A stretch of DNA of 29,179 bases from a virus: positions 1 through 29,179 of the IMG/VR virus record IMGVR_UViG_3300037843_000547, one strand, 5' to 3'. Below the pieces are notes generated by a model. That model had not been told where the DNA came from. It searched no databases and saw only the letters and a list, made by a program, of their open reading frames with translations. Each line of letters starts with the position of its first letter. The stretch's first letter is position 1. The translations under genes were made by a program, and so were the position numbers. Below, in pieces: positions 1 to 29,179 of the stretch.

Positions 1-2
1 GC

Positions 3-158
3 AGGCACCTGCTGTTCCTCTGCGACCGCTTCCACGGCTTCAGCCTCGGCGACTTTCTCATCATAGGCGGGATTGTCCTCTCCCCTTTGTTGCTTTGGTT
101 GTTCCGGCCTGAGGACGGCGCAAAGCTGCTTGATGGTAGATCAGTAAAAAACCCCTAA
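3..158 (+). CDS. C-terminal fragment of a membrane protein (partial at window edge)
   Basis: The frame is open from base 3 to the TAA at 156-158, giving about 51 residues, and the start lies outside the window. A hydrophobic stretch of about 18 residues (FLIIGGIVLSPLLLWLF) looks like one membrane-spanning segment, followed by a charged tail ending VKNP. Codon third positions are GC-rich like the neighbouring genes, which supports real coding. The family cannot be recognised from this fragment. Lying just before the tail-fibre region, it could be a holin-like or structural-region membrane protein, but that is a guess from position only. Confidence 0.55.
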   Translation, partial: RHLLFLCDRFHGFSLGDFLIIGGIVLSPLLLWLFRPEDGAKLLDGRSVKNP

Positions 159-222
159 ATCCAGCGATTTCCAACGACAAGTAGGTTCATTGACTTCGGT
201 TTCCTTTCCATAGGAGGAGACC

Positions 223-864
223 GTGCCGACCACCCTGCCCATCCCGAATCTGGTAGCGCCGGTTGCGACGCCGACCACGGCACCGCGATTCAGGAGTGCC
301 CTCTTGGCGGCGACCCCCAAACCTGGTTTGGTTCAGGAGGTTAGGGACCTCAGCCGCATCTATGCCGACATCGCCATGGAGTGGCGCGAGACAACGGACG
401 ACGAGTCGCGCTACCAATCAGCAGAGGAGAGGATAAGAGAACTCCTTTTGGGCGCGAAGGGTATCGCCGACCAGCTTTCCCGAAGGGACTTGCAGCGCGA
501 GGTTGAGTTTGCCTTCCACGACTTCGACACCGCCGTCCTCTACTCGGGGAGTGATCTCGCGATGACGAACATGTACATCAGCTATGCACTCCTCAAAATC
601 CACGGGATCATCGAGTCGGCGTCGCAAGAGGTCGGTAGGAAGTCCAAGCTGGGTTACGGCTACGACATCAGCGGCGAGGTCCAGCGCGGGGGCGGCACGA
701 GCGGCGAGGGCAGGCACCTTTGGGACACCGGCAATTCCCCGAAGCACGACCACACCCAGAACAATCCGGCAAATATGCTGATTGATGCTGAGGCGGAATC
801 GGATTACCCCGAGCTTGCCAAGTTCAAGCATAAAAGAGTCCACTGGCCGCCGAGGATTAGGTAA
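223..864 (+). CDS. Hypothetical protein upstream of tail fibre
   Basis: 213 residues. The GTG start at 223 is chosen because a strong Shine-Dalgarno (AGGAGGAG, 212-219) sits 3 bases before it. The first 35 residues are rich in Pro, Ala and Thr and probably disordered. The middle (about 40-135) is charged and predicted mostly helical, and the C-terminus is polar with Gly-rich and His-rich parts. There are no membrane segments or cysteine motifs. It ends 6 bases before the tail-fibre-like gene and so is probably co-transcribed with it, which suggests a virion or assembly role. I do not recognise the family. Confidence 0.8.
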   Translation: MPTTLPIPNLVAPVATPTTAPRFRSALLAATPKPGLVQEVRDLSRIYADIAMEWRETTDDESRYQSAEERIRELLLGAKGIADQLSRRDLQREVEFAFHDFDTAVLYSGSDLAMTNMYISYALLKIHGIIESASQEVGRKSKLGYGYDISGEVQRGGGTSGEGRHLWDTGNSPKHDHTQNNPANMLIDAEAESDYPELAKFKHKRVHWPPRIR

Positions 865-870
865 AATAAT

Positions 871-2922
871 ATGGCCCCTGTCCAGATTTGTGTGTTCAAC
901 CCAGTCACGACGTTCATCGACCAAGTGACGGCGGCGTCCGTCGGGCCAGGCATCGCCGGGCAGCCCGTGGTTCTCAACTCGCTGGGTTTCCTAGACTCGT
1001 CCCTTTTCGGTCAAGGCGTCATCGCCACTGCGGGGCAGAACCTCAGCCCCGGAAACCTTGTCAACTTGTACAGTCAGTCCGGAACGCTCCACGCTCAACT
1101 CGCCTATGCTGCCGATGCGGGGACGGCACCGTCCGGTGCTGCCTACCCGCGCCCGGCATCGGGTTTCGTGTCGTCCCAGATTTTCACCGGGGGCACCGGC
1201 GCTGTGTCATTCATCGGCACATTCGTCTACATCGACGGGAACGCCGAGTTCGGCGTTAACGACATCGGCACTATCGTGTTCCTGTCGCCGGTCACGCCGG
1301 GCGGCGTCACCAAGACCGCGCCGACTGTGGGAAGCCCGCCACCCGGTCAGCTTGACCAGTCGGTCGGCTACGTCGTCGGCTTCGCCGCGCCGAACAAGGT
1401 CACCGTCGCCTTCAGCGCGGCGTTCCTCGATTTCACGCAGATCAACGGAATCCTTCCGATCAGCAAGGGCGGCACAAACGCCGTGACAGCGCCCGCCGCG
1501 CTGATCAACCTCATCGGCGGTTCGCCCGCCTCGGGCGACGCGTTGGTCTGGAATGGCACTGCGTGGGTTCCGGACGTCCTCCCGGTCATTGGGGGAGGCA
1601 CCGGAGCGACGACGGGTGCTGCGGCTCTCATCAACCTCATCGGCGGCTCGCCCGCGTCGGGTGACGCACTGGTCTGGAGCGGCACCGCGTGGGTTCCAAG
1701 CGCAAGCTCCGCGATCACAGGCACCATCACAGCGGGGCAAGTGGCGTTCGGCGCGGCGACCGCGAACACGATTTCTGGGAGCGCGAATTTCACGTTTAAT
1801 TCCGGCAATGTCACACTTACGGGCGGACAAGTCCTCGTCCCATCAGGCTCCGTCAGCGCTCCGTCCTACACATTCACCGGCACCTCGGGCATGTACCCGC
1901 AGTCAGGAGTCGGGTCTCCTCCCGCTCGCGGCATCGGCTTCGCGATAGAGGGCGTCAATGCATTCTCCATCTACGACAACGAGGTGATCGTCCCCACGTC
2001 ACTCGCTGTCAACGGGGCCGAGACCATTACCACCCCGGACGGCGTCGTGCAACTCAACCTCGTCAACAGTGGTGCCCCCGCCGGAAACTACCTGCGGCTG
2101 AAGTGCGACGGATCGGGGCAAGGCTCGATCCAGAGCGCCATCGGCGGACCGGGCGTTAGCTGCGAAATAGACTTCAACTCGGGGGCGCTTCTGGCTCTGA
2201 CAGGCTCGGGAGTGGTCATAACCACCGACACCGATGTCGCATTCAAAGTCAACGGCTCGCCGAACCCCGCGTTCGACCTCATCTGCTCGGACGCTGTCCT
2301 CACTATCGGTGGACCCCACACGGTGCTGTCGATGCTCGGCGCGTCGGGGGTCCTGCAACTGAACGGGCAGGTCTCTGGCTCGGCGAGCATCAGCGTCGCC
2401 AGCGCGGCGGGAACTCCGGCTACGCTTCTGCTGCCCATTACGACAGGTTTGGCAAGCCAAGCCCTGGTCACGGACGGAAACAACCCGCAGCAGACAAGCT
2501 GGGGCAACCCCATCTTCACCTCGGGTTCCGCTGGTGCGCCCTCTATCGCGTTCATCGGCGCGGCGGGCACGGGCATGTACCTGCTGTCTACCATAGGCTC
2601 CCCGCCATCCTTCGAGCTTGGCATCTCGGTCAACGGAGTGCTCCAGTTCGCGGTTGAGGATGACGGAGTCGCGGTCACGGGGCACCTGAACACCTCGGCA
2701 GCAAACGGAGACCTGAGCGGAAACATTTCATCCGTAGGCGGAACCACCGTGTCCAAGGTGTTCGCGGTATCATTTACTCAGACGCCTGTGGTTGTCGTGA
2801 CCCCGACCACGAATGCCGGTGCTTTCTACCTCTCTTCGGTCTCAAACACGGGGTTCACGGTCACTTACGCCAACACGGGTGCGCAGACATTTAATTACAT
2901 GGTCATCGGTAATCCGAACTGA
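871..2922 (+). CDS. Tail fibre-like protein with repeated modules
   Basis: 683 residues, rich in Gly, Ser, Thr, Ala, Val and almost free of Cys. Residues about 195-276 hold two near-identical units (ISKGGTN / IGGGTGATTG, then LINLIGGSPASGDALVW and GTAWVP), a pattern common in phage tail fibres. Two further related modules, near residues 325-380 and 550-605, share APS-(Y/I)-(T/A)F, GMY and GSPP elements followed by an FAIEGVNAF or ISVNGVLQFAV-like strand. The C-terminal 80 residues form a beta-rich end domain (SFTQTPVVVVTPTTNAG) resembling fibre tips that bind receptors. The ATG at 871 is 6 bases after the previous stop; the Shine-Dalgarno is weak. Likely role: host recognition at the tail. 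The exact receptor is unknown. Confidence 0.85.
   Translation: MAPVQICVFNPVTTFIDQVTAASVGPGIAGQPVVLNSLGFLDSSLFGQGVIATAGQNLSPGNLVNLYSQSGTLHAQLAYAADAGTAPSGAAYPRPASGFVSSQIFTGGTGAVSFIGTFVYIDGNAEFGVNDIGTIVFLSPVTPGGVTKTAPTVGSPPPGQLDQSVGYVVGFAAPNKVTVAFSAAFLDFTQINGILPISKGGTNAVTAPAALINLIGGSPASGDALVWNGTAWVPDVLPVIGGGTGATTGAAALINLIGGSPASGDALVWSGTAWVPSASSAITGTITAGQVAFGAATANTISGSANFTFNSGNVTLTGGQVLVPSGSVSAPSYTFTGTSGMYPQSGVGSPPARGIGFAIEGVNAFSIYDNEVIVPTSLAVNGAETITTPDGVVQLNLVNSGAPAGNYLRLKCDGSGQGSIQSAIGGPGVSCEIDFNSGALLALTGSGVVITTDTDVAFKVNGSPNPAFDLICSDAVLTIGGPHTVLSMLGASGVLQLNGQVSGSASISVASAAGTPATLLLPITTGLASQALVTDGNNPQQTSWGNPIFTSGSAGAPSIAFIGAAGTGMYLLSTIGSPPSFELGISVNGVLQFAVEDDGVAVTGHLNTSAANGDLSGNISSVGGTTVSKVFAVSFTQTPVVVVTPTTNAGAFYLSSVSNTGFTVTYANTGAQTFNYMVIGNPN
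1501..1698 (+). repeat. Direct repeat inside tail fibre gene (two 72-base copies)
   Basis: Copies at 1501-1572 and 1627-1698 encode 24-residue segments that differ at one residue (WNGTAWVP versus WSGTAWVP). Related but more diverged sequence precedes each, giving a 42-residue period. The copies differ mainly at third codon positions, so the duplication is old and protein sequence is being conserved. Confidence 0.85.
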
Positions 2923-2929
2923 TCCTGTA

Positions 2930-2936
2930 GTATTAT
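2930..2936 (+). promoter_or_regulatory. GTATTA-type -10-like element after the tail fibre gene
   Basis: GTATTAT, preceded by TA, lies 8 bases after the tail-fibre stop codon. It matches the element found upstream of several other genes here. No start codon follows closely: the next gene begins at 3054. A transcript starting near 2943 would therefore carry a leader of about 110 bases that runs through the second element at 3032. No convincing -35 sequence is seen. Confidence 0.5.
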
Positions 2937-3031
2937 GTCTTAGGGCGCAATTCGTCGGGTTTTGACCCCTAATTAAACGCAAAGTGCTGAAAACAAAAGG
3001 TGTACAACTGGACGTTTTCGCCCATCTCCTT

Positions 3032-3038
3032 GTATACT
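3032..3038 (+). promoter_or_regulatory. GTATACT -10-like element before helicase gene
   Basis: TGTATACTA stands 15 bases before the GTG start, and the GGAGGG Shine-Dalgarno lies between them at 3045-3050. Nearly the same arrangement (TGTATACTA, then GGATGGAGG) occurs before the gene at 5469. A weak -35-like TGGACG lies at 3009-3014 with an 18-base spacer. If used as a -10, the mRNA would begin almost at the Shine-Dalgarno. Confidence 0.5.
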
Positions 3039-3053
3039 AGGGGTGGAGGGAAC

Positions 3054-4751
3054 GTGGCAGACAGCATAGTCCAGATCGAACCCACCAAAAACCTCACAAC
3101 AGAGCGTTCGACCAACCTGCGCGACCATTTTCCGTTCGCCGAGGTGCGCGGCAACCAAGGCCCTACGCTCGACAAGCTGGCGAAGTGGAACCAGTCTTCT
3201 GAAAAATTCTTTATCCTAGAGGGCCCGACGGGCTTCGGCAAGTCGCCTGTTGACATCTGCGAGGCGTCTTATGCGAAGACAATGCCAAGCTACGGGCAGT
3301 ACCAACCGGGCGCGTATATCCTGACCCCGCAGAAGACCCTCGCCGAGCAGTACATGCGCGACTTCTCCTCGATGGGATTGGTCGAACTGAAGGGCCGCTC
3401 TAACTACCCGTGCAGTAAGTGGACTCAGATCACCGGGGAGCCGGTGGACTGCGAAGTGGGCGCGGCTCTCGACGAGTCGGAAGAAGAAAAGTGCGGCTGC
3501 TGCCCATATCGCATCGACAAAGACATCTTTATGTCGAAGCCCTTTGGCACGACGAATTTCGCGTACTACCTGAACGAGACGAACCACGCCGGGCAGTTGC
3601 AGAACCGCAACATGCTGATATTGGACGAGGGGCACAACACCGAAGACCAGATTCTTTCCCTGACCGACACGATCATCAAGCAAAGCCGCTGCGACGATTA
3701 CGGTGCTGGCAAATTGCCTGTCTTCGACTCTGGTGATAACGAGAAAGTCCTGATGTGGCTCGACAACACGTTCGTCCCCGCCGCGAACGCTCACTATAGC
3801 AAGCTGGCGAAGTCCTTCCGTGAAGCACGCGACGAGGATCGTGTCAAGATTCTGCGCAAGCAGAAGGCTTTGGAGAAGTTCCTTGTACGCATCAACATGT
3901 TCCGCAACTCCGCCGATCCCGGCGAATGGTTCGCATGGTCCGACGTGCAGGAATACAGGGGCAAGGTCACCGGAACGGGCGATCTGTACATCAAGCCGCT
4001 CACTGCCCGGCTCTTCGCCGACAGCATGCTTTTTTCGAAGGCGCAGAAGGTGCTGATCACTTCCGCGACTATCCTCGATTTCGAGACATTCATGCGTAAC
4101 CTCGGCATCGCCCGAGATGACGCGCAGATTCTCGCCGTCGATTCCGAGTTCCCTGTTGAGAACCGTCCGATCTTCTACCGCCCTTGCGGCAGCATGTCGT
4201 ACAACAACGGCCGCAAGAGCGACCACATCGACAGGACGCTGCCCCTGATGGCGGTCGAGATCGAGGCGCTGCTCACCCGCTACATCGCGAAGAAGGGCAT
4301 CATCCACACCAACAGCTATAAGGTGAACAGGTACATCGTGAATTATCTGATGAGCACGAGCCACGCCTTCCGCATCATCACGCACGATAACTCGAAGGGC
4401 GCACGCGAGGCGGCACAAGCACAGCATATGACTTCCAAGGAGCCGACTGTGCTTATCTCGCCTTCCATGACCGAGGGCCTGGACCTGAAAGACGACCTCA
4501 GCCGCTTCCAGATCGTCTGCAAGGTCCCGTATCCGGCGCTAGACCCCTACGTCCGCGCACGCATGAAGCGAGACCCTAGTTGGTATTCTTGGCAGACGGG
4601 GCTAAAGCTGGTGCAGGGCACGGGGCGCAGCATCCGTAGCAAGATCGACCGCGCTCACACCTACATCCTTGACTCCGATTTTGCCGATTTCATCCAGAGG
4701 AATAACCGCACGATGCCAAAATGGTGGGTAGATTCCATCATTTGGGGGTAG
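3054..4751 (+). CDS. XPD/DinG-type superfamily 2 DNA helicase with Fe-S-like cysteines
   Basis: 565 residues from GTG 3054, preferred over ATG 3000 because GGAGGG lies 3 bases upstream and the upstream codons overlap a promoter-like element. Walker A is GPTGFGKS (57-64). The Walker B/motif II is LDEGHN, with DEGH at 191-194 where DEAH is usual. Motif III-like TSATI and motif VI QGTGRSIR (521-528) are present. Between motifs Ia and II, Cys at about 120, 133, 147, 149 and 150 occupy the place of the 4Fe-4S cluster of XPD/DinG helicases. These unwind DNA 5' to 3' using ATP. In a phage it probably serves replication or recombination. Its last 14 bases overlap the convergent GIY-YIG gene. Confidence 0.88.
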   Translation: MADSIVQIEPTKNLTTERSTNLRDHFPFAEVRGNQGPTLDKLAKWNQSSEKFFILEGPTGFGKSPVDICEASYAKTMPSYGQYQPGAYILTPQKTLAEQYMRDFSSMGLVELKGRSNYPCSKWTQITGEPVDCEVGAALDESEEEKCGCCPYRIDKDIFMSKPFGTTNFAYYLNETNHAGQLQNRNMLILDEGHNTEDQILSLTDTIIKQSRCDDYGAGKLPVFDSGDNEKVLMWLDNTFVPAANAHYSKLAKSFREARDEDRVKILRKQKALEKFLVRINMFRNSADPGEWFAWSDVQEYRGKVTGTGDLYIKPLTARLFADSMLFSKAQKVLITSATILDFETFMRNLGIARDDAQILAVDSEFPVENRPIFYRPCGSMSYNNGRKSDHIDRTLPLMAVEIEALLTRYIAKKGIIHTNSYKVNRYIVNYLMSTSHAFRIITHDNSKGAREAAQAQHMTSKEPTVLISPSMTEGLDLKDDLSRFQIVCKVPYPALDPYVRARMKRDPSWYSWQTGLKLVQGTGRSIRSKIDRAHTYILDSDFADFIQRNNRTMPKWWVDSIIWG

Positions 4752-5331
4752 CTCGTCTACTCACAGATATTTTTCCTTTGTGAGCCGCAGACAGTACCCT
4801 ACCTTCTATGCTTTTGGAAAGACGGCGGCAAAACTCAGCTTTTGGGATAGCCTGTTTCCCGGCAGCTAATCGTATCTGAGCGGCGTGTTTTTGCTCAGGT
4901 GTCCATACCCGTCTTCGATTGGCCTCAGCAACGGATGTAGCAACTGCGGTTTTCCACTTGTTGCGAAGTGTTGAGTCTGTCTTGATGCGGCTGTGGAGCT
5001 TTTTTATGTTCTTGACGCTTCGCCGCTTCGTGATTTCTGGCTGAGCGTTGATCCAATCGAATCCTCCGTTACCGCCCTGCCGCAGATTGTAACAAAACAG
5101 GTCAGCCTTCGCCGCCTCAACTAGCTCAAACTCTTTGGCGAACGCCTCCGCACTCGTGTTGAAGATGAAGAGAACGTCTTTTTTGAAGTTAGCTCTACCG
5201 CGCTTGGCTACAGCCCGCATAAATAGCTTGCCAGACCCAAGGTACGAATCGTTGGGGTTGTTCGTTTTGTGAACGCCGATATAGTAGCGTCCGTTGGTGA
5301 AATCTGTTGTTTTGTAGACGGTATAAAGCAT
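4738..5331 (-). CDS. GIY-YIG homing endonuclease
   Basis: 197 residues on the minus strand, the only minus-strand gene supported here. The N-terminus reads YTVYKTT then YYIGVHKT, the GIY-YIG signature in its phage form, followed by a Glu-bearing helix (EFELVEAAKAD) and YNLRQGGNGGF, typical of free-standing phage enzymes. The C-terminal half is basic and probably binds DNA. The Shine-Dalgarno GAGGG (complement of 5336-5340) lies 4 bases before ATG 5331. It sits convergently after the helicase and overlaps its 3' end by 14 bases. Base composition is more AT-rich than its neighbours. Such genes spread by cutting alleles that lack them and being copied in by repair. Confidence 0.88.
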   Translation of the reverse strand: MLYTVYKTTDFTNGRYYIGVHKTNNPNDSYLGSGKLFMRAVAKRGRANFKKDVLFIFNTSAEAFAKEFELVEAAKADLFCYNLRQGGNGGFDWINAQPEITKRRSVKNIKKLHSRIKTDSTLRNKWKTAVATSVAEANRRRVWTPEQKHAAQIRLAAGKQAIPKAEFCRRLSKSIEGRVLSAAHKGKISVSRRATPK

Positions 5332-5445
5332 TGTTCCCTCTACATAGAGAGGTTGAAAGCCATATTAAGTACCAATGGCAGACTTTAATAGGGTAAGTAG
5401 TTGAAAAAACGATACTTGCTAGTGGACAAAATACCATCATCGGCT

Positions 5446-5452
5446 GTATACT
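5446..5452 (+). promoter_or_regulatory. GTATACT -10-like element before gene at 5469
   Basis: TGTATACTA followed by CGGATGGAGG copies the arrangement before the helicase gene (TGTATACTA, GGGGTGGAGG). The distance to the start codon is 16 bases. No clear -35 box is seen. It lies in the 137-base gap between the divergently oriented GIY-YIG gene and the gene at 5469, so it would restart transcription after the homing gene. Confidence 0.55.
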
Positions 5453-5468
5453 ACGGATGGAGGCAACG

Positions 5469-6107
5469 ATGATCAAAGCATTTGACAAGCAAAACCTGAA
5501 AACGCTTCGAGCCGACATCGACGCCGCGTTCAGAATCATCAGCCAAAAGCACGGTGTCTCGTTGTCTATTGGCACCATCCGCTATGACCCCACTGCCAAC
5601 ACGGCAACTGCCCGGCTCACGATGGTCGCCACGGGCGATGCGAACACCGCCACCGATCCCCGCGCCGTCGCCGCTGCTAAGGCACAAGCCGAGTTCAAAA
5701 TTTTTGCTTCGTCCTTCGGACTCAAGCCCGAGCAGTACGACGCGATCTTCAAGGCTGGCGGCAACACCTACAAGTTGGTTGGTTTGAACCCTCGCGCCCG
5801 AAAGAATCCTATTCACGGCACCGACGTCCGTACCGGCAAGACCTACATTTTCCCCGAGCGCGTCATTGCTTCGCTCCAAAGCGCCGAGCACAAGAAGCTT
5901 TTCGGCATCGGAACGCCCGTGTCTGGCATGTGCTCGAACGACAACGCCTACGACGAGAAGTTCAACCCTATTGGCAAGTGCAACCGTCCGGCGACCACGA
6001 CCCGCACAGACGGCTTTCCTGTTCGGACGCAATCTTATTGCGAACAGTGCGCCAGCATAATCGACGAGGCGCGTGCGGAAGCGCGTGCAGAAGCGCGGAT
6101 GTCCTGA
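5469..6107 (+). CDS. Conserved-looking hypothetical protein with C-terminal Cys cluster
   Basis: 212 residues. ATG 5469 is chosen over ATG 5457 because GGAGG (5459-5463) lies 5 bases upstream of it. The N-terminal 130 residues mix helices and strands (DIDAAFRIISQKHG, IGTIRYDP). The C-terminal part has four cysteines (SGMC, IGKC and YCEQC) spaced like a zinc ribbon, then an Arg-Glu-Ala repeat tail (ARAEARAEARMS). I do not recognise the family. It has its own candidate promoter and heads a run of small genes ending at the terminator at 6468-6503. A nucleic-acid-binding role is possible from the Cys pairs, but unproven. Confidence 0.75.
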   Translation: MIKAFDKQNLKTLRADIDAAFRIISQKHGVSLSIGTIRYDPTANTATARLTMVATGDANTATDPRAVAAAKAQAEFKIFASSFGLKPEQYDAIFKAGGNTYKLVGLNPRARKNPIHGTDVRTGKTYIFPERVIASLQSAEHKKLFGIGTPVSGMCSNDNAYDEKFNPIGKCNRPATTTRTDGFPVRTQSYCEQCASIIDEARAEARAEARMS

Positions 6108-6220
6108 TGCGCGACTTGGACGTAGCGTCGGGAGTCTCCCTTTACGTGTTCTTTTGCGCCTGCCTGTTCGCGGCGTATTTCGCCGCCAGGCTGATAGCGT
6201 CGCGTCGCCAGACCAAGTAG
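6107..6220 (+). CDS. Small single-pass membrane protein (37 aa)
   Basis: The ATG at 6107 overlaps the previous stop by one base (TGATG). The product is a short polar N-terminus, one hydrophobic helix (VSLYVFFCACLFAAYFAA) and a positively charged tail (RLIASRRQTK), which predicts N-out, C-in topology. No family is recognisable at this length. Tight coupling to the upstream gene supports real translation; there is no obvious Shine-Dalgarno. Confidence 0.55.
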   Translation: MRDLDVASGVSLYVFFCACLFAAYFAARLIASRRQTK

Positions 6221-6231
6221 AGAAGCGAACA

Positions 6232-6444
6232 ATGACGGACAACTACAAATCGGAGAATTTGCGCTGGCGGGTCATCCACCCCACCGAGCGCCGTATCCGC
6301 GACCTCTCCCTCGCCCCGAAGCGCCGGGTAACCGACGCCAAGGCGGTCAAAGCGGAGAAGGTTGACCGTGTCAGCCTGCGAGAACTGGAACTGCTTGACC
6401 TGATCGACGGGCACATCGCTCGGCTCCGCGACAACAAAGATTGA
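6232..6444 (+). CDS. Small basic hypothetical protein (70 aa)
   Basis: ATG 6232 follows the previous stop by 11 bases, with a weak Shine-Dalgarno (AGAGAAG). The product is highly charged, with many Arg and Lys in the first 50 residues and a helical end (LRELELLDLIDGHIARLRDNKD). No cysteines or membrane segments. It is the last gene before a strong terminator, so it closes the unit starting at 5469. Function is unknown; the charge pattern would fit a small nucleic-acid-binding or regulatory protein. Confidence 0.65.
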   Translation: MTDNYKSENLRWRVIHPTERRIRDLSLAPKRRVTDAKAVKAEKVDRVSLRELELLDLIDGHIARLRDNKD

Positions 6445-6467
6445 GTTTACCCTGCGTTACCTCCACT

Positions 6468-6503
6468 GAGCGCTCCGGTCTAAGAGCCGGGGCGCTCTTT
6501 TTT
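6468..6503 (+). terminator. Rho-independent terminator
   Basis: Stem GAGCGC-T-CCGG (6468-6478) pairs with CCGG-G-GCGCTC (6487-6497): 11 pairs including one G-U, an 8-base loop, then six T. It ends the unit of genes 5469-6444. The next promoter-like element begins only 2 bases after the T run. Confidence 0.9.
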
Positions 6504-6505
6504 GC

Positions 6506-6512
6506 GTATTAG
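6506..6512 (+). promoter_or_regulatory. GTATTA element directly before a start codon
   Basis: GTATTAG follows the terminator T run by 2 bases. If TATTAG is the -10, it ends 6 bases before ATG 6519. There is no Shine-Dalgarno in the gap, so the mRNA would begin at or next to the start codon. The position of a -35 would fall inside the terminator hairpin and does not match one. Confidence 0.6.
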
Positions 6513-6518
6513 ACCTGC

Positions 6519-6842
6519 ATGCTGACCCACCGCCAGCGCAAACGGCTCCCGAAGCCCAAGGACATAGCCCTGATGTGGCGTGCCCTACAAGGCTCCGTGC
6601 CCATGCACGCAAAGCCGTGCCACGGCCTGCGCGAGTCGTACCGGGGGGTTGTCAACTACAGAATCGCATCGTCCACCAACGATAAGCAGTGGACGGTGGA
6701 TGTCTATCGCGGCGAGTACTTTGTGGTCACCGCACGCGGCTTTACTCAACCCTGCCCTTCCGTTCCTTCTGCTATCGGACATCTGAGACGTATGTTAGGA
6801 TTGAAGGATGTACATCGAACGAATACCAAAGCACGTCCCTAA
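6519..6842 (+). CDS. Hypothetical protein, probable leaderless start
   Basis: 107 residues. The N-terminus is basic (HRQRKRLPKPKD). The middle reads like a short beta-rich fold (NYRIASS, WTVDVYRGEYFVVTARGF). No known motif is recognised. No Shine-Dalgarno precedes ATG 6519, but a GTATTA element ends 7 bases before it, so a leaderless message is likely. The 3' end overlaps the next gene by 35 bases. It starts a new unit after the terminator. Confidence 0.68.
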   Translation: MLTHRQRKRLPKPKDIALMWRALQGSVPMHAKPCHGLRESYRGVVNYRIASSTNDKQWTVDVYRGEYFVVTARGFTQPCPSVPSAIGHLRRMLGLKDVHRTNTKARP

Positions 6843-7086
6843 AGAGATGCTGCCCGGCCTGAAGATGGGCACGTTGGTCAAGACCCGTCTCAACGATTAC
6901 TCGCAGGAAAATGACAGCTTTGAGTCAAGGCCTCTCCCGGCTGGCTCTGTGGGCAGGGTGAAGAGGATTTGGGATTTTGGCCCGCTCGCTGGGCGCGGCG
7001 GTCGCCGCTTCTACTGCGAGGTCAAGTTCGAGGGGCATCCCGTCACCAGTTTCTACTCGGAAGAGCTTGCCAAGGTGCGCGTCTGA
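6808..7086 (+). CDS. Hypothetical protein, possible small beta-barrel
   Basis: 92 residues. Strand-like segments (TLVKTRLNDY, GSVGRVKRIWDFG, FYCEVKFEG, TSFYSEELAKVRV) resemble small SH3-like barrels seen in short phage proteins, but no family can be named. The start overlaps the previous gene by 35 bases. AGG bases at 6797-6799 and 6805-6807 give a poor Shine-Dalgarno. It ends in a TGATG junction with the next gene. Confidence 0.7.
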   Translation: MYIERIPKHVPKEMLPGLKMGTLVKTRLNDYSQENDSFESRPLPAGSVGRVKRIWDFGPLAGRGGRRFYCEVKFEGHPVTSFYSEELAKVRV

Positions 7087-7751
7087 TGGCGAAGAAGCGA
7101 AAGCAGAAGCACGTCGGTCTCAGTCCCGTCGTCCCGATCAACTCCAAGGAGGAATTGGAGAAGGTACTCGCGATCCAGAAAGCCGTGTCCGACCGGGCAC
7201 GGATCGAACTGGTGAGCGAATCACCCGCGCCAACGACGCCCTCGGAGTTCGTCGAGTTCGCCGCGAAAACGCTAGAGAAGTACGCACGCTACCCCACCCT
7301 GACCGAGTACCAGTTCACCCCAAACCTCGCAGACAGCGAGAAGTGGGGTGCGACGTTCGGCGTCACTGCGCTCATCGGTGCTCTGGTGCTCAACCACGCC
7401 CGGCAGATGATGGGTGTGCGGTCGGACTTGCGGCTGGAGTATTTGCGCTTCCTGGATACCCTCGCGGAGCCGGGTAGGGGCAGCATCGACATGAATGCGC
7501 TCATCCGCGTGTTCGCGGTATTGTCCGAAAGTTACGGTATTGTTTGGACAGCCGAGGAGCAGCTTTCGCTGACCGTCGCTGGGAAGCGAGTATATCTGCA
7601 CATGCTGGACGCCGCGAAGTTCGTGGAAGAGGTGTCCAAGGCTGCGCAGAGGTATCGGGTCTGCAAGACCTGCTTGGGCGAGGGGGCAGTGGGGCAAGCC
7701 GATGAGGGCACGTTGGCCCCGTGCCCCGACTGCGCGGCTGACCATGAGTGA
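7086..7751 (+). CDS. Hypothetical protein with C-terminal zinc ribbon
   Basis: 221 residues from ATG 7086, which overlaps the previous TGA by one base; the longer upstream reading is rejected because it overlaps the previous gene throughout. The N-terminus is basic (KKRKQKH). The middle is helical, with the segment FGVTALIGALVLNHARQMMG near residues 95-115. The C-terminus has two Cys pairs, CKTCLGEG and CPDC, spaced 14 residues apart like a DnaJ-type or ribbon zinc site. Function is unknown. It belongs to the 6519-8898 run. Confidence 0.72.
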   Translation: MAKKRKQKHVGLSPVVPINSKEELEKVLAIQKAVSDRARIELVSESPAPTTPSEFVEFAAKTLEKYARYPTLTEYQFTPNLADSEKWGATFGVTALIGALVLNHARQMMGVRSDLRLEYLRFLDTLAEPGRGSIDMNALIRVFAVLSESYGIVWTAEEQLSLTVAGKRVYLHMLDAAKFVEEVSKAAQRYRVCKTCLGEGAVGQADEGTLAPCPDCAADHE

Positions 7752-7905
7752 CGAATACAAGCTCGCGAAACTGAAGACCGACCTGGCGGAACTCATCCTT
7801 CACTGGGAGAAGCTGGCGGCGCACGCGAAGCAGCAGCCACTCCCGCGCAAAATCATCACCGACTTAGCGGATGAGTTGAGACGGGTCGTGGCCCGGAACC
7901 AATGA
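7744..7905 (+). CDS. Small helical hypothetical protein (53 aa)
   Basis: ATG 7744 overlaps the previous gene by 8 bases and the stop overlaps the next start (ATGA). The product is two predicted amphipathic helices (YKLAKLKTDLAELILHWEKL and KIITDLADELRRVV). No cysteine or membrane segment. The coupled overlaps on both sides support a real gene. Function is unknown. Confidence 0.65.
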   Translation: MSDEYKLAKLKTDLAELILHWEKLAAHAKQQPLPRKIITDLADELRRVVARNQ

Positions 7906-8405
7906 GAAGAATCTACCTAGCCGCGCCGTTCGAATGGATAGACCGCATGAAGGCCTACGCGGAGCAGCTTCGCGCCCTCGGCTTCGAGGTCACGTCCCGC
8001 TGGCTGGACGAGCAGGATAAGGGCGGCGACACCGACCTCACCGATGCGGACGGCAGCACCCAGCTCGACAAGACCGAGCTTGCGATACAGTTCGCAGTGC
8101 GTGACATTCGCAATATCCTCAGCGCTGACACCGTCGTCGAGTTCAACCCCGGCAAGGCGCTCGTGCGCAACACGCGTCTGGCGGAGTTCGGCGGGGCGCT
8201 GTTCCTCGGCAAGCAGTGTATCGTTATCGGTCCAAAGCACAAAAACCGGATCGACACTATCTTTGCCCTCCTCGGCGAAGGCTCCATCCCAGCGGACTTG
8301 GCAACTGCGGGGATTAAACCCGTTAAGCATTACGATACGTGGGAAAGTTTCCTTGAGTTCGCCGTGACGGAGGCTCCCAAGAAAAATGTTATTCCTGCCG
8401 CATGA
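7902..8405 (+). CDS. Nucleoside 2-deoxyribosyltransferase-like protein
   Basis: 167 residues. The start RRIYLAAPFEW, the segment GFEVTSRWL, then an Asp-rich helix (RDIRNILSADTVVEF) and LAEFGGALFLGKQCIVIG follow the order seen in the nucleoside 2-deoxyribosyltransferase and MTH538-like fold. Glu95 in AEFGGA is in the place of the catalytic nucleophile; Asp68 and Asp76 line the same pocket. Members exchange or remove bases on deoxynucleosides or deoxynucleotides in the cytoplasm. In phage they are linked to nucleotide salvage or unusual bases. The exact substrate cannot be told. Start overlaps the previous gene by 4 bases. Confidence 0.72.
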   Translation: MRRIYLAAPFEWIDRMKAYAEQLRALGFEVTSRWLDEQDKGGDTDLTDADGSTQLDKTELAIQFAVRDIRNILSADTVVEFNPGKALVRNTRLAEFGGALFLGKQCIVIGPKHKNRIDTIFALLGEGSIPADLATAGIKPVKHYDTWESFLEFAVTEAPKKNVIPAA

Positions 8406-8679
8406 CCTGACGACCAAGACTGCCTGTCTCGCTATCAGCATGACAATGGCCGTCTTCATGTACATTCCCCTGTTCAGACGGTTCGCAAGGCGGCACCACA
8501 CCCGCGATCTCTCAAAGACCTTTTGTTGGCTCAACTTTGCGGTGCAAATGAACAACGGCGTACTCGCGGCCTCGGAGCACGCGCCCTTCCTTGTCTTCTG
8601 GTATGTCGTGCAATCCCTGGCTACCGGGGTAACCCTATGGTTGGTCTACAGATATTGGAACTTCCCCTCCCCGAAGTAG
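8386..8679 (+). CDS. Small multi-pass membrane protein (97 aa)
   Basis: Three hydrophobic segments are visible: about residues 13-29 (ACLAISMTMAVFMYIPLF), 44-62 (FCWLNFAVQMNNGVLAAS) and 66-90 (PFLVFWYVVQSLATGVTLWL). The order of short helices with a Gln-Asn pair faintly recalls half-SWEET/PQ-loop proteins, but this is weak. A holin-like role is an alternative. The start overlaps the upstream gene by 20 bases and no good Shine-Dalgarno is seen; ATG 8440 or 8446 could also serve. Confidence 0.6.
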   Translation: MLFLPHDLTTKTACLAISMTMAVFMYIPLFRRFARRHHTRDLSKTFCWLNFAVQMNNGVLAASEHAPFLVFWYVVQSLATGVTLWLVYRYWNFPSPK

Positions 8680-8708
8680 CCCAAAATGTCTGCTACCGGA
8701 ACCTTCAT

Positions 8709-8714
8709 AGGAGG
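8709..8714 (+). promoter_or_regulatory. Shine-Dalgarno AGGAGG that fixes the start at 8722
   Basis: A full AGGAGG lies 7 bases before ATG 8722. The longer reading from ATG 8686 has no ribosome-binding site and would run through this one, so the shorter start is preferred. Confidence 0.75.
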
Positions 8715-8721
8715 CATTTCC

Positions 8722-8898
8722 ATGGCAATGTACATTGGTATTCCAGCCGTTATCAGCGCGGTGGCGACCTGGTCCCACGCGGCGGTGGCGGTGATCGGCG
8801 CTTTGGCGCACAAAATCTGGTCCAAGCTCGTCGGAGCCGAAAAGGCCGCGAAGGCCGAGATCGCCAAGCTTGAAAACGAAATCAAGTCGAAGGTCTAA
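8722..8898 (+). CDS. Small membrane protein with helical charged tail (58 aa)
   Basis: A hydrophobic N-terminal half (IGIPAVISAVATW and HAAVAVIGALAHKIW) is followed by an Ala-Lys-Glu helix (AEKAAKAEIAKLENEIKSKV) of coiled-coil type. This N-membrane, C-coil layout is found in many phage small membrane proteins, including some holin or spanin partners, but no family can be fixed. It follows the membrane protein at 8386 and is the last gene before a strong terminator. Confidence 0.7.
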   Translation: MAMYIGIPAVISAVATWSHAAVAVIGALAHKIWSKLVGAEKAAKAEIAKLENEIKSKV

Positions 8899-8920
8899 CC
8901 TTTCGACATTCCCAACCAGG

Positions 8921-8944
8921 AAAACCCCGCCACGCGGGGTTTTT
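8921..8944 (+). terminator. Rho-independent terminator
   Basis: AAAACCCCGC (8921-8930) pairs perfectly with GCGGGGTTTT (8934-8943) around a CAC loop, and T continues to 8944. It ends the 6519-8898 unit. A GTATTA element starts 14 bases later. Confidence 0.92.
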
Positions 8945-8957
8945 CGTGTTTGCAGTA

Positions 8958-8964
8958 GTATTAT
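8958..8964 (+). promoter_or_regulatory. GTATTA element directly before a GTG start
   Basis: TAGTATTAT lies just after the terminator. TATTAT as -10 ends 6 bases before GTG 8971, the spacing expected between a -10 hexamer and the first transcribed base. No Shine-Dalgarno precedes the GTG. A leaderless mRNA is therefore likely. Confidence 0.62.
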
Positions 8965-8970
8965 ATCTGT

Positions 8971-9768
8971 GTGGCTGAGACGCTCACAGAATACCCGACC
9001 ATCCCGCTTCTCCTTGAGCGGGTGCCGAAAAGGCACAACGTCCTGATCGGCAACGATCCCGCCCAGATACGCTTCGCCGAGCAGTTCCTATCCATGCACC
9101 ACGGCGTCCCCATAAAGCACGAGCAGGTTCCCGAGGTGCGCGACGAAATGCTGCTAGGCAGAGACGAGCCAACGCTCTATCTCGTGGATGTCGCTCAGCA
9201 GGTTGATTTGTCCCCAGCCGTCAAATCCAAGACCGGGGTATGGTCGCTTGACCTGATCGAAAAGGGAAGCGCGGGGATCAACGCCATCATCCGGTATGCT
9301 GTCAAATTGCTTGGTATTGAGAAGCCGCCTAAGGATGTTATAACGAAGATCGGTTACGAACTTGTCAAAGACAGCGATTCATTTAGTAAACGCTATCTTT
9401 TGACCGACATCCGCGCAGCCGTGTGGCATGCAGTCTGGCTCCTGTCAGGTCCGGTGACCGAATGGTCCTCATGGATCGCGCCGTGGGAGAACTGGATGAC
9501 GTGGTTCCGAGGCGTAGACCCCCATTTTCGCCTCAATTCGCTGTACTGGACGCTTGTGATGTGGGTCTTCGCCTCGACGGGCGACGAGCGCGGGTTCCGC
9601 AAGACCGGGGGAAGCTGGGACTCCAGGCGGTTCCAGAAGCTCTCGGCGCTCCGGCTTCCGAGAGACAAGGTCTATAGCACCCTCGTGGAGCTTTCGGCGT
9701 GGCGGGCGCACGGCTACGATCCCTACGTGTGCGCAATAAAAATCTTGAAAATATGGGAGACCCGGTAG
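8971..9768 (+). CDS. Hypothetical protein, probable leaderless start; replication-module context
   Basis: 265 residues from GTG 8971. Features: an N-terminal alpha/beta part (HNVLIGNDPAQIRFAEQFL, PTLYLVDVAQQV), a helical middle, and a Trp-rich segment (WHAVWLLSG, WSSWIAPWENWMTWF) near residues 150-180. No Walker A is visible. The layout of an alpha/beta start then helices faintly recalls clamp-loader delta-type subunits, but this is only an impression and I do not name it so. It opens the unit holding the HU-like and DEDDh exonuclease genes, so a replication role is plausible. Confidence 0.7.
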   Translation: MAETLTEYPTIPLLLERVPKRHNVLIGNDPAQIRFAEQFLSMHHGVPIKHEQVPEVRDEMLLGRDEPTLYLVDVAQQVDLSPAVKSKTGVWSLDLIEKGSAGINAIIRYAVKLLGIEKPPKDVITKIGYELVKDSDSFSKRYLLTDIRAAVWHAVWLLSGPVTEWSSWIAPWENWMTWFRGVDPHFRLNSLYWTLVMWVFASTGDERGFRKTGGSWDSRRFQKLSALRLPRDKVYSTLVELSAWRAHGYDPYVCAIKILKIWETR

Positions 9769-9803
9769 CCGCCCCGTTTTCTCTTTGTTTCCGCGAGAAT
9801 GCG

Positions 9804-9810
9804 GTATTAC
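9804..9810 (+). promoter_or_regulatory. GTATTA element before HU-like gene
   Basis: GGTATTAC stands 14 bases before ATG 9825, with a Shine-Dalgarno (AGAGGGG, 9815-9821) between them. The spacing resembles the GTATACT sites at 3032 and 5446 rather than the leaderless group. Transcription would start within or just before the Shine-Dalgarno. Confidence 0.5.
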
Positions 9811-9824
9811 ATGCAGAGGGGACA

Positions 9825-10160
9825 ATGTCAACAGGAAAATCCAAGGTTGGCCGCGAAGAATTGGTTGCCAGGGTACAGCAAGCGCTCTCCCTGACGACCA
9901 AGAAAGAAGCTGAGAACGTCATTGGCACGGTGATCTCGGCCCTTGAGGCGACTCTTCTCGCGAACCTCGCCACTGACAAGTTCTCGTTAAAGCTCAATTC
10001 CTTCGGAAAATTCACAGTGCGCCACAAACCCGGTATTTATCGGAAGATACCATTCACCGGGGAGACGAAGATGACTAGCGCAAAGCGCAAAGTCAAGTTC
10101 GTGACGCTCGGCGAGCTTCGGAAGAAGGAAGCAGTACCAAATACACAGGAGAACAACTGA
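9825..10160 (+). CDS. HU/IHF-family DNA-binding protein
   Basis: 111 residues. The N-terminal helices (REELVARVQQALSLTTKKEA, then VIGTVISALEATLLANLA) and the strand LNSFGKFTVRHKPGIYRK match the HU/IHF dimer core, where GFG(T/K)F is the hallmark. Lys-Arg-rich strands (KMTSAKRKVKFVTLGELRK) form the DNA-binding arm and end. Such proteins bend and compact DNA. The start is set by AGAGGGG 3 bases upstream. The tail (EAVPNTQENN) is longer than in HU. It lies next to replication and repair genes, where a phage HU could aid origin or genome organisation. Confidence 0.85.
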   Translation: MSTGKSKVGREELVARVQQALSLTTKKEAENVIGTVISALEATLLANLATDKFSLKLNSFGKFTVRHKPGIYRKIPFTGETKMTSAKRKVKFVTLGELRKKEAVPNTQENN

Positions 10161-10164
10161 CACC

Positions 10165-11031
10165 ATGGCAATGCAAACATTTGACGAAGACTTCGATACC
10201 CTACCAGCGACACCTAAGATCACGGCAGCAACAGCAGCACCAGCACCCGCTCCGGCAGCGAGTGCGCCTAAGCAAGCAGCAACGGCGGCCCCGAAGCAAA
10301 CGGCCGTCGAGGAAGATTCTCCCAAGGTAAGCGACAACGAGAGCCTCGATACCGACTTCGACGACGAGAAGGTATACGCTCGCCCTGGACAGCTTGAGCA
10401 GTGCCGTCCCGACAAAGGTAAGGCTGCACGCTTCGCGTTCGTCCCGAAGGAGTGGGTCGCTCCGCAGACCGCCAAGTCCCACTTCGTGAAGACGGGGGTA
10501 GGCAAGGAGCAAAAGCAAATCCGCGTCCGCTGCCTCACTCCGATGGGCAACGAACCCGAGCAGGCATATTGCTGCACCGCCCTCGAACAAGATGGTGATG
10601 TCAACGTGATCGCGCTCGTCGTGCGCTACACCAACGCCGACCCGGTCACGGGCAAGTACGAGAAGGACGCCAACGGCGTCTTCCCCCCGGTTGAGGTCGC
10701 TCTTCAGTTCGTGCGCTTGTCGCAGTTCAACATGCGCCAGATCAAGAAGCTTCCCGACGAGGACTCCAACCCGTTCAAGATCGACATCGTTATGACTCAT
10801 GCTGAGGGCCGCGCCTTCGGCTACGAATTCAACCGCAAGTCCAACACGCCGCGCTGGACGCTTGACCCCCAGGTCGCGGCGGCAGTCAAGACGGCCGCGC
10901 AGCGCTTCCTCGACGGCAAGGCGCTCCGCTCCAAGCTTGGCCAGAAGATGAACGAAATCGAGTGGAAGGCCTTGCTCTCCGGCAAGAGTGTCGGCAGCGA
11001 CGCAACCCTCGGCAACGTAGAGGAACTCTGA
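10165..11031 (+). CDS. Hypothetical protein, possible ssDNA-binding protein by context
   Basis: 288 residues. The first 70 residues are an Ala-Pro-Thr-rich then acidic linker with low complexity. A core (about 70-230) has many strands (ARFAFVPKEW, KQIRVRCLTPMG, VNVIALVVRYTN, PFKIDIVMTHAEGRAFGYEF). A helical C-terminus ends in GNVEEL. Strand-rich core plus acidic tail and position between HU-like and DEDDh exonuclease genes are compatible with a phage single-strand-binding protein, but I see no family signature. A Shine-Dalgarno AGGAG lies 13 bases before ATG 10165, which is long. Confidence 0.72.
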   Translation: MAMQTFDEDFDTLPATPKITAATAAPAPAPAASAPKQAATAAPKQTAVEEDSPKVSDNESLDTDFDDEKVYARPGQLEQCRPDKGKAARFAFVPKEWVAPQTAKSHFVKTGVGKEQKQIRVRCLTPMGNEPEQAYCCTALEQDGDVNVIALVVRYTNADPVTGKYEKDANGVFPPVEVALQFVRLSQFNMRQIKKLPDEDSNPFKIDIVMTHAEGRAFGYEFNRKSNTPRWTLDPQVAAAVKTAAQRFLDGKALRSKLGQKMNEIEWKALLSGKSVGSDATLGNVEEL

Positions 11032-11315
11032 TGTCACGGATCGTCACACGAGAAGAGTTCGACAAGGCAGCCGAGGCGGTTTGGTCTGAAATTGAATACC
11101 AAAATACCCTACCCCGGCGCACGGAGGACGAGGCAAAGGAGCCTGCTGGCTTTTTCACTCTCGGTGAGGTTTACCTTCGACGCGGCGAAGATGCGTGGGC
11201 CGACAACGCTGGCACGGAAGCCTGTCTTCCAGGCCTGCGCAAGCTCGCGGCTATCTTCACTCGTGGCATGATCTATTGTGGCATTCGCTCCCGAACTGCC
11301 ACAGCCGGAAAGTAA
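11031..11315 (+). CDS. Hypothetical protein (94 aa)
   Basis: ATG 11031 overlaps the previous TGA (TGATG). The product is mainly helical and charged (TREEFDKAAEAVWSEIEYQ, DEAKEPAGFFTLGEVYLRRG), with two Cys in the C-terminal part. No recognised motif. It is translationally coupled to the strand-rich protein before it and precedes the DEDDh exonuclease by 16 bases. Confidence 0.65.
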   Translation: MSRIVTREEFDKAAEAVWSEIEYQNTLPRRTEDEAKEPAGFFTLGEVYLRRGEDAWADNAGTEACLPGLRKLAAIFTRGMIYCGIRSRTATAGK

Positions 11316-11331
11316 TTTTAGAGTTTGATTT

Positions 11332-12081
11332 ATGCTCATTTGCGGAATTGACTTCGAGACTACAGGGCTTAATATCCCGACCATCGGCGTTACTGAGGTC
11401 GGGATGGTGCTTTGGTGTACAGAGTTAAATGCCCCCATTAAGCTCTTTGGCACGCTGGTTGACCCTGCATCGTACGCGGTGTGGGAGCCGGGTGTCGAGA
11501 AGATCAACAACCTTACGCCACAGGTCTGTTCCCAGTTCGGCATGGAGGATGAGCGGGCGCTTAAGTCCGTGCTTTCATGGTATGGCAATGCCGATATCGC
11601 GTGTGCCCACAACGGCAACAGTTTCGACAAGCCTTTGCTTGAAGCGTGGGCGGCCCGGTACGGCCTCGATGCGCAGAAGAGCAAGCTTTGGATCGACACG
11701 AGGGCCGACATCGAGCGCTCACCCCGCGACAGTAGCCGCCTCGGGTACATGGCGGCAGACCACGGCTTTATCAACCCGTTCCCCCACCGTGCTATGTTCG
11801 ACGTTATGACCATGCTCACGATCTTAATGGCCCCGGATGTATCGAAAGCACCACCCAAGTACGATCTCAATACGATTCAGGAGATCGCGAAGTCGCCGTT
11901 TCGCATTGTTAAGGCTCTGGTTAGCTTCGACCAGAATCAGTTGGCGAAGGCTCGCGGCTACCATGCGTTTTATGAGAACGGAAAGTTCGTGCGCTGGGAA
12001 TTAGAGGTCAAAGAGTGCAACCTTGAGAAGGAACGCGAGGCGGCTCGCGCTACGGGGTTCGAAATAGAGGTAATTCGATAA
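11332..12081 (+). CDS. DnaQ-like DEDDh 3'-5' exonuclease
   Basis: 249 residues. Exo I motif is GIDFETTGL (Asp7, Glu9), Exo II is AHNGNSFDKPLL (Asp99), and Exo III is HRAMFDVM (His152, Asp157), giving a complete DEDDh set. These enzymes remove nucleotides from 3' ends using two metal ions. No polymerase domain is attached, so it may proofread in trans, trim recombination ends or degrade RNA. The C-terminal 70 residues, with ECNLEKEREAARATGF, are outside the core. The Shine-Dalgarno is weak. It is the last gene of the unit starting at 8971. Confidence 0.88.
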   Translation: MLICGIDFETTGLNIPTIGVTEVGMVLWCTELNAPIKLFGTLVDPASYAVWEPGVEKINNLTPQVCSQFGMEDERALKSVLSWYGNADIACAHNGNSFDKPLLEAWAARYGLDAQKSKLWIDTRADIERSPRDSSRLGYMAADHGFINPFPHRAMFDVMTMLTILMAPDVSKAPPKYDLNTIQEIAKSPFRIVKALVSFDQNQLAKARGYHAFYENGKFVRWELEVKECNLEKEREAARATGFEIEVIR

Positions 12082-12159
12082 ACTGATGGGGCGTATTCGT
12101 TTTTTGAATTTACCAGTTATAGGAAAAAAACAGCTATCGAACCCCCTAACCAAGTGGTA

Positions 12160-12166
12160 GTATTAA
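12160..12166 (+). promoter_or_regulatory. GTATTA element before the envelope module
   Basis: TAGTATTAA lies in the 126-base gap after the exonuclease gene. GTG 12175 follows TATTAA by 8 bases and is in frame with the downstream gene. It may drive the two-gene envelope module and the microproteins after it. Confidence 0.55.
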
Positions 12167-12191
12167 GTCACAAGGTGCCCGTGACGCGGGT

Positions 12192-12197
12192 TATAAT
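12192..12197 (+). promoter_or_regulatory. Perfect TATAAT, possible second -10
   Basis: TATAAT stands 10 bases before ATG 12208. A start of transcription near 12204 would give an mRNA with only a few bases of leader. No -35 at a proper distance is visible, so it could be chance, but it lies between two usable start codons and would decide which form of the protein is made. Confidence 0.4.
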
Positions 12198-12207
12198 GCG
12201 GGGGAAT

Positions 12208-13689
12208 ATGTGGTTCAAAAAGTTGCTGCTTGCTGCTTTGGTACTTTTTCTTGCCGGGACGGCGTCCGCCCAATCCCAGCCGTCTCAGTCTGCCCAGTTG
12301 CCGTTCTTCTTTCCCAAGGGCTTCTACCAGACCTCGGACCCCCTCAAGCAAAGGGAGGAGTATGTCCGCTGGCTGAACAGCACGTGGAACTGCAACCAGG
12401 GCGGCGCTATGGGGGGGACGATCCCCGGCTCGGACAGCATCCGCATCAAGACCGACGTGGTCAGCACCGACAGCGTCACCGAGAACCCCGCCAAGATGAC
12501 AACGGTCTTCGACCACTACATCAAGCAGGCTGACGGAAGCGTCCGCTACACCGACATGTGCCACACCGAGATTCTCACGCCGGAGCAGTTTAAGGTGGTT
12601 TCCGACGGCTTGCAGAAGCAGGCCGTTGACGCGGCTCAACGCGATTACGATTTCTACGTCATCATCTACGACAAGAGCGTCGAAGCCCGCGCCGCCAAGC
12701 TGGGCGTGTCCAAGGCGGAGCTTACCAAGTCCCTCGACGAGAAGGTGCCCGGATACAACGTGACATGGCGCGAGGTTCACCGCATACCGAAGCCAATGCA
12801 CCCATCCGATTTCGTGCCCCGCGAGCTTCATCTCGGCTTCAACCCGCCGCTCGGGGGAATCCTCGGCGTCACGTGGCTCAACACCGGCGTCATCTACTAC
12901 AATCCCGACGCCTGGATCACCGACGCCCTCAACGGCATCCCGAAGGTCATGCAGCACGAGGAGGTCCACGGCAACATCAACCTCCAGAAGTGGCCTCTGT
13001 CGGAGGCGTTCGACGTCGAGCTTATCGCCAGCATCCCCGAGATGCTCTACAAGGAAAACCAGACCGATTTCCCGTCGCACGGTTACGCGAAGGACATCCG
13101 CGAACTTGCCCAGATTTACTACGGCATGGACTGGGCTGAGATGCAGAAGCAGATCGTGAAGTTCGACTTCGCGGGAAACATTGTCTACGACGACGAGAAG
13201 TACCTGTACTACTACAAGCAGATCGACCAGATCAAGGCGGAGATGCTGAAGTTCTTCGTCGATGTCACCATACCTGAGTTCGAGTCCGACCCGGTCTGGT
13301 GGAGCGCCATTAACGACATTCGCGGCGACAACAACACGGTGTTCCGCATCACCATGGCCGACCACTACCAGATTTGCTCCCTCGGCGGCTGCGACGCATC
13401 GACGGAGTGGCTGCAAACGCACAAGGACGAGATCATGGAGATCGCCCAGCGTGCGTTCCAGGCCGGGATGGGCAAGAACCGCAGCGGCGGGGACTTCGGC
13501 AGCGTTTCGCCGTGGATGGCCGAGCAGTACAACAAGATGTTCACCCCGGCCGAGCAGGAGAATATCGAGAGGTATTTCCGCCAGCACCCAGAGCAGCTTA
13601 AGAATCTGCGCACGATGACCCCTGCCGAGGCGGTGGTGTTCATGCAGCGCTTTAAGGTCAATTCGCTCGACAAGGCGGTGGTACAATGA
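12208..13689 (+). CDS. Exported HEEVH protein, putative zinc metallopeptidase-like
   Basis: 493 residues from ATG 12208. A signal peptide is clear: positive start (MWFKK), hydrophobic core (LLLAALVLFLAG) and an Ala-Ser-Ala cleavage site after residue 21. The mature protein contains HEEVH at 250-254, matching HExxH of gluzincin-type metallopeptidases. Glu266 and Glu271 in the following helix (SEAFDVELIA) could supply the third zinc ligand. Four Cys (WNC, DMC, CSLGGC) may form disulfides outside the cytoplasm. Overall family not recognised. GTG 12175 is an alternative start adding 11 residues. It overlaps the lipoprotein gene by 4 bases. An exported phage protein of this size could remodel the envelope or block superinfection. 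Activity is an inference from one short motif. Confidence 0.8.
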   Translation: MWFKKLLLAALVLFLAGTASAQSQPSQSAQLPFFFPKGFYQTSDPLKQREEYVRWLNSTWNCNQGGAMGGTIPGSDSIRIKTDVVSTDSVTENPAKMTTVFDHYIKQADGSVRYTDMCHTEILTPEQFKVVSDGLQKQAVDAAQRDYDFYVIIYDKSVEARAAKLGVSKAELTKSLDEKVPGYNVTWREVHRIPKPMHPSDFVPRELHLGFNPPLGGILGVTWLNTGVIYYNPDAWITDALNGIPKVMQHEEVHGNINLQKWPLSEAFDVELIASIPEMLYKENQTDFPSHGYAKDIRELAQIYYGMDWAEMQKQIVKFDFAGNIVYDDEKYLYYYKQIDQIKAEMLKFFVDVTIPEFESDPVWWSAINDIRGDNNTVFRITMADHYQICSLGGCDASTEWLQTHKDEIMEIAQRAFQAGMGKNRSGGDFGSVSPWMAEQYNKMFTPAEQENIERYFRQHPEQLKNLRTMTPAEAVVFMQRFKVNSLDKAVVQ

Positions 13690-15344
13690 AGATCGGCACA
13701 CTCGTAGCTACGCTCCTGCTTTCCGCGCTGCTAGTCGGCTGCACTCCCCCATATCGGGACACGTTCAACGACGAGGGCAAGAAACGCGGCTGGACGCAAA
13801 AGCAAACCGACGCCGCCTTCGCCTTCGCCGACCGAATCTTCTGGTCCCGCGAGACGGGTGCGAACAAGTACGTCATAGCCTACAGCAAAGTGCCTATTTC
13901 CAAGGTACGCGAGCAGCTTGAGGGCAGTTTGAAGGACCTGGATTCCGCGCTCGACCCGAAGAACGCCGAGTTCAAGCAGTACCTCGACACGTTCAACCTG
14001 CGGGAAGACGTGAAGCATGACGAAGAAATCGCGCAGGCCATCAACGACCGCCTGAACGTGGCCGACCTTCAGACCCAGTTCAAGCAGAAAATGGGCGACA
14101 TCCCCGAGTCCGGCCCGGAAGCGGAGATGGCGCAGGGCTACAATGTCCGCCGCCTCTACGTCAACAAGCCCCTCGTGGACGCGTTCCCCTTCAATTCCGA
14201 CGTGATCGACGCCGCGAAGAAGAACGGCACGCTCAAACAGGTCGCCGCGCTGACGATTGACGAGTCCGTTCAGTATGACCACAAGGACCCCAACCCCAAG
14301 AACCCGGAAGACACGAACGACTTTGTCTGGAAGGCACGCAACCAGAAGATCGTCCTGACCGAGTACAAGATCATCGACGTGGACAAGCCGCTCGACAACA
14401 AGGGCGATTACATCGAGGGTTACCGCGTTGTGGACGGCAAACAGGAACAATACCCGGCTATCAGGATATTCTTCCCGCCGTCCGGCAGCATGGCCCTTTT
14501 GTTGATCGACGCCGACGAGGAGGGCATGCCCGGCTTCGGGGTGCCCGACGTCATCCAGGAAATCTCTTCGACCACCAACCTGACCGACCTGATGCAGAAC
14601 ACGAGCCTGCTTAATAGCCTCTTTGACAAGAAGGAAGCCAGGAAGGACCGCGTGGTCAGCCCTGCCCAGCTATTCAAGGTCGAGATCGCGCCCCTCGGAG
14701 CGAAGGTCCCGGACGAATGGCAGGCGTCGCCGGACCCCAACGGTTGGATCGTCCCGTTCAAGTACGCGAACTCGCAGGGCGACAACTACAATGTCCGCCT
14801 GCGCTACAAAAGGGTGGTAATCGACCCGAAAAACCCGGAAGCTCACCCGCACAGCGAATACTTGGAGCTTGAGTACGTCGAGAAGGAATACACCAAGACC
14901 GGGGACAGGTACACGCCCTCCGCTGGTAGGGTGACCGAGTACTACCGCCCGAAGAAGGAATTCGCCGGAAAAGTGAAAGCCGATGTGCTTTATAGCGCCG
15001 ACACCAAGAAGGTACAGTTCGATTTCGAGGACGGCACCATCGTCGAGGGCTTCGTCACTCCGGGCAAGAACAAGTTCATCGAGGACACCCCGTACGCCAG
15101 GTCCTACAACGAGGGGCAGAAGCGCTGGTGGATTGAGTCGTCGAACAACGACGGCAAGTACGACAAGCGCAAATCAATCGGTCAGCCCAAGGAACAGACG
15201 GGACAGTACGGCGCGGCAGAGGAAGCAGAGAGCGGCGCATCTGGCACATCGCAGAACTCGGACAACGAGTACAACCGCAAGCCTGTTGTTCCTGAAGTTA
15301 AGACGATTCAGGACGTTGAAGGTTACCTTAACGAGCATCGTTAA
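13686..15344 (+). CDS. Large lipoprotein of unknown function
   Basis: 552 residues. The N-terminus MKIGTLVATLLLSALLVGC is a lipoprotein signal with lipobox LVGC (Cys19). The residue after the Cys is Thr, not Asp, which in enteric bacteria favours the outer membrane. The rest is rich in charged and aromatic residues, with strand-like segments in the middle (YPAIRIFFPPSGSMALLLID; DNYNVRLRYKRVVID) and a Gly-Ser-Glu-rich linker near 500-525. No family recognised. The ATGA overlap with the HEEVH gene implies equal production and a shared task in the envelope. A lipoprotein of this size is unusual for a phage. Confidence 0.82.
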   Translation: MKIGTLVATLLLSALLVGCTPPYRDTFNDEGKKRGWTQKQTDAAFAFADRIFWSRETGANKYVIAYSKVPISKVREQLEGSLKDLDSALDPKNAEFKQYLDTFNLREDVKHDEEIAQAINDRLNVADLQTQFKQKMGDIPESGPEAEMAQGYNVRRLYVNKPLVDAFPFNSDVIDAAKKNGTLKQVAALTIDESVQYDHKDPNPKNPEDTNDFVWKARNQKIVLTEYKIIDVDKPLDNKGDYIEGYRVVDGKQEQYPAIRIFFPPSGSMALLLIDADEEGMPGFGVPDVIQEISSTTNLTDLMQNTSLLNSLFDKKEARKDRVVSPAQLFKVEIAPLGAKVPDEWQASPDPNGWIVPFKYANSQGDNYNVRLRYKRVVIDPKNPEAHPHSEYLELEYVEKEYTKTGDRYTPSAGRVTEYYRPKKEFAGKVKADVLYSADTKKVQFDFEDGTIVEGFVTPGKNKFIEDTPYARSYNEGQKRWWIESSNNDGKYDKRKSIGQPKEQTGQYGAAEEAESGASGTSQNSDNEYNRKPVVPEVKTIQDVEGYLNEHR

Positions 15345-15383
15345 GACTTCCTGCCCCATGAGCATAGGAGCCGTGGAACAGGC

Positions 15384-15542
15384 ATGACACCGATACTTCT
15401 GTACACCCTCATCGCAGCCGGGCTAGGCTGGTCAATTCATAAGAAAATGTGGGGCATCGCCGTGTTCTGCGGAGCTATGCTCGTGTGGATGCTTGTCATG
15501 CAACTGATCATCGCTATCTCCATGCACCCTATTAGTTTCTAG
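15384..15542 (+). CDS. Small two-pass membrane protein (52 aa)
   Basis: Two hydrophobic stretches (ILLYTLIAAGLGW and GIAVFCGAMLVWMLVMQLII) are separated by a short basic loop (SIHKKMW). The gene lies 39 bases after the lipoprotein gene. A 9-codon frame (15358-15387) ends on its start in an ATGA junction and may couple translation; a Shine-Dalgarno AGGAG belongs to that region. Holin-like size and shape, but no family can be fixed. Confidence 0.55.
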   Translation: MTPILLYTLIAAGLGWSIHKKMWGIAVFCGAMLVWMLVMQLIIAISMHPISF

Positions 15543-15599
15543 CCCAAGATTTTTTCAGCCAACAGCACCCCCCGACCCCAATATAAGCATAGAGGCTTT

Positions 15600-15761
15600 A
15601 TGCTTAGAAGACTACTGATACGGGTAGGGTTGCTTGCCTTCCTACCTATTCTTATGCTGATTTGCCTACTACTCAAGCCGTGGTGGGCTTATGGGAACAC
15701 CAGTCTGCGGGACAACTTCATTTGGTGGCTGTGCTGTTTTCTGGAAGGCGATATGAGCTAG
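15600..15761 (+). CDS. Small membrane protein (53 aa)
   Basis: ATG 15600 has a Shine-Dalgarno AGAGG 4 bases upstream (15591-15595). The product begins with a basic patch (MLRRLLIR), then a hydrophobic helix (GLLAFLPILMLICLLL), then a Trp-rich segment (KPWWAYG; IWWLCCFLEG). It ends 17 bases before the RuvC-like gene, whose promoter-like element lies just after this stop. Possibly an envelope microprotein working with the upstream exported pair. No family recognised. Confidence 0.6.
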   Translation: MLRRLLIRVGLLAFLPILMLICLLLKPWWAYGNTSLRDNFIWWLCCFLEGDMS

Positions 15762-15766
15762 CCGTC

Positions 15767-15773
15767 GTATTAA
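15767..15773 (+). promoter_or_regulatory. GTATTA element directly before RuvC-like gene
   Basis: GTATTAA; TATTAA as -10 ends 5 bases before ATG 15779. The gap (GTAGC) has no Shine-Dalgarno. This is one of the clearest leaderless arrangements in the window and would start the recombination unit. Confidence 0.62.
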
Positions 15774-15778
15774 GTAGC

Positions 15779-16642
15779 ATGCCCCGCGCAGCCAAAGCGA
15801 AAGAGCCTATGCCCCTTTCCGTCCCTGAGCCGAACCTGAGCATCAAGCGCTGGATTGTCCTCGGGCTAGACCCCTCCATGTCACGAACCGGGTTCGCCCT
15901 GCTCGATGTCCGTCCCGCTCCCGCGTTCACGCCCGAAGAGGGTCCGTACACTGGCGCGATTTGGCTCGCGGCCGGCTCCGTCAAGCCCGAGAGGATCGAC
16001 GATGCCGGGCTTCATCCGCGCAATACGTTATGGATTCGCAGCAAGATCATGGCCCTGTATTTGCGTGAGATAGTCAAGTCCATCGCGTCCCCTAACCCGC
16101 AACCAGACGTGGGGCTTATCATTTCAATGGAATACCCCACACCCATGAACGACTACCTCACTGGGCTACAAAGAATCATCAATTTGATCTTCTTCGAAGA
16201 CGGAAAACTGGCCAACATGTTTAGTGAAATCAGAATTTTGTTGACGAACGCTAGTACGCTTCGCTCGCTCATGCGTTTAGCTCAGAGGGGCAGCAAGAAT
16301 AAGGCTGAGAACATCATGCGTGCGTATGATTTCATTGACAGAAGCAAATTCCCAGAATTAGACTCTGACGCCTGCGACGCCGTGCTGCTCGCCATGATGG
16401 CACGCCACGCGGCGTCTGTCATGATGGGAACCGCCCCTGAGGTGCCCGACAGGTTCCTCGCGTCGCTTTGCAGCGCCGTGCAGGAGGTCAAGGGCAAAGG
16501 GCGCAACGCCCACACGGTCACGAAGGGCCTGCTTCACAGGATCGAATATTGGTACCGCTACCGGCGTATGGACGTCTTAGTCGCCGTCAAGGATGCGTCG
16601 AATCCCAAGAAGAGCCTGAGTCGCGTCAATTTCAGTATCTAA
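15779..16642 (+). CDS. RuvC-like Holliday junction resolvase (RNase H fold)
   Basis: 287 residues from ATG 15779; the longer upstream reading overlaps the membrane microprotein and lacks signals. The first strand VLGLDPSMSRTGFALLD carries the catalytic Asp31. Glu118 lies in LIISMEYPTP. Asp197 and Asp200 in SDACDAVLLAM complete the RuvC-type acidic set. Members cut four-way DNA junctions with two metal ions. At 287 residues it is longer than bacterial RuvC, with an extra basic C-terminal part (RIEYWYRYRR). It is followed by the RecA-like gene, fitting a strand-exchange and resolution unit. Confidence 0.8.
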   Translation: MPRAAKAKEPMPLSVPEPNLSIKRWIVLGLDPSMSRTGFALLDVRPAPAFTPEEGPYTGAIWLAAGSVKPERIDDAGLHPRNTLWIRSKIMALYLREIVKSIASPNPQPDVGLIISMEYPTPMNDYLTGLQRIINLIFFEDGKLANMFSEIRILLTNASTLRSLMRLAQRGSKNKAENIMRAYDFIDRSKFPELDSDACDAVLLAMMARHAASVMMGTAPEVPDRFLASLCSAVQEVKGKGRNAHTVTKGLLHRIEYWYRYRRMDVLVAVKDASNPKKSLSRVNFSI

Positions 16643-16698
16643 GTAGAGAGTCGCAAGCCCCGACCCGAGGGTCACAAGGCACTGACTCTGGAGAATAC

Positions 16699-17976
16699 AT
16701 GCCAAAAGCCACGCAGAAGCCTGCGCCAGCAGATACCCGCAACTTGACAGTTGAGCAGCGCCGGGAAAAGTTCCTCGCAGCCCGCAAGATAGAGAAGCCG
16801 GATTACCAAGTCCTCACAGCCGATTTCGTGGACGAACTCGTCCCGTACGGCCTGATCACGTTCGACTACGTGCTCGGGCTGAGCGGCATCAAGCGCCACG
16901 GCTTCGTGTCCCAGGTACACGGCGACGAGGGTGTCGGCAAGTCCACGCTGACCTACCAGATTGCCGCCAACTACCAGCGGTACACGGGCGAGCCGCTGGG
17001 CGTGTTCGACTTCGAGGGCGCGGGCACTCCCGCCTACCTCGAAAAGATCGGCTGCGACTTGGAGATGGTTAAGTTCATCCAGCCGGACTGCATGGAATCC
17101 TCGGTGGACGAGACGTTGGAATTGATCGACCAGGGCTGCCGCTTCTTCATCTACGACTCGATCCCGTGGATCAACCTGTTGATAGACCGCAAGGACATCA
17201 AGAGCAGGAAGGCATACAAGGCCAATTACGGCAAGCACGCGCAGACCATGGACAAGTTCTTCAAGATTCTGCTCCCCTACGTCAAGCGTGCCGACGGCCA
17301 CATGCTCATGGTCAACCAGACCCGCTCCCGCATCGACGACTCCACGGAAGCGAAGTGGGCGAACGACTACAGCTACACCAACAAGACCTACGTGCTTCCG
17401 GGTGGGCGCATCTGCCGCTTCACGCCGAGCACGATGATCGAGATGCGCATGGTCAAGGAAGTCAAGCCGTTCGATCCCGGTAAGTCTGGGGACGGCCCGG
17501 ACAAAGACCCATTCGTCGTCGAGCCGCCGACAAGCGCGGCAGCGGCAAGCCAGCCCTGCGTCAACCGCGTGCGCGTGCGTTCACTCAAGAACAGGGTCAC
17601 GGGCGCGGGCTTTCGCGAAGGATTCATCTGGGTCCGCCCAGCCACGCACCCGTCGCCGGGTATTGACAACCTGATGAGCATCCGAGAGCTTGCCCGCGAG
17701 TACGGTCTGATCGCCAACAAGGGCGCGAAGTGGTATGTCGGCAAGTCGTTCGACGACGCCATCGCGACGTACCCGAACAAGGACGCGGCCATCGAGGACC
17801 TGGTCGTGAACCGGAACCCCGAGATTCACGTCAAGCTGAACGCGCTTCTCGCCAAGGAGATCGCGGCGGACACCACGGGCAGGCACGCGACGGTCGTCAC
17901 CAAGGAAGAGATCGACATGATCGAGGGAGACGATATGGCTCCGGTCGGCAAGGGCTTCGACGCCGAGGAAGCGTAG
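16699..17976 (+). CDS. RecA/UvsX-like recombinase
   Basis: 425 residues. Start fixed by GGAG (16690-16693) 5 bases before ATG 16699. Walker A GDEGVGKST (75-83), a FDFEGAG segment (103-109), Walker B IYDS (151-154), and the MVNQTRS segment (204-210), which corresponds to the end of RecA motif L1/core, are in proper order. An acidic C-terminus (EEIDMIEGDDMAPVG, AEEA) is as in many RecA proteins. It forms ATP-dependent filaments on single-stranded DNA and drives strand exchange. The long part after residue 255 (KEVKPFDPG to TGAGFREGFIW) differs from bacterial RecA. Neighbours are the RuvC-like and Rad50/Mre11-like genes. Confidence 0.9.
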   Translation: MPKATQKPAPADTRNLTVEQRREKFLAARKIEKPDYQVLTADFVDELVPYGLITFDYVLGLSGIKRHGFVSQVHGDEGVGKSTLTYQIAANYQRYTGEPLGVFDFEGAGTPAYLEKIGCDLEMVKFIQPDCMESSVDETLELIDQGCRFFIYDSIPWINLLIDRKDIKSRKAYKANYGKHAQTMDKFFKILLPYVKRADGHMLMVNQTRSRIDDSTEAKWANDYSYTNKTYVLPGGRICRFTPSTMIEMRMVKEVKPFDPGKSGDGPDKDPFVVEPPTSAAAASQPCVNRVRVRSLKNRVTGAGFREGFIWVRPATHPSPGIDNLMSIRELAREYGLIANKGAKWYVGKSFDDAIATYPNKDAAIEDLVVNRNPEIHVKLNALLAKEIAADTTGRHATVVTKEEIDMIEGDDMAPVGKGFDAEEA

Positions 17977-17984
17977 GAGGCAAG

Positions 17985-18167
17985 ATGCAAAATTTCGAGG
18001 TGTACTTCAGGGAAAACGGAACCAACGTCGCCCACACTACTGTTGTTATTCGTGAAGCGGTGCGGGAAGAGTTCGCGCCCACCAAGGAGTACTCGGCGAC
18101 TGAACTGGTAGATTTCATGCTGAGGCATCCGGGCGCGACGTTTATTTCCGGCGGAGTCGCGCTGTGA
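17985..18167 (+). CDS. Small hypothetical protein (60 aa)
   Basis: ATG 17985 is 8 bases after the RecA-like stop, with AGGAGG overlapping that stop region as Shine-Dalgarno. Compact alpha/beta pattern (NFEVYFREN, HTTVVIREAVREEF, SATELVDFMLRHP, TFISGGVAL). No known motif. The strong ribosome site next to the RecA-like gene suggests high co-production, perhaps a recombination accessory, but that is inference. Confidence 0.72.
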   Translation: MQNFEVYFRENGTNVAHTTVVIREAVREEFAPTKEYSATELVDFMLRHPGATFISGGVAL

Positions 18168-18183
18168 GGGGAGCAGCCTTCAT

Positions 18184-18348
18184 ATGGACGGAAGAATAAA
18201 AGCGCTCGTGGACGAGATAAGGAATTGCGGATGCACCTGCGATTTGATGTACGGGTACAACTGCTCTATCCACGAACCGCTAGACGAATTAGAAAAGCTT
18301 CTCGAAGACTTTGTACCACCCGAAGACGTCCCCCGCAAACTCAACTGA
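18184..18348 (+). CDS. Small Cys-rich protein, putative zinc site (54 aa)
   Basis: ATG 18184 follows GAGGGGAG (18168-18175). The product has Cys-Gly-Cys-Thr-Cys (NCGCTCDLMYGYNCSIHEP) then a Cys and His five or so residues on, a plausible zinc-binding set, and an acidic helix (LDELEKLLEDFVPPEDV). The ending of the motif (Cys-x-x-His then an acidic run) resembles the Cys/His mini-proteins near 20 kb and 27 kb. Function is unknown. Confidence 0.65.
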   Translation: MDGRIKALVDEIRNCGCTCDLMYGYNCSIHEPLDELEKLLEDFVPPEDVPRKLN

Positions 18349-18352
18349 ATCA

Positions 18353-18359
18353 GTATTAG
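18353..18359 (+). promoter_or_regulatory. GTATTA element directly before half-Rad50 gene
   Basis: CAGTATTAG; TATTAG as -10 ends 5 bases before GTG 18365. No Shine-Dalgarno lies in the gap. The GTG is independently supported, because the protein then begins exactly where Rad50/SbcC-type ATPases begin. Confidence 0.65.
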
Positions 18360-18364
18360 CCCCT

Positions 18365-19645
18365 GTGCGACTTTCCGGCAAAAACTTCCAGTCATGGGCC
18401 GAGTTCGACGTCGAGATCGACGGGCTGACCGTGGTCACGGGGCCGTCAGATGTGGGCAAGAGCGCTTTGTTCCGTGCCCTAAAGGGCGTGCTGCGCAACG
18501 AGCTTCCCGCAGAATGGGTGCGCAACGGGCAGGACGAGCCGATGGAGGTGGCCCTCGACGTCGGCGGGCACAAGATTTCCGCCCAGCGCAGGCGCAAAGG
18601 ATCGACCACCTACGTCATCGACGGGCAGGATTTCGCCAAGCTCGCCGGGGGCGTGCCCGACCAGCTTAAAGACCTGAAATTCGGGGAGGTCGTCCTCGGC
18701 GACTTCGACTGCGACCCGGTCTTCGGGCGGCAGAACAGCGCCCAGTTCCTCATCGACCCACTAACCTACAAGCCCGCCGAGGTGAACGCGGTCTTGGGCG
18801 CGTTCGGCGGCACCGAGAAGCTGGAGCACGGCAAGAAAGAGGCGAATCTCCGGAAGACTCAGAAGGACGCCGAGGCCCGCACTATCGCGGGACAGATCAG
18901 GGACGCCGAGGAGCGCAGGGCGAAGCTGGCCGACATGCAGCTTACGGGAGACCGAATCGGAACCGCCTTGGTAGACTTTGAGCACGGCATCCGGTCGCTG
19001 GAATCCGAGACCCACTGGCTAGGCGAGACTGCCAGGTATTGTCAGGAAATTGCCAGGTATCGCCGGATTTTGGACGCATTCGTCCTGCCGGACATCGCCG
19101 GGCTGGAGCAAGACTACCGCTTCGCGGCTGCCGCAGCGCAGGCCGCCGAAGCCGGAGCCTACGCCAGATGGCTCGCTAAGCCCATCGCGACGCTCACCAG
19201 CGCGTCAGCGTTCTGGAATGACACCATACGCCTGCGGAACGAGATCGCAGCCCTGGAGACCGCCCAGAGGGCTAGGACACAAGCAGGCTGGCTCTCCGCG
19301 ACTGCGGCGAAGCTTGAGGTCGCCCCCGCGTGGGCTGACGCCAGACGCCTCTGGAACGAGATCGCGGCTCTGGGGAACGTCATGGAAGCGGGAAGGCATA
19401 TCGTATCGACCGACAGGCTCAAGTCCTCCCTTTTGGGCGTCGATGCGACCTTTAACGAGGCAGTCCTGCTTTGGAGCAGTATTAGACGTCTGGAAGTGCT
19501 CAGTGCGCTGCTGGGGGAACTCAAGGGTTCGGCCGAGAGATTGGCTGGGGTCGAAGCGGAACTCTCGGCGGCGCAGTCTGAGCTTCAGAAGGGACTGTGT
19601 CCGAGGTGCGGGAAGCCCTTGGCACATCAATGCATATATGACTGA
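18365..19645 (+). CDS. Half-length Rad50/SbcC-like ATPase ending at the zinc hook
   Basis: 426 residues from GTG 18365. The N-terminus (RLSGKNFQSWAEFDVEIDG) followed by Walker A GPSDVGKS (26-33) is the classic Rad50/SbcC/RecF start. A Gln-bearing region (FGRQNSAQFLI) may be the Q-loop. A long helical, coiled-coil part follows, with about 39-residue repeats (RLRNEIAALE, RLWNEIAALG, LLWSSIRRLE). The last residues carry CPRCGKPLAH (Cys412, Cys415), as in the zinc hook at the middle of Rad50. It then stops: no signature motif or Walker B C-terminal lobe exists here or next door. It may pair with another protein to form the ATPase. An Mre11-like gene follows at 21696. Confidence 0.82.
   Translation: MRLSGKNFQSWAEFDVEIDGLTVVTGPSDVGKSALFRALKGVLRNELPAEWVRNGQDEPMEVALDVGGHKISAQRRRKGSTTYVIDGQDFAKLAGGVPDQLKDLKFGEVVLGDFDCDPVFGRQNSAQFLIDPLTYKPAEVNAVLGAFGGTEKLEHGKKEANLRKTQKDAEARTIAGQIRDAEERRAKLADMQLTGDRIGTALVDFEHGIRSLESETHWLGETARYCQEIARYRRILDAFVLPDIAGLEQDYRFAAAAAQAAEAGAYARWLAKPIATLTSASAFWNDTIRLRNEIAALETAQRARTQAGWLSATAAKLEVAPAWADARRLWNEIAALGNVMEAGRHIVSTDRLKSSLLGVDATFNEAVLLWSSIRRLEVLSALLGELKGSAERLAGVEAELSAAQSELQKGLCPRCGKPLAHQCIYD
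19229..19373 (+). repeat. Short direct repeat in the coiled-coil region of the half-Rad50 gene
   Basis: A 28-base segment at 19229-19256 recurs at 19346-19373 with four mismatches, 117 bases (39 codons) apart. At the protein level a third, more diverged unit follows (LLWSSIRRLE). It reflects internal duplication of helix pairs. Confidence 0.6.
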
Positions 19646-19937
19646 AGTCACGCAGGACAACATGAAGGAGATGCAAGGCCGGGTCAAGAAGCTCCAGGGC
19701 ACCCGCGACGAGATCATCGGAACTTTCAAGGTTCAGGAGTCGAAAAGGGACGAAGCTTATGTTAAGCTAAGGGAGCTAGGGATTGAGAACCCGGAGAAGA
19801 TGACTTCCAAGGAGCTTCAAGCCTTGGCCGACCAGAAGCGGGCCGAGCTTGCGGAAAAAATCGCTTCCCTGAACGAGCAGCTTGCGCAGGGCGAAAAATT
19901 GATCGAGCAATACAGAGAGCTACAACAGGAAAACTGA
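19638..19937 (+). CDS. Coiled-coil protein coupled to half-Rad50 (99 aa)
   Basis: ATG 19638 overlaps the half-Rad50 gene by 8 bases. Nearly the whole protein is charged helix of coiled-coil type (VKKLQGTRDEIIGTFKVQ; LADQKRAELAEKIASLNEQL), broken by one turn (LGIENPEKMTSK). No Walker B or signature motif is present, so it is not the missing Rad50 lobe. Overlap and helical nature suggest a partner or spacer of the Rad50-like coiled coil. Confidence 0.7.
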   Translation: MTEVTQDNMKEMQGRVKKLQGTRDEIIGTFKVQESKRDEAYVKLRELGIENPEKMTSKELQALADQKRAELAEKIASLNEQLAQGEKLIEQYRELQQEN

Positions 19938-20221
19938 TGGAAACGTGCAGCGTCACGAACTGCGACAATCCGGGCACACAGCGGTTCCTTGTGAAGGAGA
20001 TGCCGGAGAACGGACTGGTTGTCGGCACAGCCATCACCGTGATAGTTCTTGACGAGAATGGAGTGGAGTCGGGTGAAGTGACATTTTGTACTCCGGGGAG
20101 TCCCACTCCATTGTGCGCGGAGCACTATGACCTCGTTGTAGGGATTTGCCGTCGCGCCTCGGAGAAGTCCGACGATCCGGGCAGCGAAACATTTCGCGAG
20201 ATTACTAAGCTAAACAGCTAA
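19937..20221 (+). CDS. Cys/His mini-protein with CAEHYD motif (94 aa)
   Basis: TGATG junction with the coiled-coil gene. N-terminal Cys pair (METCSVTNCDNPG) and a C-terminal LCAEHYD give a CxxxxC...CxxH set, a likely zinc site. The same (W/L)-x-C-A-E-H-Y-D block appears in three tandem genes at 27.4-27.97 kb. Between the two halves is a strand-rich insert (VVGTAITVIVLDENGVESGE). Function unknown; members of such families are often small nucleic-acid or protein binders. Confidence 0.7.
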   Translation: METCSVTNCDNPGTQRFLVKEMPENGLVVGTAITVIVLDENGVESGEVTFCTPGSPTPLCAEHYDLVVGICRRASEKSDDPGSETFREITKLNS

Positions 20222-20232
20222 GAGGAGAACGT

Positions 20233-20787
20233 ATGTCAACAATGGTTCCGATGTCCCATCCGGCCACGGCAGTGAAGAACCCTGACGGCACGTGGTCCGT
20301 CCGCATCCAGCACACTGCCGAGGGCAGCGTCACCACGGTGGATTTCACGAACTTGCTCTTCGCCGAGGTCCTGGCGAAAGCCTATGCTGACACGCTGAAC
20401 GGTAAGGCTGCTGTGGAAGCCAAGCTCGGGCAGATCGCCACCGATCTCGGCCCGGCTGTATCCGACGCCAAGGCGGACGTGAAGCAGGTCATCGCCGACG
20501 CGGAAGCCGAGGCGCGGAAGCTCATCGGCGCGGCGAAAGCCGAAGCCGGGAAAATCAGGGACGACGCCGTGACGCTCGTCCAATCCGCCGAGGCGGAAGC
20601 CGTGACGCTGAAGGCCGAAGCCGGAAAGGCTTTGTCCGCCGCGAAAACAGAGGCCGCGAAGCTGCTCAACGAAGCGCGGGACAAGGCCGCCGAAATCCTC
20701 AAGGCAGCCGAGAAGGCGATTCGCCCGGCACAGCCTCCGGCTGCACCTCCGCCAGCGGCTCCCAAGCCGACGGTTGAGGACGAATAA
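20233..20787 (+). CDS. Ala-Glu-Lys-rich helical protein with Pro-rich tail
   Basis: 184 residues. Strong Shine-Dalgarno AGAGGAG (20221-20227), 5 bases before ATG 20233. Residues 1-60 form a small globular start (KNPDGTWSVRIQ). Residues about 70-160 are a near-continuous helix with repeating AEAEARKL, AAKAEAGKI, SAEAEAVTLKAEAGKAL and KTEAAKLLNEARDKAAEI units of 11-residue type, as in LEA-like and stalk proteins. The end is Pro-Ala-rich (PAQPPAAPPPAAPKP). It has no Cys. Possibly a scaffold-like or stalk protein. The family cannot be named. It ends before a 177-base gap. Confidence 0.75.
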   Translation: MSTMVPMSHPATAVKNPDGTWSVRIQHTAEGSVTTVDFTNLLFAEVLAKAYADTLNGKAAVEAKLGQIATDLGPAVSDAKADVKQVIADAEAEARKLIGAAKAEAGKIRDDAVTLVQSAEAEAVTLKAEAGKALSAAKTEAAKLLNEARDKAAEILKAAEKAIRPAQPPAAPPPAAPKPTVEDE

Positions 20788-20887
20788 CGTAGGTATTTTC
20801 CGGCAGTGGCAGCACCCATCGCCGGGAATAGGCACGCAAGCGCATCAGGACATGCTTCACCGTTGCGCCGGGCGGTGACGTTACATC

Positions 20888-20938
20888 GAAAGATGACCTC
20901 TCCCGCCCGAGTCGTGCCGCAAGTTTTTCGCATCTTTC
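20888..20938. repeat. Inverted repeat GAAAGATG ... CATCTTTC upstream of DUF1937-like gene
   Basis: Eight-base arms at 20888-20895 and 20931-20938 are perfect complements with 35 bases between. They lie in the 177-base gap before the gene at 20965. This could be an operator pair or a long-loop hairpin; eight-base arms can also occur by chance. The rest of the gap holds no clear gene. Confidence 0.3.
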
Positions 20939-20950
20939 CTGATAATTTAA

Positions 20951-20957
20951 GTATTGC
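20951..20957 (+). promoter_or_regulatory. GTATTG element before DUF1937-like gene
   Basis: AAGTATTGC differs from GTATTA by one base. GTATTG ends 8 bases before ATG 20965 and there is no Shine-Dalgarno. It is weaker evidence than the exact GTATTA sites, but it shares the start-proximal position. Confidence 0.4.
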
Positions 20958-20964
20958 AGTGTAT

Positions 20965-21387
20965 ATGAGCCACTATGGTCAGCTTGTGTACTTTGCGAGT
21001 CCCCTCACGCACTCTGACATCGCCGTCCGGCACGAGAGATCGGTGGCGATAGCCCGCGCCTGCGGGTGGTTCATGAACAACAGGCGTGACATATTTTTCT
21101 TTTCTCCCATAACTCACGCCTATTCGATAGCTTTGGAATGCACGTTGCCTTACGAGTGGACGTTCTGGTCGGAGATCGACGAATGCATGCTTTCCCGATG
21201 TGAGGAGATTTGGGTGCTCTGCATTCCCGGATTCAAGCAGTCCACGGGTGTGAACGCAGAGCGTAGGATTGCCGAGCGCCTTGGACTTCCATGCAGGTTC
21301 GTGATCCCGCAGCCGGACGGTTCTTACATAATTTCGGACACGGAGCCGGAAGATGCCGAACTTACAATATCCGCGACAACAATCTGA
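20965..21387 (+). CDS. DUF1937-like protein (nucleoside deoxyribosyltransferase-like fold)
   Basis: 140 residues from ATG 20965; upstream codons are rejected since they lie in a promoter-like gap. VYFASPLTH, then HERSVAIARACGWFM, FFFSPITHAYSIA, WSEIDECMLSRCEEIWVLCIPGFKQSTGVNAE and a final RRIAERLGLP follow the DUF1937 pattern, including the Asp, the SxGV and the Glu after it. This family is structurally linked to nucleoside 2-deoxyribosyltransferases, so a nucleotide-handling role is likely. Its 3' end overlaps the next gene by 35 bases. Confidence 0.78.
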   Translation: MSHYGQLVYFASPLTHSDIAVRHERSVAIARACGWFMNNRRDIFFFSPITHAYSIALECTLPYEWTFWSEIDECMLSRCEEIWVLCIPGFKQSTGVNAERRIAERLGLPCRFVIPQPDGSYIISDTEPEDAELTISATTI

Positions 21388-21676
21388 CGAGTGCCCGGTC
21401 TGCTACGCCCCGCTCAAGGTGGAAATCTCCACTATAGACTGGGGCGCGATCTGTGAACACTATGAGACCTGCCCCAACAAGTGCTATGCCTACGAGTTCG
21501 CCTACGGCTACACTACGGTCTTCGTGAGTATCCGCGAGCATCACCTACAATTCGGGTGGGTTTACAACGACGATAAGGAAACCATTCAAGCGGAGGCTGA
21601 CGCCATCAACATCATTTGCGAGGCGGCCCGACGCGCACAGCTTGAGGATTATTGGAGCATTAGAGGGGTGGAATGA
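21353..21676 (+). CDS. Small zinc-ribbon-like protein (107 aa)
   Basis: Two Cys sets, CPVCYAPL and CEHYETCPNKC, form a likely zinc site in the first 45 residues. A beta-rich middle (AYGYTTVFVSIREHHLQFGW) and a helix (IQAEADAINIICEAARRAQL) follow. ATG 21353 has GGAAG just upstream and overlaps the DUF1937-like gene by 35 bases. Family not recognised. Confidence 0.7.
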   Translation: MPNLQYPRQQSDECPVCYAPLKVEISTIDWGAICEHYETCPNKCYAYEFAYGYTTVFVSIREHHLQFGWVYNDDKETIQAEADAINIICEAARRAQLEDYWSIRGVE

Positions 21677-21695
21677 GCGTTGACACTTATTTAGA

Positions 21696-22715
21696 ATGGT
21701 GGGAACTTTGAAAATCAAGCTGGACGACCCCAAGAACCGGGTAAACCTTGTGTTCACAACAGACTGGCACTTCAGCGACATCCCTCCCGGTCGCCGGGGC
21801 GACGATTACCGCCTAGCCCTGCTGGACAAGCTCGCCTTCGTCCGTGACCTGACGGAGAAGCTCCACGGCGCGGCATTATGTGGTGGTGACATATTTCACC
21901 ACAAGAAGCCCAGCCATCTCGGCAACAGCCTGCGTCTTATCATCGACCTGATCAGGGCGCTCCAGCGCTTTCCCCAGGGGCGCGTGTTCGGCTCCGTGGG
22001 CAACCACGACATCTCGTTCGACCGCATGGACTCCCTGTCCCGGCAGCCGTTGGGCCTGCTCATCGAGGTCGGCGCGTACCATAACCTGAACCGTGAGCCT
22101 GTCATATTTACTAACCAAGACGAGAGCGTCAAGGTCTCAGTCGGGACCTTCCCATATGCCGATGGTAGCGAGACCATCCAGAACATCCTGAACTCGGGGC
22201 CACGGATGCCCGGTATCACGCATCGCGTCGGTATCGTCCACGCCTTCGGTCATCCCGGAAACGCGGCGGACATGTTCGGAACGCGCACGATAGGGTATAA
22301 TGAACTTGAGGACAGTGATTTCGACATATTGCTCTGGGGGCACGACCATTCCCGCCACGGAGTAGACGAGGTGGGCAAGACGACGCACATCAACCTCGGC
22401 AGCATGGCGCGGGCGGCTTTCCAGTACGACGAGCTTGACCGCCCCGTCGTGGCGGCGATCCTGTCCTTCCAGCCGGACGGGACTTGGCAGTACGGGGAGA
22501 AGCCCATTCCTGTCAAGCCGCTGGAGCAGGTCTTCACGGCGGCGGACAAGGGCGTGGAAACCGTCGCCAAGTCCGGGGAGATCACGGACTTCTTCACGGA
22601 AATGGACGAGGCTGTCTCGGGGATCGAGGTCAGCGACCCTCGCGCCGTTATCCACGAACTGTGCGGGGACGACCATCGTTTGTGCGATTTGATCCTTGAA
22701 CTATGTGAACTATAA
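21696..22715 (+). CDS. Mre11/SbcD-like metallophosphoesterase nuclease
   Basis: 339 residues. The five metal-binding blocks are complete: TTDWHF (Asp23, His25), LCGGDIFHHKK (Asp65), VGNHDIS (Asn103, His104), IVHAFGH (His182) and WGHDHSRHG (His216, His218). Such proteins cut DNA with two metal ions, and partner Rad50/SbcC ATPases. The half-Rad50 gene lies 2 kb upstream. The C-terminal 90 residues are helical and may be the partner-binding region. ATG 21696 is used; TTG 21708 has a better-placed GGTGGG. A GIY-YIG gene begins 2 bases after its stop. Confidence 0.88.
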   Translation: MVGTLKIKLDDPKNRVNLVFTTDWHFSDIPPGRRGDDYRLALLDKLAFVRDLTEKLHGAALCGGDIFHHKKPSHLGNSLRLIIDLIRALQRFPQGRVFGSVGNHDISFDRMDSLSRQPLGLLIEVGAYHNLNREPVIFTNQDESVKVSVGTFPYADGSETIQNILNSGPRMPGITHRVGIVHAFGHPGNAADMFGTRTIGYNELEDSDFDILLWGHDHSRHGVDEVGKTTHINLGSMARAAFQYDELDRPVVAAILSFQPDGTWQYGEKPIPVKPLEQVFTAADKGVETVAKSGEITDFFTEMDEAVSGIEVSDPRAVIHELCGDDHRLCDLILELCEL

Positions 22716-22717
22716 GT

Positions 22718-23374
22718 ATGTTCATTTACCTCGTGTACAACACGATTGACGGGAAAGTTTACGTCGGAAAACACGCTGGCATCAGTGTTCAACGACGCTG
22801 GCGAAAGCATGTAGCAGATGCTAGACGGGGCGTTAAAACATATTTTTACAATGCCATTCGTAAGTACGGAGAGAATGTTTTTCAGGTGTTTACTTTGTCT
22901 TCTTGGGCCTCATCAAAAGAGGATTTGAACGCCCAAGAAGTGCATTTTATTGCTAAATACCGAGCCAACGATCCAGTATACGGGTACAACATGACCTCAG
23001 GCGGGGACGGAGGGGGCATGTTCAAGGGCAGGAAACATACCACGCAATCAAAACAAAAAATAGCGGAAGCTCGAACAGGTAAGCCAAGCCCCAGAAAAGG
23101 ACAACACCACACGGCGGAAGCAAAGAGGAAAATTAGCCAAGCAGCCTTAGGCAATAAACGCTGTCTCGGCAGAAAGTTGTCCGAGGCGACAAAGCGGAAA
23201 ATATCGGAAGCCACGATAGGCAGAATTGCCTCGGACGAACTATGCAGGGTACGTTCGGAAAACGCCAAGGGAGACAAAAATCCCATGTATGGTCGCAAGC
23301 GGGTGTATACTCAAGTTACTTTAGAAAAGATGCGCCAAGCGCAGCAACGACGGCGAGCTAGGGAACGTGGATGA
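22718..23374 (+). CDS. GIY-YIG homing endonuclease with NUMOD3 repeats
   Basis: 218 residues. N-terminus IYLVYNTIDGKVYVGKH is the GIY-YIG core, with conserved Arg in RRWRKHVAD and Glu in QEVHFIAKY, then YNMTSGGDGG. Three basic repeats (GRKHTTQSKQKIAEAR, GQHHTAEAKRKISQA, GRKLSEATKRKISEAT) are NUMOD3-type DNA-binding modules. It starts 2 bases after the Mre11-like stop and ends in ATGA with the next frame. It is visibly more AT-rich than the flanks, which points to a later arrival as a mobile gene. Confidence 0.9.
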   Translation: MFIYLVYNTIDGKVYVGKHAGISVQRRWRKHVADARRGVKTYFYNAIRKYGENVFQVFTLSSWASSKEDLNAQEVHFIAKYRANDPVYGYNMTSGGDGGGMFKGRKHTTQSKQKIAEARTGKPSPRKGQHHTAEAKRKISQAALGNKRCLGRKLSEATKRKISEATIGRIASDELCRVRSENAKGDKNPMYGRKRVYTQVTLEKMRQAQQRRRARERG

Positions 23375-23448
23375 AAATCTCAGACAAACAGGGCAATAAG
23401 TGGTTCACGGACGGGACGCTGTCCGAGGAATACTTCGTGACGCCATGA
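23371..23448 (+). CDS. Possible 25-aa peptide gene
   Basis: An ATGA overlap joins it to the homing endonuclease, and another joins it to the next gene. The product is polar and acidic (SDKQGNKWFTDGTLSEEYF). Length is too short for any family call. It may be a real micro-gene or a remnant left when the homing gene arrived. Confidence 0.35.
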   Translation: MKISDKQGNKWFTDGTLSEEYFVTP

Positions 23449-23621
23449 GTTCCATAAGAGACTACTGGGTCTACGGAGCCGCCGAAAAAATTGAAGCCGA
23501 CCTCCGTCAGACGGAAATAGGCTGGGAAGACCAAGACCCGGAGGTCGTGGAAGCACGGCTGGAACGCTGGGCGAACCTGATTATGACGGTGTTTTTGGAC
23601 AGCTACGGGTCTGGTGGCTGA
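23445..23621 (+). CDS. Small hypothetical protein (58 aa)
   Basis: ATG 23445, overlapping the upstream stop (ATGA). Charged and aromatic helical product (DYWVYGAAEKIEADLRQTE; EARLERWANLIMTVFLDSYG). No cysteine. It belongs to the run of small genes behind the homing endonuclease. Function unknown. Confidence 0.55.
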   Translation: MSSIRDYWVYGAAEKIEADLRQTEIGWEDQDPEVVEARLERWANLIMTVFLDSYGSGG

Positions 23622-23645
23622 AAGATGATCTTGGAGGTTTGACCT

Positions 23646-23792
23646 ATGATGACTTTTGAAGACCTACTTTGCGATGCCTGCTTGCACCTTATGGAAACCA
23701 GTGCCCACGGAGTACCGCTTGCCGACTTCTGCAAGCGCTGCCGGAACAAGGATATTTGGGTTGACCGTGCAGGTGCCTGCGAAAGCACTTGA
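23646..23792 (+). CDS. Small zinc-finger-like protein (48 aa)
   Basis: GGAGG (23633-23637) lies 8 bases before ATG 23646. Cys-x-x-Cys (CDAC), a His, then CKRC form a four-ligand zinc-like site, with another Cys near the end. The compact size and paired CxxC sites suggest a zinc-ribbon fold. Function unknown. Confidence 0.6.
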   Translation: MMTFEDLLCDACLHLMETSAHGVPLADFCKRCRNKDIWVDRAGACEST

Positions 23793-23807
23793 AACGAAGG
23801 ACAAAGA

Positions 23808-24125
23808 ATGAGAGGCGAATACAGGCACGGCATCTGGTGCTCCGGCAGCGAGAAGCACCCCCGCACGCCGGGTGACTCCTGCTCCTGCCACTCCTGCGAC
23901 CTGTTCCTCAACCGCCTGGATGTCCTCCGCCACAACGGGGACCAGATCAAGCGCACGCTCCGGGTCGCCGCCTGCCCCGGTTGCCACAAGCGCACCGAGT
24001 TTCCGTTCACCGGTGTCCCGAGGGAGGTTTACTGCGCCGAATGCAACATGTGGGCACCAGTCGAGGAACTCTCCTGGGACGGTGAGGATTTTGCCAAGCT
24101 CCTGCCGGTGTTCGACAGACCATGA
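23808..24125 (+). CDS. Cys-rich zinc-binding protein (105 aa)
   Basis: ATG 23808, with AAGGA upstream. Three groups of Cys are visible: CSCHSC near residue 25, CPGCHKRTEF near 56 and YCAECNMW near 76. The second and third make a typical zinc ribbon (CPxC...CxxC). The C-terminus is acidic (EELSWDGEDFAKLLPVF). Family not recognised. Ends in ATGA with the next gene. Confidence 0.7.
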   Translation: MRGEYRHGIWCSGSEKHPRTPGDSCSCHSCDLFLNRLDVLRHNGDQIKRTLRVAACPGCHKRTEFPFTGVPREVYCAECNMWAPVEELSWDGEDFAKLLPVFDRP

Positions 24126-24292
24126 CCGCAACGAGGGTCAGGGACGCTCTCCTATATCTTGTTCTGAGCGTCGTGGCCTTCCGGCTTTGGCAGCGGACGG
24201 GCGACCTGCCGTGGACGCTCGGGGCTTGCGGCTTCGCCCTCGCCTCGATCAGGGAAACCCTGCTGCTGATGAAAGAGATCAGCCGACAATAA
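24122..24292 (+). CDS. Small membrane protein (56 aa)
   Basis: ATGA overlap with the upstream zinc-ribbon gene. Two hydrophobic helices (ALLYLVLSVVAFRLW and WTLGACGFALASIRETLLL) with a short charged loop between and a basic tail. No family recognised. Confidence 0.55.
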   Translation: MTATRVRDALLYLVLSVVAFRLWQRTGDLPWTLGACGFALASIRETLLLMKEISRQ

Positions 24293-24345
24293 GCACTGCC
24301 CATTTGCGCTTTGCGAATCTCTCAATGTACGCTGGAGCGGCAACA

Positions 24346-24573
24346 ATGGCAAGGCGGCGGAAAAGGGACAGGGTCGAGGAGAGGATTTACAAGGCGCTTT
24401 GGCATGTTATGATCGCCGCAGTCGGCGTCTACGAGCTTCGCAGCCACAAAACCAGGGGTTCCAAGGTTCTAGCCTACGGTCTGATCGCCTTCCACATCGA
24501 CGCCGCCGTTGCCGACGCGCTTGACAAGCCGCCCCTGTCCCGGCGTATACTTGAGTGGGCACGCCCCAAATGA
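24346..24573 (+). CDS. Small basic protein with a hydrophobic centre (75 aa)
   Basis: ATG 24346 is chosen since GGAG (24334-24337) lies 8 bases upstream; ATG 24325 would add 7 residues. The N-terminus is very basic (ARRRKRDRVEERI), then a hydrophobic helix (LWHVMIAAVGVYELR) and a second (VLAYGLIAFHIDAAVADAL). Could be a membrane-edge or a helical DNA-binding protein. Overlaps the next gene by 4 bases (ATGA). Confidence 0.6.
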   Translation: MARRRKRDRVEERIYKALWHVMIAAVGVYELRSHKTRGSKVLAYGLIAFHIDAAVADALDKPPLSRRILEWARPK

Positions 24574-24917
24574 CAGCCACCCCAAAAGCAGCACCCGACA
24601 GAATCCACTTGTTCGTCTACGGCACCCTCAGGCGCGGCGAGCCGGGGCACGAGCTTATGTCTGGCTCGACCTTCGTTGCCACGGTGACGAAGAGCCACCT
24701 CTGCTGGATCGACAGCGCCGAATATCCCTCCTGCGTCGAGACCGACAGCGCCGCCGACGTGGTCACGGGGGAAATCTGGGACGTCCCCGCCGCCGACATG
24801 CCCCTCCTCAACGAGTACGAGGGCAAGAACTACAGGCTCGCGAAGCTGCGGGACTCCAACCTGCACGCCTACCTGCTGAAGGAAAGCGACGCCGACAAGT
24901 ACGTCGAGACCACCTAA
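24570..24917 (+). CDS. Gamma-glutamylcyclotransferase-like (AIG2-like) protein
   Basis: 115 residues. The family start HLFVYGTLRRGEPGHE (YGTLRRG 17-23), the strand-rich middle AEYPSCVETDSAADVVTGEIW, and LNEYEGKNYRL with Glu84 in the catalytic position match the GGCT/YtfP group. Members release 5-oxoproline from gamma-glutamyl amines or peptides; the phage substrate is unknown. The ATGA overlap supports ATG 24570 as start. A TATACT sequence 18 bases upstream lies inside the previous gene and may be chance. Confidence 0.75.
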   Translation: MTATPKAAPDRIHLFVYGTLRRGEPGHELMSGSTFVATVTKSHLCWIDSAEYPSCVETDSAADVVTGEIWDVPAADMPLLNEYEGKNYRLAKLRDSNLHAYLLKESDADKYVETT

Positions 24918-24924
24918 AAATCCA

Positions 24925-24931
24925 GTATCAC
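24925..24931 (+). promoter_or_regulatory. GTATCA element before second metallophosphoesterase
   Basis: CAGTATCAC lies in the 20-base gap. TATCAC ends 6 bases before ATG 24938, matching the leaderless spacing, but the hexamer is one base off GTATTA. AGAGA before the ATG is a poor Shine-Dalgarno. Confidence 0.38.
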
Positions 24932-24937
24932 AGAGAA

Positions 24938-25549
24938 ATGAAACCTAACTTGTGGTTCACGTCTGATTTCCACATCTACCACGCGAAAATCCTGTCGCTC
25001 GGCAAGGGCCGTCCCTTCACCGACGTGGAGGAGATGCACGCGGCAATCGCCGACAGGCACAACGCGGTCGTCCGCCCCGGCGACCTTGTCTACAACCTCG
25101 GGGACTTTGCCCTGAAATGCACGTGGGAGCAAGCTTATGCCTTTCGTCAGCGGCTTGCAGGGCAGCAGTACTTTCTTTTCGGCAACCACGACAATATCGC
25201 GCAGGAGATGATCCGGCATGTTCCGAACTGCTTCGTGCGGTCATGGGGCGACCCGGACTCGCCGGGGGCGCACGTCCTCAGGCTCAAGGGCTACGGCGAC
25301 ATCCCGAAGATAACGCTGTGCCACTTCGCCATGCGCACGTTCCAGTCGTCCCACAAAGGAGGCTGGAACCTCTACGGGCACTCCCACAATCAGCTTCCAG
25401 AGGAGCCGAATTTCCTTGCGTTCGACGTGGGCGTGGACTGCTGGGATTACCGCCCGGTCAGTATTGAAGAAGTGGCGCAGAAGATGAAAGCCAAGATTCC
25501 CGCGTGGGAAGCTTGGCGTGCGACTCTACCTCAAGGACGAATAGAATAA
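24938..25549 (+). CDS. Metallophosphoesterase (calcineurin-like), short phage type
   Basis: 203 residues. Blocks: TSDFHIYH (Asp10, His12), NLGDFAL (Asp56), GNHDN (Asn83, His84), LCHFAM (His129) and YGHSHNQ (His148, His150). All metal ligands are in place. Short members of this family are common in phages and act on phosphoesters such as nucleotides or nucleic-acid ends; the substrate is not evident. It differs clearly from the Mre11-like gene at 21696 in length and sequence. Confidence 0.85.
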   Translation: MKPNLWFTSDFHIYHAKILSLGKGRPFTDVEEMHAAIADRHNAVVRPGDLVYNLGDFALKCTWEQAYAFRQRLAGQQYFLFGNHDNIAQEMIRHVPNCFVRSWGDPDSPGAHVLRLKGYGDIPKITLCHFAMRTFQSSHKGGWNLYGHSHNQLPEEPNFLAFDVGVDCWDYRPVSIEEVAQKMKAKIPAWEAWRATLPQGRIE

Positions 25550-25893
25550 TGAGCGAGCAATTTGACCCAGAAGCGGGGCAGCCGTTGCCCATCACGACCA
25601 AGAAAAGCATTGACGTAGCTGTGGAGGTGGCTGAGGGATTAAAAGCGCAAGGTTTGGGGAGCATCGCTGACGACGTCGAGGCGCGTATCCGCATCGGGGA
25701 GCGCAAGTACGGCAAGAGGCTGCAATCCTACAACGGCAGGGACGCCGTCAAGGATTTGTACGACGAGGTGCTGGACGCTTTGAATTACTCGAAGCAGCTT
25801 GAGATCGAGGGCAAGAATAACGGCGCTTTCTTCAGGCAGCTTGTCGGCTTGGCCGCCGCCGTCAAGTTCATGCTTGACAACCCGGCGAAGTAA
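25549..25893 (+). CDS. MazG-like nucleotide pyrophosphohydrolase-like protein
   Basis: 114 residues, joined to the previous stop by TAATG. Segments IGERKYGKRLQSYNG and DAVKDLYDEVLDALNYSKQL follow the alpha-helical MazG-like and dATP/dGTP pyrophosphohydrolase pattern: Glu-x-Arg-Lys-Tyr-Gly, then a helix with Asp-Leu-Tyr-(D/E)-Glu-x-Leu-Asp-Ala. Members split NTPs or dNTPs to monophosphates, cleaning or biasing the nucleotide pool. The family call rests on these two helices only. Confidence 0.6.
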   Translation: MSEQFDPEAGQPLPITTKKSIDVAVEVAEGLKAQGLGSIADDVEARIRIGERKYGKRLQSYNGRDAVKDLYDEVLDALNYSKQLEIEGKNNGAFFRQLVGLAAAVKFMLDNPAK

Positions 25894-26090
25894 TGTATTC
25901 CGAGCATATCTGCTACTTCGCCCACGGGGGTGTTCCCTGCACACGCCCGGTTGCGCATAGCATCTGTAGGGCGTTCACTGTTGACGGCATTCCTGTGGAG
26001 AAAGGGGAGAATTGGATGTGCGAAGAGTGTTTCCAAGCTCGGGTGGAGTTCGCCCGTGAAGATGGGCATGATTGGGCGGTGAGTGTTTAA
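25893..26090 (+). CDS. Small Cys-containing protein, putative zinc site (65 aa)
   Basis: TAATG overlap with the MazG-like gene. HICYFAHGGVPC, a middle Cys and WMCEECFQARVEF form a four-to-five Cys set. The WMCEEC block resembles the WYCAEH block of the paralogues further downstream. Function unknown. Confidence 0.65.
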   Translation: MYSEHICYFAHGGVPCTRPVAHSICRAFTVDGIPVEKGENWMCEECFQARVEFAREDGHDWAVSV

Positions 26091-26341
26091 TGTGCGACTG
26101 TAACGAAAAGAAGAACTGCTGCGGGTGCTTAAAGGGTGGCTGCGATTGTGTCTGCGACTGCGACTGCCATTCCAACCGGGCGACTGACCCCTGTTACAAC
26201 TTTCCGCGCCTAAGTTGCCCCGAGTGTGTCGCCGCCGAGGAAGCTTGGGTACAAAAGATGGATGAGGAAGAAACAGAGGAACTCCGCCAGTACAACGCCA
26301 ACCTTCCCAGCGATGCCGAGATCAAGCGGGTCTTAGGGTGA
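26090..26341 (+). CDS. Metallothionein-like Cys-rich protein (83 aa)
   Basis: TAATG overlap at the start. The first 46 residues hold 13 Cys: Cys2, 4, 10, 11, 13, 18, 20, 22, 24, 26, 35, 43 and 46, with His27. The run CDCVCDCDCH alternates Cys with other residues as in metal-binding clusters. The C-terminal half is acidic and ordinary (EEETEELRQYNANLP). Metal storage, metal transfer or redox buffering is a reasonable guess. It does not match a known metallothionein family that I can name. The mirror-strand frame rich in Gln-Ser is its shadow. Confidence 0.72.
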   Translation: MCDCNEKKNCCGCLKGGCDCVCDCDCHSNRATDPCYNFPRLSCPECVAAEEAWVQKMDEEETEELRQYNANLPSDAEIKRVLG

Positions 26342-26433
26342 GTAACAAAGCCATATTCTTTCTGCTTTACGGGGGGACGATAGTCGGCATGTTGCTGCTG
26401 ACCTTCCTGCTGAGCCGGGGGCACAAACGATGA
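26338..26433 (+). CDS. Membrane microprotein (31 aa)
   Basis: GTG 26338 overlaps the upstream TGA (GTGA), and its own TGA overlaps the next ATG (ATGA). One hydrophobic helix (AIFFLLYGGTIVGMLLLTFL) with a basic end (SRGHKR). Overlaps on both sides make it likely to be translated. Confidence 0.55.
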   Translation: MSNKAIFFLLYGGTIVGMLLLTFLLSRGHKR

Positions 26434-27407
26434 GCGAGATGTACATTGCGGCGGCCCAGCACCTAGCCGCCAGGATCGACGCGATGTTCACGTCCGAGAA
26501 AACGCTGGAGGACGCGTTCAAACTTCTCTATCCCGGCCTGCCCTTCGACCGCACCGATCACTGGGCGCACGTCTTTGAGACCTTGCTCAACGAGGCCTGG
26601 GACGCCAAGGGCCCGGTCGTCAAGGGTAATCCGACCTCTATGGATCGCCTACACATCATCCGGGCACTTCACCCGCTGCTCGACTACAACCTCTTCACGC
26701 AGGCGCTTCTCAACCTCCAGGGCTACACGGGCATGTTCTACTTGACCGGGGACGCGGAGAAGGAGATCGAGCGCATGAGAGAGAATTGGAAGGCGAAGCA
26801 GTGGAAGTCCGACCCGTTCGCCCCGAAGGTGAGGATGGTCAAGCAGGCCGAGGCGGTCACGGAGGAGCAAAGGGAGTTCAACAATGTCCTCTCCACGCTG
26901 AGGGCGCTCCGCATCATCACGCAGTTCACCCCGCAGATCAGCTTCCGCGTGTCGCCCAAGGGCAGCACCCCGGCGTTCGCCGATTCCCGCAACATCAGCA
27001 TGATCGGCATGGGCGGCGACAAATACTTGCGCACAATCCCCGCGCTGACACCGTTCTACGTCACATGGGACCAGGTGCCGCAGATGGCCGTGTCGTGCGG
27101 TACCCAAATGAACGGGGTATACGCCGTGGACGGAAAGCCGGGCGTCGTGTTCAAGGCCGATGGCATCCCATACGAGTTCGTCTCCAAATCTGGAGGAGAA
27201 ATCCTCCAAGACGTCCTGTTCGCCCGCAGGCTGATGTACGAGATATTCGGCGGCGTGGACACGACCAAGGAAACGTGCATCATGTTGCCGCGCATGAACT
27301 CCCTGCTCGTGGTAACCGACGCGGGCGGCGCGAGCCTTCTTGACGCTTTCGCGCTGCTGCGGGCCAAGTACCCCATGGTACAATTGACCGAGGGTGTCCG
27401 TGTCTAG
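26430..27407 (+). CDS. Hypothetical protein (325 aa)
   Basis: Start in an ATGA overlap. The first 130 residues are helical; from about 165 on, strand-rich segments appear (QISFRVSPKGS, FYVTWDQVPQMAV, GVVFKADGIPYEFV), ending in a helical part. No motif of a known enzyme is seen. The stop overlaps the next gene by 8 bases. Lies in the accessory region before the Cys/His paralogues. Function unknown. Confidence 0.75.
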   Translation: MSEMYIAAAQHLAARIDAMFTSEKTLEDAFKLLYPGLPFDRTDHWAHVFETLLNEAWDAKGPVVKGNPTSMDRLHIIRALHPLLDYNLFTQALLNLQGYTGMFYLTGDAEKEIERMRENWKAKQWKSDPFAPKVRMVKQAEAVTEEQREFNNVLSTLRALRIITQFTPQISFRVSPKGSTPAFADSRNISMIGMGGDKYLRTIPALTPFYVTWDQVPQMAVSCGTQMNGVYAVDGKPGVVFKADGIPYEFVSKSGGEILQDVLFARRLMYEIFGGVDTTKETCIMLPRMNSLLVVTDAGGASLLDAFALLRAKYPMVQLTEGVRV

Positions 27408-27588
27408 GCTTTGCGAGTTCGACTTCTCGGACGGGGCGGAGTGTGCTGAGACCGCCGTGGCGAACATAGCCGAGCATTGGTACTGCGCCGAGCATTATGA
27501 TGTGTGGATGGCGTACTACCGCAGGAGCTTCGCCACCAACGGTGAAAAGTTCGACGAGCGGATGTTTAGAGAAGCGTGGGAGAAGTAA
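27400..27588 (+). CDS. WYCAEHYD-family Cys/His mini-protein, copy A (62 aa)
   Basis: GTG 27400 is used since AGGG (27391-27394) lies 5 bases upstream; GTG 27394 would overlap it. Cys5, Cys15, Cys29 and His32 form a plausible zinc site: CEFDFSDGAEC then HWYCAEHYD. The C-terminus is a charged helix. It is the first of three tandem copies. Confidence 0.72.
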   Translation: MSRLCEFDFSDGAECAETAVANIAEHWYCAEHYDVWMAYYRRSFATNGEKFDERMFREAWEK

Positions 27589-27794
27589 TGGCTAGCCACA
27601 CTTGCGACTGGTGGGTGCTAGAAGAGTATGATGACCATGACCAGGAAGTCCCTTGCGGCAAGCCAGCCGTGGCGCACATAGACTGGGGCGACGGGGTGAT
27701 TTACTGGTACTGCGCCGAACACTACGATATGCGCATCTCATACATCAAGGAGTGCGGCCGGCGGGACGTGCTGGAAGCGAGCGGCGTGAGATGA
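27588..27794 (+). CDS. WYCAEHYD-family Cys/His mini-protein, copy B (68 aa)
   Basis: TAATG overlap with copy A; GGAG (27579-27582) is 5 bases upstream. Cys6, Cys23, Cys42 and His45: TCDWW, VPCGKPAVAHIDWGDG, YWYCAEHYD. The middle IDWGDG is shared with copy C (IDWPDGDG), placing these two closer to each other than to copy A. Confidence 0.74.
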   Translation: MASHTCDWWVLEEYDDHDQEVPCGKPAVAHIDWGDGVIYWYCAEHYDMRISYIKECGRRDVLEASGVR

Positions 27795-27967
27795 AGCAGT
27801 GCAGGTGGAATGGCGTTGGCCGTTGCGACAAGCCGGGCGTCTGCTCCATCGACTGGCCCGATGGCGACGGAAATACTAAGTGGTACTGCGCCGAGCACTA
27901 CGACCGCCTAATCGCCGCTCTGAAAGAGTCCGGGCGGATAGCCTTGCTGAAGGGAAAGCATGCCTAA
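27791..27967 (+). CDS. WYCAEHYD-family Cys/His mini-protein, copy C (58 aa)
   Basis: ATGA overlap with copy B. Cys4, Cys12, Cys18, Cys33 and His36: QCRWNGVGRCDKPGVC, IDWPDGDG, KWYCAEHYD. The basic end (LLKGKHA) overlaps the exonuclease start by 8 bases. The family may be expanding by tandem duplication. Confidence 0.74.
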   Translation: MKQCRWNGVGRCDKPGVCSIDWPDGDGNTKWYCAEHYDRLIAALKESGRIALLKGKHA

Positions 27968-28952
27968 GCGAATCTTCCTGCTAGACACGATGTCGCAAGT
28001 GTACCGCGCCTATCACGCGGCGGCGCACCAGTCCATCAGAATGTCCACCAAGGCGGGCTTCCCCACGGGCGCGACCTACATCTTCGCAAGGATGATGAAG
28101 AGGCTGGTCGATGAGCACAAGCCCGAGTACATCATGGCGTGCATGGAGGGCAGCGGGATGACGAACCGCGAGAGGCTGTACCCCGAGTACAAGGCGAACC
28201 GCAAAGGCGAAACACCCGAAGAGCTTCAGCGCCAGTTCCCCTACATCGACAGACTGCTTGAAGCCTACAGGCTGAGGCGGATCAGCGTCCCCGGCTACGA
28301 GGCGGACGACATCATCGGCACGCTGTCCCGGCAGTTCTACGAGCAGGATGCCGGGAACATGGTCTACGTCGTGTCGGGCGACAAGGACATGCTCCAGCTT
28401 GTCAATGACCGCATCCTCGTCGTGAATCCCATGAAGGGGCTGCTGGCGGACGCGCAGAAGGTCGAGCTTATCGTCGGCGTCCCCCCGGACCGCGTGACTG
28501 ACGTCATGGCGCTTCGCGGCGACACCGTGGACAACGTGCCGGGAGCGCCGGGCATCGGCGACAAAGGCTCCGTCGCGATCATCAGGCAGTTCGGGTCGCT
28601 GACCGCCGCCCTCGACAGGGCCGGGGAGGTGACCCGCAAGAGCTACCGCGAGTCGCTCCAGAACAACCGGGCGCAGATCGAGCTTAGCCACAGGCTGGTC
28701 ACCATCGACCGGGACGCCCCCATCGGGGCCGTCGCGGAGGAGGAACTGGCGCGGATGGCGTTCGCCGGGCCGGACGCCGATGCGCTGAAGGGCGTCTACG
28801 CCGAGCTTGAGTTCGCCTCCCTGCTGGGCAAGGAGTCGCTCGCCGCCGTGGAGGACTTCGCCGAGATCGTCCAGCCGGAGCCTCCGGCGAATATCGACAC
28901 GCGCACCACGATGTCCGAGGAGCAGGCGAACAAGCTGATCGACAGCTTTTGA
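27960..28952 (+). CDS. PolA-type 5'-3' exonuclease / flap endonuclease (free-standing)
   Basis: 330 residues. Asp9 in FLLDTMSQVYRAYH, YKANRKGETPEEL (77-89), YEADD (113-117), SGDKD (139-143), RGDTVDNVPGAPGIG (186-200) and the following helix-turn-helix are in the order of the Pol I 5' nuclease domain. Such enzymes remove RNA primers and cut flaps. Polymerase parts are absent, so this is a stand-alone nuclease. Where family members have Phe-Asp before the Arg (FD...TFR), this one reads CMEGSGMTNR, so the Asp appears replaced by Glu63. The C-terminus (ANIDTRTTMSEEQANK) is extra. Confidence 0.88.
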   Translation: MPKRIFLLDTMSQVYRAYHAAAHQSIRMSTKAGFPTGATYIFARMMKRLVDEHKPEYIMACMEGSGMTNRERLYPEYKANRKGETPEELQRQFPYIDRLLEAYRLRRISVPGYEADDIIGTLSRQFYEQDAGNMVYVVSGDKDMLQLVNDRILVVNPMKGLLADAQKVELIVGVPPDRVTDVMALRGDTVDNVPGAPGIGDKGSVAIIRQFGSLTAALDRAGEVTRKSYRESLQNNRAQIELSHRLVTIDRDAPIGAVAEEELARMAFAGPDADALKGVYAELEFASLLGKESLAAVEDFAEIVQPEPPANIDTRTTMSEEQANKLIDSF

Positions 28953-28959
28953 GGAAGAC

Positions 28960-29166
28960 ATGGGGAAAACCTACAACGACGGCGTGAAGGATTGCATGGC
29001 GGTCATCCAAAAAAGGGTGGACGACCTCACGCAGAAGGAAACCGAGACGTTCCGCGATCCCGCGAGCGGTCGCTCTGAGACCATCAAAAAGGGCGAATGG
29101 ACCGGCAGCGCCTACGAGCACCAGTTATTCACTGGATTGCTAGCGAAATTCTCCGCCCTTTTGTGA
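28960..29166 (+). CDS. Small hypothetical protein (68 aa)
   Basis: ATG 28960 is 7 bases after the exonuclease stop, with GAGGAAG at 28951-28957 as a close Shine-Dalgarno. Basic and polar product (KDCMAVIQKRVDDLTQKE; GRSETIKKGEWTGS). No recognised motif. Confidence 0.65.
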   Translation: MGKTYNDGVKDCMAVIQKRVDDLTQKETETFRDPASGRSETIKKGEWTGSAYEHQLFTGLLAKFSALL

Positions 29167-29172
29167 GGAATA

Positions 29173-29179
29173 ATGAAAC
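29173..29179 (+). CDS. Start of a further gene (partial)
   Basis: ATG 29173 follows GAGGAA (29165-29170) at the window edge. Only two codons are visible, so nothing can be said of the product. Confidence 0.4.

Follow-up and report, generated by a model that had tools for sequence, protein, structure and literature searches.

The stretch of DNA analysed here, called the window below, is an IMG/VR virus record of 29,179 bases. It contains a pair of overlapping genes, A and B, which lie in a replication and recombination setting, as the original prediction had it: a DNA polymerase exonuclease subunit, a RuvC-like resolvase, a UvsX-like recombinase, a DNA helicase and SbcCD-like proteins are encoded around them. 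The features referred to in the following are:

12082..15778, + strand: stretch from the exonuclease gene to the ruvC-like gene, a variable cargo site that in relatives is empty or holds the pair, a trypsin-like protease or both
12208..13689, + strand: gene A, 493 aa, putative exported zinc metallopeptidase with HEEVH and an invariant Glu271 (ORF, translation, 12-sequence alignment)
12955..12969, + strand: HEEVH codons, residues 250-254 of A (from the translation)
13018..13020, + strand: Glu271 codon of A, an invariant residue and candidate for the third metal ligand (alignment)
13686..13689, + strand: ATGA overlap of the stop of A and the start of B, 4 nt in 16/17 pairs and 7 nt in YS40_Isch
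13686..15344, + strand: gene B, 552 aa lipoprotein with lipobox LVGC (Cys19) (ORF, translation, alignment)
15384..15542, + strand: membrane microprotein of 52 aa, a neighbour outside the pair, also present in the contig L036 without A and B
15600-15761: second membrane ORF, found in the window only

Gene A had been described as encoding a signal-peptide protein of 493 residues with an HEEVH motif, and translation of the ORF bears out both the coordinates and the motif. The N-terminus (MWFKKLLLAALVLFLAGTASAQ) is signal peptide-like. Taken alone, an HExxH motif is weak evidence for a peptidase, and one arises by chance in 1.4% of shuffles of A. The motif is nevertheless meaningful here, since it is invariant in 12 homologues with 21-78% identity to the protein of the window. 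The alignment of these diverse sequences contains 26 invariant columns, including H250, E251, H254, D269, E271, H291 and Y293. Residues 250-293 hold seven of the 26, where 2.3 would be expected (p = 0.005). The density is also high upstream of HEEVH, with 18 of the 26 columns falling within residues 194-293, and conservation of A is therefore not limited to a metal site.

Either Glu266 or Glu271 had been suggested as third ligand, and glutamate does occur at both positions in the window. Only Glu271 is invariant whereas Glu266 varies among the homologues, and we therefore keep the former and drop the latter. Glu271 sits 17 residues past the second histidine, which gives the spacing HExxH-x16-E. 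At the level of the motif, A thus shows the gluzincin-type combination of HExxH with a conserved downstream glutamate, H250, E251, H254 and E271 being invariant in all 12 sequences. A metzincin, in contrast, can be rejected: the HEXXHXXGXXH/D motif is absent from the window, which reads HEEVHGNINLQ with Ile for Gly and Gln for His/Asp, and no A homologue of the alignment restores it.

Gene B was likewise found as predicted, a lipoprotein of 552 residues with LVGC in the context SALLVGC. It has the signal peptide ending in a lipobox cysteine by which bacterial lipoproteins are defined, and Cys19 is invariant; the lipoboxes of its homologues read LSGC, FTGC, SSGC, LTGC, LAGC and similar. Invariant positions of the alignment further include D275-x-D277 and G283-F-G-x-P287, that is, a D-x-D followed by G-F/Y-G-x-P. 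B proteins of the Thermus-phage type carry a C-terminal D-x-DGDG-x-FD, which by its appearance looks like a calcium-binding loop. The AlphaFold2 models, each built with 11 homologues as input, were too poor to use for either protein (mean pLDDT 43 for A, with about 24-28 around the motif, and 47 for B).

The suggested coupling of the two genes turned out to be genuine. A and B stand next to each other in identical order in 17/17 loci, and the 4-base overlap is present in the window as ATGA and conserved in 16 of these loci. The export signals, a signal peptide-like N-terminus in A and the lipobox in B, are retained in phages and in Patescibacteria alike. The trees of A and B concur on the main splits, in which the window joins L002 and L003, the remaining phage contigs form a group, L015 lies outside and the Patescibacteria are farther out; the branching of the Patescibacteria is weakly supported and the branch of YS40_Isch is too long for a firm placement. 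The pair is under purifying selection, with dN/dS values of 0.07-0.22 for A and 0.07-0.36 for B by the simple NG86 estimate, for which dS is often near saturation. Taken together, the pair appears to be obligate.

Neither gene is a recognised structural or lysis protein, as had been claimed, and no such family was matched. The missing family match, the export signals and the chromosomal copies described below all argue against an identity of this kind. There was no significant match for A or B of the window in Pfam or PHROGs, and PADLOC assigned neither these two nor the proteins of YS40_Isch to known anti-phage defence proteins. Scanning the homologues member by member against Pfam and NCBIfam gave only weak, scattered matches. 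DUF6078, IATP, MHB, ZntR and others were discarded, as they mostly concerned one member and had E-values far too high or scores under the curated cut-offs. The family profiles had no meaningful match among PDB chains either, PspA and kalirin (E about 2) being chance hits, and A had no significant match to a described peptidase family in Pfam, NCBIfam, PHROG or PDB. By these comparisons, A and B are two families new to the searched databases. The arrangement itself is already known in kind, both as phage accessory exported proteins and as a protease with a lipoprotein.

Of the checks that had been proposed, the search for the pair in other phages was successful. The collections were scanned with short degenerate patterns, which distant relatives may escape. 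Scans of viral contigs yielded the pair in 11 further IMG/VR contigs, two of which measure 463 and 456 kb and carry terminase-like genes. In G005, the 170-kb contig of L002, a terminase-like match at 116462-117013 runs through one TGA codon. By tblastn, a single annotated phage, the Thermus phage YS40_Isch, possesses an A homologue (E 6e-16), and the lipoprotein encoded by its next gene is homologous to B (hhalign probability 98.4, E 8e-15, 409 columns). Both are annotated merely as hypothetical proteins. They resemble the pair of L067, with 53% and 37% identity, near which a ferritin-like ORF, unusual for a phage, was noticed by eye (L067:2288-2809). A Rhizobium phage LG08 hit (E 0.6) and a gut phage record (E 0.2) were dismissed as chance, and plasmids gave no homologue of A or B.

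Among 84,980 prokaryote species, each represented by one genome, the only hits were four Patescibacteria contigs from Harrisonbacteria or Paceibacter MAGs, and A and B occurred together each time. Carriage is rare even there: 1/380 across a sample of the phylum, 4/244 in the order and 3/17 in the family. In L029 and L030 the pair lies between pilB and yebC-ruvC, with ruvB, PBP and dnaN close by. These surrounding genes and the length of the L030 contig (608 kb) indicate that both pairs are chromosomal; together with the dnaA, dnaN, polA and ruvB-like genes on L029, that length also speaks against contamination during binning. A chromosomal location is less certain for L031, a 5-kb contig with a gap. 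Within the accessible papers, to which most subscription journals do not belong, nothing was found on the pair, either for jumbo phages or for Patescibacteria, and the YS40_Isch paper is silent on it where it deals with this phage (PMC6452258).

When phages with a common replication module are compared, the stretch from the exonuclease gene to the ruvC-like gene proves to be variable. It holds the pair in the window and in L002/L047, L010/L040, L011/L041, L012/L039, L013/L045, L014/L038, L018/L037 and L024/L042, whereas L043, L044 and L046, the first two of which may be one phage, have nothing at this place. In L036 the pair is absent and an exported Trypsin_2 protein takes its place (L036:5985-6716), while L003 carries such a trypsin-like serine protease beside the pair (L003:11675-12433). 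Because an unrelated exported protease occurs at this site once instead of the pair and once alongside it, extracytoplasmic proteolysis is suggested to be what the site carries, and the site would be an apparent reservoir of exported proteases.

The pair is not bound to this location. In L015 it lies elsewhere, directly followed by a SprT-like ORF with an HExxH of its own (HEMAH; L015:9008-9346, E 3e-5, just below the cut-off). In YS40_Isch it is preceded by a dNMP kinase gene and followed by a terminator-like repeat and tRNA-Thr, a site that is bare in YS40 and TMA. Within the Patescibacteria family, 11 genomes have the divergent pilB/yebC junction without the pair. Since both occupied and empty sites are thus seen in three settings (exo/ruvC of phages, YS40_Isch versus YS40/TMA, and pilB/yebC), we regard the pair as a mobile two-gene cassette, the contrasts fitting either gain or loss.

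Several other ORFs deserve mention. Two ORFs of the window (4738-5331 on the minus strand and 22718-23374 on the plus strand) read like GIY-YIG homing endonucleases, and similar GIY-YIG-like and HNH-type ORFs beside the cargo site of relatives might aid movement of the cassette. Some relatives encode an extra exported protein just before an IHF/HU-like gene (L024:1147-1797, L018:740-1390, L004:4471-5241, also L003 and L046), which is missing from the window and has a weak match to the outer-membrane beta-barrel family OMP_b-brl (E 3e-4, below the cut-off). Three small tandem ORFs at 27394-27967 of the window have a WYCAEHYD-like motif in common, and CAEHYD recurs in another ORF at 19937-20221; they resemble small paralogous metal-binding proteins.

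Two details of the expected neighbourhood changed on closer inspection. Two membrane microproteins do follow B, but their membership of the pair is not supported: the first has 59% identity to an ORF in L036, and since L036 has it without A and B (it is also present in L002), it is a neighbour only. The promoter-like element attributed to the pair was not recovered, as a scan for promoters of the sigma-70 type found no site before A against 1.3 expected by chance. A role as phage promoter element was considered, and rejected, for a GTATTAAGT that is repeated near 12160 and 15767; four near matches were reached in 8/100 shuffles.

Phages have few exported proteins with roles other than lysis or structure, and these are poorly understood. 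We propose, with a probability of about 0.5, that A is an envelope-acting metallopeptidase and B its lipoprotein partner, that they work as one unit, and that the likeliest benefit is the exclusion of competitor phages via the host surface. A would be exported by its signal peptide and most likely is a zinc metallopeptidase of the HExxH...E type. The invariant residues suggest that the metal is bound by His250, His254 and Glu271 and that Glu251 is the catalytic base. B would be exported, lipidated on Cys19 and held at the membrane, and export together with lipidation would place both proteins outside the cytoplasm. The strict pairing and the conserved overlap argue that they act jointly, and with the agreeing trees they are consistent with B anchoring, regulating or being cut by A. 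Judged by its position, the pair would be expressed with the phage replication genes, and the gene order points to action probably before lysis. Gain and loss as a cassette mark it as optional. Because the secreted protein and its membrane-anchored partner travel together in large phages, in one Thermus phage and in some Patescibacteria, we infer that it is probably a tool for changing the host cell surface. Rival phages might then be kept out by superinfection exclusion or by shedding of their receptor, and in the Patescibacteria the same activity could benefit the cell. Against this proposal stand the lack of any family, fold or PDB match to a peptidase, the many invariant residues of A upstream of its motif and the far smaller size of known exclusion lipoproteins such as Llp.

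Among the alternatives, an aid to lysis is the strongest, and we still consider it unlikely. A would cut or activate B, the wall would become more sensitive to lysins and virions would be released better. There is a precedent in Mtz-Tim, a secreted HExxH protease and a lipoprotein of phage origin that sensitise cells to phage lysins (PMC8235301), and gene order and export signals match. However, the pair lies among replication genes and not among lysis genes, no holin or lysin is seen beside any copy, A is without the metzincin motif, and Patescibacteria chromosomes keep the pair without adjoining phage genes.

The chromosomal copies would fit a protease that serves the host by degrading external protein or peptides, be it food or antimicrobial peptides, with B tethering A to the cell, and so would the unrelated protease that is exported from the exo/ruvC site of phages. 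Given the rarity of carriage in the phylum sample and the family, and a gain for a lytic phage that is not evident, we find this improbable. Somewhat more doubtful still is a non-enzymatic A, with a fortuitous HExxH or lost metal binding, in a structural envelope or adhesin complex. The missing peptidase family match and confident fold would suit it, as would the dense invariant residues upstream of HEEVH, but the invariance of H250, E251, H254 and E271 down to 21% identity in phages and bacteria is unexpected for a fortuitous motif. A toxin-like secreted protease directed against other cells, with B as membrane-anchored protection of the producer, is the least credible: strict pairing, overlap and mobility would fit, yet B is conserved over its whole length in a pattern like that of A, exceeds typical immunity proteins in size, and neither a toxin domain nor a secretion apparatus turned up next to the two genes.

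Beyond the envelope-acting pair proposed above, one might see an undescribed and ancient two-gene envelope module, made of a new metallopeptidase family and an obligate lipoprotein, for which jumbo phages, Thermus phages and Patescibacteria chromosomes exchange the cassette; it would exclude rival phages when carried by a phage and defend the very small bacteria against phages. We hold this wider version to be unlikely. What makes the pair of interest is that two families without a database model, apparently obligate partners, occur in very large phages, in bacteria of candidate phyla and in a Thermus phage that can be cultured.

The closest precedent by motif and gene arrangement is Mtz-Tim of Listeria monocytogenes, a pair of phage origin whose lysin sensitisation depends on cleavage of the lipoprotein (PMC8235301). 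There, too, a gene for a secreted HExxH metalloprotease is immediately followed by one for a lipoprotein, the two occur as a pair and are linked to phages and mobile elements, and they act on the envelope. Mtz, however, belongs to the metzincins, with HEXXHXXGXXH/D and a Met-turn, in contrast to the HExxH-x16-E of A, the hosts are Gram-positive, and Tim is TIMP-like by structure prediction (PMC8235301). We treat Mtz-Tim as an analogue and working model.

That superinfection exclusion or receptor shedding would be the likeliest benefit is proposed from an analogy to lipoproteins of phages, among them Llp of phage T5, an exclusion lipoprotein in the host envelope that jams FhuA (PMC9586334). Llp and Cor are small single proteins (PMC9586334), whereas B has 552 residues and an HExxH partner. 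B matched no described sequence family, the Llp/Cor type included, and the likeness is at most functional.

True homologues of A and B are AZU97695 and AZU97696 of YS40_Isch (MK257744), which are adjacent and overlapping and possess HEMMH and a lipobox. They differ by an identity of only about 22%, a shorter B and another genomic site (dNMP kinase/tRNA-Thr). YS40_Isch with the pair and YS40 and TMA without it infect Thermus thermophilus and have about 87% DNA identity over the shared part, and this natural contrast makes the function of the pair directly testable.
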